Notes under the pieces: model-generated
Told to the model about the DNA's origin: nothing
Database searches by the model: none
What the model saw: the letters and a program-made list of their open reading frames with translations, nothing else
In this document: in pieces, positions 1 through 64,000 of the stretch
How positions within the stretch are numbered: position 1 is the stretch's first letter
How the letters are laid out: every line of letters begins with the position of its first letter
Assembly: GCA_947450325.1 (NCBI GenBank)
Contig: CANFUT010000009.1
Coordinates: 1 to 64,000 of the forward strand
From: Flavobacteriia bacterium
Lineage (GTDB): Bacteria; Bacteroidota; Bacteroidia; Flavobacteriales_D; Crocinitomicaceae
Direction of reading: 5' to 3'
DNA length: 64,000 bases
Made by a program: the position numbers and the translations under genes

Positions 1-104
<104 letters not shown>

Positions 105-110
105 TTTTAT

Positions 111-146
111 AAATCCCATACATTCAATTGTATGGGATTTTTTTTT
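111..146 (+). terminator. Rho-independent terminator of the rRNA operon
   Basis: A perfect hairpin with arms AAATCCCATACA and TGTATGGGATTT around a short loop is followed by an unbroken T tract. It lies directly after the 5S gene. The 222 bases from here to the next start codon show no other clear feature. Confidence 0.9.
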
Positions 147-368
147 GACCTTTATTTTTAAAATCTCTTTGCCAACGAAAATGTTGTCAGTTGAACGATG
201 AAAGTTATAAATTAGAGATTTGAGGAATAAATCTTTGAGAATCTTTTATTACCAAAGTGAAATTGTATTAATCATCATTTTGAAAATTATAGTTTTGAGG
301 GGCTGTTCCTATTTCATTGTATCAGTATTTAGTATTATATTTATAGTCAGAATTAATTAACTATAACT

Positions 369-2765
369 ATGAAAAAGCTTGCAAATACTATTTTGAGTAA
401 ACGATTTTTGCTTACTCTACTTTTGTTTAATTCCTTGGTTACATCAAATTTATACTCGCAAACAATCGTTTGGAGCGAAGGTTTTGAAGGTTTAACGACT
501 TCTTGTGGTAGCGCTTCGGGTTCAAATCTTGTTACAACAACATGTACACCAGCAAATTGGCTAACAAGTAAAAATTATCCATGGATTGCTTCGTCAACAG
601 CTTTTAGAACTGGAACCAGATGTATTAAAATGACTAATAATTGGACTGGATGGTTAATTACAGCTGGTGCAAATTTGAATGCAAATACCACTTACAATCT
701 AACGTTTTATTATAAAGGAGTTTGTTCAAGTTCATGTTCTGCTGGAATGACAGTGAAGGTTGGTGTAACAACTATTCAAACAACTGCACCAACAACAACT
801 ACTACTGTCGTAAACAATGGAACCCAAACTAGTTACACCCAATTCACATATTCATATACGCCGACCGTTTCAGGGACATATTATTTCGGATTACAAATGT
901 CATCGACTATTGCAGGTTTTGATAATGGTTATATTGACGACATGCAATTATCTTACAATTGTTCTGCTCCTACGGTTCCAGTTTTTACTTCTGGTGCAAC
1001 AAGTGCATGTGTGGGAGGTACTTATACTTATGCTGCAACTTCCACGGGAACGGTTAGTTATTCCATACTTTCTGGAGGGGCAACGATTAATCCAACTTCT
1101 GGTGTTGTCAGTAGTGTAACAAGTAATTATGTTGTACGAGCTACAGCAACAACTGGTTGCGGAACGCAGACAACTGACCGCTCTGTAACAGTAAATGCAA
1201 ATCCCATAGCTCCAATTATCAGTAATGTAGGAAGTTTGACATTCTGTGAAGGACAAAATGTTCAATTGACTTCAAATTATTCTACAGGAAACTTGTGGTC
1301 ATCAAATCAAAATACTGAATCAATTTATGCTACTTCAAGCGGAAACTACTCGGTGGTTTATACAGATCAAAATGGATGTTCAGCAACTTCAAATGTTGTT
1401 ACCGTTCAGGTTCATCCGTTGCCTAATGCTCAGATTACCGCGCAAGGTGCAACATCATTTTGTACAGGAGGTAGTGTCATTTTGAATTCATCTACATCGA
1501 CGGGTAATTTATGGTCTACGAGTGAGACAACAAATAGTGTTACCGTGAATCAATCGAGTGATATTTCTTTGGTATTAACTGATGCTAATGGATGTTCAGC
1601 GAGTTCAAATGTAATTACTGTTACAGTACTTGCAAGTCCATCTATTCCGATCATCAATGTACAAGGAAGTACATCAATTTGCGAAGGATCAGCTGTAACT
1701 TTAAGTTCATCAGAAGCAACAGGGAATGTTTGGTCAACAAATGAAACAACAAATAGTATTGTGGTTTCTCAAGCAGGCAATTATATTCTAACGGTTACAA
1801 ATGCTAATGGATGTTCTTCGACTTCTGAAGCTGTTAGTATAACATTAAATAGTAATCCAAGCCCGATAGTTTCTGCTTCGGGAGCAACTACGTTTTGTCA
1901 AGGTGGAAATGTACAGCTTTCTTCATCAGAATCAACAGGTAATATTTGGTCAAATAACAATCAGTTAGCATCGATTAACGTTACTAGTTCAGGAGATTAT
2001 TCTGTTACAGTTACTGATATTAATGGTTGCGTAGGTACATCGAACATTATCACTGTAGTCGTTAATCCTTTACCTGCTGTTCCAACAATTTCAGCGAATG
2101 GACAATTAACTTTTTGTCAGGGAAGCAACGTAGTTTTAACTGCTTCATCAGTTGGAGGAAACAGTTGGTCTAATCAAGCGACTACAAACAGTATTACGAT
2201 CAATGCAGCTGGGAGTTATACTGTAACAAACACAAATTCAAATGGCTGTTCGGCTACATCATCACCGACAGTTGTTACGGTGAATTCTAATCCAATCGCT
2301 TCAGCTAGTTTGACGAGTGAAAATGTAGTTACAGGTTCACCTGCTGGGATGAATTATCAATGGATAAATTGCGGAACAAATCAACAAATCGCGGGGGCAA
2401 ATTCTATAAATTACACAGCTCCGACCAACGGAAGCTATGCGGTAATTGTGACTAATAATTCAGGATGTAAAGACACTTCAAGTTGTGTGACAGTTAGTAA
2501 AGTTGGAATTGAAGAGATTGACTATTTAAGCAATGTTTACTTATTTCCAAATCCAGCGGGAAATGAAGTAAATGTTCAATTTCAAGCATCATCTGCTATT
2601 TCTCAATATGAAGCAAAGCTGTATGATACTCAAGGTAAATTGGTTAAAAATCAACGAATGATGAATGGTGATTTGATTAATTTATCAGAAATTCAACCAG
2701 GAATGTATGTTTTAGAAATTCAAACTGAATATGGAAATTCAATTCTTAGATTAATTAAAGAATAG
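369..2765 (+). CDS. Secreted Ig-like repeat protein with T9SS type A sorting domain
   Basis: This is a 798-residue secreted, probably cell-surface protein. It has an N-terminal signal peptide (hydrophobic to about residue 30, ending LYSQ) and a jelly-roll-like region beginning WSEGFEG and ending YIDDMQL, as in CBM/MAM-like adhesive domains. From about residue 288 to 648 there are five repeats of about 72 residues, each with FCEG/FCQG-type Cys, GN-WS, a Y/S-V-TDxNGC motif and a closing beta strand. The last about 80 residues (VYLFPNPAGNEV, GKLV, L-IQPGMYVLEI) form a type A C-terminal sorting domain, so export through the T9SS is inferred. The repeats suggest an extended adhesin; no catalytic motif is visible. 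PorQ, a T9SS component, is encoded at 53382-54416. Ligand unknown. Confidence 0.88.
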   Translation: MKKLANTILSKRFLLTLLLFNSLVTSNLYSQTIVWSEGFEGLTTSCGSASGSNLVTTTCTPANWLTSKNYPWIASSTAFRTGTRCIKMTNNWTGWLITAGANLNANTTYNLTFYYKGVCSSSCSAGMTVKVGVTTIQTTAPTTTTTVVNNGTQTSYTQFTYSYTPTVSGTYYFGLQMSSTIAGFDNGYIDDMQLSYNCSAPTVPVFTSGATSACVGGTYTYAATSTGTVSYSILSGGATINPTSGVVSSVTSNYVVRATATTGCGTQTTDRSVTVNANPIAPIISNVGSLTFCEGQNVQLTSNYSTGNLWSSNQNTESIYATSSGNYSVVYTDQNGCSATSNVVTVQVHPLPNAQITAQGATSFCTGGSVILNSSTSTGNLWSTSETTNSVTVNQSSDISLVLTDANGCSASSNVITVTVLASPSIPIINVQGSTSICEGSAVTLSSSEATGNVWSTNETTNSIVVSQAGNYILTVTNANGCSSTSEAVSITLNSNPSPIVSASGATTFCQGGNVQLSSSESTGNIWSNNNQLASINVTSSGDYSVTVTDINGCVGTSNIITVVVNPLPAVPTISANGQLTFCQGSNVVLTASSVGGNSWSNQATTNSITINAAGSYTVTNTNSNGCSATSSPTVVTVNSNPIASASLTSENVVTGSPAGMNYQWINCGTNQQIAGANSINYTAPTNGSYAVIVTNNSGCKDTSSCVTVSKVGIEEIDYLSNVYLFPNPAGNEVNVQFQASSAISQYEAKLYDTQGKLVKNQRMMNGDLINLSEIQPGMYVLEIQTEYGNSILRLIKE

Positions 2766-2798
2766 TATTCTTAAAATTGTTTTATTCATTAAATTAGC

Positions 2799-2845
2799 AA
2801 TCCTTGGTGAGCGACAATGTGAGTTTGCCAAGGATTTTTATTTTA
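2799..2845 (+). terminator. Terminator after the type A cargo gene
   Basis: Inverted arms AATCCTTGG and CCAAGGATT enclose a 20-nt loop and are followed by TTTTATTTT. It separates the adhesin-like gene from the next gene on the same strand. Confidence 0.7.
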
Positions 2846-2858
2846 ATATTAGAGTGAA

Positions 2859-3494
2859 ATGGAGAGTATTAAGAAATTAATTAGTGAGGGTGAACATCAG
2901 AAGCAGGATTTCAAGTTTAGAATTGATGATCAAAGAAAGATTGCAAGAACACTAGTTGCATTCGCCAATACTGATGGAGGGAGACTTTTAATCGGGGTCA
3001 AAGACAATGGTAAAATTTCAGGGATTAATCCAGAAGAAGAGTTTCATATGATTAAAGGTGCTGCTCAAATGTATTGCAAGCCAGTTCTGGAATTTGAATC
3101 AAGGATTTGGCAGGAAGAGATGAAATTAGTTCTTGAAGTAAAAATTGAACCAAGTGCGAATCGTATTTTTCAAGCACAAGACGAAGATGGAAACTGGAAA
3201 TTTTATATTAGAAGAAAAGATCAAACGCTCATCGCAAATAAGATCATTCAAAAAATCTGGAAACTTGAGCAAAACGCAATAAGAAAACCGTCAATTTTTG
3301 GTGAAAAAGAATTGATAATCCTGAAACTAATCAAAGAAAATCAACCTTTAACTTTGAGTAAAATTTACAGAAATTCTGAACTTAATAAGTCGAATATAGA
3401 TAAAATTGTTTCACTTCTGGTGCATTGGAAGATGGTAAAAATGAATTTCGACGACGACGACGTAAAATATGAAATCGATGAAAAACAATCCTAA
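2859..3494 (+). CDS. AlbA_2 (Schlafen AAA_4-like) domain protein
   Basis: This 211-residue protein has the AlbA_2 signature in its first half: EGEHQKQDFKF, then ARTLVAFANTDGGRLLIGV, DNGKISGI and a conserved central strand. That fold is often annotated as a putative DNA-binding or divergent AAA-4 domain and occurs in transcriptional regulators and defence-associated proteins. The C-terminal 60 residues (EKELIILKLIKENQPLTLSK onward) look like a winged helix, which supports a regulatory, nucleic-acid-binding role; the actual target is unknown. It stands alone, ends 4 bases before a convergent gene, and begins just after a terminator. An internal Asp run (FDDDDVKY) near the C-terminus is encoded by repeated GAC/GAT codons. 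Confidence 0.75.
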   Translation: MESIKKLISEGEHQKQDFKFRIDDQRKIARTLVAFANTDGGRLLIGVKDNGKISGINPEEEFHMIKGAAQMYCKPVLEFESRIWQEEMKLVLEVKIEPSANRIFQAQDEDGNWKFYIRRKDQTLIANKIIQKIWKLEQNAIRKPSIFGEKELIILKLIKENQPLTLSKIYRNSELNKSNIDKIVSLLVHWKMVKMNFDDDDVKYEIDEKQS

Positions 3495-3498
3495 GCAT

Positions 3499-3894
3499 TT
3501 AGTTGCTTGAGGGCATAAATTTTTCGTAAGAATCGAGCACTCGAACTTGAATCATAGCCAATATTCTTTTGTTGATGTCTTTCTGTAGTTTAGAGTAAAA
3601 ATCCCATTCTTGCTTGTCAAAAAATGAAATAATCATTCCAATTAAATGATTTCGCAGCGCTTGATTCCCTGAAAGCAAATCGTTCAGCATTTTACGTTTT
3701 TTTGTCCCAGATAAACTTCCAAAATTTGGATTCATCTGGAAGCAATACATTAATGTCAAACGACACAATCCTGGACCTTGAAATTTTAAAATAGGTCTGA
3801 GTGTTTGATTTTGAAACAACTCTGATTCAGTCATGGATTCAGTGATTTCAAATTTAATTGCAGGAAGTAATGATTTGATATTAATTTCAGACAT
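3499..3894 (-). CDS. Conserved hypothetical protein, 131 aa
   Basis: I do not recognise the family. The product is a soluble, mostly helical 131-residue protein with no signal peptide or membrane segment. Visible features are an N-terminal SEINIKSLLPAIKFEITESM stretch, a Leu/Met-rich centre and a basic KKRKML run. It converges with the AlbA_2 gene (4 bases apart) and is divergent from the small gene at 4082, with 187 bases between the two starts. ATG start; reading frame and composition match the neighbours. Confidence 0.6.
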   Translation of the reverse strand: MSEINIKSLLPAIKFEITESMTESELFQNQTLRPILKFQGPGLCRLTLMYCFQMNPNFGSLSGTKKRKMLNDLLSGNQALRNHLIGMIISFFDKQEWDFYSKLQKDINKRILAMIQVRVLDSYEKFMPSSN

Positions 3895-4081
3895 TTAATG
3901 TTGATTATAATGGGAAAATATTGAGACTACTAAATTACTCTTTTATAATCTAATTCTACTTTATAAATGTTTTTTGCAGTTAAAAAAGGTTAACATAGAA
4001 CTTTTTCCAAAATTAATTGCTATATTTAGAATCATTCTAGAGATTTAGAATAAATAATAAACATAAAAAATACAATCAAGT

Positions 4082-4276
4082 ATGGGACGTCCGCCAACAA
4101 AACCAGCAAGACTGCGTGATGGATTTTACATAGAAGTTAAAAATTCCGGTTCAGGAGGAATCCGTATTAGGCGCGATACCAAAGAACAAATGCTTATTGC
4201 AGCGGAAGACTATGGAAAAAGTAAGCAAGTAACAATTTTAGGTGAAATTAGAAACGACAAGTGGATTCACGATTGA
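4082..4276 (+). CDS. Small basic hypothetical protein, 64 aa
   Basis: The 64-residue product begins MGRPPTKPARLRDGFYIEV and is rich in Arg/Lys, with GSGGIRIRRDTKEQM in the middle. The composition suggests a nucleic-acid-associated protein, but no known motif is evident. I accept it as a real gene because it has an ATG start, lies in an otherwise empty interval, and is followed 20 bases later by a strong terminator on the same strand. A TATATTTA box at 4021-4028 could be its -7 element. Function unknown. Confidence 0.6.
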   Translation: MGRPPTKPARLRDGFYIEVKNSGSGGIRIRRDTKEQMLIAAEDYGKSKQVTILGEIRNDKWIHD

Positions 4277-4296
4277 TACAGTAAGTTTAAAACTTT

Positions 4297-4334
4297 AAAA
4301 AGCCAATGATTTTAATTAAGTCATTGGCTTTTTA
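4297..4334 (+). terminator. Terminator of the 64-aa gene
   Basis: The arms AAAGCCAATGA and TCATTGGCTTT enclose TTTTAATTAAG and are followed by TTAG. It faces the terminator of the convergent lipoprotein gene at 4532-4567. The rest of the 311-nt gap from 4277 to 4587 shows nothing further. Confidence 0.85.
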
Positions 4335-4531
4335 GTTTTAGGGATTTTTACTTTTAACAAATTTTAAAATCGGCAAATCGCCATATTCCGATATTCCCTT
4401 GTCTATTTATTAAATCAGAAACGAGTTTCTGTATTATTTTGAAATAATCTATAAAATGTTTGACAACTACTCAACATTTAAAATATTCCTTGGCTAATTA
4501 AAAATCCGATTTAATCTCAATAAATTAAAGT

Positions 4532-4567
4532 CAAAAAAAATCCCGATAACTTTCGCTACCGGGATTT
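4532..4567 (-). terminator. Terminator of the TPR/OmpA-like lipoprotein gene
   Basis: Read on the minus strand, AAATCCCGGTA and TATCGGGATTT pair around a short loop and are followed by an eight-T run. It lies 20 bases after the stop codon of the gene at 4588. Confidence 0.85.
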
Positions 4568-4587
4568 CCAATTTTACTTATTATTTC

Positions 4588-6279
4588 TTAGTTCAATGCT
4601 CCAGTAAAAGTTGGATTCTCTATATATTTCAAGAATTCCATATCTTTCGCTGCTTTCGCTTTGAAGTTTTTATCTTTTGAAATTGCTTTTTTCAAGTTCG
4701 AAACAGTCAAGTCTAATTTGTCTTGACGAGCCGCAGCAATTGCTTTCAAATAAGAGCCTTGTGCAGATTCTTTATCTGATGATGCATCAATTGTTTTAAC
4801 TGCTCCTGCAACATCTCCATTTAGCAATTGAGCTAAAGCCTTGTTGAAGTTGTTGTCACCCAAATTAGAGACTGCTGATGCATAAACACCATCTTGTATA
4901 GCAATAATTCCCATATTGTATTTCGCTTCTGAAGAACCTCCTCCTTTAGCCAACAATTCTTTTGCTTTCAATCTGTCACCTTTAACTCCAGCAACAGCAC
5001 CTAAATTATTTTGAGAAATTGCATTTTCTTCCAAAGAATTTGCTGCCTCAAATTTTGCTTTTGCCTCATCCATTTTACCTTGCATGAATAAAACAGCTCC
5101 GGCATTATTGAATGATCTGTTGTCTGCTGGAAACAAACGGCTAGCTTCATTGTAAAGTCTTAATTTCTCATTTAGGTCACTTGTCAAAGTTGCTGTAAAA
5201 AGAATTTCTTCCAAATCCAATGAATCAATCATTTTTTGAGACATGTTTGTCAATTCTTCATCAGAATATCCAGTTAAATCATAGATTACTCTAATTTCAG
5301 AACGACGTAATTTTGGTAAAATGTTTTGCTCTAAGAAAGTAAACGTTTTAGCCATGTTACGGATTTCTTGTTCTCTTTGAACTGGATCTTTGTACATTTC
5401 CAAAACTCTAACAACTAAGTCTTTTTCGTCTTGTTTCATGTTAGATTTAGCCAATTCAGTTTTGAATCCTTCCCAATCTTCACCTCTTCCTGATGTTGAA
5501 TAGATTTCTTCTTGTCCTTTCGCGTTTTTTGCTTTTTTAGCAATTCCTTTCGCTGCTTCTTTTGCAGTGTTAGAACGATCAGACGACAAAGATTCATTTG
5601 TTCCTTGCTCACCTTCTGGAGATGCGAAACCTGTTACGCTAACGTTTTTAATCGCTATTTTAGGATTTGATTGTGCTGCAACCAACCAAGCTTCCAAAGC
5701 TTTGATATCAGCATCTTTCAATTCGTTTGGTTTAACGATTGATTTGCTCTTATCGTAGTTGATTTGTGCTGTATAAAATTGCTCAGTAGTTCTTTGAAAA
5801 GCATCTTCTGCCATCATAACTTTGAAATCTTTATTAACCAATAATGGTGTAACAACTGTTCCTTTTGCAATTTCAATTGGATCTATTTGATCTTTTTCTT
5901 TTCCTCCTTTTGAAATTTTACCTGTTACCATCAACGTTGTGTTTTCAAACGAAGTTTGGTATGCTATAACGTCAGTATAGACCATTTTACCACCAGACTT
6001 ATAAGCAATGGTATTTCCATTTCCTACCGCTTTTTCTCCCAATACTGTGACTGGTTTCAAAGCAACTCCACCTAACATAGGAATGATTTCAGCCGAAGCT
6101 TTTTTCTTGATTCCTTTTTCTGGGAAAGTAACGTCAACTTTAACGCGTACGCTGTCTCCGTGCATTTCTAATGGAGTTGGAGTAACTGTGTACTTCAAAT
6201 CTTTCATCAGGTCACAACTAGTCACCAACGAACCAGCAACAGCGAAAATCGCTAAACCTTTGATACTCTGCTTTCTCAT
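4588..6279 (-). CDS. Lipoprotein with OmpA-like region and TPR repeats
   Basis: This 563-residue envelope protein has a lipoprotein signal with lipobox LVTSC (Cys22). A beta-rich N-terminal half follows. At about 215-250 comes a segment resembling the OmpA/MotB peptidoglycan-binding fold (VSVTGFASPEGEQGTNESLS then RSNTAKEAAK). After about residue 370 come TPR-like helical repeats (NNAGAVLFMQGKMDEAKAKF; NNLGAVAGVKGDRLKAKELL). Envelope lipoproteins that combine OmpA-like and TPR parts are common in Bacteroidota, including T9SS-associated PorE, but the PorE beta-propeller is not apparent, so I do not assign that name. It is probably anchored in the outer membrane and contacts peptidoglycan. It is monocistronic, with its own terminator. 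Confidence 0.75.
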   Translation of the reverse strand: MRKQSIKGLAIFAVAGSLVTSCDLMKDLKYTVTPTPLEMHGDSVRVKVDVTFPEKGIKKKASAEIIPMLGGVALKPVTVLGEKAVGNGNTIAYKSGGKMVYTDVIAYQTSFENTTLMVTGKISKGGKEKDQIDPIEIAKGTVVTPLLVNKDFKVMMAEDAFQRTTEQFYTAQINYDKSKSIVKPNELKDADIKALEAWLVAAQSNPKIAIKNVSVTGFASPEGEQGTNESLSSDRSNTAKEAAKGIAKKAKNAKGQEEIYSTSGRGEDWEGFKTELAKSNMKQDEKDLVVRVLEMYKDPVQREQEIRNMAKTFTFLEQNILPKLRRSEIRVIYDLTGYSDEELTNMSQKMIDSLDLEEILFTATLTSDLNEKLRLYNEASRLFPADNRSFNNAGAVLFMQGKMDEAKAKFEAANSLEENAISQNNLGAVAGVKGDRLKAKELLAKGGGSSEAKYNMGIIAIQDGVYASAVSNLGDNNFNKALAQLLNGDVAGAVKTIDASSDKESAQGSYLKAIAAARQDKLDLTVSNLKKAISKDKNFKAKAAKDMEFLKYIENPTFTGALN

Positions 6280-6387
6280 AACTAAAATTTATATTCTTAT
6301 TTTATTTTACAATACAATATTAATCATTTATTTATTTACTTAGTTTATTGTATGAATTTTTAAGTTCATTTTGAAATTTATTAACAG

Positions 6388-6891
6388 TTAATTGAAGTTG
6401 ATTTTGGACGATTTTTCAATGAATGAGCTATCTGTAGTTTCTTCCAATAATTGTTTAATTGATTTATTATGTCGCGCGTCAATCCATTCAGCATCAATCT
6501 CAACCATCGGATTCAAAACAAAAAGGCGTTCTGAAATTCTTGGATGGGGAATTGTTAGTTCTTCCTCGTCAGATATTAAATTATCGTAATATAACAAATC
6601 TAAATCTAAAGTTCTGTCAGTATAATTTTCTGATTCATTCCTTTTTCGTCCAGCTTTTGATTCCAAATATTGCAAAATATTCATGATTTCTTCAACAGTG
6701 TGATTGGTCTCGAATTTCAAAACGGCATTTAAAAATGAATTTTCAGATTCAAATCCCCAAGGTGAAGATTCATAAATGGAAGAACTGGCAATTAAATAGC
6801 CAACATTTTTTTTCAAATCTAGATATGCATCACTCAAAATTTGAAAACTATCTCCTTCATTACTGCCTAAACCGATAAATATTATTGCCAT
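6388..6891 (-). CDS. folK: 2-amino-4-hydroxy-6-hydroxymethyldihydropteridine pyrophosphokinase
   Basis: FolK transfers pyrophosphate from ATP to 6-hydroxymethyl-7,8-dihydropterin in folate synthesis, in the cytoplasm. The product (167 aa from this start, normal length) has FIGLGSNEGD at the N-terminus, the SSSIYESSPWGF block, and the signature RNESENYTDRTLDLDLLYYD followed by IPHPRISERLFVLNPM. The frame stays open to a TTG at 6912, but that TTG is the end of a TATCTTTG promoter element. The ATG at 6889-6891 has AGGAA five bases upstream, so I chose it. The gene stands alone between the lipoprotein gene and divergent dnaB. Confidence 0.93.
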   Translation of the reverse strand: MAIIFIGLGSNEGDSFQILSDAYLDLKKNVGYLIASSSIYESSPWGFESENSFLNAVLKFETNHTVEEIMNILQYLESKAGRKRNESENYTDRTLDLDLLYYDNLISDEEELTIPHPRISERLFVLNPMVEIDAEWIDARHNKSIKQLLEETTDSSFIEKSSKINFN

Positions 6892-6909
6892 GATTCCTGA
6901 ATATTTTTT

Positions 6910-6917
6910 CAAAGATA
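6910..6917 (-). promoter_or_regulatory. -7 promoter element of folK
   Basis: TATCTTTG on the minus strand matches the Bacteroidota -7 consensus TAnnTTTG and lies 18 bases upstream of the chosen ATG. Its final TTG is the in-frame false start mentioned for folK. No convincing -33 element is seen at the expected distance. Confidence 0.5.
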
Positions 6918-7067
6918 GCTTGATAGTTTGAAATTATTTTTGTTGAAACTAATTAATGATCGATTTAGATTATTTCTCATCACAAAACTAATTATATGCG
7001 TAAAACATTTTGATTAATTAATTTATTTCCAAGCATTTAATTGTGTTGATAAATTTAGAAGCTCACA

Positions 7068-7101
7068 TTTTTGATTTCCAATCAATAGTTAATTAACTTT
7101 G
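7068..7101 (+). promoter_or_regulatory. Promoter of dnaB (-33 TTTTTG, -7 TAACTTTG)
   Basis: TTTTTG at 7068-7073 and TAACTTTG at 7094-7101 are separated by exactly 20 bases, the expected spacing for the Bacteroidota primary sigma factor. The dnaB ATG is only 5 bases after the -7 element, so the transcript would start at or next to the A of the ATG. Confidence 0.72.
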
Positions 7102-7106
7102 CATTT

Positions 7107-8672
7107 ATGGAGAATCAAACAGGAAATTCAAAAAAGCCAATCAGTCGCATTAAAAGTGCCTCCAATATTATTGCAACAGAAATTGGTAAAGTTCCACCAC
7201 AAGCTGTCGATTTAGAGCAAGCAGTCTTGGGTGCGATGATGTTGGAAAAAAATGCAGTCAATGATACCATTGATATTTTGACTCCTGCCAGTTTTTATGA
7301 TCCTAAACATTTTTACATATACAAAGCCATTCGCGAACTATTCGGAAATTCAAATCCGATTGATTTATTGACTGTTTCAAATAAATTGAGACAGGAAGGT
7401 GAACTCGAATTGGCGGGTGGTGCTGTTTATATTTCTCAATTGACAAATCGTGTTGCTTCTGCTGCACACGCTGAATTTCATGCCCGAATAATTTCTCAAA
7501 AATTTATTCAACGTGAGATCATTCGCATGTGTTCTGAGGTATTGAGAGATGCTTACGATGAAACAACGGACGTTTTTGAATTGCTTGGAAAAGCGGAAAC
7601 AGACTTATTTTCTATTGCTGAAAACAATATGAAAAAGAACGTGGATGTGATGCAAAACGTGGTACGTGAAGCCATCATGGAAATTGAAAAAGCATCTAAA
7701 AATACAGATGGAATTTCAGGTGTTCCTACAGGATTTAGAGAATTAGATAAATTAACATCAGGATGGCAACGTTCAGATATGATTGTAATTGCCGCACGTC
7801 CTGCGATGGGCAAAACAGCTTTTATTCTTTCTATGGCGAGAAATACGGCGGTTGACTACGGAATGGGTGTAGCGATTTTCTCTTTGGAGATGTCGTCTGT
7901 TCAGTTGGTAAAACGTTTGATTTCAAGTGAATCAAGAATTCCTGCTGAAAAATTGAGAAAAGGAAATTTAGCTGAACACGAATTTCAACAATTACACTCA
8001 CGTATCTCAAAATTAGCAACGGCGCCAATTTACATTGATGATACGCCTGGAATCAGTATTTTCGATTTACGTGCTAAATGCAGAAGATTGAAAATGCAAT
8101 ACGATATCCAAATGGTGGTGATTGATTATTTGCAATTAATGACTGCAGGTGGTACCAAAGGACCAGGAAATCGTGAGCAAGAAATTTCAGCTATCTCTCG
8201 TTCCATCAAAGAAATCGCGAAAGAATTAAATATTCCGGTCATTGCACTTTCTCAGCTGAGTCGTTCGGTGGAAACGCGTGGTGGCGATAAACGTCCAATT
8301 TTGTCAGATTTACGTGAATCGGGTGCGATTGAGCAAGATGCCGATATCGTGTCATTCATTTACCGTCCTGAATATTATGATTTACATCAAAATGAAGATG
8401 GTGAATCCAATAAAGGAGTAGGAGAGATTATCATCGCTAAACATAGAAATGGTGCAACAGACAGCGTAAGACTTCGTTTTATTGGTGAATTTGCCCGATT
8501 CGAAAACCTCGATTCTTTTGGCGCAGAATTTGAACCAGTGATCAGTTCTGCAATGAATGCCAATCAAAATTTTGACGAAGCGAGTTCGATTTCTAGTTAT
8601 ACAATTCCTAGTAAAATGAACGCGGCTGAAGACAATTTCAACTTCGATCAACTTGATGAAACGCCATTTTAA
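7107..8672 (+). CDS. dnaB: Replicative DNA helicase DnaB
   Basis: DnaB is the hexameric ATP-driven helicase that unwinds the replication fork and recruits primase. The 521-residue product has the N-terminal DnaB domain (PPQAVDLEQAVLGAMMLE onward), the linker, and the RecA-type ATPase. Walker A is ARPAMGKTAF at about 230, Walker B is VVIDYLQLM, and VIALSQLSRSVE and LSDLRESGAIEQDAD are the late helicase motifs. There is no intein, which some dnaB genes carry. The C-terminal tail after about 475 is low-complexity. Its promoter lies directly upstream. The next gene follows after 38 bases with no obvious terminator, so some read-through is possible. Confidence 0.97.
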   Translation: MENQTGNSKKPISRIKSASNIIATEIGKVPPQAVDLEQAVLGAMMLEKNAVNDTIDILTPASFYDPKHFYIYKAIRELFGNSNPIDLLTVSNKLRQEGELELAGGAVYISQLTNRVASAAHAEFHARIISQKFIQREIIRMCSEVLRDAYDETTDVFELLGKAETDLFSIAENNMKKNVDVMQNVVREAIMEIEKASKNTDGISGVPTGFRELDKLTSGWQRSDMIVIAARPAMGKTAFILSMARNTAVDYGMGVAIFSLEMSSVQLVKRLISSESRIPAEKLRKGNLAEHEFQQLHSRISKLATAPIYIDDTPGISIFDLRAKCRRLKMQYDIQMVVIDYLQLMTAGGTKGPGNREQEISAISRSIKEIAKELNIPVIALSQLSRSVETRGGDKRPILSDLRESGAIEQDADIVSFIYRPEYYDLHQNEDGESNKGVGEIIIAKHRNGATDSVRLRFIGEFARFENLDSFGAEFEPVISSAMNANQNFDEASSISSYTIPSKMNAAEDNFNFDQLDETPF

Positions 8673-8710
8673 TGCAATTTTAGTGTATTTATAAATACAA
8701 CTGTTTAACC

Positions 8711-9967
8711 ATGAAATCTATTTTTTTAGTATTCATTTTCGCTTTGATTGCCAATCTCGGAAGAAGTTCTCAAATTCTTGTTCCGATGGACGAAACGCAA
8801 ACCAATCACCTGAAATCTTATGGTGTCGCTTTTTGGATGCTTGAAAATGATTTGGTGATTGAATGGTTACTCAATTATCGCGGTGGTTCTTTTCTTTTCC
8901 CGCATTTGAAAGCGGTTGAGGAGGAATTGATCATTCGCGGAGTGAAATATGAAATCGTTTCTGACGGTCAAGCGAATTCAATCAAAAACCAAATTGCGAA
9001 TCCTGAAGTGAATCAGGAAGTCGTGCAACTTGAAAAAGCACCAAAAATTGCGGTTTATACGCCAGCAGGAACAATGCCGTGGGACGATGCGGTGACAATG
9101 GTGTTGGAATATGCCGAAATTCCTTACGATAAAATTTACGATTCAGCCATCGTAATGGGCGTTTTGCCAAAATACGATTGGTTGCATTTGCATCACGAGG
9201 ATTTTACTGGTCAATACGGTAAATTTTATGCGAGATACCGTGGTGAAGCTTGGTATAAAAAACAAGTCGAAGACGCTGAAGCAGATGCCAAAATGTTGGG
9301 ATTTCAAAAAGTTTCTGAATTAAAATTGCAAGTTGCCAACAACATCAAAAACTTTGTGGCAGGAGGCGGATTTTTGTTCACTATGTGCAGTGGAACTGAC
9401 AGTTATGATATCGCTTTAGCAGCGCACAATACTGATATTTGCGAATACATGTATGATGGCGACGGAATTGATCCAAATTGTCAGCAAGAATTGGATTTTG
9501 GCAATACATTCGCTTTCAAAGATTTTTTGTTGGTGAAAGATCCTTTGATGTACGAATATTCAAATATTGACGGCACCGAATTACATCGTTTACCTGAAAA
9601 CCAAGATAAATTTACTTTGTTTGATTTTTCCGCCAAATGGGACATTGTTCCCACAATGTTGACCCAATGTCACACCGACGTGATTGATGGATTTATGGGA
9701 CAAACTACAGACTTCAAAAAAGATTTGATTAAACCAAATGTTTTGATTTTAGGTGAAAATAAATCTTTAGGAACTGCGCGTTATTTGCACGGAGAAATGG
9801 GACAAGGAACTTGGACTTTTTACGGAGGCCACGACCCAGAAGATTTTCAGCACATGGTTGGAGATCCGCCGACAGATTTGAATTTACACCCAAATTCTCC
9901 TGGATATCGTTTGATTTTGAATAACATTCTTTTCCCAGCAGCGAAAAAGAAAAAGAGAAAAACGTAG
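8711..9967 (+). CDS. Secreted class I glutamine-amidotransferase-like protein
   Basis: The 418-residue product has a signal peptide (MKSIFLVFIFALIANLGRSS), so it acts outside the cytoplasm. In Bacteroidota genomes this family is often labelled asparagine synthetase B, as I recall, but the asparagine synthetase signatures (N-terminal Cys2, SGG-D pyrophosphate loop) are absent and an exported synthetase would be odd. Instead, residues 110-240 look like a GATase1-type fold. They contain KIAVYTPAGTMPWDDAV, YDWLHLHHEDFTG and a possible nucleophile elbow FLFTMCSGTDS with Cys226, and RYLHGEMGQGTWTFYGGHDP follows near the C-terminus. The C-terminus is very basic (KKKKRKT). Substrate unknown. It converges with the esterase gene, 10 bases away. 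Confidence 0.65.
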   Translation: MKSIFLVFIFALIANLGRSSQILVPMDETQTNHLKSYGVAFWMLENDLVIEWLLNYRGGSFLFPHLKAVEEELIIRGVKYEIVSDGQANSIKNQIANPEVNQEVVQLEKAPKIAVYTPAGTMPWDDAVTMVLEYAEIPYDKIYDSAIVMGVLPKYDWLHLHHEDFTGQYGKFYARYRGEAWYKKQVEDAEADAKMLGFQKVSELKLQVANNIKNFVAGGGFLFTMCSGTDSYDIALAAHNTDICEYMYDGDGIDPNCQQELDFGNTFAFKDFLLVKDPLMYEYSNIDGTELHRLPENQDKFTLFDFSAKWDIVPTMLTQCHTDVIDGFMGQTTDFKKDLIKPNVLILGENKSLGTARYLHGEMGQGTWTFYGGHDPEDFQHMVGDPPTDLNLHPNSPGYRLILNNILFPAAKKKKRKT

Positions 9968-9977
9968 ATTGACTAAA

Positions 9978-10667
9978 TTACTTTTCAATCACTCTTACTT
10001 GCTTGAACAACCAATCATACATTTCATCAGTTCTAAAAACGCGTTCTAAAGCGCCATGGTCGGCACCAGGATGAATCGTATAAATCAAATTTGAATCGTC
10101 CACAGCTTTGATGGCATTCACCATTTTTTCTGATTCCGAAATTGGAACTGCATAATCTTTATTTCCATGCTGAATCCACAAAGGAATAGTTGCCAAACAA
10201 GCTGCGTCTTTAGGATTTCCGCCGCCACACAAAGCAACTGCCGCGGTAATTTTGTCGGCATATTTACCCGCAAAATGTAAGGTTCCATATCCACCCAAAC
10301 TCATCCCTACCACATAAATTCTGCTGCTGTCCGTATTGTACGTTTTTTGAACATATTCTAACACCGTCAACACTTTATCAGGATCCCAAGAACCAGTTGC
10401 CACTTGCGGCGCAACCACAATCGCAGGAATTTTTCGTCCTTTATCAATTTCGTGAATCACTCCATAACGACGCACACGCTCCAAATCCATTCCCGACAAA
10501 CTTTTCCCATGCAAGAAAATCAACACCGGCGGTTTTGAATTCAAAATGCTATCCGCTGGCAAATTAATCCAAAAAGGATAAGCCGCTTTGTCTTTCATCG
10601 CTGTCAATTGACTAAACGCAAAAACAGGCAAAAATGAAACTAAAATGATTGAAAAAAATGTTTTCAT
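9978..10667 (-). CDS. Secreted alpha/beta hydrolase (esterase/phospholipase-like)
   Basis: A 229-residue enzyme with a signal peptide (ending AFSQ) and an alpha/beta-hydrolase fold. The oxyanion strand is PVLIFLHGKSLSG, the nucleophile elbow is GMSLGG (Ser123), the acid is in GNKDYAVP (Asp171) and the base is in GADHG (His204), so the full triad is present. The spacing resembles the carboxylesterase/feruloyl-esterase and PHB-depolymerase-like group. It probably cleaves an ester in the periplasm or outside the cell; the substrate cannot be told. It is the only gene of its transcription unit; a large palindrome lies 58 bases upstream of its start. Confidence 0.8.
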   Translation of the reverse strand: MKTFFSIILVSFLPVFAFSQLTAMKDKAAYPFWINLPADSILNSKPPVLIFLHGKSLSGMDLERVRRYGVIHEIDKGRKIPAIVVAPQVATGSWDPDKVLTVLEYVQKTYNTDSSRIYVVGMSLGGYGTLHFAGKYADKITAAVALCGGGNPKDAACLATIPLWIQHGNKDYAVPISESEKMVNAIKAVDDSNLIYTIHPGADHGALERVFRTDEMYDWLFKQVRVIEK

Positions 10668-10724
10668 AGTGGGTAATTGGAGTGCAAAGATAGGGTAAAA
10701 GATTTTAATGAATTTGGTTTTTAA

Positions 10725-10762
10725 TTTCTGTTGGGGCGCAATGCATTGCGCCCCAACAGAAA
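10725..10762. repeat. Perfect 38-bp GC-rich palindrome
   Basis: The left arm TTTCTGTTGGGGCGCAATG (10725-10743) is followed with no loop by its exact reverse complement (10744-10762). It is far richer in G+C than its surroundings, sits in the 196-nt gap between two minus-strand genes, and has no T tract on the minus strand after it, so it is not a classical terminator. It resembles a dispersed palindromic repeat. Confidence 0.85.
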
Positions 10763-10803
10763 AATTAACGTTTTAAGGTTACAATGTACAACGACAATTC
10801 CAT

Positions 10804-10860
10804 CTTAAAGCGTCGAAGAAGCGTGTCCTAAAATCTTAATATCTTAAAGCGAAGCGTGTC
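10804..10860. repeat. Two imperfect direct repeats, intergenic
   Basis: CTTAAAGCG...AAGCGTGTC occurs twice, at 10804-10827 (with six extra bases in the middle) and at 10843-10860, separated by AT-rich sequence including TCTTAATATCTTAAA. It ends 3 bases before the stop codon of the gene at 10864. Function unknown; it may be a decayed copy of a dispersed repeat. Confidence 0.5.
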
Positions 10861-10863
10861 TTT

Positions 10864-11355
10864 TCACTGTGGTCGGTAGATGTGCAATTCTCCCTTGTAG
10901 ATGTTTTTCAAATCAATGTCCGTTATTTCAACGCGATTGTTTCTTGTTCGAATATTTTGATGCGCTAATTTGTATTTTCCTGTTCCTGAAACTTGGTAAA
11001 TTACGGCTGTGTGGTGCAACATCATTTCCGTGTAAGTTACTTGGTCTTTGACGTATTTTAATTTCACATTTTCAAATTGAATGATGTCGCCAGGAAAAAT
11101 GCAATCTGTGTTGTGATCTACCTCTTGACCAAAAATATATTCCTTGTTCCATTTTGCATCCACAGATTCTAGTGCTTGGGCTGCTAGATCCCAACATTCG
11201 CCACGACCAACTTTTTTGTTGATTTTACTTTTCACAAATTTCAAAACGCCTAAATTTAGTGTTGGAATTTCATCGCAATCAGCAAGGCTGTCACTTTGGG
11301 AAAATCCGAAGGTTGCAAGCAAAAGGAAAATCAAAAATGTAAAATGCTTTTTCAT
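10864..11355 (-). CDS. Secreted Cys/His protein, possibly CHAP/NlpC-like
   Basis: This 163-residue exported protein has a signal peptide ending FGFSQ. After it comes GRGECWDLAAQAL (Cys54), then FPGDIIQFENV, HHTAVIYQV (His114/115) and LAHQN (His132). The order of a Cys in a G-ECWD-A helix, a GDIIQF strand, a His in H-AV-Y and a second polar residue resembles the papain-like CHAP/NlpC fold, which suggests peptidoglycan or peptide amide hydrolysis. This is inferred from motif order only. The gene is separated from the glycosyltransferase gene upstream by 41 bases on the same strand. Confidence 0.55.
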   Translation of the reverse strand: MKKHFTFLIFLLLATFGFSQSDSLADCDEIPTLNLGVLKFVKSKINKKVGRGECWDLAAQALESVDAKWNKEYIFGQEVDHNTDCIFPGDIIQFENVKLKYVKDQVTYTEMMLHHTAVIYQVSGTGKYKLAHQNIRTRNNRVEITDIDLKNIYKGELHIYRPQ

Positions 11356-11396
11356 GACTTTTGATTAAAAACGTTTATTCATGCTCAAGTTACAAA

Positions 11397-12857
11397 TCAT
11401 TTTTTTTCAAATTCATAAATGTTGTAGATTTTTTCAAAATGATGTATCTTCTTCAGATTGTAATGCTTATTCAATGTGTTTAAAATGTTATTTCCTGGAT
11501 TAGAAAAGTCGGCTCCAGCATCAAAATAAATCACTTTTGAGTTTAGTTTTACTTCAAATGGCATCGAATAAACTGGATAAATCGATTCTTGATTCAATTT
11601 AGAAATCATTTTGTCGTACACTTTTATTTGATCAACATCTTTGAACAATGAAAGATTGTAATAATAAGCAAAATTGAGTACAAAATCATGTCCGCAAACG
11701 ATGACAGAAGTTTCCTCTGTTTTCAGTTCTTTGAGTGCGTGAACTGCTTCTCGAACGTGGCGTTTGTTGTCTAAATTTGGTTTGAAAGTGGCGGCAAACA
11801 AAAGAATGATTGCGCCAGAAAAAATCCATTTCAAAGTTGGTTTTTCAAACACATAATCCAAGGAATAAATGATGACAAAGTAATAGCCAAATGAAACGAA
11901 AATCAAGTATCGTTCAATGAAAATCGGAATCCAAAAAGAAATTCCAAACATGAATAAAAATGGAAATAGAAACCAAATACAGACAATTTTTGCGTTCGTT
12001 GTTGTCGATTGGAAATCTTTATTCACAATCCATTTTACCAGCGCAGAAACGAGAATCAATAAACACAAAACGGTATTGACAGGTTGGTTTGAGAAAATCC
12101 AAAGCATGTTGTACAAACTTTCAATTCCTGTAGGTTTTTCAATCCAAGTTCCATTCGCCGCAGAATGACCAAAACGGCCGATTAAAATCCATAGATTGGG
12201 TGCGAAAAGCATTAAAACGCCAACTCCGGACAATACAAATTTCCAGAAAAATCTTTTTCTTAAATCTGAAATTACGATGATTGAAAGTCCTTGAATAGCA
12301 AAGACGAAAAATCCAAAATAATGGGTGTAAAATAACAACGTATTGAGAAGTATGAGTAACCAAAAATATTTCCGATTTTCTGTATGTTCAATGAATTGAA
12401 TGAAGACATAAATCGCACAAACGGTCAGTAAACCAAACAAACTGTAAACGCGTGCTTCGTGGGCAAAAAACAAATGAAAGTTGGTGAATGTAAAAAGTAA
12501 TGCGGTGAACAATCCAACTTTAAAATGAAATATTTTGTTTCCAAGTAAGAAAATCATCACTGCAGTCACACTGCTAAAAATCATCGGTAAAAATCGCACT
12601 GAAAAAGGTGAAATCCCGAATGTTTTAATCCAAAAATGCAAAATGAGCTCAAAAAATGGTGGATTATTTCCCAAATAAAGTTGATGAACAATATTTCTCA
12701 CCGACATCTGAGCATGATAAATACTGAAAGGTTCATCCCAGGCAATCGACTCGCTTGAAATGAAAATGACTTTCAGTAAAATATTGAGCAAAAGCAAAGA
12801 AATCGCTGTAATCCAAAGTTTTTTCTTCAATTTTCTGTAATTTTTTCGTTGCTTCAA
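11397..12857 (-). CDS. Membrane glycosyltransferase, GT39/ArnT-like family
   Basis: This product of up to 486 residues has about ten hydrophobic segments and the family signature WDEPFSIYHA after the first membrane helix, followed by NNPPFFELILHFW and FSVRFLPMIFS. These are hallmarks of polyprenol-phosphate-sugar-dependent glycosyltransferases of the PMT/ArnT type (GT-C fold), with the Asp-Glu as catalytic acidic residues. It would transfer a sugar to a lipid or protein at the outer face of the inner membrane; acceptor unknown. The TTG at 12857 overlaps a -7-like box TAGCTTTG (12855-12862), so translation may really begin at an internal TTG, for example at 12830. Confidence 0.8.
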   Translation of the reverse strand: MKQRKNYRKLKKKLWITAISLLLLNILLKVIFISSESIAWDEPFSIYHAQMSVRNIVHQLYLGNNPPFFELILHFWIKTFGISPFSVRFLPMIFSSVTAVMIFLLGNKIFHFKVGLFTALLFTFTNFHLFFAHEARVYSLFGLLTVCAIYVFIQFIEHTENRKYFWLLILLNTLLFYTHYFGFFVFAIQGLSIIVISDLRKRFFWKFVLSGVGVLMLFAPNLWILIGRFGHSAANGTWIEKPTGIESLYNMLWIFSNQPVNTVLCLLILVSALVKWIVNKDFQSTTTNAKIVCIWFLFPFLFMFGISFWIPIFIERYLIFVSFGYYFVIIYSLDYVFEKPTLKWIFSGAIILLFAATFKPNLDNKRHVREAVHALKELKTEETSVIVCGHDFVLNFAYYYNLSLFKDVDQIKVYDKMISKLNQESIYPVYSMPFEVKLNSKVIYFDAGADFSNPGNNILNTLNKHYNLKKIHHFEKIYNIYEFEKK

Positions 12858-12987
12858 AGCTAATTACTTTTAACTAATTGACAATTTTTACCTGCAATCA
12901 ATCCACTGAATTCTAGAAATAGTCAACTGTTTGTAAATCAATGTAGGTTTTTCCATTTTTTATTGTTGAAATCTTTCCTTTATCGCA

Positions 12988-13018
12988 TTGTAATAGAAAA
13001 GATTAATGTCTAATTTCG
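12988..13018 (+). promoter_or_regulatory. Possible promoter of the WYL regulator gene
   Basis: TTG at 12988-12990 and TAATTTCG at 13011-13018 are 20 bases apart, matching the Bacteroidota -33/-7 layout except for one base in the -7 box. A second box AAACTTTG (13029-13036) lies just before the ATG. Confidence 0.4.
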
Positions 13019-13040
13019 TTCAAAAGCAAAACTTTGTTTT

Positions 13041-14057
13041 ATGCCACAGATTAAAAATGCGATTATTCGATTTAGAATTATTGACCGTTGTTTACGCAAC
13101 AAGTACAAGCCTTTCCCAACAAAAAGTGATTTAAGAACTGCCTGTGAGGAAGCGCTTTTTGGAAGTGAAGATGGTGCTAACATTTGCGATTCTACCATAG
13201 AAAAAGACATGTTCGCTATGAAAATGGAACATGATGCTCCTATCAAATACAGCAAAAGAGAAGGCGGATATTATTACACTGATGAAGATTTCTCAATCAA
13301 TGATATTCCATTAAGCGAAGACGATATCGATGCAATTAAATTCGCAACCAATACTTTGATACATTTTCGAGATTCTGCAATGTTCAAACAATTTGGTTTT
13401 GCCATTGATAAAATTTTTGATCGTGTAAATATTTCTCCAGACCCAAATGCAGCAGATATCGGGAGTTATGTGCAATTTGAAGTAGGCGTTTCTGCTATAG
13501 GAAATGAATTTTTAGCTCCAATTTTAAATGCAATTCGCGGGAAAAATTTCATTCATTTTGATTACGAAAGTTTTGTCAACGGAAAGAAAAAATCGAGAAG
13601 AGTTGTTCCTTTGTTATTGAAAGAATACAGAAATCGTTGGTATTTAATTTCTTATGATATCGACAAAGAAAGCATCATTACCTACGCTTTGGAAAGAATG
13701 GAAGATGTGATCATGAGCAATAAAGTTTACAATGAACCAATTGCTTTCAATGCGGAGAAATTCTTCAAAAATGCAGTTGGAATCACAGCAAGCGACAGTG
13801 CAACACCTGAAAAAGTAATCATCAAAGCAGATAATGTTGCTGCCAAATATATTGATTCACAACCTTTTCATCAAAGTCAAAAAGTAGAGAAAATCGGTAA
13901 AAACAAAACTGTTTTTTCTATGGAAGTTTTGATTTCAGAGGAATTAATCAGATCACTTTTGAGCTATGCAGGCGAAGTAGAAGTAATTGAACCTTTGAGC
14001 TTGAGAGAAATGATGGTAAAAAGATTGGTGGAAATGTGTGATAAATATTATATCTAA
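13041..14057 (+). CDS. WYL-domain transcriptional regulator
   Basis: A 338-residue cytoplasmic protein. The first 80 residues form a helix-turn-helix-like region (NAIIRFRIIDRCLRNKYKPF onward). The WYL domain follows, with NRWYLISYDIDKESI at about 197-211 and flanking FHFDY-like and basic residues. WYL domains bind ligands, in some cases nucleic-acid species, and control HTH repressors in DNA-damage, CRISPR and phage-defence settings. Here the neighbours are ordinary, so a housekeeping regulator is more likely. The C-terminal WCX-like part ends REMMVKRLVEM. It converges with apaG, 6 bases apart. Confidence 0.85.
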   Translation: MPQIKNAIIRFRIIDRCLRNKYKPFPTKSDLRTACEEALFGSEDGANICDSTIEKDMFAMKMEHDAPIKYSKREGGYYYTDEDFSINDIPLSEDDIDAIKFATNTLIHFRDSAMFKQFGFAIDKIFDRVNISPDPNAADIGSYVQFEVGVSAIGNEFLAPILNAIRGKNFIHFDYESFVNGKKKSRRVVPLLLKEYRNRWYLISYDIDKESIITYALERMEDVIMSNKVYNEPIAFNAEKFFKNAVGITASDSATPEKVIIKADNVAAKYIDSQPFHQSQKVEKIGKNKTVFSMEVLISEELIRSLLSYAGEVEVIEPLSLREMMVKRLVEMCDKYYI

Positions 14058-14063
14058 AAAGCT

Positions 14064-14453
14064 TTAATTTAGCTTTGAAGGCGTAATCAAATCGAATCGA
14101 GGAATCAATACAGGAAATTCAACGCCAGTTTGCTTATTCACGAAAGTATAGTGTCCAGTCATAAATCCAATTTCACTTTTGAGATCGCAACCACTTGAAT
14201 AAGTGTAAGTTTCTCCAGCTTCTAATACTGGTTGTTGACCTACAACACCTTCGCCGCTCACATATTTCGGCGCATTCAATGAATCGTAAATAAACCAATC
14301 TCTGCGCAATAATTGAACGGTAAAAGGATTGAAATTTTCAATACTAATCTTATAATCAAAATAGAAAACATCAACTTGCAAACCAGACAATTCAGGTCTA
14401 AACTGACTAACGACAGTAATTTTGATTCCTTCTGTAATGGCTGTTATTGTCAT
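14064..14453 (-). CDS. apaG: ApaG domain protein
   Basis: This 129-residue protein matches ApaG, a fibronectin-like beta sandwich, along its whole length. The visible landmarks are YKISIENFNPFTVQLLRRDW, VSGEGVVGQQPVLEAGETYTY, SGCDLKSEIGFMTGHYTF and FPVLIPRFDL. In enterobacteria ApaG is linked to Co2+ resistance and Mg2+ efflux and sits near apaH; here apaH is absent and the gene stands alone. The biochemical function is not firmly known. The 225 bases upstream of its start, before the next gene, hold nothing recognisable. Confidence 0.93.
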   Translation of the reverse strand: MTITAITEGIKITVVSQFRPELSGLQVDVFYFDYKISIENFNPFTVQLLRRDWFIYDSLNAPKYVSGEGVVGQQPVLEAGETYTYSSGCDLKSEIGFMTGHYTFVNKQTGVEFPVLIPRFDLITPSKLN

Positions 14454-14678
14454 AACAATTGATTTAAATTATTAATCTCCTTGTGAAACTAACGAATAAA
14501 GTTAGTTAATAGTTTTCCTAAATGTTAAAACAACTAAAATTTAACAAATCAACAATGAAAAAAATGGGTTTTTAGATTGATTTTTTTGCTCAACTTTTGT
14601 GTAGTAATCAGTTTCATTTAATTCTAAATATATAATAATTATTTGATTATGGAAATAAAATCACATTTTTTTTGTGAC

Positions 14679-15632
14679 CTAGTCAAAGAATCTGATGTTT
14701 TCTTTTTCTTCAATTGACTTACATCCTTGCAATCCACCCGTATGTAAAAAAACGACTTTTTGATTGTCGAATTCTGACGATTTTAGGGTTTCGACCAAGG
14801 CGTAAAAAGCTTTCGCTGTGTAAACAGGATCGAGTGGAAGTTGATGAATTTGGTAAGTATCTTTGATGAATTGCAAAAGTTCAGGCGTGTATTTTCCGTA
14901 TCCTCCAAAATGAAATTCTTCGTGAACATTGACTTTAGCTACTAAATCTGATGCAAGATTTTCATCAAACAAAAACCAATTTAAATGATTTTGCATTGTT
15001 TTTTGAACATCAAATCCTTTCAAAACGGGAACTACGTGCAATTCTGTTCTTTCTGGTAAACCTAGCAATAGTCCGCAACTGGTTGTTGTTGTTCCCTGCG
15101 CAACAAAAACATGGTCAATATCAGCAGGAAGTTCCTTCCAAATCGCTTGACAACCAATAATTCCAAAATAATTGGCACCGCCTTCAGGAACTGCATAAAA
15201 TCCCGGATTTTCAAGTTTCAATTCGTCAATAAATAGTTTGTCATTGTGCAAAACATACATTTCACGCGATAGAAATTGCAATTCCATGCCCAATTCACTG
15301 CATCGTCGCAAAGTGTGATTTGCATCTTTGTTCAATTCATCTCCTCTCACAAAACCGATAGATTTTAATCCACAAGCTTTCGCTGCAAAAGCTGTTGCGA
15401 GCAAATGATTTGAAAATGCGCCTCCAAAGGTGAAAATTCCATCACATTTGTATTGCTTTGCTTGTTCAATATTGTAGGATAGTTTACGCCATTTATTTCC
15501 AGAAACTTCTGGATGCAATAAATCATCTCTTTTGACCCAAACTTTGATGTTGCGTTCATCCCAATCTTTGTTTTGCAAAAGTTGCAAAATGGATTTTTCT
15601 TGTTGAATAAAATGCGTTGGACTTTCTGACAT
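14679..15632 (-). CDS. PLP-dependent ACC deaminase/D-cysteine desulfhydrase family
   Basis: A 317-residue fold-type II PLP enzyme. The Schiff-base lysine is Lys47 in HPEVSGNKWRK. FTFGGAFSNHLLATA is the Asn/Ser phosphate and substrate loop, and VAQGTTTTSCGLLLG resembles the phosphate-binding Gly/Thr loop. The C-terminal VVFLHTGGLQG is typical of the ACC deaminase/D-cysteine desulfhydrase group. Either it opens 1-aminocyclopropane-1-carboxylate or it breaks down D-cysteine to pyruvate, sulfide and ammonia. In bacteria without a plant association the second is more likely, but the sequence alone does not decide. It is divergent from the DUF5522 gene. Confidence 0.85.
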   Translation of the reverse strand: MSESPTHFIQQEKSILQLLQNKDWDERNIKVWVKRDDLLHPEVSGNKWRKLSYNIEQAKQYKCDGIFTFGGAFSNHLLATAFAAKACGLKSIGFVRGDELNKDANHTLRRCSELGMELQFLSREMYVLHNDKLFIDELKLENPGFYAVPEGGANYFGIIGCQAIWKELPADIDHVFVAQGTTTTSCGLLLGLPERTELHVVPVLKGFDVQKTMQNHLNWFLFDENLASDLVAKVNVHEEFHFGGYGKYTPELLQFIKDTYQIHQLPLDPVYTAKAFYALVETLKSSEFDNQKVVFLHTGGLQGCKSIEEKENIRFFD

Positions 15633-15682
15633 ATTAATTTGAATCGGGCAACTTTTTCAAAGATAAAAACTAATTTTGCATC

Positions 15683-15871
15683 ATGAGCGATGATTTTTCA
15701 GGTTTTTCAAAAAGAAGTAAAATGGATCCAGAAGATTATTATTTGAGTCCAGAGGGCTACATCGTTTTTACTGAAAAATATCATTTAAAGCGCGGATATT
15801 GTTGCAAAAGTGGATGCAAAAATTGTCCTTATGGCTTCAATAAGAAAACAAGTACGATTGAAAAAAAGTAA
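15683..15871 (+). CDS. DUF5522 family small Cys-rich protein
   Basis: The 62-residue product matches DUF5522: DPEDYYLSPEGYIVFTEKYH followed by KRGYCCKSGCKNCPYGF. The four cysteines in CC-x3-C-x2-C may bind a metal such as zinc or a cluster, which is inference. It is small and cytoplasmic, with no known function. A TAATTTTG box (15671-15678) ends 4 bases before the ATG, so the transcript is probably leaderless. It converges with the acyltransferase gene with one base between stop codons. Confidence 0.85.
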   Translation: MSDDFSGFSKRSKMDPEDYYLSPEGYIVFTEKYHLKRGYCCKSGCKNCPYGFNKKTSTIEKK

Positions 15872-15872
15872 T

Positions 15873-16460
15873 TTATTTCGATTCTTTTAAAGCTCTTTTT
15901 TCATCGTCTTCCACAGTAAAAATTCCATTTTCAGGAAATCTGCCCTCGTATTTGCTCAAAATCTCCTTGATACTTGCAATGTCAGCATCTGAATTTCCAG
16001 TTGGTTGGAATAAAGTAGAGTAGAATCCACCGATTTTCTTTTTGTAATCGATGTAACCTATGTAAATCGGCACATTTGCTTTTTGAGCGATGTAATAAAA
16101 TCCTTTTTTCCAATTTGGACTGTATGAACGCGTTCCTTCTGGCGTAAAAACCATGAACATCGTTTCATTGTTGTTGAAATAATCAACTGCTTGATCAGTA
16201 AAATTATTGTTTGATTTACGATCAACAGGAATTCCACCAATCGCTTTCAAGAACCAGCCCAATGGCCAAAAAAACAATTCTTTTTTAATCAAAAAAGTAC
16301 CTTTGATATTGTATTGCATGAACGCGACTTTTCCAATGATAAAATCCCAATTGGAAGTGTGCGGACCCATCACAACGACCGCTTTTTTCACACCCTCAGG
16401 CGAATGCGGATCTATCCTCCAACCAAACATTTTCAAAATAAACATCAAAAACTTTCCCAT
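15873..16460 (-). CDS. 1-acyl-sn-glycerol-3-phosphate acyltransferase-like protein
   Basis: The 195-residue product has the PlsC acyltransferase motifs: HTSNWD (HX4D, His34-Asp39) as the catalytic block, the GGIPVDRKSNNNF block, and TPEGTRS. There is no clear membrane helix, only hydrophobic patches. Family members transfer an acyl chain from acyl-ACP or acyl-CoA to a lysophospholipid or a similar acceptor at the inner membrane. At 195 residues it is shorter than canonical PlsC (about 245), as is the Bacteroidota subfamily often called an acyltransferase or glycerol acyltransferase. Acceptor not certain. Confidence 0.85.
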   Translation of the reverse strand: MGKFLMFILKMFGWRIDPHSPEGVKKAVVVMGPHTSNWDFIIGKVAFMQYNIKGTFLIKKELFFWPLGWFLKAIGGIPVDRKSNNNFTDQAVDYFNNNETMFMVFTPEGTRSYSPNWKKGFYYIAQKANVPIYIGYIDYKKKIGGFYSTLFQPTGNSDADIASIKEILSKYEGRFPENGIFTVEDDEKRALKESK

Positions 16461-16497
16461 GCCACAAAGATAACGCTATTCACAATATGAAAGCTAA

Positions 16498-16539
16498 ATC
16501 CTAATTCCCAATCCCTAAATCCTATGTCCTAATGCCTAA
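16498..16539. repeat. Heptanucleotide tandem repeat, 6 units
   Basis: Six 7-bp units follow in exact phase: ATCCTAA, TTCCCAA, TCCCTAA, ATCCTAT, GTCCTAA and TGCCTAA (consensus nTCCTAA). It lies in the 108-nt gap between divergent genes. A related 7-bp tract occurs at 62157-62219. Confidence 0.8.
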
Positions 16540-16568
16540 ATTTCCCTCCAAATCATTACCTTTATCCC

Positions 16569-17894
16569 ATGCAATTAGAATTTAAATTAAAAAGAATTTT
16601 CCCAGTGCTCTTCGGACTGTTTTTTTTGTGGGGAACCTTTCTATTGTCAGAGTTTTTGTTTGCCAAAAAGACAAATGAAAATGCGTTTTATATTCCTGAA
16701 TCAGCAGAAATAGTGGTCAAAATGGATGCAAAATCTTTTTTTCAATCTGCGATTTACGATGTTTTTTTGGATGATAAAGACAAGGAAGTTTTTTCACAAG
16801 TCGAAAAAATGGCTCAAAAGGATTTTGATAATTCTCCATGGAAAGATGCTGGAATTGATTTGCTATCAGATGTCATTTATTTTGAAAAATCAGTTTCGGG
16901 AGGTAAAATCACTGGCTTTCTATTCAATTTAACCGATGCAAAGATTTTCAAAGCAAACATTTCGAGTATGGTTTCTGAAAATCAATTTTTCAATGCGAAC
17001 GAAAACGTGGGAATTTTGATTTCTACAACTTCAGGAATTTCTGACAAACAAGTGAAAGTATTTGCATCGAAGGCCTTGTCTAAGAAAAATGTCAATCCAA
17101 AAATTTTCACATCAGAAAACAAAGAAGGACAAATTTTGGCGGTTTCTACTTCTTCAAAATCTCCTTTTGGCAAGGGACAAATGAATGTACAACTCTTATC
17201 AAATCAGTTGATGTTAGAAGGGGAATTTGCAGCACAAAATAATATTTCAACATCCAATTGGACTTTGAAAAAAGATGGTTTTCATTTGCTTTTAGGAATT
17301 ATTCCACAAAATTTGGCGGACACTTTGCAGTCTAAAATGAACGCAGATGGTTTTAATTTGCCGAAAATAAATCGTCTTACTGTCAATTACAGAGGAACAA
17401 ATATTGGCGAAAATAACATTTTACCTGATGGAGATTTATTGCTTTCATTTGATTCTAAATTGGACAGAAAGGCATTGGTGGAAAATCAAATCCCTTGGCA
17501 AAAATTGGGATTTGTGGTTGAAGCATCTACACCAAATGGTTTACTTTTAATCAAAGAAGAGAAAGCCTACACTTTGCGAATTTTGGATGATTTCACTTTG
17601 TTTTTCGGTTCAAATACTTCTAATTTGCTACAAAAGAAAAACACAGATTTATTTCTAGTAGAAGGAGATTTGACGAATATTACAGAAATCAACGGAGGAG
17701 GATTGATGACTGTTGGATTGAATTTTTATCCACCCTACAAAGCGAGTAAAACACTTTTTCAATCACTTTCAGTGGCGGAAATTAAGTTCAAAGCAATGAA
17801 TGGGAAAAATAAATTGACTGGGAAATTTGCATTCAAAAATGAAAAAACAGTGGTGACTGAAATGTTGCGTTTTTTGTTGACTTTGAATAGCTGA
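16569..17894 (+). CDS. Hypothetical single-pass membrane protein, 441 aa
   Basis: I do not recognise the family. The protein has one N-terminal membrane segment (about residues 11-31, IFPVLFGLFFLWGTFLLSEF) after a basic start, so it is either anchored in the inner membrane or cleaved. The remaining 400 residues look like alternating beta strands and helices, with no cysteine pattern or catalytic motif. Segments such as PESAEIVVKMDAKSFF, the repeated F-L-L strands and a final KLTGKFAFKNEKTVV resemble bacterial DUF-type periplasmic proteins that contain paired beta domains. It converges with the binding-protein gene, 2 bases apart. Confidence 0.6.
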   Translation: MQLEFKLKRIFPVLFGLFFLWGTFLLSEFLFAKKTNENAFYIPESAEIVVKMDAKSFFQSAIYDVFLDDKDKEVFSQVEKMAQKDFDNSPWKDAGIDLLSDVIYFEKSVSGGKITGFLFNLTDAKIFKANISSMVSENQFFNANENVGILISTTSGISDKQVKVFASKALSKKNVNPKIFTSENKEGQILAVSTSSKSPFGKGQMNVQLLSNQLMLEGEFAAQNNISTSNWTLKKDGFHLLLGIIPQNLADTLQSKMNADGFNLPKINRLTVNYRGTNIGENNILPDGDLLLSFDSKLDRKALVENQIPWQKLGFVVEASTPNGLLLIKEEKAYTLRILDDFTLFFGSNTSNLLQKKNTDLFLVEGDLTNITEINGGGLMTVGLNFYPPYKASKTLFQSLSVAEIKFKAMNGKNKLTGKFAFKNEKTVVTEMLRFLLTLNS

Positions 17895-17896
17895 TT

Positions 17897-18673
17897 TTAC
17901 TTGAAAAGCGTTTTAAAATAAGTCACGCTTAATTTCAATCTGGAACCATACCAAGAAAATAACTCTCCATCAACCAATAAGATTTTAGCTTGGGGAAATT
18001 GATTCTTAAGTTCATCAAGGTCTTTTTGTTTGAAAGGAAATGGTTCTGAACTCAATAAAATATAATTTGGCGAGTCACTTTCTTTTGGATTCCATTCCGG
18101 ATAACGCTCTATTTGAGTTAAATTTTCAAGTCCGCATCGTTGAAGCATATCGTCAATAAAGGTGTTTTTCCCAGCGATTAGATACGGATTTTTCCAAATT
18201 AGATAAATCACTTTTGGAATTGAATGACTTGATTTAAAAGGATTTTCAAACGTTTCGAATTGACTTTTTATTGATTGAACAATTTCATCGGCTTTTTGCG
18301 ATTTTCCGCAGATTTCACCTACTTGTTGCATCATTTCAAACGCATCGCTTAAAGTGGAAATATCACTAATCCAGACAGGTGTAATTTTTTCCAAAGCTTC
18401 GATATCTGCTCGCGTGTTTTCTTCTTTATTGGCGATGATCAAATCTGGGTTCAGTGCTTTGATTTTCTCGATATTCACGGTTTTCGTTCCGCCAATGCGC
18501 GTTTTTGAGCGAAACCACTCTTCAGGATGAATGCAGAACTTAGTGATTCCAACGACTTCATTTTCTAGACCTAAATCAAATAAAAATTCCGTTTGGGATG
18601 GCACCAAAGAAACAATCCGCTTGGGAATTGCTTCCAAGCGGATTGTCCGATTCATTTGATCTTTGAAAATCAT
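17897..18673 (-). CDS. Helical-backbone metal receptor (BtuF/FhuD-like)
   Basis: A 258-residue periplasmic-binding-protein fold of the TroA/BtuF class: KRIVSLVPSQTEFLFDLG, EVVGITKFCIHPEEW, KTRIGGTKTVNIEKIKALNP DLIIAN and a long connecting helix. BtuF proteins bind cobalamin and deliver it to an ABC importer, but no signal peptide is visible here, so the cell compartment and role are open. The frame extends upstream to a TTG at 18715 inside the preceding gene; I chose the ATG at 18671-18673, 4 bases after the stop of the cystathionine beta-synthase gene. The tight spacing suggests one transcript. No transporter permease is adjacent. Confidence 0.8.
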   Translation of the reverse strand: MIFKDQMNRTIRLEAIPKRIVSLVPSQTEFLFDLGLENEVVGITKFCIHPEEWFRSKTRIGGTKTVNIEKIKALNPDLIIANKEENTRADIEALEKITPVWISDISTLSDAFEMMQQVGEICGKSQKADEIVQSIKSQFETFENPFKSSHSIPKVIYLIWKNPYLIAGKNTFIDDMLQRCGLENLTQIERYPEWNPKESDSPNYILLSSEPFPFKQKDLDELKNQFPQAKILLVDGELFSWYGSRLKLSVTYFKTLFK

Positions 18674-18677
18674 ATGT

Positions 18678-20039
18678 TTATGACAACGAAGAAATAATAT
18701 CTTGTCTTGAAACAATGTGAAATTTACCTGACATTAATTCAACCAAAACAGCGGCTGTTTCTTTGTTGATCAATTTGGAAACTTCTTCAATTGTCGTGTT
18801 TTCTTTTACGACAGGAAATGCTTTTTGCATGATTCCAGAAATTGGTGTGTCAATCAAACTTGGATTGTCAACCAAACTTTGGTAAGTGTGCACATCATCC
18901 AATGAACCAACAAAAGCGCCGTCTTTCATCACGGGAATTTGAGAAATATTGAATTTACGCATTTTGGCAACAGCGTGAGAAACTAGTTCTTCCGCGTAAA
19001 CAAAAACCAACGGTTGATCTGTATGATTTGAAACCAAATCGCCTGCAGTTTTGTTTCCTTCGTCCAAGAATCCGCGCTCACGCATCCAATCGTCGTTGAA
19101 AATTTTACCAATATATCGACTTCCGTGGTCGTGGAATAAAACTACAACAACATCGTCTTCGGTCAATTCAGCTTGCATTTGCAACAAACCTTTGATGGCA
19201 GAACCAGCAGAGTTTCCAACGAAAATCCCTTCTTCTCTCGCCAAACGACGCGTGTAAACTGCAGCATCTTTATCAGTCACTTTTTCGAAATGATCGATTA
19301 CCGAAAAATCAACATTCGCAGGCAAAATATCTTCACCGATTCCTTCCGTGATGTATGGATAAATTTCATTTTCATCAAAAATTCCAGTTTCGTGGTATTT
19401 TTTGAAAACAGAACCATACGTATCAATTCCCCAAATTTTGATGTTTGGATTTTTCTCTTTCAAGTATTTTCCGATTCCAGAAATTGTTCCACCTGTACCA
19501 ACACCCACGACAAAATGCGTGATTTTTCCATCCGTTTGATCCCAGATTTCTGGTGCTGTTGATTCATAATGCGCAGTGCGGTTTGATAAATTATCGTACT
19601 GATTTACATACCAAGAATTTGGAATTTCAGTAGCCAATCTTCTCGAAACCGAATAGTAGGAGCGAGGATCTGTTGGTTCAACCGCGGTAGGACAAACCAC
19701 CACTTCAGCGCCAACTGCACGCAAAATATCCATTTTTTCTTTGGATTGTTTGTCGTTCAAAACACAAACCAATTTGTAACCTTTGATAATTGCCGCCAAC
19801 GCCAAGCCCATTCCAGTATTACCTGAAGTTCCTTCGATGATTGTACCACCTGGTTTCAAAAGTCCAGATTTTTCAGCGTCTTCAATCATTTTTACGGCCA
19901 TTCTGTCTTTCACAGAGTTTCCAGGATTGGTCGTTTCAATTTTAGCTAAAACGGTTGCTTTGACGTCTTTTGTCAAGACATTTAATCGAACCATTGGCGT
20001 GTTACCAATCGTTTCTAGTATGTTGTTGTGAATTTTCAT
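18678..20039 (-). CDS. Cystathionine beta-synthase (PLP domain plus CBS pair)
   Basis: The 453-residue enzyme condenses homocysteine with serine (or O-acetylserine) to cystathionine. The PLP domain has GNTPMVRL, Lys44 in NPGNSVKDR, EGTSGNTG as the substrate loop and GVGTGGTISG as the phosphate-binding loop. After about residue 330 come two CBS domains (AGDLV...PVMKDGAFVGSLDD and TPISGIMQKAF...LVELMSGKFHIVSR), as in eukaryotic CBS. They usually sense adenosyl compounds; the N-terminal haem-binding region is absent. It shares a strand with and lies 4 bases from the BtuF-like gene. TACATTTG at 20058-20065 (minus) is a plausible -7 box. Confidence 0.85.
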   Translation of the reverse strand: MKIHNNILETIGNTPMVRLNVLTKDVKATVLAKIETTNPGNSVKDRMAVKMIEDAEKSGLLKPGGTIIEGTSGNTGMGLALAAIIKGYKLVCVLNDKQSKEKMDILRAVGAEVVVCPTAVEPTDPRSYYSVSRRLATEIPNSWYVNQYDNLSNRTAHYESTAPEIWDQTDGKITHFVVGVGTGGTISGIGKYLKEKNPNIKIWGIDTYGSVFKKYHETGIFDENEIYPYITEGIGEDILPANVDFSVIDHFEKVTDKDAAVYTRRLAREEGIFVGNSAGSAIKGLLQMQAELTEDDVVVVLFHDHGSRYIGKIFNDDWMRERGFLDEGNKTAGDLVSNHTDQPLVFVYAEELVSHAVAKMRKFNISQIPVMKDGAFVGSLDDVHTYQSLVDNPSLIDTPISGIMQKAFPVVKENTTIEEVSKLINKETAAVLVELMSGKFHIVSRQDIISSLS

Positions 20040-20114
20040 CGTTTTAATTTATTAATACAAATGTAAGCAAAGGATTGAATTTATTTGTTTTCGGATTGAA
20101 ATGAGTTTTGCATC

Positions 20115-20147
20115 TTCCCCCTTTTGGAGGGGGACCGAGGGGGAGGA
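20115..20147. repeat. GC-rich C5/G5 repeat, intergenic
   Basis: TTCCCCCTTTTGGAGGGGGA is followed by CCGAGGGGGAGGA. The C5 run (20117-20121) can pair with either of two G5 runs (20129-20133 or 20139-20143). It is strikingly GC-rich in an AT-rich genome and has no T tract in the direction of the neighbouring minus-strand gene. It resembles short intergenic repeats known to recur in Bacteroidota genomes. Confidence 0.6.
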
Positions 20148-20157
20148 CTGATTTTTT

Positions 20158-21321
20158 TTAATAAAACGTCTTCCCTTCACGAACCATTCTGCGCAACAAT
20201 GCGCTAGGTCTGTAACGATCTTCACCGTATTCTTGGAACAGATTTTCTAATGAATTCAACACAAAATCCAATCCTAATTCATCTGCCCATTTTAGCAATC
20301 CTTTTGGGTAATTGACTCCATTTGTCATTGCTAAATCAATGTCTTCTCTTGAAGCAATATTTAAAAACAAAGCGTCTGTCGCTTCGTTGATCAACATCAC
20401 GATAATGCGTTCAAAAATGGATTTTGCCAATACCAAATCTTCTATTGGAGCAGCAGGAGTTGCATCTGTACTGTAGTCAAAAAATCCTTTTCCTGATTTT
20501 CTACCAAAATATCCTGCTTCTTTGTGGCGTTTTTGAGTGAACGAAGGTTTGAACCTTGGATCGAAATAAAATGCTTCAAAAACGGTTTCAGTAACCGTGT
20601 AATTCACATCGTTTCCAATGTAATCCATCAACGTAAATGGTCCCATTCTAAATCCGCCGACTGTTGTCATCGCCCAATCAATCGTGGCGAAATCTGCAAT
20701 TCCTTCTTCGTAAATGCGCAACGCTTCGCCGTAAAATGGTCGAGCAACGCGATTCACAATAAATCCTGGTGTGTCTTTCGTCACTACAGAAATCTTTTTC
20801 CAACTGTCGATGATTGATTTCGCTAAAGTCAATGTTTCGTTGGAAGTTTGCACAGCAGGAATAATTTCTACCAATGGCATCAAAGGCGCTGGATTGAAAA
20901 AGTGAATTCCGATGCAACGTGTTGGATTTTTCAACACCGAACCAATCGAAGCAATCGAAAGGGAAGAGGTGTTGGATGCAATGATGCAATTTTCTGAAAC
21001 AACTGCTTCAATCGCACTAAAAACTTGGTGTTTTACTTCTAGTTTTTCGATAATCGCTTCGATAATCAATCCACTTTCTTTGAAATCTGAAAGTTGCGTC
21101 GAAAATTGAATGCGCGCAATAATTTCATCTGCTTTTTCTCGGGTGATTTTTTCCTTCTCAATGAGTTTGTCGTAAACTTTACGCAAACCGTTTTCCGCTT
21201 TTGTCAAAGCTTCGGGATTGGCGTCAACCAAAACAACTTGATGACCACTTTGAGCAGCAACTTGAGCAATTCCAGCGCCCATTGTTCCGGCGCCAACTAC
21301 TCCAATATGAATTGAATTCAT
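20158..21321 (-). CDS. paaH: 3-hydroxyacyl-CoA dehydrogenase, PaaH-like
   Basis: The enzyme oxidises a 3-hydroxyacyl-CoA to the 3-oxoacyl-CoA with NAD. The 387-residue product begins with a Rossmann dinucleotide site, GVVGAGTMGAGIAQ (residues 7-20), and the family block NTSSLSIASIG...GIHFFNPAPLMPLVEI. Two C-terminal 3HCDH domains follow, and KDTPGFIVNRVARPFYGEAL is a hallmark. Its neighbour encodes a PaaG-like isomerase, so I infer 3-hydroxyadipyl-CoA dehydrogenase of phenylacetate breakdown; a general beta-oxidation role is the alternative. The gene is 36 bases after the PaaG-like gene on the same strand, probably co-transcribed. Confidence 0.8.
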   Translation of the reverse strand: MNSIHIGVVGAGTMGAGIAQVAAQSGHQVVLVDANPEALTKAENGLRKVYDKLIEKEKITREKADEIIARIQFSTQLSDFKESGLIIEAIIEKLEVKHQVFSAIEAVVSENCIIASNTSSLSIASIGSVLKNPTRCIGIHFFNPAPLMPLVEIIPAVQTSNETLTLAKSIIDSWKKISVVTKDTPGFIVNRVARPFYGEALRIYEEGIADFATIDWAMTTVGGFRMGPFTLMDYIGNDVNYTVTETVFEAFYFDPRFKPSFTQKRHKEAGYFGRKSGKGFFDYSTDATPAAPIEDLVLAKSIFERIIVMLINEATDALFLNIASREDIDLAMTNGVNYPKGLLKWADELGLDFVLNSLENLFQEYGEDRYRPSALLRRMVREGKTFY

Positions 21322-21357
21322 GAATTTTAATGTATTAAATATCGTTGAACGAGTTTA

Positions 21358-22131
21358 CTATTTTCCTTTAAACTCAGGTTTTCTTTTTTCTAAAAACGCA
21401 GCGACTCCTTCGTTGAAATCATGCGTTTGACCAGCTTCCGTTTGCAATTTTTCTTCCAACGCCAATTGAGTCGTCAAGTCGTTGGTGAAACTTGCGTTTA
21501 CTGCTTTTTTTGTCAATCCCAATCCACGCGTTGGCATTTTAGCTAAATTTTCAGCGAAAATAGTTACCGTTTCTTGGAAAGTTTCATCTGCAACTGCTTT
21601 GTAAATCATGTTCATGCGATCCGCTTCTTCGGCAGTGATTTTGTCTCCTGTCATCATTAAAGCCAATGCTTTTTGCGAACCGATAATTCGTGGTAAAAAG
21701 AATGTTCCTCCTGAATCTGGAATCAAACCGATTTTTGAAAAAGCTTGAATGAAACTCGCTGAATTTTTGGCAATTGTAATGTCACATGCCAATGCGATAT
21801 TTGCTCCAGCGCCTGCTGCAACACCATTAACCGCTGCGATGATTGGTTTTTCGATTGTGCGAATCAATTCAATGATTGGGTTGTAATGATCTTTCACAAT
21901 CGATTGCAATGCTGGTCCGTTTGGATCAGTCGCTTCCGCTAAATCTTGACCTGCGCAAAATGCTTTTCCTTCTCCAGTGATGACGATTGCGCGCACTTCT
22001 TCATTTGCAGCAGCATTTTTCAATGCATCTTGCAAAGCAAAAGCCATTTTTTGGTTGAAAGAATTGAATACTTCTGGACGATTCAATGTAATCGTACAAA
22101 CGTTATTGTGGGTGTTTTGAATAATTTCCAT
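21358..22131 (-). CDS. paaG: Enoyl-CoA hydratase/isomerase, PaaG-like
   Basis: The 257-residue crotonase-fold protein resembles PaaG along its length: GKAFCAGQDL, AAVNGVAAGAGANIALACDI (oxyanion hole), AFSKIGLIPDSGGT and the ending GVAAFLEKRKPEFKGK. PaaG isomerises 2-(1,2-epoxyphenyl)acetyl-CoA to oxepin-CoA in aerobic phenylacetate degradation; the acidic residue of IPDSGGT lies where PaaG has its catalytic Asp. Ordinary enoyl-CoA hydratase is the alternative. Only PaaG- and PaaH-like genes are present in this window; the epoxidase and ring-opening genes are not seen. Confidence 0.82.
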   Translation of the reverse strand: MEIIQNTHNNVCTITLNRPEVFNSFNQKMAFALQDALKNAAANEEVRAIVITGEGKAFCAGQDLAEATDPNGPALQSIVKDHYNPIIELIRTIEKPIIAAVNGVAAGAGANIALACDITIAKNSASFIQAFSKIGLIPDSGGTFFLPRIIGSQKALALMMTGDKITAEEADRMNMIYKAVADETFQETVTIFAENLAKMPTRGLGLTKKAVNASFTNDLTTQLALEEKLQTEAGQTHDFNEGVAAFLEKRKPEFKGK

Positions 22132-22183
22132 TTTCCGATTTATTAGCGCCCAAAGTTAAGGAAGAATCTCCAATTTGGATTTC

Positions 22184-23974
22184 CTATCTCAACCAATAAT
22201 TGCGCAATTTCAAAGTTTTTTCGTTGTTGTCGAACGTCATTTTGTACGTTGGTCGTTCGTAAGTTCCCATGATTGCTTTTATCTCCAACAAAACATCGTC
22301 TCGAGAAATCAAAAGATTGATTGATTCTCCTGGAGTTAGTCCTGCGAAAATTCCATCCAAATCTCCAGCTTCAACACGGTAACCATTGAAACCAATCACT
22401 TCATCATTGACACTCAAACCAGCATTTTCAGCTGCGGAATTAACGCGAATTGCTTTCACCATTGCTTTTCCATTTGATTGAGAAAAACTCGCCCCAAAAG
22501 ATGGTTTTGCGTTACCAATGTATTCAACTTTCAATCCAACAGGTGCAAAAATTGATTTGTAATCAGGAACTTTGGTGTCGTTGACATAATCTCTAAAAAA
22601 AGCAGACATGTCTTCTTCCATAAAATCGCTCAGTGCTTTTTGAAATTCAGCTTCAGAAAAACCGCGATTGAGTTTTTTGTAGAAATCTTGATACAATTTT
22701 TGCATGAAATTATCTAAGCATTTTTTGCCATTGAATTTGGTTACAATTTTAGCATCCAAAATCCCTGCAAGCAAGCCGCCGCGAGAATAATAAGTCATCG
22801 TTGTATTGGCAGAATTTTCATTTGGGCGGTAACTTTTGATCCAAGCGTCAAAGCTTGCATGTGCCACAGGTTGAACGCGTGAACCTTCAGAACCTTCCAC
22901 ATAATTCAAACCGCTCAACACTTTTTGAATGTATTGTTCTTGCGTGTAATAGCCAGCGCGAAGCAACAACAATTCATCATAATAAGAAGTAAAACCTTCC
23001 ATCACCCAAAGCAATGAAGTGTAATTTTCCTCATCATAATTGAAAGGTCCTAATTCTGCTGGTCGAATGCGTTTTACATTCCACAAGTGGAAATATTCAT
23101 GTGCAACCAGTGATAAAAAACCGATATATTCGCTTCCCTGATAGGTCCAACGATTGACACTTAACGTTGTTGAATTGATATGTTCCAATCCTCCTTGTCC
23201 GTCAACAACATTGTGTACAATGAATAAATATTCTTTGTTTGGATTTTCGCCAATGACTTGCGTTGCTGTAGCAGTAATTTTCGCCATGTCTTTTTTGAGT
23301 TGTTCCACATCAAAATTTCCATCACCATACATCGCCACACGGTGATTTACACCTGCTGATTGGAATGAAAATTCAATGTGATTTCCAATTTCGATTGGGC
23401 AATCTACCAGTTGATCGTAATTTGCAAACTCGAAAGTTTCAGCGCCATCACTGGTCATTCCTTCTTTCGCTTTTGGAAGCGCAGTCGAAATCTTTTTGAA
23501 ACCTGAATAAGGATAAACAATCAGTTTTCCTTTGTTTTCTTGCTGATTTTCCACGTACATAAAAACGCCAGTTCCACTCACATATCCGTGCGTTAAATCT
23601 AAAAAACTTGTTCTAACACTCAGTTCAAAGGAATAAACTTCATATTTTACTTTGACACTTTTGGCATTTCCTTTTTGGATTTTCCAAGTGTTTTTGTTTG
23701 TTTTCAAAACGGTTAAGGCATTTCCTTTTTCGTCAAAAGCTTTTACCAAGTTTACATTTTTCGCAAACTCTCTTACCAAATAAGAGCCTGGCGCCCAAAC
23801 TGGCATTTTCACTTCTACTGTAGCTTCTTTGTAATCTTCAATCAGCATTTCTACTTCGAAATAATGATTTTGCGGTTTAGGCATCTTCAGCGAATACTGA
23901 ATGTTCGTTGCGTTAACGGAGGAAAATCCAGATAAAACAAGTAGGATAAAAAGGGCGAAAATATTTTTGCGCAT
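22184..23974 (-). CDS. M61 family glycyl aminopeptidase with PDZ domain
   Basis: A secreted 596-residue metallopeptidase. A signal peptide (ending SSVNA) is followed by a long beta-sandwich N-terminal domain. The catalytic region has VAHEYFHLWN (HExxH at about residue 290, zinc ligands and catalytic Glu) with the third ligand in LWVMEGFTSYYDELLL. A PDZ domain at about 490-570 (AENAGLSVNDEVIGFNGYRV) probably holds substrates. M61 enzymes release N-terminal glycine and related residues in the envelope. ATG at 23972-23974 was chosen over a TTG two codons upstream. A TATCTTTG box lies at 23992-23999. A 36-base sequence at 25664-25699 resembles part of this gene. Confidence 0.88.
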   Translation of the reverse strand: MRKNIFALFILLVLSGFSSVNATNIQYSLKMPKPQNHYFEVEMLIEDYKEATVEVKMPVWAPGSYLVREFAKNVNLVKAFDEKGNALTVLKTNKNTWKIQKGNAKSVKVKYEVYSFELSVRTSFLDLTHGYVSGTGVFMYVENQQENKGKLIVYPYSGFKKISTALPKAKEGMTSDGAETFEFANYDQLVDCPIEIGNHIEFSFQSAGVNHRVAMYGDGNFDVEQLKKDMAKITATATQVIGENPNKEYLFIVHNVVDGQGGLEHINSTTLSVNRWTYQGSEYIGFLSLVAHEYFHLWNVKRIRPAELGPFNYDEENYTSLLWVMEGFTSYYDELLLLRAGYYTQEQYIQKVLSGLNYVEGSEGSRVQPVAHASFDAWIKSYRPNENSANTTMTYYSRGGLLAGILDAKIVTKFNGKKCLDNFMQKLYQDFYKKLNRGFSEAEFQKALSDFMEEDMSAFFRDYVNDTKVPDYKSIFAPVGLKVEYIGNAKPSFGASFSQSNGKAMVKAIRVNSAAENAGLSVNDEVIGFNGYRVEAGDLDGIFAGLTPGESINLLISRDDVLLEIKAIMGTYERPTYKMTFDNNEKTLKLRNYWLR

Positions 23975-24070
23975 AATCAAATTTTAGTTTTCAAAGATAA
24001 TAAAAGGGATGAAGAACGAATGAAGTTTAGCTTTTTGTTCATGCAATCATTTTCAAAAAAATAATAATAC

Positions 24071-25336
24071 TCAATAACCAAGTGAAGCAAGTGAAATCAC
24101 ATTGATTCCATCATTTCGTTTGTAACTAATACCAGTACCTGTGATTACATTCAACGAAATCAATTTTGATCTGCTTGAGTCACTCAATACATTAGCAAAT
24201 TTGAGTAGGTTTTTAGCAGCTTCTTCAATTTGACCAGTTCCTAGTTTAATTTCAAAAGCACAGCATTCACCAGTATATTTTTGAACGATTGCATCCACCT
24301 CTAATCCGCTGGAATCATAATAATGATAAACTTTTGCGTCATTCGCTTGTGCATATACCCTTAGGTCGTGCACGACCATCGATTCAAATAGAAAGCCTGT
24401 AAATTTTAAATCATTCAATAATGCCTCTTTTCCAAGTCCAAGGGCTGCAACAGCGAGCGAAACATCTGAAAAGTGACGTTTTGAAGACTTCCGTAAAGTT
24501 GCGGATGAACGAATGTGCGTACTCCAAACTGGTTGATCTTCAACAATCATCAAACGTCCCAAAACTTCTAAGTAATCGTATATGGTAGGACGTGAAACAT
24601 CACTGTTTTCGTTTAATTTCATGTCTTTTTCTAATACGGTAATATCTGCTGTAGTTGCAGTATTTCTAGCAAGCGTGCGTAAAAGACTTCGAACTTTTGC
24701 TGGATTTCTTTTTATTTCAGATACACGACTCATATCCACTTCTGTCAGTAGATCTATGTAGGCCCGATTTATTTCGAGTGCCTGCGAAATACTCTTCTTT
24801 AGCAATGCAGGAAAACCACCTTTCATGATGCGCAGTACAATTGTTTCGATATCTGTGGGAGCATCATTGGTTGTTTGATCTTTGCCCTCAAGTAAACGAC
24901 CTAAACTTATTTCTCCAGAAGAATATCCCAACTCCTGCCAGCTCATGGTGCGCATATCTAATACCGTAAATCTGCCAGCACCCGAGTGAATTTTTACATC
25001 TTCAGCGGGATTAGCAGAGCCCGTTAAAATAAATTGAGCGACGTCATTGCGCTCATCCACTTCATGGCGGACATAATTCCATATTTTAGGAAATTCTTGC
25101 CACTCGTCAATCAAGCGTGGAACAGCGCCGATTAGTATGCGTTGAGGTGCGGTTTCCATCAACAATTTTATTTGTTCATCTTGATCAAAAGAAACGACAC
25201 TTGATGCAACTTGTTTTGCCGATTTCGTTTTACCACAAGCTTTCATTCCTCTTATCAATAATGCTCCAGAGGCGTCTAGTTTTTTGCGCATTTCAATATC
25301 TGAAATACGTTCTGTGTAGTCTGCTGCTTTTGCCAT
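24071..25336 (-). CDS. AAA_14/DUF4143 ATPase with PD-(D/E)XK-like domain
   Basis: The 421-residue protein belongs to the AAA_14 plus DUF4143 family. Walker A is GMKACGKT (30-37), Walker B is RLIDEWQE (Asp77/Glu78), and the sensor region is FILTGSANP. Then come a winged-helix-like region (SDVSRPTIYDYLEVLGRLMI) and a C-terminal part with EVDAIV...FEIKLG at about 343-363, the spacing of a PD-(D/E)XK nuclease fold. Whether it cuts DNA is unknown. The family is abundant in Bacteroidota and archaea and is usually an orphan gene. The gene reads away from a 12-unit, 23-bp array with a TATATTTG box between, suggesting that the array controls it or is its target. Confidence 0.85.
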   Translation of the reverse strand: MAKAADYTERISDIEMRKKLDASGALLIRGMKACGKTKSAKQVASSVVSFDQDEQIKLLMETAPQRILIGAVPRLIDEWQEFPKIWNYVRHEVDERNDVAQFILTGSANPAEDVKIHSGAGRFTVLDMRTMSWQELGYSSGEISLGRLLEGKDQTTNDAPTDIETIVLRIMKGGFPALLKKSISQALEINRAYIDLLTEVDMSRVSEIKRNPAKVRSLLRTLARNTATTADITVLEKDMKLNENSDVSRPTIYDYLEVLGRLMIVEDQPVWSTHIRSSATLRKSSKRHFSDVSLAVAALGLGKEALLNDLKFTGFLFESMVVHDLRVYAQANDAKVYHYYDSSGLEVDAIVQKYTGECCAFEIKLGTGQIEEAAKNLLKFANVLSDSSRSKLISLNVITGTGISYKRNDGINVISLASLGY

Positions 25337-25349
25337 TTTGAATCAGTTT

Positions 25350-25648
25350 ATTTTGATACAAATATAAGCTTATTTTACATATTAAAGCTAGTTTATTTTA
25401 CATATTATATGGTTTTCATTTTACATATTGTAAATCAATTACTTTACATATTGTAAACTATTCGTTTTACATATTAAAGTGGTTTTATTTTACATATTAT
25501 AAGTGTTTTACTTTACATATTGTAAGCTTTTTACTTTGCAAATTGTAAGCTTTTTACTTTACATATTGTAAGATTTTTACTTTACATATTATAAGCTTTT
25601 TACTTTGCGTATTGTAGGTGTTTTACTTTACATATTGTGAGGTTGCTC
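25350..25648. repeat. Tandem array, 12 units of exactly 23 bp
   Basis: Twelve units with exact 23-bp period fill 25373-25648; a degenerate thirteenth copy at 25350-25372 contains the ATPase promoter. Unit consensus on the plus strand is YTTTACATATTGTAAG plus a 7-nt T-rich tail, usually ending TTTTA. Most units contain the dyad TTACA-TAT-TGTAA; some have TTAAA or TTATA in the right arm. The period never changes, though the bases drift, so spacing rather than exact sequence seems conserved. A 23-bp period is close to two helical turns, so dyads lie on nearly the same face of the DNA. No spacer sequences of CRISPR length are present. Units 7, 9 and 10 are nearly identical. Confidence 0.95.
25359..25366 (-). 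promoter_or_regulatory. -7 element of the AAA_14 gene
   Basis: TATATTTG on the minus strand is a full match to TAnnTTTG, 22 bases upstream of the ATG at 25336. The position expected for the -33 element falls inside unit 1 of the array, and no -33 consensus is seen there, so repeat-bound protein could either block or replace normal sigma contact. Confidence 0.55.
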
Positions 25649-25663
25649 TGCATGTTTTGGTAT

Positions 25664-25699
25664 TAAATCGAGCAAACTAGTTCTCAGGCTCAGTTCAAA
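25664..25699 (-). pseudogene. Possible relic of an M61 peptidase gene (12 codons)
   Basis: Read on the minus strand, this stretch encodes FELSLRTSLLDL, which matches FELSVRTSFLDL in the M61 peptidase at 22184-23974 at 10 of 12 residues. Over 38 bases (23593-23630 and 25663-25700) 30 are identical by my count. It starts 15 bases after the repeat array. No similarity was seen on either side, so it is either a short relic of a duplication or chance. Confidence 0.35.
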
Positions 25700-25774
25700 A
25701 AAGTGATGGAGTTTTAAGAATTAAAAGTTGGATTGATATTCATTTATCAGGGCTAAAAATCGTCTCTGTTTCGC

Positions 25775-25825
25775 ATTATAATCCGCCAAAACTCAATAAA
25801 AAACATAGTTTTGGCGGATTATAAT
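25775..25825. repeat. Perfect 19-bp inverted repeat, possible terminator
   Basis: ATTATAATCCGCCAAAACT (25775-25793) and its exact complement (25807-25825) enclose a 13-nt loop. On the plus strand the next ten bases include TGATTTTTTT, so it could end plus-strand transcripts; on the minus strand, where the gene at 25903 ends, no T tract follows. The remaining 25700-25774 shows nothing. Confidence 0.7.
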
Positions 25826-25902
25826 TGATTTTTTTAATGTTGAATTGAATATTTTTTTTGAGTTAATAGTAATTTTCAAAAACTACTTTGAATTAATTTA
25901 GC

Positions 25903-26580
25903 TTATTCTAAAATGTTAAGTTTAAAATTGATTCTATCACGCCACAGAATATCAAAATAAATGGGGTGATCGATTTTACTTTCATTAGCAATACTTGCCA
26001 AATGGTTTTGAATGCTATCATATTGCTCCTTTTTCTTGACACTTAAAAAACCAGCATTTGTTGTTAATTCAAATTTTTTGCGCTCATTAAAAGTGAATAA
26101 ACAGGAAGAATTTAAAATAAATGAATCTAGAGGAACACGCAATAAATGAATTAATTGCTGACGGTAATTACTCAATTCATTTGAAACAAGAACTACATGC
26201 TCAAGAATCAAATCAATTATTTTTCTCACTGCATTGTAATTGGAGAGTATTTCTGGTCTTACATTTTTGGAAAGTTCTTTTTTTAGCGTTTGCTCCAATT
26301 CATTACTCAACAAATCAAAATCTTTAGCACATGTACATTTTGTAAGCCCCTTGATAATTGAATCTTTCGAATTGATTAAAAAATAATTAATAATCTCTTT
26401 CGGGCCACTTTTGTTGACATCAATTCTGTGAAATGCCCGAAGCGTATTTCCCGAAATGATGCTTTTGGCTAACGTATCATAATCTATTGGTTTACTAGCG
26501 TTTAGCATGATGCACTCGCCAATTTCTTGAACTTCTTGTAGGGTGCATTTTCTGTTTTGACTAGAGCATTGAGTGATCAT
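25903..26580 (-). CDS. Hypothetical protein, 225 aa
   Basis: I do not recognise the family. The 225-residue product is soluble and mostly helical, with a Cys-containing N-terminus (MITQCSSQNRKC), a CTCAKDFD motif near residue 83, and a long central helical region with amphipathic character (VRKIIDLILEHVVLVSNEL). No signal peptide or membrane segment. It lies alone between the inverted repeat and the YwqK-type gene, in a region of uncommon genes, and its ATG start is clear. Accessory, possibly horizontally acquired; function not assignable. Confidence 0.6.
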   Translation of the reverse strand: MITQCSSQNRKCTLQEVQEIGECIMLNASKPIDYDTLAKSIISGNTLRAFHRIDVNKSGPKEIINYFLINSKDSIIKGLTKCTCAKDFDLLSNELEQTLKKELSKNVRPEILSNYNAVRKIIDLILEHVVLVSNELSNYRQQLIHLLRVPLDSFILNSSCLFTFNERKKFELTTNAGFLSVKKKEQYDSIQNHLASIANESKIDHPIYFDILWRDRINFKLNILE

Positions 26581-26720
26581 TTTGATTTTTTTGTTTTATT
26601 CATAAATATTTACTCTTCATAGAAGAATACCGCTTTTGATTCAACACTAAAGTACCGCCAGGATTGTATTTAGAATTTTGAAATTTTGATTTTTATTAAA
26701 AAGGACTTATAAATAAATTT

Positions 26721-28433
26721 TTATTGTTGATCAAGCCAAGCCACTGCATCAGCATATCCGCTCAGGGAGAAACGATAATATCTATCTCTCCCTATTTCTA
26801 TTGCAACTTCAGTGCCTTTTAATAATGCCTTTTGAATTTCCGATGAAATAAAAGTAGGATTGTTATACATTGAATAAAATTGTTGATTAACACCGTCAAT
26901 TTTTATGTACCACGATGCAGTATGATACCTGTCAGGATCGGTGCCGCTGTAAATATAACGATTACCATCACTAAGTATATTCATGGAATAAAGTCCATTA
27001 CCTCCTCTAAATACAATGTTTGCCTCTGCTCCCTTAATTTTAGTATATATTTTTTTTGATTTCGTGTTTTTATAGTTGTCTACATCTGTTTCAATAAACC
27101 AGAGTGATTCATATATACTGCCATCCTCATTAAATCTTTTAGTCCTTTTATAGGTGACTCCATCTGCGTTAAATTTTCCTTCCTCTTTGAGTTGACCATT
27201 TTGAAAATATTCTTTTACTATGCCAACTCCTTTTCCGTTTATAAAGTGATAATCACTTTGGCTTTTACCATTATCATAATAAAACAACCAATTTCCATCT
27301 CGTCCATTCTTAGGTATACCCGTTGGTCCCTTATTTCCACCGTCACCTTTTATGAATTTTCCATTTGCTTTTAATTTTCCATTCTCATGATAGTACTTCC
27401 AATTCCCATCTTGCAAATCATTTATATAGTTGCCTTCTTCGATCATCTTACCTTCTTCAGAATACAGCTTGTAATAGCCATTCAATTTACCATTTTTATA
27501 ATAGGCTTCCTCATGTATTTTACCGCCTTCAAAATATGTTTTTATCATGCCTTCAAGATTTCCTTTCAACCAATTAGATTCTCGCTGAATATTTCCATTT
27601 TTATAATAGTTAAACCATTTTCCTTCGCGACCATTTTTAGGTAGATTGTCTTCTGCTGCTTTATTATTTTCTTCACCATTTAAAAATGTACCTTCAGCTA
27701 ATTTAGACCCATTCTCATAATAATAAGTCCATTTACCATTTTGTAAACCGCTTTTATATACTCCCTCTTTTGATTTTTTTCCCAGAATATCATAAAAAAT
27801 AGCATTACCGTCTTTGACTAAATTAACTTGATTAAAATCAGCCGAAGGAGTTGGGATAAACAATGGTTTTTGTAATTCATTGGATTTTTCGTTATTAAGC
27901 TCCTTTATACTTTTAGATATATCCTTAAATTCACGTATGCTTGTATTTCTTAATTTTTCTAATTCTTCATATTTGTCAAATTCGACTCTATTTTTTTTGA
28001 GATTTCCTTGCTCATTTTTCAATTTCATTTTATTGTATTTTTTCTCTCCACCAATTTCACTAATAAGATAGGCCTTTGCAGCATTGGAGGCTACTAATGT
28101 ATCTTTAATTTTATTTGTTAAACTTTTAGATAAATTTTGGAGCAATGTATTTAATCTACTTACTTCAGTGGTGTCCTGAAATTTAAAATGCTCATAGTTT
28201 TTATCTACCCAAAATTCAGTCATCTTACCTTTTATAATCCCTTCTCTTATTTCATAAATAGATTTTGGTTGTTTATTTTCAAAGTAAGTAACAACCATTC
28301 CTGAAAATAAATTTTGATCCAGCATGTATTTATTTTCTTTTAAAGTTAATTTTGACTCACTAGTTATCTTTTGAGAAAATAAATTAGTATTTATTAAGAA
28401 AGCAAGAAATAAAATTAGAGTTGATTTTTTCAT
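26721..28433 (-). CDS. Secreted YwqK/MORN-like repeat protein
   Basis: The 570-residue product has a signal peptide (MKKSTLILFLAFLINTNLFSQ) and about ten YwqK-type repeats of about 20-25 residues, for example GKWTYYYENGSKLAEGTF, GREGKWFNYYKNGNIQRES and GNWKYYHENGKLKANGKF. YwqK is annotated as a toxin-antitoxin family antitoxin in Bacillus, but in Bacteroidota such repeat proteins are exported and abundant, so immunity or envelope binding is only a possibility. Residues about 150-190 look coiled-coil (KDISKSIKELNNEKSNELQ). The last 150 residues have no assigned fold. It is in an accessory-looking cluster beside the GIY-YIG and XRE genes. Confidence 0.75.
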   Translation of the reverse strand: MKKSTLILFLAFLINTNLFSQKITSESKLTLKENKYMLDQNLFSGMVVTYFENKQPKSIYEIREGIIKGKMTEFWVDKNYEHFKFQDTTEVSRLNTLLQNLSKSLTNKIKDTLVASNAAKAYLISEIGGEKKYNKMKLKNEQGNLKKNRVEFDKYEELEKLRNTSIREFKDISKSIKELNNEKSNELQKPLFIPTPSADFNQVNLVKDGNAIFYDILGKKSKEGVYKSGLQNGKWTYYYENGSKLAEGTFLNGEENNKAAEDNLPKNGREGKWFNYYKNGNIQRESNWLKGNLEGMIKTYFEGGKIHEEAYYKNGKLNGYYKLYSEEGKMIEEGNYINDLQDGNWKYYHENGKLKANGKFIKGDGGNKGPTGIPKNGRDGNWLFYYDNGKSQSDYHFINGKGVGIVKEYFQNGQLKEEGKFNADGVTYKRTKRFNEDGSIYESLWFIETDVDNYKNTKSKKIYTKIKGAEANIVFRGGNGLYSMNILSDGNRYIYSGTDPDRYHTASWYIKIDGVNQQFYSMYNNPTFISSEIQKALLKGTEVAIEIGRDRYYRFSLSGYADAVAWLDQQ

Positions 28434-28495
28434 ATATTGAATATTAGTTAATTGAAAGTTGAAAAAGTTATTTTACTTTATTATTATAATTGCAA

Positions 28496-29014
28496 CTATC
28501 CGTTACAGCTTGGTTTATAAAATTCTCTTAATTGTTTTGTAAGTATTTCTAGTTGTTTTTTAGATCTTGCCAAATTCTTCTCTTCAGGAAACCAATGAAA
28601 AGTAAAATCTTTCAAGAAATTATTTGCGCTAAATTCATTCCAGTTTAGGTCTGCAAATTCGATTCTTTTTTTTGAAGTTTGAAAGTCGCCTTTAGGTTTT
28701 CTTGCGATATTCCTTAGGTTAATACTATTGTCAAGTGCCTTGTTAGAAGTTGAATTCATTGTAGTTTGCCAACCTCTCATTGAGATCGTAGCCAATTCTT
28801 TTGTCCAGCGTTGGATTCTAACATCATTTTTATGTACACTTTTAAAAAATGAACCGATGTAAACTAATTCATTTTTGTAGTATAAAAAATAGATGCCTGG
28901 ACCTTTAAAATTATTTGTATTTTGAGTTTTAATTTCAAATTCCAAATTAAGCGGAAAAGCTTGATTGTCTATTTCTTTAACCTCAAATAATTCGCTTGCA
29001 GTAAATAAGTTCAT
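28496..29014 (-). CDS. GIY-YIG domain protein
   Basis: The 172-residue protein has a GIY-YIG core: KGPGIYFLYYKNELVYIGSF with Gly40-Ile-Tyr42 and Tyr52-Ile-Gly54 at the canonical ten-residue spacing, then VRIQRWTKEL with conserved Arg. GIY-YIG domains are usually endonucleases (UvrC, homing and Hpy188I-type restriction enzymes), but this one is short and a conserved catalytic Glu cannot be confirmed by eye. The frame extends to a TTG at 29038 that overlaps a TAGTTTTG box (29036-29043); the ATG at 29012-29014 is preferred. It is divergent from the XRE gene, with repeated operator-like sequences between. Confidence 0.7.
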   Translation of the reverse strand: MNLFTASELFEVKEIDNQAFPLNLEFEIKTQNTNNFKGPGIYFLYYKNELVYIGSFFKSVHKNDVRIQRWTKELATISMRGWQTTMNSTSNKALDNSINLRNIARKPKGDFQTSKKRIEFADLNWNEFSANNFLKDFTFHWFPEEKNLARSKKQLEILTKQLREFYKPSCNG

Positions 29015-29044
29015 TAATTTTGTAATTTTGACTAGCAAAACTAA

Positions 29045-29120
29045 TTGAACAGTTTCAAAAAAACCTCGCTCAAAAATACTGATATTGAACTTTTAATTCT
29101 ATATTTGAACTATTAATTCT
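29045..29120 (+). promoter_or_regulatory. TTGAAC direct-repeat operator and XRE promoter
   Basis: TTGAAC occurs at 29045, 29085 and 29105, that is at 40 and 20 bp spacing. The last two are parts of a longer copy TTGAACTWTTAATTCT that matches at 15 of 16 positions. The third overlaps a -7 box TATATTTG (29100-29107) 26 bases before the ATG of the XRE gene, and the first lies next to the TAGTTTTG box of the divergent GIY-YIG gene. This is the usual layout of an autoregulated shared operator. Confidence 0.6.
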
Positions 29121-29133
29121 TAAAATACACAAA

Positions 29134-29481
29134 ATGATACAGCAAGCAGAATTAAAATTGAAGCAACTACGTGAATTAAAAAACCTTACACAAGAGCACA
29201 TTGCAACGCAATTGGGGTTGTCAACACGCGCTTATTCGAAGATTGAGAGTGGGGAAACTCAACTGACGATCAGTAGATTGAATGAAATATCCAAAATTTT
29301 AGAAATTGACCCCATGGAAGTGCTGGGTTTTGATCACCAACAAATTTTTAATAATTGCTCGCAGGAAGGAAATATTGGTATCAACCACATAAATATTCCT
29401 GAAAAACTCATTGAGCAATATGAAAAGCGCATTCAACAATTAGAAAGTGAAGTGGTGTTTTTGCGTACGTTGGTTAAATAG
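29134..29481 (+). CDS. XRE-family HTH transcriptional regulator
   Basis: A 115-residue DNA-binding protein with a Cro/C1-type helix-turn-helix at 10-65 (LRELKNLTQEHIATQLGLST, RAYSKIESGETQLTISRLNE, ILEIDP) and a C-terminal coiled coil (IPEKLIEQYEKRIQQLESEV) likely for dimerisation. Such regulators often control themselves and a divergent neighbour. Here that is the GIY-YIG gene, and the repeated TTGAAC sites in the shared intergenic region fit this. It may be the regulator of a small accessory module, but no toxin-like gene overlaps it. It is followed by the convergent membrane-protein gene. Confidence 0.88.
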   Translation: MIQQAELKLKQLRELKNLTQEHIATQLGLSTRAYSKIESGETQLTISRLNEISKILEIDPMEVLGFDHQQIFNNCSQEGNIGINHINIPEKLIEQYEKRIQQLESEVVFLRTLVK

Positions 29482-29514
29482 TTAGTTTTTAATAATTTGA
29501 TAAACAATCTTTTA

Positions 29515-30069
29515 TTAAATGTTTATTTGTCTTTTCGCCCGTTGAATAATCCAATAAATCAGGATATTCAAAACAAAAACCAGCAAACTAATTTTGTCAA
29601 AAGTGGTGGTGTCTTCCATAAAATATCTCCAACGGAGAAAAAACAAGATCATTCCTGCGTAAACAATCAATGGGATGAAAATGAAATAATTGAAAATTTT
29701 GTTTTTTCTCCAAATCAAAATTAAACCGATGAAAATTATTCCCCAACAAATGGCGCTGATAATATGATAGTTGAGCAACAAATTTAAAAATTCGTAAGGT
29801 TGAAAACCCAGCAATTTTCCTCTTTCAAAAATCAAAGCTTCCACGTCGATTTTCTTTTCTGTAAAAATCACTTCGCGCAATGAAATACTTGCATAGCTGA
29901 TGAGGTGCCAAGACAAGAAAATGAGCCAAATTAGGGCGTTGAAATAGACCGTGATTCTAGTGTAAACATCTGGTTTAGTTTCTCCGAAAATTAAATCCCG
30001 CAGTTTTAAAATCAACGGCAAAGCGCTATTGAATTTTGTATGCTGTTCTATTTCTTCGTGCTCTTCCAT
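29515..30069 (-). CDS. Hypothetical integral membrane protein, 184 aa
   Basis: The protein has a charged start (MEEHEEIEQHT) and four hydrophobic segments: ALIWLIFLSWHLISYA, NYHIISAICWGIIFIGLILI, FNYFIFIPLIVYAGMILFFL and ISLLVFVLNILIYWIIQ. The loop between helices 1 and 2 is about 30 residues and contains several charges. It looks like a small four-helix inner-membrane protein of the kind common in Bacteroidota. The frame extends to a TTG at 30099, but the ATG at 30067-30069 gives a cleaner N-terminus. No function is evident. It converges with the XRE gene. Confidence 0.65.
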   Translation of the reverse strand: MEEHEEIEQHTKFNSALPLILKLRDLIFGETKPDVYTRITVYFNALIWLIFLSWHLISYASISLREVIFTEKKIDVEALIFERGKLLGFQPYEFLNLLLNYHIISAICWGIIFIGLILIWRKNKIFNYFIFIPLIVYAGMILFFLRWRYFMEDTTTFDKISLLVFVLNILIYWIIQRAKRQINI

Positions 30070-30224
30070 TATAATTGCTGTAAAGTTACAAAAGCTCAAA
30101 CAAAAATATTTAATCTTTTAATTTTAGTTTTCTCATGATTCTGAATTGTAAATTCTAGTTTTGATTTCTCATTCAACTCTTTTTCCTTAAATTCGGCAAA
30201 CATTTCCATCGATAAAAACATTCT

Positions 30225-31100
30225 GTGAATAAAAAATATAAGTTTCCTATTTCCCATGCGCTGATAAGTATTTTGCGAGATATCGATATCCGCGGAATTC
30301 GAAAATTATCGGTTGTTTTACCGCGCGTTTTATTGCCAGATTCAACTAAAATTGGTCCGCACATTTTGCAAACCAATCACGGATTTTTGATGAAAATCGA
30401 TCCTTCTAAAGATGCTGGCGTTGAATTGAGTTTATTCCAAACTGGAACGTATGAAAAAGGAACGCTTTATTTTATTACAACCTATTTAAACAGAGGAGAT
30501 TGTTTTGTTGATGTTGGTGCGAATATTGGTTTGATGTCCATTTTTGCTTCGCAATGCGTTGGAAATCCAGGTCAAATCTTGTCTTTCGAAGCTCACCCAG
30601 AAACGCATGAATTGTTACTTGAAAACATTCAATTAAATAAAATTGAGAATATTAAAACATTCAATTTTGCTTTAGGAAACGAATCCGGAAAGGCAACCAT
30701 TTATGACAATTGGAATGTCAATCGCGGAGGCGCTTCACTAGTGATTCATTCTGAAAATTCGACAGGTTTTGAAGTGGACGTGAAAACTTTAGATGAAGTT
30801 ATCAATTCCGAATTTAAGCCTAAAATGATTAAAATTGATGTCGAAGGATTTGAATTTCAAGTGTTAAAAGGAGCCACAAACACCATCAAAAATTGCAAAC
30901 CAATTTTAATTATTGAATTTTCCGTTTCGCGCGATAATCAGTACGATCCATTTGAAATGATTGATTTTATTGAAAGCTTTGGATTTTACGAAATCTTTAA
31001 ATTGTCAGGTACTAAAGAACGAAAATCAAAATTGATTCAAATTAATTCACGGGAAGAATTTCCAAATCACGATAATATTTTTTGTATCCCAAAAGTTTGA
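30225..31100 (+). CDS. FkbM family methyltransferase
   Basis: A 291-residue SAM-dependent methyltransferase. The SAM-binding loop is DVGANIGLMSIFAS, followed by SFEAHPETHELL, the characteristic LDEVI block and KIDVEGFEFQVLKGA, then IIEFS. FkbM proteins methylate O or N atoms of polysaccharides, glycolipids or natural products. The start is GTG, since no ATG is in frame upstream of conserved sequence. The stop is 2 bases before the start of the glycosidase gene, so the two are probably one operon, consistent with polysaccharide modification. Confidence 0.85.
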   Translation: MNKKYKFPISHALISILRDIDIRGIRKLSVVLPRVLLPDSTKIGPHILQTNHGFLMKIDPSKDAGVELSLFQTGTYEKGTLYFITTYLNRGDCFVDVGANIGLMSIFASQCVGNPGQILSFEAHPETHELLLENIQLNKIENIKTFNFALGNESGKATIYDNWNVNRGGASLVIHSENSTGFEVDVKTLDEVINSEFKPKMIKIDVEGFEFQVLKGATNTIKNCKPILIIEFSVSRDNQYDPFEMIDFIESFGFYEIFKLSGTKERKSKLIQINSREEFPNHDNIFCIPKV

Positions 31101-31102
31101 TT

Positions 31103-33361
31103 ATGAGAAATCTATTGCTTTTATTTCTAGTCTTTTATGCTTCAATCAATTCAATGGCACAAAAGGTTGCGGTATCTGCTTACAATGAAGCTAGGGATAC
31201 GCCAATCGATGAGATGCTTAACGATCGAAGTTTTGAGGTGAAATTTTTAAATCAGCAAAATCTAGATCCATTTTTGAGATTACAACGGATGGAAATTGGA
31301 GTTACACTTCCGCTTAATGTCAATGGAAAAGTGCGCAATTTTATCGATCGATATTTAAGTGATACAAATTATTTAATCAATCCCTATTTAGAATGGGAAT
31401 TGAAAGTTGAAGCCAGATTCATTTTTGAAAATGACACATTAAATCCGATTTTGGTCGATGGGTTTTACATACAGAACTATCAATCTTTCATGAAAAATCC
31501 TTTACCTGAACCAAAAAATGGTGCTTATTATACGGATGAAGAATATTTTAAATTGGGTGGTTGGCGAAAGTTAGAAAATCAATTTCCTTTTCACATTCGT
31601 TTTGCCCCACCAAAAGCTGGAAGTTGGAGAATGCAAATTCGCATTCAAACTGCCGATGATTTATTTTGGTCACCAATTTTTGATTTTTATGTTGATGAAA
31701 GTGAAAATCACGGTTACGTTCAAGTTGGTGAAAATAAACGGTTTTTGGAGTTGGACGGCAGTCCTTTTTATCCAGTTGGGATGAATACACCTTGGCCAGA
31801 AACTGCACCTGAGTTTGATTCGACTTTGTTTTCCTACAATATTATTAAAGAGCAAGATAAGACTTGGTATCGTCCAGAAATGTATCGAGATAAAGGATTT
31901 TGTGTGCCTCGTGTTTACGACAAATACAAAGATGTTTGGTCTAAAATGGCCGAAAGTGGAGTCAATTATGTGCGAACAATCATGAATCCAATTTCAACAG
32001 AAATTGAGTGGGAAAAGTTGGGTGATTACACTAATCGACTCAATCAAGCACAAGAAATGGACGAATTGCTTGAATTTGCTGAAGCCAAAAATCTTTTCAT
32101 TCACTGGGATTTAGCGATACATTATACTTTCAAATTTAATGTCTATTATCTCACGCAATGGGATTGGATTGACAATGATGGCACACCTTCTTATTGTTAT
32201 AAAAAAGCTTTCAACTTGGAAAGACCAATCGAGTTTTTTTCAAATCAAGACGCTAAAAAATATTACAAACAGCGTTTGAGATATATCATGGCACGTTGGG
32301 GATATTCACCCAATATCGCCGCATTTGAAATCATGAGTGAAATCAGTAATATTGGATCAACAGCGGACGATAACAACGAGTTTTACAATAAAAATACCCA
32401 GGTTTTTCAAGATTGGCAAATTGAAATGGGTGACTATTTGAAATCATTGTATCACGGAAAAATTCACTTATTAACTGCTTCCTACAGCGGAGAAATGAGC
32501 CAAAAAGACAGTACTTTTTTTAAGTCAAAATCCTATGATTTTATGACAAGTAATGTGTATGATTTTGGAACACCAGATTTTGCGAAGTTTTTCACCAAAG
32601 TAGTTGCCAAAAGATTATTGAACGAAAGTGAAAAGGAGCTTTCAGAAAATGCATACAATGTCAGGTCTTCTGAAAAATCGGGTGAGAATGTTTTTTCTTA
32701 CAATATCAAGCCGTTAATGTTTTCAGAGTCAGAACCGATTGACTGTGTCAGAAATTGCGAACGGTCAGGAATTGAAATCAATCGCAGTCAATGGCAAAGT
32801 TTGTTTTCAGGCTTAGCTGCGTCGCTTTCTTGGTCGAGTTGGTATAAAACTGACAATTACAAGGTCTACGGACAAATGCAAAAATGGATTTCGACGGTTG
32901 ATTTTCTTTATGGAGATTGGCATCCTGGTGCGAGTGAGTTGTATGATGGCGATTCATTGAAACGTTGGAATTACAATGCAAATTATGCTGAAGCCATGGA
33001 TGCTTCTTGGCGAAAAGCCGACTTGTCTTATATGCGTTCAGGTCAAAAATCCGAGGCAATCGGGGTGTTGACCAATAAGACATATAATTTTTACAATACG
33101 GATACTTGCGTGACAATTCCAGTTGAGATTCAACATTTGTTGAAACGAGAAGCGGTCAATTTGAAGAAACAAAAATTGCAAGTCAAAGGAATGAAAAAAG
33201 GAACCTATCAGATTGACTATTATTTGCCAGAAAATCAAGAGGAGCCTATTTTTACGTCAGTGCAAACAGGGCGAAATTTAGACATCGATTTGCCATCAAT
33301 TGCTGCAACAAAAGAAGGATATATTGTACTTTTCAGGGTTGGTTGGCACTCAAAACGATAA
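31103..33361 (+). CDS. Secreted DUF5060-type glycoside hydrolase-like protein
   Basis: The 752-residue protein has a signal peptide (ending NSMAQ), an N-terminal beta-sandwich like DUF5060 (FHIRFAPPKAGSWRMQIRIQ, then a FLELDGSPFYPVGMN transition) and a TIM-barrel-like catalytic region (SGVNYVRTIMNPIS, ENLFIHWDLAIHYTF-like strand, FEIMSEIS). Two candidate catalytic glutamates lie in FEIMSEIS (near 411) and MFSESEP (near 542), which fits retaining clan-A glycosidases. The end is a small beta domain. It could cleave a polysaccharide outside the cell; the substrate is unknown. The frame extends to TTG 31082 inside the FkbM gene; ATG 31103 starts the signal peptide. It ends 7 bases before the convergent ATPase gene. 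Confidence 0.75.
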   Translation: MRNLLLLFLVFYASINSMAQKVAVSAYNEARDTPIDEMLNDRSFEVKFLNQQNLDPFLRLQRMEIGVTLPLNVNGKVRNFIDRYLSDTNYLINPYLEWELKVEARFIFENDTLNPILVDGFYIQNYQSFMKNPLPEPKNGAYYTDEEYFKLGGWRKLENQFPFHIRFAPPKAGSWRMQIRIQTADDLFWSPIFDFYVDESENHGYVQVGENKRFLELDGSPFYPVGMNTPWPETAPEFDSTLFSYNIIKEQDKTWYRPEMYRDKGFCVPRVYDKYKDVWSKMAESGVNYVRTIMNPISTEIEWEKLGDYTNRLNQAQEMDELLEFAEAKNLFIHWDLAIHYTFKFNVYYLTQWDWIDNDGTPSYCYKKAFNLERPIEFFSNQDAKKYYKQRLRYIMARWGYSPNIAAFEIMSEISNIGSTADDNNEFYNKNTQVFQDWQIEMGDYLKSLYHGKIHLLTASYSGEMSQKDSTFFKSKSYDFMTSNVYDFGTPDFAKFFTKVVAKRLLNESEKELSENAYNVRSSEKSGENVFSYNIKPLMFSESEPIDCVRNCERSGIEINRSQWQSLFSGLAASLSWSSWYKTDNYKVYGQMQKWISTVDFLYGDWHPGASELYDGDSLKRWNYNANYAEAMDASWRKADLSYMRSGQKSEAIGVLTNKTYNFYNTDTCVTIPVEIQHLLKREAVNLKKQKLQVKGMKKGTYQIDYYLPENQEEPIFTSVQTGRNLDIDLPSIAATKEGYIVLFRVGWHSKR

Positions 33362-33368
33362 CATTTAT

Positions 33369-34520
33369 CTAAATTTCAATCGTATTATTCCAGCTGACAA
33401 TCATCTCATTACTCCTTGTTTCGCTGAAATCTTGTGTGTTCAACAAGTAATGTTTGAACTGAAGTGTTTTATCAAACGAATCAATGTAATGCAATGATTT
33501 GATATACTCACTTTTAACGGTTTGCGAAGCTTTCATTTCAATGCATTGAATTTTCAATCCTCTTTCGATAATCAAATCAATTTCATTTCCATTGCTGTCT
33601 CTCCAGAAATAATAATTTTTGATTTCGCCATTGTTTTTGTGGTTTTTGATAATATCTACCAGTGCATAATTTTCAAAAATTGCGCCTTTGTAATTGGAAA
33701 TAATCAATTCTTTTTCATCTTCAATTCCAAGAAGATAGCAAACTAATCCTGTATCATAAAAATACAGTTTAGGAGATTTTACGATGCGTTTAGAAAAATT
33801 CTTATGCCAAGGTTTGAGTGTGAAAGCAATGTAACTCGTTTCTAAAATAGACAACCAGCGTTGCACCGTTTTGATGTCAATTCCCAAATCTTTTGAAATG
33901 GTATTCGCATTGAAAATCTGCCCAACGTGATGCGCGCAAATGTTGATGAATTTTCGGAAAGTCGATAAGTCATGCACATTAACCATGCTTCGAACATCTC
34001 TTTCGATGTAGGTCTGAATATAAGATGGATAAAAATCATTCGGCGCAATTTCTTTGTCGAACGTTCGCGGATATCCGCCTTGAATGATTGATTCAAAGAT
34101 ATTGAGTTGCTTGACAGTTTTTATTTCTGCATGGCTGAGAGGCAACAATTCAAGGATGTAAACCCTTCCCGCCAAACTTTGAGTTACTTTTTCTAACATC
34201 AAAAAGTTCTGTGACCCACTCAAAATATATTGTCCAGTTTTTCCTGATTCATCAACGATTTGTTGGATATATGAAAATAATTCAGGCGCATTTTGTGCTT
34301 CATCGATAATTACTTTGTCATCATAAGTTTCTAAAAATCCTTTCGGATCTGTTTGCGCAAAATAAAGCATATCAGGATTTTCCATGGAAACATACCGATA
34401 GTCTGAAAATACCAACTTACTCAAAGTTGTTTTCCCAGATTGTCTCGGTCCTGTGAAGACCAAAACTGGAAATTTTTGAGCCATTTTCAATATTTTCTGA
34501 TATGCCAATCGTTGAATCAT
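33369..34520 (-). CDS. AAA_14/DUF4143 ATPase with PD-(D/E)XK-like domain, second copy
   Basis: This 383-residue protein is of the same family as the gene at 24071 but clearly diverged. Walker A is GPRQSGKT (24-31), Walker B is KVIIDEAQ (Asp73/Glu74), the sensor is YILSGSQNF, a winged-helix-like region is ISKDLGIDIKTVQRWLSILE, and the C-terminal part has NEIDLII...IQCIEMKAS with the nuclease-like E-x-K. The start is the ATG at 34518-34520; the upstream ATG at 34538 lies before the -7 box. An array of four 22-bp units begins 8 bases behind this box. It is divergent from htpG. Confidence 0.85.
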   Translation of the reverse strand: MIQRLAYQKILKMAQKFPVLVFTGPRQSGKTTLSKLVFSDYRYVSMENPDMLYFAQTDPKGFLETYDDKVIIDEAQNAPELFSYIQQIVDESGKTGQYILSGSQNFLMLEKVTQSLAGRVYILELLPLSHAEIKTVKQLNIFESIIQGGYPRTFDKEIAPNDFYPSYIQTYIERDVRSMVNVHDLSTFRKFINICAHHVGQIFNANTISKDLGIDIKTVQRWLSILETSYIAFTLKPWHKNFSKRIVKSPKLYFYDTGLVCYLLGIEDEKELIISNYKGAIFENYALVDIIKNHKNNGEIKNYYFWRDSNGNEIDLIIERGLKIQCIEMKASQTVKSEYIKSLHYIDSFDKTLQFKHYLLNTQDFSETRSNEMIVSWNNTIEI

Positions 34521-34524
34521 AAAC

Positions 34525-34532
34525 CAAAAATA
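34525..34532 (-). promoter_or_regulatory. -7 element of the second AAA_14 gene
   Basis: TATTTTTG on the minus strand is a full TAnnTTTG match ending 4 bases before the ATG at 34520, so the transcript is probably leaderless. As for the other AAA_14 gene, the -33 position falls inside the repeat array. Confidence 0.55.
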
Positions 34533-34540
34533 ATACATTT

Positions 34541-34628
34541 TATGTAATTATGGAATATTTTTTATGTAAATATGGAATTTTGTTTATGTAATATTGGAAT
34601 TTAATCTATGTAAATATGGAATTTTTTA
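34541..34628. repeat. Tandem array, 4 units of exactly 22 bp
   Basis: Units begin at 34541, 34563, 34585 and 34607, an exact 22-bp period. The plus-strand consensus is TATGTAAATATGGAATTTTG plus two variable bases, and the second half of each unit is T-rich. It lies immediately behind the promoter of the second AAA_14 gene, as does the array behind the first, but its sequence and period differ. Both share the core TATGTAA. It lies in the divergent gap to htpG. Confidence 0.92.
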
Positions 34629-34630
34629 AC

Positions 34631-34717
34631 AAAATGACATTTTAATACCTATCAAACTTGAATTGAAAATCAAATTACGACATTTTGTCATTCTCATTCC
34701 CTTGGCATAGTGATTGA
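34631..34717 (+). promoter_or_regulatory. Sigma-54-like promoter of htpG with two upstream dyads
   Basis: TTGGCATAGTGATTGA at 34702-34717 has TGGCA and TTG at the -24/-12 spacing of sigma-54 promoters, with a GA in place of the -12 GC. Transcription would begin about 34729, 37 bases before the ATG. Upstream are a perfect dyad AAAATGACATTTT (34631-34643) and a perfect dyad GACATTTTGTC (34679-34689), candidates for activator binding. No TAnnTTTG box was seen. Confidence 0.5.
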
Positions 34718-34765
34718 CGAAAAGATGTGTCCACAAATGGATCAAATTGTAATAAATTTAAAATT

Positions 34766-36652
34766 ATGAAAACAGGTCAAATTAATGTTCAAACGGAAAA
34801 TATTTTTCCAATCATTAAAAAATTCTTGTATTCAGACCACGAGATATTTTTAAGAGAGTTGGTTTCGAATGCAGTAGATGCTTCTCAAAAAGTGAAAGTG
34901 TTGGCTTCGACAGGCGAATTCAAAGGTGAAGTTGGCGATTTGAAAGTGGAAGTTGTATTAGACAAAGAGGCTAAAACACTGACGATTTCAGATCATGGAA
35001 TTGGAATGACAAGCGATGAAATTGATAAATACATCAATCAAATTGCTTTTTCAGGTGCAGAAGAATTTGTAAAACAATACGAAGGAAAAGAAGGTGCTGA
35101 AAGTATCATCGGTCACTTTGGATTGGGATTTTATTCAGCTTTCATGGTTTCTGAAAAAGTCCAAATCAGAACTTTGTCACGCCACGAAGGTTCTCAAGCG
35201 GTGCAATGGGAAAGTAATGGTTCACCTGAATATACGATCACAGACATTGAAAAAACAGACAGAGGAACAGATATTATTTTGTATATCAATGAAGAATCTA
35301 TTGAGTTTTTAGAAAAAGCGCGTATTCAAGGGATTCTGGATAAATACTGTAAGTTTTTACCAATTCCAGTAATTTTTGGAAACAAAACAGAATACATCGA
35401 TTCTCCTGAAGGCGAAAAAGACGACAAAGGAAACGTAAAACGTGTGGCGATTGATGTTCCAAATCAAGTGAACAATCCTTCTCCAGCTTGGACAAAAGCA
35501 CCTATCGATTTGAAACAAGAAGATTACAATGCTTTTTACAGAGAATTGTATCCAATGACATTCGAAGATCCATTGTTTCACATTCATTTGAATGTAGATT
35601 ATCCCTTTAATTTGACAGGAATTTTATATTTCCCAAAAATCAAGGAAAATGTAGAAGTTCAACGAAATAAAATCAATTTGTACAGCAATCAAGTGTTTAT
35701 TACTGATAGCGTTGCAGAAATTGTTCCTGAATTCCTGACTTTGTTGCACGGAGTAATTGATTCTCCAGATATTCCATTGAATGTTTCACGTTCTTATTTA
35801 CAAAGCGATAGCAATGTAAAAAAGATCTCAAGTCACATCACTAAAAAAGTGGCAGATAAATTGGCTGAAATGTTCAAAAAAGACCGACCAGATTTTGAAT
35901 CTAAGTGGGAAGATTTGAAAATCTTTGTTGAATATGGGACACTTTCAGACGATAAATTTGCTGAAAAATCAAAAGGTTTTTCTTTGGTTAAAAATACTGA
36001 AGGTAAATATTTTACAGTTGAGGAATACAAAGAGAAAATCACGGCTTTACAAACTGATAAAGATGGTAAAATTATTGTTCTTTACACCAATGATGCAGAA
36101 GCACAATTTGGTTTTGTGAAAGCTGCAAAAGACCGCGGTTATGATGTTTTGTCTTTGGACGGACCATTGGTTCCTCATTGGATTTCCAAAATGGAGCAGG
36201 AAGGTTTGAACCTAACTTTTGCAAGAGTTGATGCGGATACTTTGGATAAATTGATTAAAAAATCTGAAGAAATTCCATCTAAACTTTCGAAAGAGGAAGA
36301 AGAACAATTGCAAATTGTCTTTGAAGGTTCTGTCAACAAAGAGAAATTCAAAGTTGAATTTTCAAGTATGAGTGAAACGGAAGCGCCAATCATTGTGACG
36401 CAGCCTGAGTTTATCCGCAGAATGATGGAACAACAAAAAATGGGTGGCGGTGGCTTTTTCGGTGCTTTCCCTGAAACATATCAATTGGTTGTCAATAGCA
36501 ATCACCCGAAAGTAGGTGAATTATTGAAAACGGATGATGCTCAACGCGCTGATAAAGCAAAACAATTGACTGATTTAGCCTTGCTTTCTCAAGGAATGTT
36601 GAAAGGCGAAGCATTGAATCAATTTATTGAAAGAAGTATAGAATTGGTATAA
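34766..36652 (+). CDS. htpG: Chaperone protein HtpG (Hsp90)
   Basis: HtpG is the bacterial Hsp90, an ATP-dependent dimeric chaperone that remodels client proteins in the cytoplasm. The 628-residue product has all GHKL features: FLRELVSNAVDASQK at the N-terminus, SDHGIGMTSDEI, GHFGLGFYSAFMV, and the middle-domain VFITD and LPLNVSR-like blocks, then a C-terminal dimerisation domain. The frame extends to a GTG at 34727; I chose ATG 34766, where homology with the family starts (MKTGQINVQTE). Its promoter is sigma-54-like with two palindromes upstream. A terminator follows at 36667. Confidence 0.97.
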   Translation: MKTGQINVQTENIFPIIKKFLYSDHEIFLRELVSNAVDASQKVKVLASTGEFKGEVGDLKVEVVLDKEAKTLTISDHGIGMTSDEIDKYINQIAFSGAEEFVKQYEGKEGAESIIGHFGLGFYSAFMVSEKVQIRTLSRHEGSQAVQWESNGSPEYTITDIEKTDRGTDIILYINEESIEFLEKARIQGILDKYCKFLPIPVIFGNKTEYIDSPEGEKDDKGNVKRVAIDVPNQVNNPSPAWTKAPIDLKQEDYNAFYRELYPMTFEDPLFHIHLNVDYPFNLTGILYFPKIKENVEVQRNKINLYSNQVFITDSVAEIVPEFLTLLHGVIDSPDIPLNVSRSYLQSDSNVKKISSHITKKVADKLAEMFKKDRPDFESKWEDLKIFVEYGTLSDDKFAEKSKGFSLVKNTEGKYFTVEEYKEKITALQTDKDGKIIVLYTNDAEAQFGFVKAAKDRGYDVLSLDGPLVPHWISKMEQEGLNLTFARVDADTLDKLIKKSEEIPSKLSKEEEEQLQIVFEGSVNKEKFKVEFSSMSETEAPIIVTQPEFIRRMMEQQKMGGGGFFGAFPETYQLVVNSNHPKVGELLKTDDAQRADKAKQLTDLALLSQGMLKGEALNQFIERSIELV

Positions 36653-36666
36653 AAAAAGCATAGATT

Positions 36667-36697
36667 TGCCATGTGTTTCGATGCATGGCATTTTTTT
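36667..36697 (+). terminator. Terminator of htpG
   Basis: TGCCATG and CATGGCA pair around a ten-base loop and are followed by seven T. It lies 15 bases after the htpG stop. Confidence 0.8.
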
Positions 36698-36757
36698 ATG
36701 TTCAAAAGTTAGAATAGATAATCGGCGGTTTGAAAAAATTGCCTAAAATGTACAGAT

Positions 36758-37540
36758 TTGTTTAAATTGATAGGAGCTATCGGAGGATTTCTTCTTCTTG
36801 GTAGAAGTTTTTTTGGAGGATTTGTTGGATTCGTCGTTGGTGGATTTATTGATAATTTACTAACATCAAATGTATCTCAACGACAAGGCGCAACTGGCGG
36901 AAGCGGCAGTGGTTTTTCAGCAGATGATTTATTCTCGTATTACCAACAAAGAACGACAAATACAGATTTTGCGACGATGTTGATTGCACTTTCTGCTGCA
37001 GTGATGCGCGCGGATGGAAAAGTGTTGAAAGCGGAGTTAGATTTTGTAAAATCTTTTTTTCGTCAACAATTTGGTCCTCAATTTTCAACAGCGCATTTGC
37101 AAACATTGAAGCGTTTCTTGGATTCTGACGATATTCCATTGGAACAAATTTGTCAAGATATCAGAATGCGAACTCAAGAAGAAGTGCGCGTTCAATTGTT
37201 GCACTATCTTTTTGGTATTGCCAAATCTGACGGGCATGTTCAGGAATCAGAAATGTTGATTTTGAAAAGAATTGCACAGTTGATGGGCGTTCCAAACATG
37301 GATTTCGAAAGTGTCAAAAACATGTTCTACCGCGATGTGAATTCGGATTTCAAAGTATTGGGATTAGAAGCAACTGCAACAGATGAAGAAATTAAGAAGG
37401 CTTATCGACAAATGGCAATTCGATATCATCCTGACAAAGTAGCGCAGATGGGCGATGAATACCAAAAAGGCGCCAAAGAGAAGTTTCAGAAAATTCAAGA
37501 AGCTTACGATAATATCAAGAAAACAAGAGGTTTGAAATAA
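36758..37540 (+). CDS. TerB-like and J-domain protein (DjlA-like)
   Basis: The 260-residue product has a hydrophobic glycine-rich N-terminus (IGAIGGFLLLGRSFFGGFVG), a TerB-like helical domain at about 55-170 (MLIALSAAVMRADGKVLKAE; YLFGIAKSDGHVQESEM) and a C-terminal J-domain with the HPD motif in YHPDKV that stimulates DnaK-type ATPases. This order matches DjlA-type proteins, which are membrane-anchored co-chaperones. The start is uncertain: TTG 36758 overlaps a CAGATTTG box with TTTG 20 bases upstream (36729-36732), so a second in-frame TTG at 36767 may be used. There is no ATG in frame nearby. Confidence 0.82.
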   Translation: MFKLIGAIGGFLLLGRSFFGGFVGFVVGGFIDNLLTSNVSQRQGATGGSGSGFSADDLFSYYQQRTTNTDFATMLIALSAAVMRADGKVLKAELDFVKSFFRQQFGPQFSTAHLQTLKRFLDSDDIPLEQICQDIRMRTQEEVRVQLLHYLFGIAKSDGHVQESEMLILKRIAQLMGVPNMDFESVKNMFYRDVNSDFKVLGLEATATDEEIKKAYRQMAIRYHPDKVAQMGDEYQKGAKEKFQKIQEAYDNIKKTRGLK

Positions 37541-37571
37541 AAAAAACTCGATGAGCAATCATCAAGTTTTT
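37541..37571. terminator. Terminator between the convergent J-domain and cyclophilin genes
   Basis: AAACTCGATGA and TCATCAAGTTT form an imperfect stem with A and T tracts on the two sides, so it can end transcripts from both directions. Confidence 0.65.
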
Positions 37572-37593
37572 CATTTGGTATTGTTTTTTACAA

Positions 37594-38025
37594 TTAATCA
37601 ATAATTGTAATAGATTCAATTTTATCACCTTCGCGAATTGCGTCGATCACTTCCAACCCTTCATAAACTTTTCCAAAACAAGTATGGTTTCTGTCTAAGT
37701 GAGAAGTTTGTCTTCTACTGTGGCAAACAAAAAATTGTGAACCTCCAGTGTTTCTTCCTGCGTGAGCCATGGATAAAACGCCACGGTCGTGGTATTGATT
37801 TTCTCCTGTCAATTCGCAATCGATTTTGTATCCTGGTCCTCCAGCGCCAGTTCCTTTTGGACATCCGCCTTGAATAACGAAATCAGGAATCACACGATGC
37901 CAAGACAATCCGTTATAAAAACCGTCTTTTGATAATTTCACGAAATTTGCCACTGTATTAGGTGCATCATTTTCATAAAATGCAACCTTCATTTCGCCTT
38001 TATTTGTCTTAATAATTGCTTCCAT
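37594..38025 (-). CDS. Peptidyl-prolyl cis-trans isomerase, cyclophilin type
   Basis: The 143-residue cytoplasmic cyclophilin catalyses proline isomerisation during folding. The landmarks are TNKGEMKVAFYENDAPNTVA, NGLSWHRVIPDFVIQGGCP, GAGGPGYKID and GGSQFFVCH; the conserved His-Arg and Phe-Ile-Gln residues of the active site are present. There is no signal peptide, so it is the cytoplasmic PpiB type, and it is short as in many Bacteroidota. Chaperone genes are close by (htpG and the J-domain gene), but each is separately transcribed. Confidence 0.9.
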   Translation of the reverse strand: MEAIIKTNKGEMKVAFYENDAPNTVANFVKLSKDGFYNGLSWHRVIPDFVIQGGCPKGTGAGGPGYKIDCELTGENQYHDRGVLSMAHAGRNTGGSQFFVCHSRRQTSHLDRNHTCFGKVYEGLEVIDAIREGDKIESITIID

Positions 38026-38206
38026 TGATATAATTTTTTAGCAAAAATAATCAATTGAATCTGATTTTAAACTTAATCGAATTATTGTATCTTTATTTCC
38101 AAAGATTTTGGTTAATTTCGAAACTGAAAACAAAAGTTCGAATTGATTTTTTGATATTTTGACTCTTTTTGAATCAGAGATAAAAGTTGTTTCAAAACCA
38201 TAATTT

Positions 38207-38884
38207 ATGAGTTATTTGTTAATTAAAGTTGGTAGGGGAGAAGACAATGATGTTGTTTTAAATGATCCTACAATTTCTAAACATCATCTGGAAATATTTG
38301 TAGACGTTGAAGGAAATGTTTTTTTGACAGATTTACAATCTAAATTCGGTACCAAAGTAAATGGTAATCTCATCAATGATTCCGTTGAGTTAAATCCATT
38401 TGACAAAGTCACAATTGGTGATGAAATTCCTTTCAATTGGAAAAAATACGTTGAACAAGATCAAAAAAACACGATTACAGTTGGACGTTCGCACAAAAAC
38501 GACGTGATTTTGAATCTTCCCTATGTTTCGGAACATCATTTGCAACTGTTTAGAGACAAAGACGGAAATATCTTTATCACTGATTTAGATTCATCAGAAG
38601 GAACATTTATCAATGGAGTTAGATTAAACGGAATTGCACTTTTGAATCCAAAAGATAAAGTGAAATTAGGAACAGAGTTATTTCATTGGAAAACATTGTA
38701 TCCAGATTTACAAGTAATTGAACCAATCACTGAAATCAAAGAAGAAGTAAAACCTGAAATCAAAGAACCTGAAAAAGAAGCGGAAAAAATCAAACAACCT
38801 TGGTACATTGAGCACAAAGATTTGATCATTATTTATGGGATCGATTTGTTGTTGATTTTATTGATTTCTTGGAGCATGAAATAA
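38207..38884 (+). CDS. Tandem FHA domain, tail-anchored protein
   Basis: The 225-residue protein has two FHA domains, about 5-75 and 88-160. Each has the GR-x(5)-DV-L motif (GRGEDNDVVLNDPTISKHHL; GRSHKNDVILNLPYVSEHHL) with the Ser/Arg/His phosphothreonine-binding residues. A charged EIKEEVKPEIKEPEKEAEKI linker follows, and the last residues (DLIIIYGIDLLLILLISWS) are a single membrane segment. FHA domains bind phosphothreonine, so it probably docks a Ser/Thr-kinase substrate at the inner membrane. No kinase gene is adjacent, and the partner is unknown. Confidence 0.85.
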   Translation: MSYLLIKVGRGEDNDVVLNDPTISKHHLEIFVDVEGNVFLTDLQSKFGTKVNGNLINDSVELNPFDKVTIGDEIPFNWKKYVEQDQKNTITVGRSHKNDVILNLPYVSEHHLQLFRDKDGNIFITDLDSSEGTFINGVRLNGIALLNPKDKVKLGTELFHWKTLYPDLQVIEPITEIKEEVKPEIKEPEKEAEKIKQPWYIEHKDLIIIYGIDLLLILLISWSMK

Positions 38885-38916
38885 AAAAAACTGCTTCCTT
38901 TTGAGAAACAGTTTTT
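38885..38916. terminator. Bidirectional terminator between FHA and glyA genes
   Basis: AAACTG and CAGTTT pair around a loop, with an A8 run upstream and a T5 run downstream. It separates two convergent genes. Confidence 0.7.
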
Positions 38917-38937
38917 GATTATCTTAAAATCCTTGGT

Positions 38938-40212
38938 TTAATACTGAAACAAAGGATATTCTTTCATTTTTGCATTGATTTCAGCTCTTACTCTGTTAAT
39001 TACGTTTTCATCATTTACATTCGAAAGAACGTCATCAATCCATTTCACAATTTGAACGATGTCGTTTTCTTTCAAACCACGTGTAGTAATTGCGGCAGTT
39101 CCAACTCTAATTCCAGAAGTAACGAATGGTGATTCAGTATCAAATGGAACCATGTTTTTGTTCACCGTAATATCTGCCTTCACTAAAACAATTTCAGCAT
39201 CTTTTCCAGTTACATTTTTAGAACGCAAATCAATCAACATGCTGTGATTTTCTGTACCTCCAGAAATAACTTTATAGCCTAATTGTACAAATTCTTTCGC
39301 CATGACAGCTGCATTTTTTTGAACTTGTTGCATGTACGTTTTATACTCTGGAGATAAAGCCTCTTGAAAAGCAACCGCTTTGGCAGCAATCACGTGTTCC
39401 AACGGTCCACCTTGAATTCCTGGGAAAACAGCTGCGTCTAACAAAGCCGCCATCGATTTCAAGTTTCCATTGTTCCATTTCAAACCAAACGGGTTGTCAA
39501 AATTGTGGCGCATCATGATGATTCCACCTCGTGGTCCACGCAACGTTTTGTGTGTTGTTGAAGTAACTATATGGCAATGATCTAAAGGATCTGATAATAA
39601 TCCCGCAGCGATTAAACCTGCTGGATGTGAAATATCAGCCAAAATAATAGCGCCAATTTCGTCTGCTACTTTTCTAATTCGAGCGTAATCCCAATCACGA
39701 CTGTAAGCGGAAGCACCACAAATAATCATTTTTGGTTTTTCTTTGTGGGCAACTTCTTCCAGCGCATTGTAATCAACCAATCCAGTTTCTTGATCTACAC
39801 CATAGAAAAAAGGTTGGTATAATTTTCCAGAAAAATTGACAGGCGAACCATGCGTTAAATGTCCTCCATGAGACAAATTAAATCCTAAAATTTTATCGCC
39901 AGGATTTAAACAAGCTAAGAAAACGGCAGCGTTTGCTTGCGCACCTGAGTGTGGTTGAACATTGGCCCATGTGGCACCAAAAAGTTCGCACAAACGGTCA
40001 ATGGCTAATTGTTCAACTTGATCAACAACTTCACAACCACCATAGTATCTTTTTCCTGGAAGTCCTTCAGCATATTTATTCGTCAAAACCGAACCCATCG
40101 CTTCCATAACTTCATTGCTTACAAAATTCTCTGAAGCAATAAGTTCAACGCCATGTAATTGACGATTTTTCTCAAGATTGATTAAATCAAAAATCTGTTG
40201 GTCTCTTTTCAT
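38938..40212 (-). CDS. glyA: Serine hydroxymethyltransferase
   Basis: GlyA converts serine plus tetrahydrofolate to glycine and 5,10-methylene-tetrahydrofolate, a main source of one-carbon units. The 424-residue product has the usual landmarks: [51 protein letters not shown], and the PLP lysine Lys222 in [13 protein letters not shown], then [18 protein letters not shown] and [10 protein letters not shown]. It stands alone here, with folK elsewhere in the window. Confidence 0.97.
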
Positions 40213-40239
40213 ATTTTCAAAAAAAGCGATTGTGAAAAA

Positions 40240-41163
40240 TTATTTTTTGTAATTGATTTCTTGAATCAATCTTAAACCTTCATCTAAAGTAGTTAAAGGT
40301 TTATATCCAGTTAATTTCAATAATTTGTTAGAACTACCAACTCTTCTTTCAACTTCATAGTCGTAGCGTTTTTTAGGTGCATCGATATAAATAATTTCAG
40401 AATCTGAATTTGCAATATCTTTGATTTTAACAGCCAATTCACTGATACACCATTCTGCTTCGTTTGCAATATTCACGATGTGGCATCCTTCTAATTCCAT
40501 CAATCTAACACAAGCTTCAACTGTATCGTCGATATACGTGAAATCTCTGGTTTGTTTACCGCTACCAAAAACCGTAATTGGTTCATTTTTCAAAGCTTGT
40601 TCAAAAAACAAAGGAACCACCATGCGATTGTCTTGATTGTGACCATAAACGTTAAAGAAACGAAGAGAAATAACATTCAATCCTTTTTCTTCATGGTGCG
40701 AAGCTAAATAGATTTCATTGTATCTTTTTGCCATAGCATAAGACGTTCTTGGATCAACCAATACTTCTTCAGTTAAAGCGTTTTCAATTGCTGAATGACC
40801 ATATATTCCGCTTGTTGAAGCATACATGATTTTTTTGATGTTATTGATTTCAGCAGCCATAATCGCATTTCTGGTCCCGATAACTTCAACATCCATTGTT
40901 TCAACAGGATTATCAGCAACGATATCTACTCCCAAAACTGCTGCAAAATGAATGATTAAATCACATCCTTTTGAAGCCTCAATCATCAATTGTGCGTCTC
41001 TTACGTCTCCTTTGATAAAATTGATTTTTGAGTAAGTGTCTTTATCCAACTTATTCCCTCTTAATAGAGAATCTAAAACTGTAATTTCATGTCCTTCATT
41101 TACAAGTCTTTTGGTTAAATTACTTCCGATAAATCCTGCTCCTCCTGTGATTAAAATACGCAT
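40240..41163 (-). CDS. NAD-dependent sugar epimerase/dehydratase
   Basis: The 307-residue extended SDR enzyme has the Rossmann motif ITGGAGFIGSNL, LIIHFAAVLGVD, YASTSGIYGH, the catalytic YxxxK in TSYAMAKRYNE, SLRFFNVYG and GSGKQTRDFTYIDDTVEAC. This pattern is typical of UDP-glucose 4-epimerase and dTDP-glucose dehydratase-type enzymes in cell-surface sugar synthesis; the exact substrate is uncertain. It is 27 bases from glyA and 29 from the NlpC/P60 gene, in the same direction. Confidence 0.85.
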   Translation of the reverse strand: MRILITGGAGFIGSNLTKRLVNEGHEITVLDSLLRGNKLDKDTYSKINFIKGDVRDAQLMIEASKGCDLIIHFAAVLGVDIVADNPVETMDVEVIGTRNAIMAAEINNIKKIMYASTSGIYGHSAIENALTEEVLVDPRTSYAMAKRYNEIYLASHHEEKGLNVISLRFFNVYGHNQDNRMVVPLFFEQALKNEPITVFGSGKQTRDFTYIDDTVEACVRLMELEGCHIVNIANEAEWCISELAVKIKDIANSDSEIIYIDAPKKRYDYEVERRVGSSNKLLKLTGYKPLTTLDEGLRLIQEINYKK

Positions 41164-41192
41164 ACTAAAAATTTTAACACAAATATAGTAGT

Positions 41193-41948
41193 TTATACTC
41201 TTTTAATAGCATAAAGTGTATGTGTAATCTCTTTTTTAGATTCATTTAAAATACCAGATTCTATGAATGTATCAATTCTGACTTGTCCTGAAGCATGGAT
41301 AATTTGACTATTTTCCAATATGATACCAACATGAATAACCTTTCCTGCTTGGTTAGTGAAAAAAGCCAAATCTCCCGGTAATTTTTGTGAAAATTCAATC
41401 GATAAACCTAATTCTGCTTGTTGATATGCATCTCTGGGTAAATTGATGTCAAAGAATCGATAAACAATCTGAGTAAAGCCTGAACAATCGATTCCAAAAG
41501 GACTTTTTCCACCCCAAAGGTATGGAGTGTTTAGATATTCTAATGCTAATTCAGTATTTGTAGTGAAAACTATATTTGGAAGTTGATCGACAAAGGAAAA
41601 AGGATGTTGACCAATTTTAAAATCTTGATTCGAATCTCCAACAAAGGAGCCTCTTGAAATCCATTGAATTCCCCAAGGTGTTTGTAATTTTCGTAATAGA
41701 TTTGTTTCTAAAGTTTGATTGTCTAGCCAGCGTGTGGATTCCTTTGGGGTAAGAAGTTCCAAGTGTTTTACATCAATCCAACCTTCATAATTGTCTTTGT
41801 AAATGACTATTTTACACCAAGATTTCTCAAATTCATGTACTTCGAAAACTTCTCCAAAAAGCAGTTGAGTGACCATTTCTGAGGCGTCGCTGTTTGAGAT
41901 ACGAACAGGTGAAATATTCACCCTACAAAATGCCAATTGCACACTCAT
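41193..41948 (-). CDS. NlpC/P60 family peptidase with SH3-like domain
   Basis: The 251-residue protein has an N-terminal SH3b-like segment (PVRISNSDASEMVTQLLFGE) and a C-terminal NlpC/P60 domain with Cys155 in PFGIDCSGFTQ, His206 in VIHVGII and His218 in IIHASG. These fit the Cys-His-His triad of enzymes that cut gamma-D-Glu-diaminopimelate bonds in peptidoglycan peptides. There is no signal peptide, so it may act on recycled muropeptides in the cytoplasm. It overlaps the DinB-like gene by one base and is probably translationally coupled. Confidence 0.85.
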   Translation of the reverse strand: MSVQLAFCRVNISPVRISNSDASEMVTQLLFGEVFEVHEFEKSWCKIVIYKDNYEGWIDVKHLELLTPKESTRWLDNQTLETNLLRKLQTPWGIQWISRGSFVGDSNQDFKIGQHPFSFVDQLPNIVFTTNTELALEYLNTPYLWGGKSPFGIDCSGFTQIVYRFFDINLPRDAYQQAELGLSIEFSQKLPGDLAFFTNQAGKVIHVGIILENSQIIHASGQVRIDTFIESGILNESKKEITHTLYAIKRV

Positions 41949-42526
41949 TATTTTTTAGGGAAATTTTGATGTGCCAGTACATTTAAAGCTTGTTGAACGT
42001 GTCTTTCGTTGTGATATACGACAAAAAGTAAAGCATCACCAAGTCTGAGTTTGATTATTTTACTCATAGAAATTGGAACTTTTACTTTTCTGATGTTTAC
42101 AGTGGCAGCTTTTTCAATAATTTCGAGTAAGTCTTTTTGTCCGTTTTCAAATAATTGAATATCATTTTCATGTAACAAAGAAGTTTCAAAAGTCGGGTTG
42201 TAATTTCTCGCGGATTTGAATTTCCTTTTCACATTTTTAGCGTTCCCTAGTTTCATGGATTTCCAAGCAGAACGTCCTAATGGAGAAGATTGATATAATT
42301 CTTTTGGTTCTCTAAATCTTGTTTTATTGATGCGATTTAAAAATGCAACATGGTAAAAATGGGCATATTGATTTAGGTGAGCGAATATTTCTTGAACATT
42401 CCAAGCGTGTTCAGATGGTTTCCAATTTTTTTGTTCTTTAGAAAGATGAGAGAATTTTTTCTTCAAAACTTCTAAGTTGTTCTGAGTAATTGTTCGAACT
42501 TCCTTCAATAAATCTGTAGATGTCAT
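41948..42526 (-). CDS. DinB-like superfamily protein
   Basis: This 192-residue helical protein matches the DinB-like (DUF664/YfiT) family, with an N-terminal helix, EQKNWKPSEHAWNVQEIFAH containing the first His ligand, LHENDIQLF and the C-terminal YHNERHVQQALNVL containing two more His residues. Members are metal-binding four-helix proteins, some thiol-dependent transferases; the substrate is unknown. It overlaps the following NlpC/P60 gene by one base, so the pair is one transcript. Confidence 0.8.
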   Translation of the reverse strand: MTSTDLLKEVRTITQNNLEVLKKKFSHLSKEQKNWKPSEHAWNVQEIFAHLNQYAHFYHVAFLNRINKTRFREPKELYQSSPLGRSAWKSMKLGNAKNVKRKFKSARNYNPTFETSLLHENDIQLFENGQKDLLEIIEKAATVNIRKVKVPISMSKIIKLRLGDALLFVVYHNERHVQQALNVLAHQNFPKK

Positions 42527-42598
42527 GTTATTTTTTTTCGCTGTTCAAAGTTAATTGGAATAGTTAACACAAACAAGAAATACCTATTGATTTTGAAT

Positions 42599-43846
42599 TT
42601 ATGAATCCAAATTCGGAAATTCGAATACATACTTCGTTACTGGCGTGTCAGAAAAAGACATCGTTCCTTCAAGTTGTTCGGTTAAAGCATCAATTAATTC
42701 CATGCCAAAGGAATCTTTTCTGGTTGGAGTTTTCCATGTTCCATTGTCTTCATATGTCAAAACAAAGTTGTCCTGATCCATTTTTTGAAGTTTGATGTCA
42801 ATTTTTGCTTTATTATTTCCACAAAAAGCATATTTCAAAGAGTTGGAGAGTAATTCATTGAAAATCAAAGCTAAAGGTACGATGGGTCTCATACCCAAAG
42901 TTTCAATGCTACAGTAAATGTTGATATCAATAGGAAATGCAACTTGGTACGAGCTCAATAAATCAGTTGAAAGACTTTTAAAATATTCTTCAATGTTAAT
43001 TTTCGAAAGCTCTTCAGATTGATACATTTTTTCATGAATCATCGACATTGCAATCACTCTGTTTGTTGTTTCTTGAAATTTCGAAATTGCTTCTTCATGC
43101 TCTAGTTCGCGAGATTGAAGGCGTAAAAGACTTGTAATTACTTGAAGGTTATTTTTCACTCTATGATGAATTTCCTTCAGCATCATCGTTTTTTCTTCAT
43201 TTTGCTTATTGATTGTATCAAATTGAATTTGAAGTTTTTCTCTCGCTTCCTTCAGATTATTTTGCGCGTATTGGTTCGTTTTGATGTTTTGATAACTCAA
43301 ATAAAAGATAATCATAAAACAGAAAAACACATTGATTGAAACACCAAAAAGTTGGTCACTTGTCAAATCATGAATCATAGGGATTTGACTGTTAAAGCGA
43401 AAAAAGTAAAAAGATGAAAGCGAAATCCCATGCACTAATGCTAGAAATACGCCCCAATTTTTCCCAACAGACATGAAAGTAAACAGGATATTGATAATCA
43501 TCCATAATCCATCTATAAGATGAGGTTGACCTTGGATTACAAAGAGCGTAATTAAACACATTACAGCGCCAAATAGATTAAAATAAAGCGTGAAAGCTTT
43601 ATATTTCCCAGTTTTTCTAATGTATAATAATGAAAGTAGAACGACAAAAAATCCAATGAAACTAAGAATACTGTATTTTACGCCGTAATCAACGATAAGA
43701 ACAACTCCAAGTGTTCCCAAAACCGCCGTTAAAAAAAGCGCCATTCGGTACGCAAGTATGTATCCAGCTTCATCGAAAAAGTCGTCAAATTCACGTTTCG
43801 GGGCTTGCAAAATATTTAAAAACGTAGCGTAAATTTTTGAAATCAT
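42599..43846 (-). CDS. Membrane sensor histidine kinase, HisKA_2 type
   Basis: The 415-residue protein has about six N-terminal membrane helices, a coiled coil (LKEAREKLQIQFDTINKQNE) and a HisKA_2-type phosphoacceptor region MLKEIHHRVKNNLQVITSLLRLQ (His227/228). The GHKL ATPase follows with LNELLSNSLKYAF (N-box) and LTYEDNGTW, and the kinase ends MELIDALTEQLEG. The N-terminal sensor has no known domain, so the signal is unknown. There is no response regulator adjacent. It is divergent from the next kinase, 160 bases apart. Confidence 0.85.
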   Translation of the reverse strand: MISKIYATFLNILQAPKREFDDFFDEAGYILAYRMALFLTAVLGTLGVVLIVDYGVKYSILSFIGFFVVLLSLLYIRKTGKYKAFTLYFNLFGAVMCLITLFVIQGQPHLIDGLWMIINILFTFMSVGKNWGVFLALVHGISLSSFYFFRFNSQIPMIHDLTSDQLFGVSINVFFCFMIIFYLSYQNIKTNQYAQNNLKEAREKLQIQFDTINKQNEEKTMMLKEIHHRVKNNLQVITSLLRLQSRELEHEEAISKFQETTNRVIAMSMIHEKMYQSEELSKINIEEYFKSLSTDLLSSYQVAFPIDINIYCSIETLGMRPIVPLALIFNELLSNSLKYAFCGNNKAKIDIKLQKMDQDNFVLTYEDNGTWKTPTRKDSFGMELIDALTEQLEGTMSFSDTPVTKYVFEFPNLDS

Positions 43847-44006
43847 GTTGGAAATAACTTTTATAGGGGATAAATTTAAATTTTAAATTTGAAAGTACGG
43901 ATATATGTACTTCTGATTCTAATCAAACATCATAAATTATTCTTTTTTGTTAAAGATTGATTACTTTCGAAAAAAAGTTTCGTCTTTGATGTAAAATCTT
44001 ACAAAA

Positions 44007-45974
44007 TTGAAATACATATTACTAATATTATTGATTGTATCCTGTTCAATGGGACATTCGCAGACTGAGAGTAAAAATCAAACTGAACTTGATGTCTTAA
44101 AAAAAAGAATCAGACAAAGTACTTATTATGATTCGATTGCGGTTTTTCAAAATGGGGCAAAAGCAATCAAGTTAGCGCGAAAAATTAATTCATTGAGCGA
44201 AGAAGGATTGATTTATCAATACTATGGTAATTTCTATTTTTTCTCGCGAAATATTCAGAAAGCCAAAGAATATTATCAAAAAACCATTGAAATAGCAAAA
44301 AGAGCCAACGACAAAAAACTACAGAATTCAACGGAAATTCGCTTGGCATTTATGTTGAGTGATGTAGATAAACTTGCAGCTGAAAAGAAATTTAATTATT
44401 TGCTGGAAGAAGCGATTAAATACAAGTTTCCAGAAAATACCGTTGAAGCCTATAATGGAATAGGTATCATATATGAAGACAGGAAAATTCATGATGAGGC
44501 ATTAGAATATTATTTTAAAGCGTTAAGAGTAGCCGAAAAAAACAATCTGCAATATCAACAAGCGATTATTTTGAATAATATAGGACTTGTTAAATTTTAC
44601 AACAAACAATCAAAAGAAGCGAAGATCGATTTTGAAAGAGCGCTGGTTTTGGCAATTAAATCTGAAGAATCAAGACTTGCAATTAATTTGCATAGTAACT
44701 TGGGATTGGTCAACGATGAATTAAAAAATTACAACGAATCAATAAAACACTACAAGGAGACATTAAAAAATGCAAGAAAATTAGGTTTTCCGACGGCTAC
44801 AGCCGTGGCAATGATTAATTTAGCCAACTGTTATTTTGAAAATAAACAGTTGGACTTTGCCATGAAGGATTGTGATTCCGCAATCGTGATACTAAAAAAA
44901 TACAATGAGAAAGAATTTTTAGGTCAATCGTATCTGCTAAGAGCTTCCATAAATATTGAACTTGGTAAATTGAAATTAGCTCGAGCTGATGTTGATTCAG
45001 TTTTGGTGATGAATAAAAGATACCCAAATCCAAACGACTATGCAATGTCTTTTCAAGTTTTGTCAACGATATTTGAAAAGGAAGGAAATTTTAAAAAAGC
45101 ACTTGAATTAACGAAAAAATTTAATCAACTTGATGATAGTTTGTCCGATATTTCGAATCAGGATAAGATGGCTGAGATGCAGGTGGTGTATGGAAAAGAG
45201 AGAATAGAATCAGAATTAGAAAATGAAAAAAGCAAAAATTCCTTGCTCCAAAAAGAGAATGAACTCAAGCGGATTAGATTGAAATTTGTATTGATTTTAG
45301 GGCTTTCAATATTAGTACTTGGCATAGGAATTATTTTTATTCGCTCTGTTATTATTACTAGGCGTCAACAAGTTATCTTTTCTCAGAAGTTGATTGAAAA
45401 CATCGATGAAGAACGTGGAAGAATTTCAAAAGATTTACATGACAATATTGGTCAGTCATTGTCTGTAATTAAGTCAAAAATCAATATGTTCAATACGGGT
45501 AGAATCCAAACAATTGATGGGCTTGATTCTGATTTAGGAGACGTTATAAATCAAACACGAAGTATTTCTCACCATTTACATCCATCTTTTTTAGAAAAAA
45601 TTGGCTTGTCGAGATCGTTAGCGTCTTTGATGGAGAAAATTCAGGAAAGTACAGGTATAGTTTGTAGTTTGGAACTTTTTAAGGAAATCGAATCTTTGCC
45701 AGTTGAAACCAAAACTCAAATTTATAGAATCATCCAAGAATGTGTAAATAATACAATAAAACATGCACAAGCAACTGCTTTAAAAATAACTGTTTATAAA
45801 CAAGACGAAAGTTATTTTCTCGATTACAAGGACAATGGAATTGGTATGAAAGATGTTTCTGCCACTGGTACAGGAATTGGAATTTTGACAATTAAAGAGA
45901 GAGGTAATAAATTGAATGGGAAAGTTAATTTTATTACAAATTCAAACGGATTTAGATTAATTTTGAAGTTTTAA
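44007..45974 (+). CDS. TPR-containing sensor histidine kinase (HisKA_3)
   Basis: The 655-residue kinase starts with a signal peptide (MKYILLILLIVSCSMGHS), then seven or so TPR repeats in the periplasm, a membrane helix (about 427-448, FVLILGLSILVLGIGIIFI), HisKA_3 DLHDNIGQSLSVIKSKI with His478, and the ATPase with YRIIQECVNNTIKHAQAT and DNGIGM and GIGILTIKERG. TTG is accepted as start because the signal peptide begins there. It pairs with the LuxR-type regulator 26 bases downstream, the classical NarX/L layout, and probably senses a periplasmic protein through the TPRs. Confidence 0.88.
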   Translation: MKYILLILLIVSCSMGHSQTESKNQTELDVLKKRIRQSTYYDSIAVFQNGAKAIKLARKINSLSEEGLIYQYYGNFYFFSRNIQKAKEYYQKTIEIAKRANDKKLQNSTEIRLAFMLSDVDKLAAEKKFNYLLEEAIKYKFPENTVEAYNGIGIIYEDRKIHDEALEYYFKALRVAEKNNLQYQQAIILNNIGLVKFYNKQSKEAKIDFERALVLAIKSEESRLAINLHSNLGLVNDELKNYNESIKHYKETLKNARKLGFPTATAVAMINLANCYFENKQLDFAMKDCDSAIVILKKYNEKEFLGQSYLLRASINIELGKLKLARADVDSVLVMNKRYPNPNDYAMSFQVLSTIFEKEGNFKKALELTKKFNQLDDSLSDISNQDKMAEMQVVYGKERIESELENEKSKNSLLQKENELKRIRLKFVLILGLSILVLGIGIIFIRSVIITRRQQVIFSQKLIENIDEERGRISKDLHDNIGQSLSVIKSKINMFNTGRIQTIDGLDSDLGDVINQTRSISHHLHPSFLEKIGLSRSLASLMEKIQESTGIVCSLELFKEIESLPVETKTQIYRIIQECVNNTIKHAQATALKITVYKQDESYFLDYKDNGIGMKDVSATGTGIGILTIKERGNKLNGKVNFITNSNGFRLILKF

Positions 45975-46000
45975 AGGATATTTAAAAAGAAAACGAAGCC

Positions 46001-46666
46001 ATGCATGTAGTTATAGCAGATGATCATCCAATATTTAGAAGCGGACTGAAGTTTTTGCTTGAAACTTCGTTTCAGAATATTGTAATCGATCAGTTTGAAA
46101 ATGGTGGAGATTTAATTGAATTTGTTAAAACTACCCTGCCAGATATAATTATCGTCGATATTGACATGCCTGTAAAAAATGGGTTAGAAGTCTGTGAGGT
46201 AATTACAGAAATGGAAATTGATTCAAAAGTCATTGTATTGACAATGTACAAAGATGTTGAAATGTTGAAACTCGCTTTCTACAATGGCGCAAAAGGTTAT
46301 TTGGTGAAAGATAACACTTCTGAAGAATTAGTCGATTGCATTCAGACAGTCATGGATGGAAAAACTTTCATGGCGAAGGATGTTAGAGAACTAGGGCAAA
46401 CATTATTTACCACTGACAAAGCAAAACTTCAAATTTCTGAATTAATTGGCAGTCTTACTCAAACAGAGTTAAAAACTTTAAAGTTAGTTAGCCAAAAATT
46501 GTCAAGCAAAGAGATAGCAAATTTACTTTTTGTTTCAGTGAAATCTGTAGAGAATTACAGATCAAGAATTTGTAAAAAGTTAAATTTAGATGCCAGAAAT
46601 AATAGTCTTTTACTTTGGATCATGGACAATAAGGCTATTTTAGATAATATCAAAGAATTTGATTAA
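46001..46666 (+). CDS. NarL/LuxR-type response regulator
   Basis: The 221-residue regulator has a receiver domain with acidic Asp7/Asp8 (VIADDHP), phosphoacceptor Asp53 (IIIVDIDMP) and Lys107-like lysine (GYLVKDNTSEE), then a LuxR-type HTH (LTQTELKTLKLVSQKLSSKE, IANLLFVSVKSVENYRSRIC). It lies 26 bases downstream of the HisKA_3 kinase and is very probably its partner. Targets unknown; the T9SS cargo gene downstream could be one, but the 163-nt gap shows no obvious shared site. Confidence 0.92.
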   Translation: MHVVIADDHPIFRSGLKFLLETSFQNIVIDQFENGGDLIEFVKTTLPDIIIVDIDMPVKNGLEVCEVITEMEIDSKVIVLTMYKDVEMLKLAFYNGAKGYLVKDNTSEELVDCIQTVMDGKTFMAKDVRELGQTLFTTDKAKLQISELIGSLTQTELKTLKLVSQKLSSKEIANLLFVSVKSVENYRSRICKKLNLDARNNSLLLWIMDNKAILDNIKEFD

Positions 46667-46829
46667 AAATTGAAAATCTATTGAGGGGGCAGCCCCACTG
46701 TAAAACCTTTTTAACTTTCATATTTTTACGACTTCAAGAAGTTAAGTTTTTAATTAACTTTTTTATTGCAATTAATGTATTGCTGAATCAAATAATAATG
46801 CGACTTATTGCTAATTAACTTTTCAAAGT

Positions 46830-49766
46830 ATGTCAAAAATTAATTTGTTATTTCTCCTGTTTTTTATAAATATTGGAGTTTTATCGTCTCAAAACTTAGT
46901 GATAAATCCTAGTTTTGAAAATACTGCTAATGGATGCGCTGGTTTTCCTTTTCCAGTAGAAGGATTTTCTGATTTAAATGATTGGGACAATGCTAATTCA
47001 AATTCTCCTGGTGATTCTTGTTCATCTCCTGATTTATTCTCAACTTGTAATACTGGCATAACAAACATTTTAGGAGTTCCAGGAAATGCTTTAGGCTATC
47101 AAAATGCTAGAACAGGAAATAAATATGCAGGAATTATTAGTTATTCTGCTCCATTTGGTCTGAATGATCAATATAGAGAGTACATTCAAGGACATACTAC
47201 TTCTGCTTTAGTTGCTGGACAAACATATTGTGTTTCTATGTTTGTTAGTTTAGCAGATGATTCACCGTGGGCATGTAATAACATGGGGATTTACTTTTCA
47301 AATACACAATATTTAAGAGATGCTTGTGCAGGATCAAGTCCAAGAATCAATGTTACGCCTCAGTTAAATTACTCATGTGCGATTATCAATGATACGACTC
47401 CACAATGGTTTAGAATTCAATGGAATTATGTCGCAGCAGGCGGAGAGCAGTATTTTGTGATTGGAAATTTTTTCAATGATGCAGGAACAAATTCTGTAAG
47501 TACAGGGGCAACGAGTTTGCAAAACCAGTATGCATATTATTATATTGATGATGTAAGTATCGTCCCAAATACTTGTTGTTTTGCAGATATTACACCTGTT
47601 GGTTCTGTTTGTGTGACAGATTCACCTTTCTTGTTGACCGCCGCCGCGCCCAATTCTGGAGTAAGCTGTACAGCCGCATCAGTAACTGGTACTTGGAGCG
47701 GTCCAGGAATGGCTGCAAATGGTACTTTCACTCCTGCGAATGCTGGTGCAGGCACACATACAGTTACTTTTACGTTAAGTTGCGGAACAGCAGTTACAAC
47801 AAGCATAACAGTAAGCCCATGTGTATCGCTGTCGGTTTGTGTTGAAACAAATGGTGATCTCACTGCTTCAAATGGGGTTTCACCTTACGCTTGGCAAAAT
47901 CAAACAACTTCACAAGATTGTAGTGCATGCCTTTTCGGATGTGCGATTCCTCCTGGATGTGCTGTGAACGTAACTAATTGGACAACATTTACCACAGGAA
48001 CCACAATACCCGCCCCAACTACTTTTCCAGTTCAATTAGTAGATAATGCCGGAACAACTTTGCTTATTACAAGTTTAGCTTCGATTCCTGCATGTTCTTC
48101 GAATCCTTGTCCAACAATAAATGTTGCAATTTCTTCACAAGTTGATGTCGGATGTGGTTCAACTAACAATGGTTCCGCAACTGTTGCTGCATCTGGAGGA
48201 ACTGCTCCATATCAATATACTTGGAATCCTGGAAATTTAACTGGTGCTTCGCAAAATAGTTTGTCAGTTGGAACATACACAGTATCTGTTGTCGATGCAG
48301 CAAGTTGCACTGGTTCTACAACTGTTACCATTGGACAAGCTTCAACTTTGAACTTAACGATGAGCGCAGTATCGTCAACATGTGGTTTGTCAAATGGAAC
48401 GGCTTCTGTTAATGTTACTGGTGGTTCTGGAGCATATAGTTACGTTTGGTCTCCAGCTGGAGGAACAGCTTCAACTACAACACCTGTTGCTGGCGGCGTT
48501 ACCTATACGGTGAACGTCACTAATGGAACTTGTACAGGTTCAAACTCTATTTTAGTAGGTGCATCAACCGCAGTTACAGGAACATCTAGTACTGTAGGAT
48601 CAAATTGCGGTTCAAGCAATGGAAGTGCAACGGTAACCCCGTCAGGTGGAACACTTCCATACACTTATGTTTGGTCACCATCAGGAGGCAATGGAGCAAC
48701 TGCAAATAATTTAAGCAGTGGACCTTACTCAGTTTTAATTACTGATGGATCTGGTTGTTCTTTAACATTACCAGTAAATGTTCCTGCGATTGGCGGACCG
48801 ACTGTTACGATTTCAAATATTATTGGAGCGAGCTGTGGACAAAGTATCGGATCTGCGACTGCAAATGTCACAGGTGGAACTTCTCCTTATATTTATTCTT
48901 GGTCACCATCAGGAGGAAGCGGCGCAACCTCATCTGGTCTTACAACTGGTACATACACAGTATCTGTTACTGACGCAACTGGATGTTTAGTTTCTGAAAA
49001 TGCTGTAATTCCAGGAAGTGCTCAAATTGTAATCGTTGGAAATGTAACGGATGAAAATTGCGGGCAATCCAATGGTCAAATTTCATTAAATGTTACTGGT
49101 GGTACCTCTCCGTTCACCTACAATTGGACCCCAGTCAGTGCTAATTCACCATTATTGACAAATCTTACTGGAGGTCAATATGCAGTAAATGTAACAGATG
49201 CAGGTGGTTGCACCGCAAATGCTTCATTTACTGTGGGTGTAATTGGAACTTTACCAGTTTCAGTTAATCCAATATCTATTTCAATTACGGAGGGCGAAAC
49301 AGTGGAATTAACAGCTTCTGGAGGAGTCTCTTATAGTTGGACTCCCTCAAATGGAATAAATTGTTTAACAACTTCATGTGACACAGTTAGTGCAAGTCCT
49401 CTGGTAACGACAACGTATGAGGTAGTAGTAACAAGTGCGACAGGTTGTCAAGGTACAGAATATGTTACAGTATATGTGAATCCAATTTGCAGTAAAGAAA
49501 TTTTTGTACCAACGATTTTCTCTCCAAATAATGATGGTAAAAATGACCAACAATGTGTATTAGGAAATTGTATTGCTTCAATGGAGTTTTCAATCTACAA
49601 TAGATGGGGTGAAAAAGTTTTTTCTACCACAGATCAAAATCAATGTTGGGATGGACTTTTTAAAGGTAAAAAGGTAAATTCTGGTGTTTTTGTATATCGA
49701 CTAAATGTAAAGTTGATAAATGGAGGTGAAGTGAATCAATCAGGAAATATTACTGTAACTCAATAA
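46830..49766 (+). CDS. SprB-type repeat protein with T9SS type B sorting domain
   Basis: The 978-residue secreted protein has a signal peptide (ending VLSSQ), an N-terminal region NLVINPSFENTANGCAG like a jelly-roll carbohydrate-binding domain, and a cysteine-rich middle. From about 440 to 806 there are five repeats of about 73 residues with GGTSPY-Y-WSPSGG and TYTVSVTDATGC, typical of SprB-type adhesins. The last about 90 residues start KEIFVPTIFSPNNDGKND and are a gliding-motility-associated type B C-terminal domain, including IYNRWGEKVF and CWDGLFKGKKVNSGVFVY. It lies 10 bases from a PorP/SprF gene. Export by T9SS and retention on the surface are inferred. Confidence 0.92.
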   Translation: MSKINLLFLLFFINIGVLSSQNLVINPSFENTANGCAGFPFPVEGFSDLNDWDNANSNSPGDSCSSPDLFSTCNTGITNILGVPGNALGYQNARTGNKYAGIISYSAPFGLNDQYREYIQGHTTSALVAGQTYCVSMFVSLADDSPWACNNMGIYFSNTQYLRDACAGSSPRINVTPQLNYSCAIINDTTPQWFRIQWNYVAAGGEQYFVIGNFFNDAGTNSVSTGATSLQNQYAYYYIDDVSIVPNTCCFADITPVGSVCVTDSPFLLTAAAPNSGVSCTAASVTGTWSGPGMAANGTFTPANAGAGTHTVTFTLSCGTAVTTSITVSPCVSLSVCVETNGDLTASNGVSPYAWQNQTTSQDCSACLFGCAIPPGCAVNVTNWTTFTTGTTIPAPTTFPVQLVDNAGTTLLITSLASIPACSSNPCPTINVAISSQVDVGCGSTNNGSATVAASGGTAPYQYTWNPGNLTGASQNSLSVGTYTVSVVDAASCTGSTTVTIGQASTLNLTMSAVSSTCGLSNGTASVNVTGGSGAYSYVWSPAGGTASTTTPVAGGVTYTVNVTNGTCTGSNSILVGASTAVTGTSSTVGSNCGSSNGSATVTPSGGTLPYTYVWSPSGGNGATANNLSSGPYSVLITDGSGCSLTLPVNVPAIGGPTVTISNIIGASCGQSIGSATANVTGGTSPYIYSWSPSGGSGATSSGLTTGTYTVSVTDATGCLVSENAVIPGSAQIVIVGNVTDENCGQSNGQISLNVTGGTSPFTYNWTPVSANSPLLTNLTGGQYAVNVTDAGGCTANASFTVGVIGTLPVSVNPISISITEGETVELTASGGVSYSWTPSNGINCLTTSCDTVSASPLVTTTYEVVVTSATGCQGTEYVTVYVNPICSKEIFVPTIFSPNNDGKNDQQCVLGNCIASMEFSIYNRWGEKVFSTTDQNQCWDGLFKGKKVNSGVFVYRLNVKLINGGEVNQSGNITVTQ

Positions 49767-49776
49767 AATTAATATT

Positions 49777-50823
49777 ATGAAAATAAAAATCATACAGCTT
49801 TTTGTAGTATCAGTTTTAGTATCCTTTTACACAAAAGTGAGTTTTGCGCAAGATGTACATTTTTCTCAGGCCTCAAACTCCCCATTAACCTTAAATCCAG
49901 CATTAGCAGGAGCTAATAACGCTACACAAGTAATTGTTAATTACAGAACACAATGGAAAAGTGTTGCAACGCCTTATAATACTTTTGCAGCATCCTTCGA
50001 TATGAGATTGAATGAAAATGCAAGACAGAAAAAAGGAATTTTTGCTATTGGGTTAAATTTATACAAAGATCAGGCAGGAGATTTAAAATTAGCAACAACT
50101 AACGCGAATTTGAATTTAGCTTATCACTTAATCATTGACAGAAAAAGTACAATAGGAGGGGGGATATACGCTGGTTTTGGGCAAAGATCAATTTCTACTA
50201 CAAACGGAAAATGGGCAAGTCAATACAATGGTGATTATTATGATGCAAATATTCAAAGTGGAGAATCTGTTTTCGCAAACAAAATCAATTATTTTGATGT
50301 TGGAACTGGATTTGTCTACACTTATAGAGGGACAGAGAACTATATGACTAGTAACAATCAGAAAGATTTCAATGTTGGTTTTGCAATTTATCATTTAAAC
50401 AAACCTGATTATTCTTTTATGTCAGCAAATAATGAACAACTTTACATGAGATTTTCAGGTTTCGCTAATGCTGTTATTGGAATTAGTAATTCGCGAAATT
50501 CATTGATGCCTGCAATTTATTTTCAAAGACAAAAAACAGCAACGGAATTTTTATTTGGTACATATTGGAGATATCAAATACAAGAAGCTTCTAGAGTAAC
50601 TGGTTTTAATAAAGGATCTTATCTGTCCATTGGTGCATTTTATAGAACAAATGATGCGTTTGTTGCAAAAGCAATGTTTGAAATGTTTGATTATTCCGTA
50701 GGTTTTGCTTATGATATAAATGTATCTAGTTTAACTGGTGCTTCCAATGCCCGAGGTGGATTTGAATTGTTTTTAAAATACGGTTTGGCCAAAAAGAATG
50801 GAGCGACTCGTTCTCGAATCTAA
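49777..50823 (+). CDS. PorP/SprF family type IX secretion membrane protein
   Basis: The 348-residue outer-membrane protein has a signal peptide (ending VSFAQ) and the family opening DVHFSQASNSPLTLNPALAG, NYRTQWKSVATPYNTFAASF and later strands of a beta barrel. PorP/SprF proteins work with type B sorting-domain cargo during T9SS secretion and surface attachment. Adjacent to a type B cargo gene, this one is probably dedicated to it. The two share a transcript. A strong bidirectional terminator follows. Confidence 0.92.
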   Translation: MKIKIIQLFVVSVLVSFYTKVSFAQDVHFSQASNSPLTLNPALAGANNATQVIVNYRTQWKSVATPYNTFAASFDMRLNENARQKKGIFAIGLNLYKDQAGDLKLATTNANLNLAYHLIIDRKSTIGGGIYAGFGQRSISTTNGKWASQYNGDYYDANIQSGESVFANKINYFDVGTGFVYTYRGTENYMTSNNQKDFNVGFAIYHLNKPDYSFMSANNEQLYMRFSGFANAVIGISNSRNSLMPAIYFQRQKTATEFLFGTYWRYQIQEASRVTGFNKGSYLSIGAFYRTNDAFVAKAMFEMFDYSVGFAYDINVSSLTGASNARGGFELFLKYGLAKKNGATRSRI

Positions 50824-50853
50824 TTTAATAGAATTAGATTTTTTCAATTCATT

Positions 50854-50900
50854 GATAAGCAAAAAAGGTTGAGCATAATGCTCAACCTTTTTTGCTTATC
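50854..50900. terminator. Bidirectional terminator with a 22-bp stem
   Basis: GATAAGCAAAAAAGGTTGAG plus CA forms a perfect stem with its complement around TAA, and the A6/T6 runs inside the arms serve as T tracts in either direction. It separates the convergent PorP/SprF and ACT-domain genes. Confidence 0.9.
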
Positions 50901-50911
50901 TTAAAGTATTA

Positions 50912-51574
50912 TTACATACCTCTTTTTAATTGCATTAAAACTTTAAAAGCCTTGTCAACATCGTCTTGATTAAAGATTACGGTAAACTCATTTGCTGTTG
51001 AAACAATTTCTACAATGTTTAATCCTTCCCAAGCTAAATGCTTTAGAATGTAATAATACACTCCATAAATCTCAGTATTTACACTAGGAAGTTTAACAGT
51101 TATGGATGCCAAATTCTTGGTATGAGATTTTAGTTTTTCATTTTTCAACAATGAAAGTAATCGTTCAGTATTGATTGAATTTGTGACAATAGAAGTTTCA
51201 GTAACACCTCTACTTATCGTGTAAAAACTATCGTTTTCTGATTCTAAAAGCTGAATCAAATCAGTTTGTTTTCTTTTAAGAGATTCTGAATTTTCAAAAG
51301 TAAAATCTTCAAGGTTACTTCGTACTAGAAAATCACCTAAATCACCCATTATATTAACGATTTTAAGATTTAATCGATGATATAATCCAGGGGTCATTCT
51401 TTTGATAGCCATTACAATTGCACCTTCCTTTACTTCCGAACCATAAAGTTCTTCAATTTCAGGTTTAATTTTTCTAGCTAAAGCAGAGATATTGACTAAG
51501 TTTTCAGTCATCGCTTCTCGTAAAAAGGGACTTCTGTTAATAATATCTTCGGTAATTTTTCCTATTGATAGCAT
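50912..51574 (-). CDS. ACT-domain protein related to aspartate kinase regulatory regions
   Basis: The 220-residue protein has a helical N-terminal part (SPFLREAMTENLVNISALAR, KEGAIVMAIKRM) and a C-terminal part resembling a small-molecule-binding ACT fold (ASITVKLPSVNTEIYGVYYY, LAWEGLNIVEIVST, NEFTVIFNQDDVDKAFKVL). Bacteroidota genomes often carry such short proteins labelled aspartate kinase, but no kinase catalytic domain is present. It probably senses an amino acid and regulates a partner; the helical N-terminus could interact with DNA or protein. Inferred from fold pattern. Confidence 0.65.
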   Translation of the reverse strand: MLSIGKITEDIINRSPFLREAMTENLVNISALARKIKPEIEELYGSEVKEGAIVMAIKRMTPGLYHRLNLKIVNIMGDLGDFLVRSNLEDFTFENSESLKRKQTDLIQLLESENDSFYTISRGVTETSIVTNSINTERLLSLLKNEKLKSHTKNLASITVKLPSVNTEIYGVYYYILKHLAWEGLNIVEIVSTANEFTVIFNQDDVDKAFKVLMQLKRGM

Positions 51575-51746
51575 GGAGTTTGAAATAAGGGGTAATTGAT
51601 TATTTGTTTTATTTTAAATTATTGTATAAAATTAAAAAATAATAATAAAAAACATTACATCTTAGTTTAAAAATAGACCAATTTGGAGGATTGGAGTATC
51701 TAAATGCGAATTTAATAAATAAAAGTTTATTTATTTGATAAAATAT

Positions 51747-52457
51747 TTAAAATTTTGTTATTTTTTTTAATTTTTTATAAACGTATTTTAATGCTAGTTC
51801 AAGTTGCTCATTTATAGTTATTAAACTGTTATCAATTAAAATTGAATCAACTGTTTGAATTAAGGGACTCTCAGTTCTTGTACTATCTAAAAAATCTCTT
51901 TCAATTAAATTTTTTTCTATTTCCTCTAATGTTATATCTGAATTTGAGGCTAGCAATTCTTTATATCTTCTTTCAGCTCTAATTTTGGGTGCTGCCGTTA
52001 TAAAAAATTTAATCTCAGCATTAGGGAAGACTACAGAACCTATATCTCGTCCGTCCATAACTACTCCACCTTTTCCCCCCATTTTTTGTTGTTCAGAAAC
52101 AAGTTTTATTCTCACTTCCTTGATAGATGCTACTCTACTTACTAAATTACTAATCTCTAAAGTTCGTATTTGAGATTCAACATTTTCTCCATTCAAATAG
52201 ATTTCAGGTTTTCGAGTAACCTCATTCTTTTCAAAATGAAGGTTGATATTATCCAAATTAGCTATAAGATTCTGGCTATTAAATTCTAATTCATTGATCC
52301 ATTTATTTTTAAATGCAAAAAGAGCTACCGCCCTATACATTGCTCCAGTATCAATAAAAATATAGTTAAGCGTTTGTGCTAAAGATTTTGCAAGTGTGCT
52401 TTTGCCGCAAGAAGAGTAGCCATCAATTGCAATTGTTATTTGTTTTGAATCAGTCAT
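51747..52457 (-). CDS. cmk: Cytidylate kinase
   Basis: Cmk phosphorylates CMP and dCMP. The 236-residue product has the P-loop AIDGYSSCGKSTLAK, FIDTGAMYRAVAL, VVMDGRDIGSVVFPNAEIKFF, RAERRYKELL and SLI-type ending. It is slightly longer than E. coli Cmk owing to a Lys-rich tail (YVYKKLKKITKF). The 172-nt gap to the preceding gene is AT-rich with no feature seen. Confidence 0.95.
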   Translation of the reverse strand: MTDSKQITIAIDGYSSCGKSTLAKSLAQTLNYIFIDTGAMYRAVALFAFKNKWINELEFNSQNLIANLDNINLHFEKNEVTRKPEIYLNGENVESQIRTLEISNLVSRVASIKEVRIKLVSEQQKMGGKGGVVMDGRDIGSVVFPNAEIKFFITAAPKIRAERRYKELLASNSDITLEEIEKNLIERDFLDSTRTESPLIQTVDSILIDNSLITINEQLELALKYVYKKLKKITKF

Positions 52458-52483
52458 TTAATGAGTTTTTCGAAAAATTGGCC

Positions 52484-52517
52484 ATAAAAAAAGCCGTTCA
52501 ATAAGAACGACTTTTTA
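52484..52517 (-). terminator. Terminator of the OmpX-like gene
   Basis: Read on the minus strand, a stem with GAACG and CGTTC, extended past one mismatch, is followed by a T run. It lies 24 bases after the stop of the gene at 52541. Confidence 0.75.
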
Positions 52518-52540
52518 ATATTTTTTGATAAAGATTAAAA

Positions 52541-53218
52541 TTAAAATCTAAATCCTAAACGTACTGTTGCGATTAGATCACTTGCTGTACCTCTTTTAAT
52601 TTCATTTGAAAGAGCATCTGTAGTAACACCATTCATGACAGTTGTAGTCTTGCCTTCACCAACAGTGTAATTTGTAATTTGAATACCAATTTCTCCACCT
52701 AAGTAAAAAATGTTAGAAAAATTGTAATCTAAACCACCCATTAAAGCAACACCCATTCTTTTAGCCGGAGTTTCAGAATTTCTAGTGTAATTAGCCATGT
52801 AACCAGCTGTAGTTGCATTTTTTGCATCGATAATGCTTTTTTGGTTACCGTAAACTAAATCAACAGCTGCGTATGGAGAAATTTTATCTGTTCCTTCAAC
52901 GTGGTACTCAGCACCAATTGCTAAATTCCAAATTGTAGATTTGTCAGTGTAAGTTCCTTTATCTCCTGTATTGTTAACTTCATTACTGAAGTAATTGCTT
53001 GTAGTTGTATTGTTTGCCAAAGCAAAAGTACCTCTAAGAGCTAATTTTTCAGTTGCAAAATAACGAACTCTAGCTCCTGGTGCAAATTTCTTACCGATAA
53101 CAGTTCCTGAAGTTGTTGTTTGTCCTTCAAAAGAAATTCTTCCTTTTTGCTCTCCTGTTTGAGCCATCATAAGACCACTAAAAAGTAATCCTCCTATAAG
53201 TAAACTTAATTTTTTCAT
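52541..53218 (-). CDS. Outer membrane beta-barrel protein (OmpX-like)
   Basis: The 225-residue protein has a signal peptide (ending GLMMAQ) and a barrel of alternating aromatic/polar strands (RYFATEKLALRGTFALANN, WNLAIGAEYHVEGTDKISPY, IFYLGGEIGIQI), finishing ATVRLGFRF with a C-terminal Phe that is the usual barrel-assembly signal. It is probably an abundant outer-membrane structural protein of the OmpX/OmpW-like class. It has a good promoter and a terminator. Confidence 0.85.
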   Translation of the reverse strand: MKKLSLLIGGLLFSGLMMAQTGEQKGRISFEGQTTTSGTVIGKKFAPGARVRYFATEKLALRGTFALANNTTTSNYFSNEVNNTGDKGTYTDKSTIWNLAIGAEYHVEGTDKISPYAAVDLVYGNQKSIIDAKNATTAGYMANYTRNSETPAKRMGVALMGGLDYNFSNIFYLGGEIGIQITNYTVGEGKTTTVMNGVTTDALSNEIKRGTASDLIATVRLGFRF

Positions 53219-53242
53219 ATAAATATAAATTTGTTGGTTTTA

Positions 53243-53272
53243 CAAATGTACTCATAATATCTAATTGACAAA
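53243..53272 (-). promoter_or_regulatory. Promoter of the OmpX-like gene
   Basis: TTTG at 53269-53272 (minus) and TACATTTG at 53243-53250 are separated by 18 bases. The -7 box lies 24 bases before the ATG, giving a leader of about 18 bases. Confidence 0.6.
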
Positions 53273-53381
53273 GCATTTCAATATATTTTTATAAAAAAAA
53301 ACATATATTTAATAATGATTTATAACATATTAGGGATTTGTTTGTCCTTTTTTAGAATTTTTGGAAAAGATTTTTATTGAA

Positions 53382-54416
53382 CTATTTTCTCCATTTATCT
53401 AAATTAGTTGTCAATGTAATCATGTTATTATATCCAGCGCTTGAATATATTACAAATCCATAGTCTAAACTAAATCTTTTAAAGTAAAATCCAATCCCTG
53501 TTGAAAAACCTGCTAAGCCTTGTTTTGAACTAACACTCATTTCTTGTCTTCGATGATAGTCAAACGCTGTTCTGAAATGTATATTTTTAGAAATTAAAAT
53601 TTCAATTTGATAGGTAAAATGATTCGCTAATTTTTTTCCAAATCCTGCAACTTTTACTTGAACGGTATCTCCAGTAAGTGGATCTAAAGTTGGTTTCGCA
53701 TTTGGGTCATTGTATGTTAAATCCCAATTATTTAAATGATGAGCGAGAATCGAAAATCTAAAAGGTGCATGTTTTAATTTGTGAGAAATTCCCAATTGAA
53801 ATTCCGTAGGAAGATTTGAACGATTATTTTTTGTATAGCTTTTAAATTGATAACCTGCATTTTTAACCAATGCGGTGACTAATAAATTTGCTTTCTCTAA
53901 TTCATAAGTTCCTGCTAAATCAATCGATGCGCCAAAAGAATTGTAGCCAGCTAATTGAGAATAGATCAAATTCACATTTGCGCCAATCGTTATTTGAGGA
54001 TTCAACTGCTTAGCTGCTCCAGCACCTAAAATAAATTCACCAGGTGTAAATGTTCCTATCGATGTGCCAGCTTCATTGCGCATTTCTTGTTTGCCGTAAT
54101 TGACATATCGCAAAGAAGCTCCGCCTGTAATTGCATTTTTAAATGATCTCGCATAATTCACCATTCCATAATTAATTCCTCCCGCCAGTAATGCTTGATT
54201 GAAACCAACATGATTATGCATTTTTGAATTGTACAATGATGGATTCGCAACAGTTAAGTTTAAATCTTCATCTTTAGCCGTAATGAAATCACCTCCCAAA
54301 CCTGCAGCTCGCGCGCTGTAAGTCAAATCCAATAAAGCAAATGTTGTATTCCCTCCAATTTGAGTAAATGTCAAAAATGGAATGAAAAAAGTTAAAATGA
54401 ATCCGATTTTTTTCAT
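53382..54416 (-). CDS. porQ: Type IX secretion system protein PorQ
   Basis: PorQ is an outer-membrane beta-barrel part of the T9SS attachment complex (with PorU, PorV and PorZ), needed to attach cargo to the surface. The 344-residue product has a signal peptide and GGNTTFALLDLTYSARAAGL, then GGDFITAKDEDLNLTVANPS and FIPNQALLAGGINYG-type strands characteristic of this family, finishing in a barrel. The frame extends to 54536 into the phosphodiesterase gene, but the ATG at 54414-54416 begins the signal peptide and is chosen. Only this T9SS core gene is seen in the window. Confidence 0.92.
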   Translation of the reverse strand: MKKIGFILTFFIPFLTFTQIGGNTTFALLDLTYSARAAGLGGDFITAKDEDLNLTVANPSLYNSKMHNHVGFNQALLAGGINYGMVNYARSFKNAITGGASLRYVNYGKQEMRNEAGTSIGTFTPGEFILGAGAAKQLNPQITIGANVNLIYSQLAGYNSFGASIDLAGTYELEKANLLVTALVKNAGYQFKSYTKNNRSNLPTEFQLGISHKLKHAPFRFSILAHHLNNWDLTYNDPNAKPTLDPLTGDTVQVKVAGFGKKLANHFTYQIEILISKNIHFRTAFDYHRRQEMSVSSKQGLAGFSTGIGFYFKRFSLDYGFVIYSSAGYNNMITLTTNLDKWRK

Positions 54417-54480
54417 GCTGTGTTTCCTAACGCAAATAAAAGCATAATATTTCAGCCAAAATTCTTTTTCTTGATTGTTT

Positions 54481-54978
54481 TTAAACTCTTTTCCCCAACT
54501 CAATGGCTTCCAAATCTTGAATTTTATCACCATCAATTGTGAATCGTAAAATCGTTTTGACCTGATGAAATCCTTTGTAACCGCACGCTCCTGGATTCAT
54601 CCAAAGCATATTGAATTTTGGATCCATTTTGACCAATAATATATGTGAATGACCACAAACAAACAATTTTGGACTTTTTTCAATCAATGCATCAATGGCC
54701 GGTTTGGAATATTTTCCTGGTTTTCCTGCAATGTGTGTGATCAAAACATCTACGTTTTCGCAGGTAAATCGATTAAATTCGGGTAATTCTTTTCGGATTT
54801 CATAATCGTCGATGTTGCCGTAAACTCCTCTCAACGGTTTAAACGCGCGCAATTTATCGATTACTTCCATCGACCCAACATCTCCAGCGTGCCAAATTTC
54901 ATCCACATCCTTGAAATATTCGTAGATTTTTGGATCGAGATATCCATGTGTATCTGAAAGCAAGCCGATTTTTGTCAT
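54481..54978 (-). CDS. YfcE/MJ0936-family metallophosphoesterase
   Basis: The 165-residue phosphoesterase has the metal-binding motifs of the family in order: LLSDTHGYLD, IWHAGDVGS, GVYGNIDD, ITHIAGKPG and VCGHSHILL. It would hydrolyse phosphodiester or phosphomonoester bonds of nucleotides or similar molecules in the cytoplasm. Substrate not known. It precedes porQ on the same strand, 64 bases apart. Confidence 0.9.
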   Translation of the reverse strand: MTKIGLLSDTHGYLDPKIYEYFKDVDEIWHAGDVGSMEVIDKLRAFKPLRGVYGNIDDYEIRKELPEFNRFTCENVDVLITHIAGKPGKYSKPAIDALIEKSPKLFVCGHSHILLVKMDPKFNMLWMNPGACGYKGFHQVKTILRFTIDGDKIQDLEAIELGKRV

Positions 54979-55073
54979 TTTGAATTGAACTGATTTTAAT
55001 ACAAAGTAACTTCAAATTACTTTTGTTTACTATTTCTTTCCTTTTTTTCTGCATTAACTTGTCTTAAAACCTT

Positions 55074-55081
55074 TACTTTTG
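55074..55081 (+). promoter_or_regulatory. -7 element of meaB
   Basis: TACTTTTG matches TAnnTTTG. Its final TTG is an in-frame false start for meaB; the true ATG lies 19 bases after the box, with ACGAGG as ribosome-binding site. The -33 box is not convincing. Confidence 0.5.
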
Positions 55082-55099
55082 TTTCAACGAGGTTGCTTT

Positions 55100-56134
55100 A
55101 TGGATAATAAATACATTGATTCTTGGTTGGAAAGTCGCAAAAATCGTAAAAAAACGGTTTTGCCTGAAGTATTATTCGAAGGAATCAAGTCTGGTGATGT
55201 TGCTGCGCTATCTTCTGCGATTACTTTGTTAGAAAGCACAAGACCTGAAGACAAACAAGCTTCAAATTTATTGATTCAAATGTGCTTGCCATTTGCAGGG
55301 AAATCAATTCGTGTTGGTGTAACAGGTGTTCCTGGTGTTGGAAAAAGTACTTTTATCGAAGCTTTCGGTATGAACTTGATTCAACAAGGAAAAAAGTTGG
55401 CCGTTCTGGCAATCGATCCTTCAAGTGGAAAAAGTGGTGGTTCTATTTTGGGTGATAAAACCAGGATGAATGAACTTTCGATGGCAAAAAACGCTTTTAT
55501 CAGACCTTCACCTGCTGGAAATTCGCTCGGCGGTGTTGCTAGAAAAACCAGAGAAAGTATTTTACTATGCGAAGTAGCTGGTTTTGATTATATTTTGGTT
55601 GAAACGGTTGGAGTAGGTCAGTCTGAAACTGCTGTGCATTCAATGGTTGATTTTTTTCTGCTCTTGATGTTGGCTGGTGCTGGCGACGAATTGCAGGGAA
55701 TTAAACGTGGAATCATGGAAATGGCAGATGCGCTTGTGATTACGAAAGCCGACGGAGACAATGTCAAAAAGTCGAATTTAGCCAGACAAGAATATCAAAA
55801 TGCGATGCACCTTTTTCCTCCAAATAAAAACGGATGGATTCCAAAAGCGTTAACTTGTAGTTCATTAGAAGGTCATAGCATCGGAAAAATAAGTGATTTG
55901 ATTTTAGAGTTTGTTTCAAAAACGAAAGACAATCAATTTTTTGATCTCAGAAGACACGAACAAGATCAATTTTGGATGCACGAAACGTTGAAAGAATTGA
56001 TTTTAGCTGATTTCTTTGAAGACGAAACTCACCAAGAAGCAATTTTAAACTTGGAAAAGCAAGTAGTAAAAGGCGAGATATCTTCTTTTGCCGCGGCAGA
56101 AAAATTATACAGACAATTTAAAAATAAATCATAG
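55100..56134 (+). CDS. meaB: Methylmalonyl-CoA mutase-associated GTPase MeaB
   Basis: MeaB is a G3E GTPase chaperone that protects and reloads the adenosylcobalamin cofactor of methylmalonyl-CoA mutase. The 344-residue product has the P-loop GVTGVPGVGKSTFIEAFG, LAVLAIDPSSGKSGGSILGD, RPSPAGNSLGGVARKT, ETVGVGQSE and ITKADGDN. The mutase genes are not in the window. The ATG at 55100 is chosen because the longer frame starts at a TTG inside the -7 box. It overlaps the S4 gene by one base. Confidence 0.95.
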   Translation: MDNKYIDSWLESRKNRKKTVLPEVLFEGIKSGDVAALSSAITLLESTRPEDKQASNLLIQMCLPFAGKSIRVGVTGVPGVGKSTFIEAFGMNLIQQGKKLAVLAIDPSSGKSGGSILGDKTRMNELSMAKNAFIRPSPAGNSLGGVARKTRESILLCEVAGFDYILVETVGVGQSETAVHSMVDFFLLLMLAGAGDELQGIKRGIMEMADALVITKADGDNVKKSNLARQEYQNAMHLFPPNKNGWIPKALTCSSLEGHSIGKISDLILEFVSKTKDNQFFDLRRHEQDQFWMHETLKELILADFFEDETHQEAILNLEKQVVKGEISSFAAAEKLYRQFKNKS

Positions 56135-56352
56135 TGGAAATTACCAAATTCAAAATCGAAGGAGAATACATCGAACTTATTCAATTGCTTAAAGCAATCG
56201 GAATTGCATCCACTGGCGGTCACGCCAAAATGATTGTTGACGAAGAAATGATTATGAGAAACGGAGAACTTGAAACTAGAAAACGCGCCAAATTAATTGC
56301 GGGTGACGTAATCGAAATTCAAGTTGAACAAATCAGAATTGAATTGGAATAA
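56134..56352 (+). CDS. S4-domain RNA-binding protein (YbcJ-like)
   Basis: The 72-residue protein starts at GTG overlapping the TAG stop of meaB by one base. It has an S4-type RNA-binding fold: YIELIQLLKAIGIASTGGHA, KMIVDEEMIMRNGE, RKRAKLIAGDVIEI. YbcJ-like proteins are small ribosome- or RNA-associated proteins of unknown role. Coupling to meaB suggests co-translation, but no functional link is known. Confidence 0.85.
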   Translation: MEITKFKIEGEYIELIQLLKAIGIASTGGHAKMIVDEEMIMRNGELETRKRAKLIAGDVIEIQVEQIRIELE

Positions 56353-56357
56353 ACCAA

Positions 56358-57698
56358 TTATTTTTTCTTTTTCGGTTTTTGACCTCTCGTTTTCGGTTTC
56401 CCGTATTTGGCATGCATTTTTTCCTTCAAGCGAATTTTGTTGTTCACTTTTTTGTTTTTGTCCTTTTTCTCATGAAATGCAGCGCCAACATTTTCTCTTT
56501 TTGGGAGTTTGATTTGCACATTTGGCATCGTGATTCTAGGCAATTCATCATCCGTCAAGATTTCTGAAACTTCCAAATCTGCAGGCAATGCTTCCATCGG
56601 AATTTTTTGCTGCATCAAATCCTCAATACTTTCTTGAAATTTCTCTTCGAAAGGACTAATCAAGGTAATTGAAATTCCTTTTTGATCATAACGACCCGTT
56701 CTACCTATTCTATGAATATAATTTTCAGGAACATCAGGTGTGTCGAAATTAATTACATGCGTTACTTCAGAAATATCCAAACCTCTAGAAATGATATCTG
56801 TAGCAATTAATATACGATAAGTTCCGTCCTGAAATAATTTTACTGTATTAAATCGATTGTTTTGTGCTTTGTTTGAGTGAATAACACCAACTTCTTCAGG
56901 GAATTTTTGTTCAATTTCTTCAAACATTTTATCTGCTAATTTCTTACTTCCTGTAAAAATCAACACTTTATTCAATCCTTCTTCCGTTTCTAGAAGGTAA
57001 TTTAACAAATTGATTTTCGTATTGAAATTTGGAACATGGTAAGCCTTTTGAATGATGTTTTCAAGCGGAGTTCCCGTTGGAGCAGCTTCAATTTTTATTG
57101 GTGAAATAAAATATTCTTCAATCAAAGCCTCTACTTCATCAGTAATTGTCGCTGAAAAGAGTAAACTTTGTTTCTTTGTCGGTAGAATATCTAAAATAGT
57201 TGTCAATTGCTTTCTAAAACCCAAATTCAAGGTCTCATCAACTTCATCAATCACCAATCTTTTGATGTGTTTTAAGGCTAAATCGCCTTTTAACGCTAAA
57301 TCCATTAAACGTCCTGGCGTAGCAACCAATACATCTAAACCTTCAGCAATTTGAATCGCTTGAGTTTTGATATTTGCACCACCATAAACGCCAACAGTTG
57401 TTACATTCATGTAACGCGTTAGTTTTTCAACTTCTTCAACCACTTGTGCCACCAATTCTCTTGTAGGAACAATGATTAAAATTTGAGGAAATCTTTCCTT
57501 GGAGAAATTCCATTGTCTTAAGCAAGGTAGGAGATAAGCTAGTGTTTTACCAGTACCAGTTTGGGCAATTCCAAGCACGTCTTTTCCAGACATCATGACA
57601 GAAAAACCTTTTTGTTGAATCGTTGTAGGTTTTTCATAACCTAAATCTTTCAGGGCGTTTAATAAAGGTTTGGTGAGATTTAAATCCTCGAATGTCAT
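56358..57698 (-). CDS. DEAD-box RNA helicase, DEVD variant
   Basis: The 446-residue helicase has Q-motif (TIQQKGFSVMM), motif I AQTGTGKT, PTRELVAQV, motif II VIDEVDE (DEVD in place of DEAD), SAT, and HRIGRTGR. It would unwind RNA during ribosome assembly or mRNA decay. The C-terminal 60 residues are rich in Lys and Arg (KKDKNKKVNNKIRLKEKMHA) and end RGQKPKKKK, an RNA-binding tail. It converges with the S4 gene, 5 bases apart. Confidence 0.92.
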   Translation of the reverse strand: MTFEDLNLTKPLLNALKDLGYEKPTTIQQKGFSVMMSGKDVLGIAQTGTGKTLAYLLPCLRQWNFSKERFPQILIIVPTRELVAQVVEEVEKLTRYMNVTTVGVYGGANIKTQAIQIAEGLDVLVATPGRLMDLALKGDLALKHIKRLVIDEVDETLNLGFRKQLTTILDILPTKKQSLLFSATITDEVEALIEEYFISPIKIEAAPTGTPLENIIQKAYHVPNFNTKINLLNYLLETEEGLNKVLIFTGSKKLADKMFEEIEQKFPEEVGVIHSNKAQNNRFNTVKLFQDGTYRILIATDIISRGLDISEVTHVINFDTPDVPENYIHRIGRTGRYDQKGISITLISPFEEKFQESIEDLMQQKIPMEALPADLEVSEILTDDELPRITMPNVQIKLPKRENVGAAFHEKKDKNKKVNNKIRLKEKMHAKYGKPKTRGQKPKKKK

Positions 57699-57837
57699 GA
57701 TATTTTTGCTTAAATTGAGTGCAAAGGTAAGCTTATTCTGTGAAAGATTAAATTTTCCTTTTTTGAATGATAATATGTTTCTAGATTTTAAACCAAACCA
57801 ATTTATTTATGCAACTTTGTTTTATTAAACGAAAAAC

Positions 57838-58635
57838 ATGGAAATGATGTTAGTTGCTGCATACTTATGTGCAGTTTTAATTGGAATCACATTAGGTTTG
57901 ATTGGAGGTGGTGGTTCAATATTGACCGTTCCAGTTTTTGTTTACCTTTTGAAATTTGAACCACATTTAGCAACATCTTATTCTCTTTTTGTTGTTGGTG
58001 TTTCATCCTTGTTTGCCTCGTTTCAAAATGCTAGAAAAAATTTAATCAATTATAAAACAGGTTTGATTTTCGCTGCGCCTGCTTTGACAGTTGTTTATTT
58101 GATTAGAAAAATATTGTTGCCAATGATTCCTGAAGAAATGTTTCAAATAGGGGATTATACCGTTTTGAAATCGGTTGCGATCATGTTCTTTTTTGCTGTC
58201 GTAATGTTGCTGGCAAGTTATTCAATGATAAAGGGAAGAAAAGAAGAAGTTGAAAAGAAAGATGAAAAAATTAATTATCCATTGGTGTTGTTGCAAGGAT
58301 TGTTGGTGGGAATTGTTACGGGACTTGTTGGCGCAGGTGGCGGATTTTTGATTATTCCTGCTTTGGTGTTTTTTGCCAAATTACCAATGAAAGAAGCGGT
58401 TGCTACTTCTTTAATGGTGATTTCTATCAATTCTTTAATCGGTTTTACAGGTGATTTACAACATCTAAAAATAGATTGGAATTTCTTATTGATTTTCTCT
58501 GGCTTATCTATTTTGGGAATCTTTATCGGCATATTCCTAAATTCCAAAATCAACGGTGCAAGTCTCCGTAAGGGATTTGGTTGGTTTGTGTTAGCGATGG
58601 GGATTTTTATTATTCTGCAAGAAATTTACAAATAA
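57838..58635 (+). CDS. Sulfite exporter TauE/SafE family protein
   Basis: The 265-residue inner-membrane protein has eight hydrophobic segments and the two family signatures: LGLIGGGGSILTVPVFVYLL near the N-terminus and LVGIVTGLVGAGGGFLIIPA in the second half. The family includes sulfite and sulfoacetate exporters, with a proline-rich variant in taurine metabolism; the substrate is not certain. No sulfur genes are adjacent. The start ATG is preceded by a CAACTTTG box (57812-57819). Confidence 0.85.
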   Translation: MEMMLVAAYLCAVLIGITLGLIGGGGSILTVPVFVYLLKFEPHLATSYSLFVVGVSSLFASFQNARKNLINYKTGLIFAAPALTVVYLIRKILLPMIPEEMFQIGDYTVLKSVAIMFFFAVVMLLASYSMIKGRKEEVEKKDEKINYPLVLLQGLLVGIVTGLVGAGGGFLIIPALVFFAKLPMKEAVATSLMVISINSLIGFTGDLQHLKIDWNFLLIFSGLSILGIFIGIFLNSKINGASLRKGFGWFVLAMGIFIILQEIYK

Positions 58636-58642
58636 ATGAGCA

Positions 58643-58677
58643 TAAAAAAAGCCAGTCGTTTCGACTAGCTTTCTTTG
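58643..58677. terminator. Bidirectional terminator between TauE and tig genes
   Basis: AAAGC, one mismatch, AGTCG, TTT, CGACT, one mismatch and GCTTT form a hairpin flanked by A7 upstream and a T-rich stretch downstream. It lies between the convergent genes. Confidence 0.75.
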
Positions 58678-58699
58678 CAATTTATTTTACTTCAAATAC

Positions 58700-60052
58700 T
58701 TATTTTGAAGCAATTTCTACGAATTCATCGTATGTAACAAATTTATCAGTCAATTTCACTGTACTTTTAAAGTACTCAGTTAATCTTGATTCTGCCAACA
58801 TATCGTAAACTCTTGCTGATTCCTCTTTGTTTGTCAAAACTTGAACCGCTGATTGAGTTAATTCTTTATCGTCTGGCGCTGGAATACCATATTGAGCATA
58901 TTGATTCACTAATAAGTTTTTAGTGTACTCTAATGCCTCAGTTTGGTCAACTTTCAAGTTATTTGCCTTGAAAATATGTCCTTGAATCAATTGCCATTTC
59001 ATGCTTTTTTCGTAATTCTCAAATTGAGATTCGATTTCCTCCATGGTAATTGGCTTTTCGTTTGACAACAAAATCCATCTTTTCAAAAATTCAGTTGGCA
59101 AATCCACTTTCGTGTTCGCAATCAAGCTGTCGTAAATTGAACGAGTCAATAAACGGTCTGAATCATTTGCAAACATTGCTTCTAAATCTTTCGCGATGCG
59201 TTCTTTCAATTCTTTTTCTGAAGAGATAGCGCCTTCACCAAATAATTTGTCAAACAATTCTTGGTTCAATTCAGCCAATTCCATTTGACGAATTTCATTG
59301 ATTGTCATTTGAAATTTGTCAGAAACATTAGCTAATTCCTCTTCAGTAATTCCCAACATCGCTGCAGTATCCTTTCCGCCTCTAGAAACATGCGTAGGAT
59401 TAACAACAACTTTATCTCCAATTTTTGCACCTTTCAATGCTTTTTTAGCGTCTTTGTTCTCAACAAATTCCATAGAAATAGTTGAAGAATGCAAAATTCC
59501 ACCTTCTTTGATAGAATCATCTTCATTTAATTCAACAAATTGTGCCAAGATCATGTCTTTGTCAGCTACTTTTTCAGAAGCAACCAATTTTCCATAACGG
59601 CGACGTAAATCATCAATTTGTTTGTTGATTAATTCATCATCGATTTTCACTTTTGTGTAATCAAATTTGTCTTTAGAACTTAAAGTAACTTTAACCTCTG
59701 GAGCCAAACCAATTTCATAAGTAAATTCAAAATCGCCAGGGTTATTGAAATCACCTTTCACTTCGATGTCATCTTTTGGAATTGGATTTCCTAAAATTTC
59801 AATTTTGTTGTCATTTACATAACCAAAAAGTGAATCGCTAACCATTTTATTTAATTCTTCAGCCAATAATGCTCTACCATATTGCTTTTGAATCATTCCC
59901 ATTGGAACTTTTCCAGGACGAAATCCAGGAACTTTTACTTGTTTTCTATATTTTTCTAAAGCAGAACTAACTTTAGATTGATAATCAGCTGGTGCTATTT
60001 GAACTCTCAACAAAGCACTCATCGCATTTACGTCTTCACGAATTACGTTCAT
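58700..60052 (-). CDS. tig: Trigger factor
   Basis: Trigger factor is the ribosome-bound chaperone that meets nascent chains. The 450-residue product has the N-terminal ribosome-binding motif VPGFRPGKVPMGMIQ, a PPIase-like middle (AQFVELNEDDSIKEGG, a divergent FKBP-like domain) and a C-terminal helical arm region. Length is normal. There is no terminator seen between the tRNA-Leu and this gene; they are 64 bases apart in the same direction. Confidence 0.95.
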   Translation of the reverse strand: MNVIREDVNAMSALLRVQIAPADYQSKVSSALEKYRKQVKVPGFRPGKVPMGMIQKQYGRALLAEELNKMVSDSLFGYVNDNKIEILGNPIPKDDIEVKGDFNNPGDFEFTYEIGLAPEVKVTLSSKDKFDYTKVKIDDELINKQIDDLRRRYGKLVASEKVADKDMILAQFVELNEDDSIKEGGILHSSTISMEFVENKDAKKALKGAKIGDKVVVNPTHVSRGGKDTAAMLGITEEELANVSDKFQMTINEIRQMELAELNQELFDKLFGEGAISSEKELKERIAKDLEAMFANDSDRLLTRSIYDSLIANTKVDLPTEFLKRWILLSNEKPITMEEIESQFENYEKSMKWQLIQGHIFKANNLKVDQTEALEYTKNLLVNQYAQYGIPAPDDKELTQSAVQVLTNKEESARVYDMLAESRLTEYFKSTVKLTDKFVTYDEFVEIASK

Positions 60053-60116
60053 TTCAATTTGTTTTAATTACTATAAACAAAAAATGGCATAAGTTGTCTT
60101 ACACCATTTAATCGAG

Positions 60117-60198
60117 TACAGATGGAGAGACTCGAACTCTCACACCTCGCGGCACTAGATCCTAAGTCTAGCGTGTCTACCAATTCCACCACATCTGC
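60117..60198 (-). tRNA. tRNA-Leu (UAG)
   Basis: The minus strand folds into an 82-nt leucine-type tRNA with a variable arm. The acceptor stem is GCAGATG with CATCTGT (first pair G.U), the D arm contains TTGGTAGACACG, and the anticodon loop CTTAGGA between CTAGA and TCTAG gives anticodon TAG. GTTCGAGTC is the T loop. The 3' CCA is not encoded. Confidence 0.93.
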
Positions 60199-60541
60199 AA
60201 GTCAAATTTAAATTACAAGTACGTTAACTTTTCTTTAAATTTATTTCAAAACCCATCCTAAAATGGTGCGCAAAGATAATGATTATTTTATTCACACCAA
60301 GAAAATCAGTTTTTTTTTGAATATTTTTAATTTTTCAGTTCGGTTGTATTTATATGGTTCAAAACTTTTTGATTGATTCGTTCTTGCTTATTAAAATAAG
60401 AGCACAATAAATCAGTTCTTTAGTTGAATCATTAATTCTTTTTTTAGTAAAACAAGTTGGATTTAATTTTGTGGAAAAAAACAATTTTAAATTTTAAAAT
60501 AACGTCTAAAATCGCTGTAACTTTGTACAAATTAAAATTTC
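60199..60541. other. Intergenic region between tRNA-Leu and flavin reductase genes
   Basis: This 343-nt AT-rich gap holds no open frame of interest. TAACTTTG at 60518-60525 is a full -7 match for the flavin reductase gene, 16 bases before its ATG, with no good -33 element. The upstream part presumably carries the tRNA promoter, which I cannot pick out. Confidence 0.5.
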
Positions 60542-61435
60542 ATGATTGATTTAGATCCAAAAGAATTGCCAATTCAGCGCTTGCATCAACTTTTACTTGG
60601 TGCGATTGGTCCAAGGCCTATCGCTTTTGCATCGACTATTGATTCAGATGGAAATCACAACCTTTCTCCATTTAGTTTTTTCAATGTTTTCAGTGCGAAT
60701 CCACCAATTTTGATTTTTTCGCCTGCAAGAAATGGAAGAACGAATACAACCAAAGATACCTATAACAATGTAAAAGTTGTTCCTGAAGTTGTGATCAATA
60801 TTGTGAATTACGATATCGTTCAGCAAATGAGTTTGAGCAGTTCTCCTTACGCACCAAATGAAGATGAATTTATAAAAGCTGGTTTTACTGCGCTTGATTC
60901 TGATTTGATTAAACCGAAGAGAGTAGGGGAATCGCCTGTTCAATTTGAGTGCAAAGTGATTGAAGTGAAAGAATTGGGAACTGAAGGCGGCGCAGGAAAT
61001 TTAGTGATTTGCGAAGTGGTGAAAATTCACGTCGCAGAGGAAATAATGGATGATAAAGGTTTGATTGACCAACATAAAATCAATTTGGTCGCTAGAATGG
61101 GCGGTAATTGGTATTGCCATGCAAATGAAGATTCCATGTTCGAAATCGCGAAACCGATCACCACAATCGGTATTGGGTTTGATAATTTACCGCAAGATGT
61201 CAAATCATCGGTTGTATTTTCTGGAAATGAATTGGGATTACTTGCTGGAGTTGAATCTTTGCCAGACGAAACCAAAGTAAATGAATACAAATTGTTGGAA
61301 TTAAGTGAAATCTTCTTATCTTTAGATGGCAAAGCGGAAGAATTGGAATTGGCTTTACACCAGCACGCCAAGATTTTATTGGCTGAAAACAAAATAGATG
61401 AAGCTTGGTTGACATTGCTTTCATTCAATGATTAA
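60542..61435 (+). CDS. Flavin reductase family protein
   Basis: The 297-residue protein has the flavin-reductase-like FMN-binding fold: LLLGAIGPRPIAFASTIDSD, HNLSPFSFFNVFSANPP (FMN-phosphate loop), GRTNTTKDTYNN, and VQFECKVIEVKELG. Such proteins bind FMN and act as reductases with diverse partners or as stand-alone enzymes. The about 70-residue C-terminal extension is helical. It is followed by the DUF3127 gene after 44 bases on the same strand, possibly co-transcribed. Confidence 0.85.
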   Translation: MIDLDPKELPIQRLHQLLLGAIGPRPIAFASTIDSDGNHNLSPFSFFNVFSANPPILIFSPARNGRTNTTKDTYNNVKVVPEVVINIVNYDIVQQMSLSSSPYAPNEDEFIKAGFTALDSDLIKPKRVGESPVQFECKVIEVKELGTEGGAGNLVICEVVKIHVAEEIMDDKGLIDQHKINLVARMGGNWYCHANEDSMFEIAKPITTIGIGFDNLPQDVKSSVVFSGNELGLLAGVESLPDETKVNEYKLLELSEIFLSLDGKAEELELALHQHAKILLAENKIDEAWLTLLSFND

Positions 61436-61479
61436 ATAGAAAAACAAACAACAAAATAATAACTTTAAAAAAATAAATT

Positions 61480-61875
61480 ATGTTTAAACTGACTGGAACT
61501 TTAAAAGTGTTGAATCCAACGGTACAAGTATCTGAAAAATTCTCAAAACGCGAATTTGTAGTTACTGAATCTTCTAGCATGTATCCTCAAGATATTCAAT
61601 TTCAACTGACACAAGATAAATGTTCTATGTTAGATGGATTTAATATCAACGACCAAATTGATGTTTCTTTCAATTTGCGTGGTCGCGAATGGACAAGTCC
61701 TCAAGGTGAAGTAAAATATTTCAATTCATTAGATGCGTGGAGAATTGACAGAGCAGGAGCAAATGCTGGTTCTGGAATGCCTGCTTCTGGTCCTTCAGCA
61801 ATGAATTTAGCACCAGTTGCTGCTGCTACAGCTGAAATGACAATGGAAAAAGCAGACGATGATTTGCCGTTCTAA
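61480..61875 (+). CDS. DUF3127 family protein
   Basis: The 131-residue protein matches DUF3127: MFKLTGTLKVLNPTVQVSEK, KREFVVTESSSMYPQDIQFQ, IDVSFNLRGREWTSPQGEVK and YFNSLDAWRIDR, an OB-like beta fold similar in size to single-stranded-DNA-binding proteins. The C-terminal acidic tail ends DDDLPF, like that of SSB proteins (DDDIPF), which recruits partners; this suggests ssDNA binding, an inference. It has its own terminator. Confidence 0.88.
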   Translation: MFKLTGTLKVLNPTVQVSEKFSKREFVVTESSSMYPQDIQFQLTQDKCSMLDGFNINDQIDVSFNLRGREWTSPQGEVKYFNSLDAWRIDRAGANAGSGMPASGPSAMNLAPVAAATAEMTMEKADDDLPF

Positions 61876-61894
61876 TTTCGAGATAAATACGCTT

Positions 61895-61922
61895 AAAGCC
61901 ACGTTTTTCGTGGCTTTTTTTG
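61895..61922 (+). terminator. Terminator of the DUF3127 gene
   Basis: AAAGCCACG and CGTGGCTTT pair around a TTTTT loop and are followed by TTTTTTG. It lies 20 bases after the stop. The rest of the 340-nt gap to 62215 holds AT-rich sequence and the 7-bp repeat tract. Confidence 0.9.
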
Positions 61923-62156
61923 TTTCCAATACTTTAGATTTTACGACAAAACAGTCAATCTTATTTGGAAATCAAATGTCACTTAAAGATTCGTTTCGCT
62001 ACAAAATATTAAGATTTTAAAAGCCGTAGCTATGTAACTTTAAAACTAGATTATCACGCTTGCTGGGCAGCTTCAGGACAAATGAAAATCCTTAAGAAAA
62101 TCAGAAGTCTTAAAATCCTAATATCTTAGTATCTTGGAATCTATCAAGTTTATTGC

Positions 62157-62219
62157 CTCAAGTCTTCTGTCTAATGTCTTAAGTCTATTGTCTCAAGTCT
62201 TTCGTCTAGAGTCTTCTAC
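62157..62219. repeat. Heptanucleotide tandem repeat, 9 units
   Basis: Nine 7-bp units in exact phase: CTCAAGT, CTTCTGT, CTAATGT, CTTAAGT, CTATTGT, CTCAAGT, CTTTCGT, CTAGAGT and CTTCTAC (consensus CTnnnGT). Upstream at 62107-62156 looser copies (GTCTTAA, ATCCTAA, TATCTTA) continue the pattern. The last unit overlaps the stop codon of the ABC transporter gene. Related to the tract at 16498. Confidence 0.8.
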
Positions 62220-64000
62220 GACTTCATCTGCAACTCCACCAAATTGGCATAAATTCCACCAGGAATATTCAATAATTCGTCGTGTTTTCCTTGCTCAGCC
62301 ACTTGACCGTTTTCTATCACGTAGATTTTATCTGCATTGCGAATCGTAGATAAACGGTGAGCAATCACAAAAGAAGTTCGTCCTTTCATCAACGTTTCCA
62401 AAGCTTCTTGCACCAATTTTTCTGATTCAGAATCTAGTGCGGAAGTCGCTTCATCTAAAATCAAAATGGTTGGATTTTTTAATAATGCTCTTGCAATAGC
62501 GATTCTTTGTTTTTGTCCTCCAGACAATTGAATTCCTCGATCTCCAACCTCGGTATTGAAACCTTCCGGAAATGAATTGATAAATTCCAATGCGTTCGCT
62601 TGTTGCGCTGCTTTTTTGACTTCTTCTTCTGAGGCTTCTGGATTGCCGTATGCAATGTTATCGTAAATCTTACCAGCAAACAAAATTACTTCTTGTGGCA
62701 CCAAAGCCATATTTGATCGAAGGTGCTCGATGTCAATATTTTTGTTGTCGATATCATCAAAACAAAGCTCTCCTTCTGATGTTTCAAAAAATCTCAAAAG
62801 CAAGGATGCAATGGTAGATTTTCCAGCGCCTGATGAACCAACTAAAGCAATTGTTTCATTTGGTTCTGCTGTTAAATTGATGGATTTTAACACTTCGACA
62901 TCAGGTCTTTGAGGATAGTGAAATCTAACATTTTTAAATTCAACTTTCCCTGTAATTGTTGGTTTTTCGACTCCAATAAGTATTTCTTTTTCACCAGGAG
63001 TTTGAATAATGCTGATTAATCGTTCAGTTGAACCAATGGATTTTTGAATGTTGGCGTATAGCTCAGGTAATGATCCAATCGACGCTCCCATCATGACAGT
63101 TAGCATGATAAACGAGTAGAAATTTTGATGACTTAAACTAGGATTTGGTCCTTGTGTCATCAATAAGCCTTGCCAAATGATGAATACAATCGCACCGAAC
63201 AAGCAGAAAACAATAAACGAAACAAAAAGTCCGCGCCAAAGTCCACTTTTGATATTTAACTTTCTGATTTCATCAATGCTCACTTTGTATTTAAAAAGCG
63301 CCAAAGCTTCGTTTGTAAATGATTTTACATTTGAAATTCCAGTTAAATTTTCTTCGATCACCACATTTGAAGTAGCGGTTTCATCTTGGGCTTTTACAGA
63401 AAGTTTTTTGATGAATCTTCCAAAGAAAACAGCGATGATTGCCATTACAGGAACAGTTGCAAGCATGATCAATGCCAATTTCATAGAAATAATTCCAAGG
63501 AAAATAATACCTCCAACGACAATAACAATTTGTCTAAAAAACTCAGCAATGGTTGTTCTTAAGGTTTCTTGCAATTGCGCAATGTCAGATGAAATGCGAG
63601 AGGTTAATTCTCCAACTTTGTTTTGGTTGAAGAAATCCATAGGCATGTAAATCAATCTTGAAAAAGCATCATATCGCACATCACGAAGCGTGTTTTCAGT
63701 CACATTTGTGAAAATGACCACTCTAAAATAAGATGCTAACGATTGAATTCCAAATAATATAAATAATGCCATGGCAACAGTATTAATGTTACTTAAATCA
63801 ATTAATTTTATCGCATCAGCAGTGTTCGTAGGAGCATTTTGACCTGCGCCACCTAATAGTTGTCCTAATAATAAAGGAAAAATCAGTCCTGTTGTAGTCG
63901 AAACAACCAAAAAGAACCAACCTATTGAGAATGAAAGTCTATATGGTTTTAAATATTTAAAAATCCCTTTTGCCTTTTGTATGTCCTCTTTGGATAATTT
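62216..64000 (-). CDS. ABC exporter, ATP-binding and membrane subunit (MsbA-like), partial
   Basis: An ABC exporter half-transporter with fused membrane and ATPase domains; 594 codons lie in the window. The frame is open to the window edge, so the 5' end is outside; the visible N-terminal part begins KLSKEDIQKAKGIFKYLKPY. The membrane domain has about five visible helices. The nucleotide-binding domain has Walker A LVGSSGAGKST, signature IQLSGGQKQRIAIARAL, Walker B ILILDEATSALD, and the His of the switch in FVIAHRLSTI. It is related to MsbA-like lipid or drug exporters. Substrate not known. Confidence 0.92.
   Translation of the reverse strand, partial: KLSKEDIQKAKGIFKYLKPYRLSFSIGWFFLVVSTTTGLIFPLLLGQLLGGAGQNAPTNTADAIKLIDLSNINTVAMALFILFGIQSLASYFRVVIFTNVTENTLRDVRYDAFSRLIYMPMDFFNQNKVGELTSRISSDIAQLQETLRTTIAEFFRQIVIVVGGIIFLGIISMKLALIMLATVPVMAIIAVFFGRFIKKLSVKAQDETATSNVVIEENLTGISNVKSFTNEALALFKYKVSIDEIRKLNIKSGLWRGLFVSFIVFCLFGAIVFIIWQGLLMTQGPNPSLSHQNFYSFIMLTVMMGASIGSLPELYANIQKSIGSTERLISIIQTPGEKEILIGVEKPTITGKVEFKNVRFHYPQRPDVEVLKSINLTAEPNETIALVGSSGAGKSTIASLLLRFFETSEGELCFDDIDNKNIDIEHLRSNMALVPQEVILFAGKIYDNIAYGNPEASEEEVKKAAQQANALEFINSFPEGFNTEVGDRGIQLSGGQKQRIAIARALLKNPTILILDEATSALDSESEKLVQEALETLMKGRTSFVIAHRLSTIRNADKIYVIENGQVAEQGKHDELLNIPGGIYANLVELQMKS

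What the first reader, a model, noticed from the sequence alone, without database searches (positions are those of the whole stretch)
34541..34628. Second, different array (4 units, exact 22 bp) behind the second AAA_14/DUF4143 gene
The second gene of the same family, about 9 kb away, also has an exactly periodic array immediately behind its -7 promoter element. The unit differs in sequence and length (22 against 23), so the arrays are not copies of each other. Independent arrays at two diverged members argue for a linked function.
Basis: partly seen in the sequence, partly recalled or inferred. Interest (0 to 1): 0.75.

Follow-up and report, generated by a model that had tools for sequence, protein, structure and literature searches.

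The report
Private operator arrays of mobile ATPase-nuclease genes
A common but poorly understood bacterial gene, often listed as a candidate virus-defence gene, tends to carry its own private set of repeated DNA sites just in front of its start, and gene and sites appear to travel together, which gives a direct handle for finding out what the gene does.

Summary
The array is real: four 22-bp units on the minus strand (cores at 34541, 34563, 34585, 34607), the last core ending 8 bp before a -7 box and close to the likely ATG (34520). None of 1000 shuffles reached its score. Among 200 family genomes the 22-bp pattern occurs in 18 of 19 that list an orthologue at 61-100% identity and in 2 of the other 181, where it stands without such a gene; 394 further phylum genomes have none. 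Of 218 non-identical AAA_14/DUF4143 genes (PDC-S01 type), 145 have a tandem array or inverted pair within 110 bp upstream, against 11 of 206 other ORFs and 0 of 218 shuffles. In the clearest pair of near-identical genes in different contexts, shared DNA runs only from the array to 3 bp past the stop. Long flanking direct duplications surround 27 of 208 genes, against 4 of 250 controls. The modelled protein joins a STAND-like ATPase, a winged helix and a PD-(D/E)XK nuclease-like domain. Best reading: a cognate, probably self-bound operator in a one-gene mobile cassette. Self-binding is inferred, and an indirect test of it failed.

The parts
34538..34627 (-). tandem array, 4 units, period exactly 22 bp
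   Evidence: TRF; shuffle test
34541..34555 (-). unit core nearest the gene, TTCCATAATTACATA
   Evidence: exact match; exact matches in the genome occur only in this array
34563..34577 (-). unit core TTCCATATTTACATA
34585..34599 (-). unit core TTCCAATATTACATA
   Evidence: one mismatch
34607..34621 (-). unit core TTCCATATTTACATA, farthest from the gene
34525..34532 (-). -7-like promoter box TATTTTTG (TAnnTTTG; consensus recalled)
   Evidence: sequence; a TAnnTTTG follows the array in 52 of 75 array genes against 91 of 1500 shuffled tails
33369..34520 (-). AAA_14/DUF4143 gene (P0001 without its first six residues), 383 aa
   Evidence: Pfam AAA_14 7.1e-27, DUF4143 5e-50; PADLOC PDC-S01 1e-102; start from in-frame TGA in homologues
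34026..34520 (-). ATPase domain, about residues 1-165 (G29-K30 and D73-E74 invariant)
33756..33968 (-). winged-helix region, about residues 185-255
   Evidence: AF2 secondary structure; weak profile matches to RacA (E 0.024) and BigR (E 0.8) chains
33438..33698 (-). PD-(D/E)XK nuclease-like region, about residues 275-361; E283, D315, E328, K330 invariant
   Evidence: invariant columns of A1 and A2; secondary structure order; Foldseek
25370..25638 (-). sister array of the second family gene, 23 bp, 11.7 copies
   Evidence: exact unit matches in the genome occur only here
25359..25366 (-). -7-like box TATATTTG of the sister gene
   Evidence: sequence
24071..25336 (-). sister AAA_14/DUF4143 gene P0002, 421 aa

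Best explanation
The array is a cluster of binding sites, read most likely by the protein of the gene behind it, in which a winged helix sits between a STAND-like ATPase and a PD-(D/E)XK nuclease-like domain. The last unit ends a few bases before the -7 box and the start codon, so occupancy should affect RNA polymerase: the array works as an operator by which the protein sets its own dose. Repeats two or three helical turns apart put the sites on nearly the same face of the DNA, which would allow cooperative loading of an oligomeric ATPase. Gene and operator form one self-contained cassette that moves between genomes, so the protein arrives with its control site. Shown by computation: the array, its privacy to the gene, co-occurrence with orthologues, position at a promoter-like box, cassette borders in the clearest pairs, flanking duplications, domain make-up by model. 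Inferred: self-binding, autoregulation and its direction, cooperativity. Unknown: what the ATPase-nuclease acts on.
For: Array tied to the gene: 18 of 19 genomes that list an orthologue at 61-100% identity against 2 of 181 others, reversed-pattern control 0; none in 394 other phylum genomes. Exact unit matches genome-wide only in the array, for both window genes. Family rule: 145 of 218 genes with array or inverted pair within 110 bp upstream, against 11 of 206 other ORFs, 42 of 216 downstream stretches and 0 of 218 shuffles. De novo motif AATTnnnaATTTgcA in 95 upstream regions below 60% protein identity: log-likelihood 205 against 78.8 downstream and 86.9 shuffled. Motif similarity exceeds that of the adjacent flank at 40-50% (6.86 v 6.09), 50-65% (9.67 v 6.20) and 65-85% protein identity (16.70 v 6.95). 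A -7-like box follows in 52 of 75 array genes, 91 of 1500 shuffled tails. Winged helix and conserved PD-(D/E)XK residues. Cassette borders and flanking duplications.
Against: No binding data exist. Motif similarity does not follow the winged-helix part better than other domains (partial rho -0.002 winged helix, 0.041 ATPase, 0.095 nuclease). Below 40% protein identity the units are no more alike than their flanks. 64 of 218 genes have no site within 200 bp at my thresholds; the single motif model passes in 57 of 218 (other ORFs 1 of 206). Of named non-Bacteroidota loci 14 of 30 have a site. Of five plasmid members at about 30% identity 1 passes, and neither Thermus locus shows a clear site. 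Motif copies downstream of some genes and solo arrays are not explained by a promoter operator alone.
Confidence: 0.6

Rival explanations
1. The arrays and dyads are ends or landing sites of a one-gene mobile element: the ATPase-nuclease binds them to excise, insert or home, and any effect on the promoter is secondary.
For: 9 of the 18 orthologue genomes with arrays have them on both sides of the gene, in the same orientation; palindromes on both sides of other members, e.g. L085, L086, L061, L073, L133; two solo three-unit arrays without a P0001- or P0002-like gene; cassette borders in the clearest pairs; flanking direct duplications in 27 of 208 genes against 4 of 250 controls.
Against: Sites are much commoner upstream (145 of 218) than downstream (42 of 216, some of which may be terminators), and the window gene has none downstream. 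The flanking duplications are host sequence of variable length, unlike fixed-length target-site duplications, and need no site-specific recombinase. No occupied/empty pair for the solo arrays was found among the loci compared. The site's place at the -7 box fits regulation better.
Confidence: 0.2
2. A separate host DNA-binding protein reads the arrays; the ATPase gene is only a regulated client.
For: The winged-helix part does not predict the motif better than other domains.
Against: The units of both window genes are private to one gene in the genome and differ between paralogues of that genome. The cassette occurs in several genera, so each would need a matching regulator, and in the clearest pairs the shared DNA ends at or within 80 bp of the stop codon, leaving no room for a regulator gene.
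Confidence: 0.1
3. The repeats are self-marks for the nuclease: high-affinity sites that store, titrate or bait the enzyme, within a defence function.
For: PDC-S01 models match; the nuclease-like residues are conserved.
Against: The sites sit at a promoter-like box rather than anywhere; unit number changes quickly (TRF copies 11.7, 8.5 and 10.6 at 98-99% protein identity).
Confidence: 0.07
4. Chance periodicity of AT-rich DNA, or neutral slippage.
For: AT-rich region; copy number changes quickly between close relatives.
Against: 0 of 1000 shuffles; phase kept at 61-100% identity while linkers change; 0 matches for the reversed pattern in 200 genomes.
Confidence: 0.02

Closest known systems
PDC-S01 (PADLOC phage-defence candidate; AAA_14 + DUF4143; the label COG1373 is recalled)
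   Same: Both window proteins match the PDC-S01 models. [quoted passage not shown]
   Different: No cognate array, inverted pair, cassette border or flanking duplication is mentioned in the passages I read of the two PDC-S01 papers.
Restriction-modification genes inserted with long target duplications (Nobusato et al. 2000, seen only as reference 15 of PMC3031569)
   Same: Nuclease genes flanked by long, variable direct duplications of host sequence (PMC3031569, passages read; here).
   Different: One gene, no methyltransferase; many members carry an array or dyad at their own promoter.
STAND regulators that read direct repeats at promoters, such as MalT (recalled; 8bob_C, an entry titled 'Structural basis for negative regulation of the maltose system', is among the Foldseek hits)
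   Same: STAND-like ATPase with a DNA-binding part; repeated sites upstream of a promoter.
   Different: Winged helix plus nuclease-like domain; array units found at one place in the genome, its own gene.
Archaeal ATPases 2qen and 2fna (STAND-type label recalled)
   Same: Best structural neighbours over residues 1-265, Z 16.0 and 15.3, rmsd 3.1 over 242 residues.
   Different: Aligned over the ATPase and winged-helix part only; upstream sites not looked at.
Iterons and solo LTRs (both recalled)
   Same: Tandem protein-binding repeats of about 22 bp; solitary repeats left without the gene.
   Different: No sign here of a replication or reverse-transcription role (not tested); the repeats sit at a promoter-like box.

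Membership tests
AAA_14 (PF13173) / DUF4143 (PF13635) | both Pfam domains above the curated cut-off | tested here: met
   94.4 and 169.8 bits for P0001, 44.7 and 120.7 for P0002, cut-offs 27 and 28.1
PDC-S01 (PADLOC) | match to PDC-S01 profile models | tested here: met
   best E 1e-102 for P0001 and 1.6e-60 for P0002
PDC-S01 (PADLOC) | protects against phage | not testable with these tools
   no experiment; [quoted passage not shown]
PD-(D/E)XK nuclease superfamily | core helix-strand order with E...D...ExK residues | tested here: met
   order H278-295, E302-308, E313-320, E323-329, H337-348, E354-361 in the AF2 model; E283, D315, E328, K330 invariant in A1 and A2; Can2 chains are top Foldseek hits at E 2e-6 but with TM about 0.2 and rmsd about 22
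PD-(D/E)XK nuclease superfamily | nuclease activity | not testable with these tools
   -
STAND NTPases | NTPase plus winged-helix fold closest to STAND-type proteins | tested here: met
   2qen Z 16.0, 2fna Z 15.3; plant NLRs and CED-4 follow; that these are STAND proteins is recalled, STAND motifs were not tested
Autoregulator with cognate operator | site at the gene's own promoter and private to it | tested here: met
   for the two window genes and P0001 orthologues
Autoregulator with cognate operator | protein binds the site | not testable with these tools
   an indirect test, motif against winged-helix similarity, gave no support
Transposon | same terminal sequences at both ends of the unit | tested here: inconclusive
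   both sides in 9 of 18 orthologue genomes with arrays; upstream only at the window gene
Transposon | fixed-length target-site duplication | tested here: not met
   flanking duplications of 27-229 bp at 73-100% identity
R-M-like insertion with long target duplication | long variable direct duplication of host DNA around the gene | tested here: met
   for the family: 27 of 208 genes (L101 among them is self-motif) against 4 of 250 other ORFs. Not for the window genes: none at P0001, one 37-bp match of 81% at P0002
CRISPR-like array | repeats separated by unique spacers of repeat-like length | tested here: not met
   7-bp linkers between 15-bp cores; cas genes were not searched for

The most novel reading that the evidence does not exclude
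PDC-S01 genes are not primarily defence genes but a vast class of one-gene mobile elements. A STAND-like ATPase with a nuclease domain recognises its own array or dyad, uses it both as promoter switch and as end or landing site, and leaves solo arrays behind when lost. Changes of the site (inverted pair, 22/23-bp array, 32-bp array, either orientation) keep sister elements from cross-talk within a genome.
Probability: 0.2. Interest if true: 0.92.

Novelty: new variant of a known kind. Interest (0 to 1): 0.78.

Why it matters
PDC-S01 is reported as the fourth most common defence entry across all prokaryotes, in a class of candidates for most of which validation is pending (PMC12988326, passages). 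A private DNA site in front of many members gives each such protein a candidate DNA ligand and a promoter to test, and a way to pair site and protein across dozens of natural variants. If self-binding holds, these genes are self-controlled, horizontally moving cassettes, which changes how defence censuses should count them. The solo arrays and two-sided arrays make it testable whether an ATPase-nuclease moves its own gene.

Tried and rejected
Chance or AT-richness: rejected. Neutral repeat: unit numbers do change (TRF copies 11.7, 8.5, 10.6 in L040-L042; 4.1 in L010 and 9.2 in L012), but cores stay while linkers drift, so neutral slippage alone does not fit. CRISPR-like array: linkers of 7 bp. 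Porphyromonas 22-bp repeats in the literature: one paper checked by passages, nothing relevant. Winged helix as specificity determinant by covariation: no support. Gene remnant beside the solo arrays: no tblastn hit of P0001 or P0002 better than E 0.25 (more distant family members were not searched for). Same locus occupied in a relative of the solo arrays: not found among the loci compared. Papers: DUF4143 in 1 paper, COG1373 in 7, PF13635/PF13173/PDC-S01 in 4; one search returned none; some searches were seen as listings. I read passages of five papers and one section of one of them; all others were seen only as listings. Most subscription papers are not in the library. A first search with 'AAA_14' returned noise. 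VIA-align barely tested the part after residue 301.

Limits of the census: loci are matches of searches, not random genes; the list of matches was cut at its weak end, and the 60 regions were picked by me from that list. L006-L009 (other ATPases) were dropped by the family profile; 167 family ORFs in 155 loci became 140 genes after removing near-copies, partial ORFs and those with under 150 bp upstream; 78 of the 80 named loci were added. The 218 genes contain relatives. The 95 motif representatives were picked with preference for members that have a site (70 of 95 do). Thresholds were set on shuffles and downstream stretches. Of the 27 flanking duplications, L139 and L140 are near-copies, and L082, L127 and L183 lie in loci that also gave control hits.

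Full report
What is there. On the minus strand four units with core TTCCATAWTTACATA start every 22 bp (cores at 34541, 34563, 34585, 34607). The last core ends 8 bp before TATTTTTG (34525-34532), which fits the -7 consensus TAnnTTTG (recalled), and four bases later comes ATG 34520. This start is better than ATG 34538: seven homologues carry an in-frame TGA just upstream of the corresponding ATG (L015-L021). So operator, -7 box and start codon are packed with little or no leader (inference). The lag-22 score is 30.3; 1000 dinucleotide shuffles reach at most 13.5.

The gene. P0001 has AAA_14 and DUF4143 and matches PADLOC's PDC-S01, as does the sister gene P0002. AlphaFold2 gives mean pLDDT 93.2 and pTM 0.91. 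The first 265 residues align best with the archaeal ATPases 2qen and 2fna (Z 16.0 and 15.3, rmsd 3.1 over 242 residues). Helices within 185-228 and strand 232-235 look like a winged helix, with weak matches of the family profile to RacA (E 0.024) and BigR (E 0.8) there. The C-terminal third has the PD-(D/E)XK order, with E283, D315, E328 and K330 invariant in both alignments. The best Foldseek hits are chains of the nuclease Can2, with low TM-scores of about 0.2. The sequence search of solved structures gave 14 weak hits and no full-length relative.

The array belongs to the gene. Exact matches to the core occur in the genome only in this array (three, plus the fourth unit at one mismatch); nine other one-mismatch places compare with five for the reversed control. 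For the sister gene, seven exact matches all lie in its array; 11 other one-mismatch places compare with 8 controls. Searching 200 genomes of the same family for two units at 22-bp spacing gave 52 matches in 20 genomes and none for the reversed pattern. In 18 of these 20 the matches adjoin a P0001 orthologue. Of 19 genomes that list an orthologue at 61-100% identity, only G157 lacks the pattern, and there the upstream side lies beyond the contig end (contig of 3000 bases). Two genomes, G105 and G126, have a perfect three-unit array with no P0001- or P0002-like gene in the 4.2 and 6.3 kb read. In 395 genomes across the phylum only the window's own genome matched. All 17 loci with upstream sequence at 61-100% identity (L010-L026, the window gene included) keep the 22-bp phase with two to nine units, 16 by TRF and L016 by pattern. 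The three next loci, at 55-56%, do not keep this unit: L028 and L029 have no TRF array beside the gene, L030 has a 22-bp array of another unit. The P0002 clade keeps a different unit and a 23-bp phase: 9 of 11 loci at 58-100% by TRF, L045 and L046 by eye. A three-unit search for that array in 100 genomes matched 4, three at P0002 genes and one, G040, elsewhere. TRF copy numbers are 11.7, 8.5 and 10.6 at 98-99% protein identity.

A family-wide rule. In 140 unique family genes, 50 pass the strict direct-repeat threshold and 16 the inverted-repeat threshold; periods of the 50 are 22 (18), 23 (15), 32 (14), 33 (1) and 38 (2); 10 of 137 downstream stretches and 0 of 280 shuffles pass either. With 78 named loci added there are 218 non-identical genes. 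Within 110 bp upstream 68 have an array and 77 an inverted pair; downstream the figures are 11 and 31 of 216, for other ORFs in the same loci 6 and 5 of 206, for shuffles 0 of 218. Within 200 bp, among the named loci, 29 of 39 Bacteroidota, 14 of 30 from other phyla and 3 of 9 unassigned have a site. Named examples are Belliella pelovolcani (dyad), Dyadobacter sp. SG02 and Leaf189 and Mucilaginibacter psychrotolerans (22-bp arrays), Algoriphagus sp. AK58 and Flavivirga sp. 57AJ16 (dyads). A motif finder given the upstream regions of 95 representatives below 60% identity, told nothing of arrays, returned AATTnnnaATTTgcA with log-likelihood 205, against 78.8 downstream and 86.9 shuffled; the representatives were chosen with preference for members with a site. 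Scanned back, that motif passes in 57 of 218 upstream regions, 14 of 216 downstream, 1 of 206 other ORFs and 7 of 654 shuffles. Arrays of 32/33 bp usually contain a dyad while 22/23-bp units are single half-sites: an inverted score of 10 or more in 20 of 23 and 4 of 40 rows (counted). Orientation and period follow the protein tree: 61 changes against 117.7 for shuffled labels (FastTree, long branches flagged). That the inverted pair is older and that tandem arrays arose more than once is inference from this tree and the wide spread of pairs.

Constraint. Motif similarity rises with protein identity from 40% up, while 40 bp beside it stays near background until 85%; below 40% motif and flank do not differ (Mantel 1 of 500 permutations as high). 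Against my reading, the winged-helix part is not the best predictor of the motif, and 64 of 218 genes show no site within 200 bp at these thresholds. Of 11 plasmid loci read, 4 score above 10 as inverted pairs (L261 Runella rosea, L262 and L263 Moraxella bovis, L274 Phaeobacter), L264 Allochromatium is at 10, two Runella sp. SP2 pairs are visible but below threshold, Agrobacterium and Rhizobium show only weak 22-bp periodicity (score 9; the Rhizobium start was guessed), and the two Thermus loci show no clear site.

Position. In 52 of 75 array genes TAnnTTTG follows the array, most often starting 2-8 bp from its end; shuffled tails give 91 of 1500. This argues for promoter control.

Mobility. 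In the clearest pairs in different contexts, shared DNA is confined to site plus gene: L047/L048, 98% DNA identity, from -125 to 3 bp past the stop; L044/L045, 98%, from -116 to 80 bp past. More diverged pairs agree: L093/L094 (89%) -93 to +2, L135/L137 (86%) -64 to +4. Other close pairs share long flanks, so they sit at the same locus (L003/L011, L139/L140). In 27 of 208 family genes sequence upstream of the site is directly repeated after the gene (27-229 bp, 73-100% identity; L101 is self-motif, L139 and L140 are near-copies), against 4 of 250 other ORFs, three of which lie in loci that also gave family hits. One is in the window's own genome (L001, 134 bp, 81%). At the window's two genes no clear duplication was found: none at P0001, one 37-bp match of 81% at P0002. 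This is the pattern reported for restriction-modification genes, which insert with long and variable target duplications (PMC3031569, passages). Nine of the 18 orthologue genomes have arrays on both sides of the gene in the same orientation, and palindromes flank other members. Solo arrays could be scars of gene loss between such direct arrays, or landing sites; I cannot tell which. In G040 a P0002-type array stands before a different ATPase gene, weakly similar to P0001 (E 4e-5), with a dyad of its own seen by eye, as if one member had replaced another.

Reading. The parsimonious account is a self-bound operator in a one-gene mobile cassette (0.6). The bolder account is a mobile element whose ATPase-nuclease uses the same sites as ends (0.2). 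The first needs one binding assay. In Thermus thermophilus HB27 one AAA_14/DUF4143 gene (TT_P0211) rose 6.6-fold with plasmid DNA only when Argonaute was present (PMC4406477, section 7 read), a hint that a family member responds to such conditions.

Known or new. PDC-S01 as an ATPase plus PD-(D/E)XK protein is in print (PMC12988326, passages), and its abundance too (PMC13356809, passages). I saw no account of its private arrays or dyads in searches, which cover open-licence papers only and were mostly seen as listings. I call it a new variant of a known kind: autoregulated mobile genes are known (recalled), this architecture for this family is not among what I could find.

Noticed in passing
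window 25370-25638: Sister 23-bp array of P0002; three congeners at 98-99% protein identity have TRF copy numbers 11.7, 8.5 and 10.6.
   Followed up: yes
L250 2949-3006 and L251 3296-3353: Solo three-unit 22-bp arrays in apparently intergenic DNA with no P0001- or P0002-like gene nearby.
   Followed up: partly
L269, read on its minus strand, about 2660-2810: P0002-type array before a different ATPase gene that has its own dyad next to a -7-like box.
   Followed up: partly
L001 (window's own genome, G000:C39): Family gene with an inverted repeat upstream and a 134-bp flanking direct duplication at 81% identity.
   Followed up: partly
L167 (Pedobacter petrophilus): 84-bp direct duplication at 97.6% starting right after the stop codon, perhaps a recent insertion, in a named isolate.
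   Followed up: no
window about 25775-25820: Hairpin AATCCGCCAAAACT...AGTTTTGGCGGATT upstream of the P0002 array, perhaps a terminator.
   Followed up: no
window 62146-62215: Another tandem repeat with overlapping periods 14, 21 and 35.
   Followed up: no
L262, L263: Two Moraxella bovis plasmids carry family members with a long inverted repeat directly before the start.
   Followed up: no
T. thermophilus HB27 TT_P0211 (PMC4406477, section 7): An AAA_14/DUF4143 gene rises 6.6-fold with plasmid DNA only if Argonaute is present.
   Followed up: no
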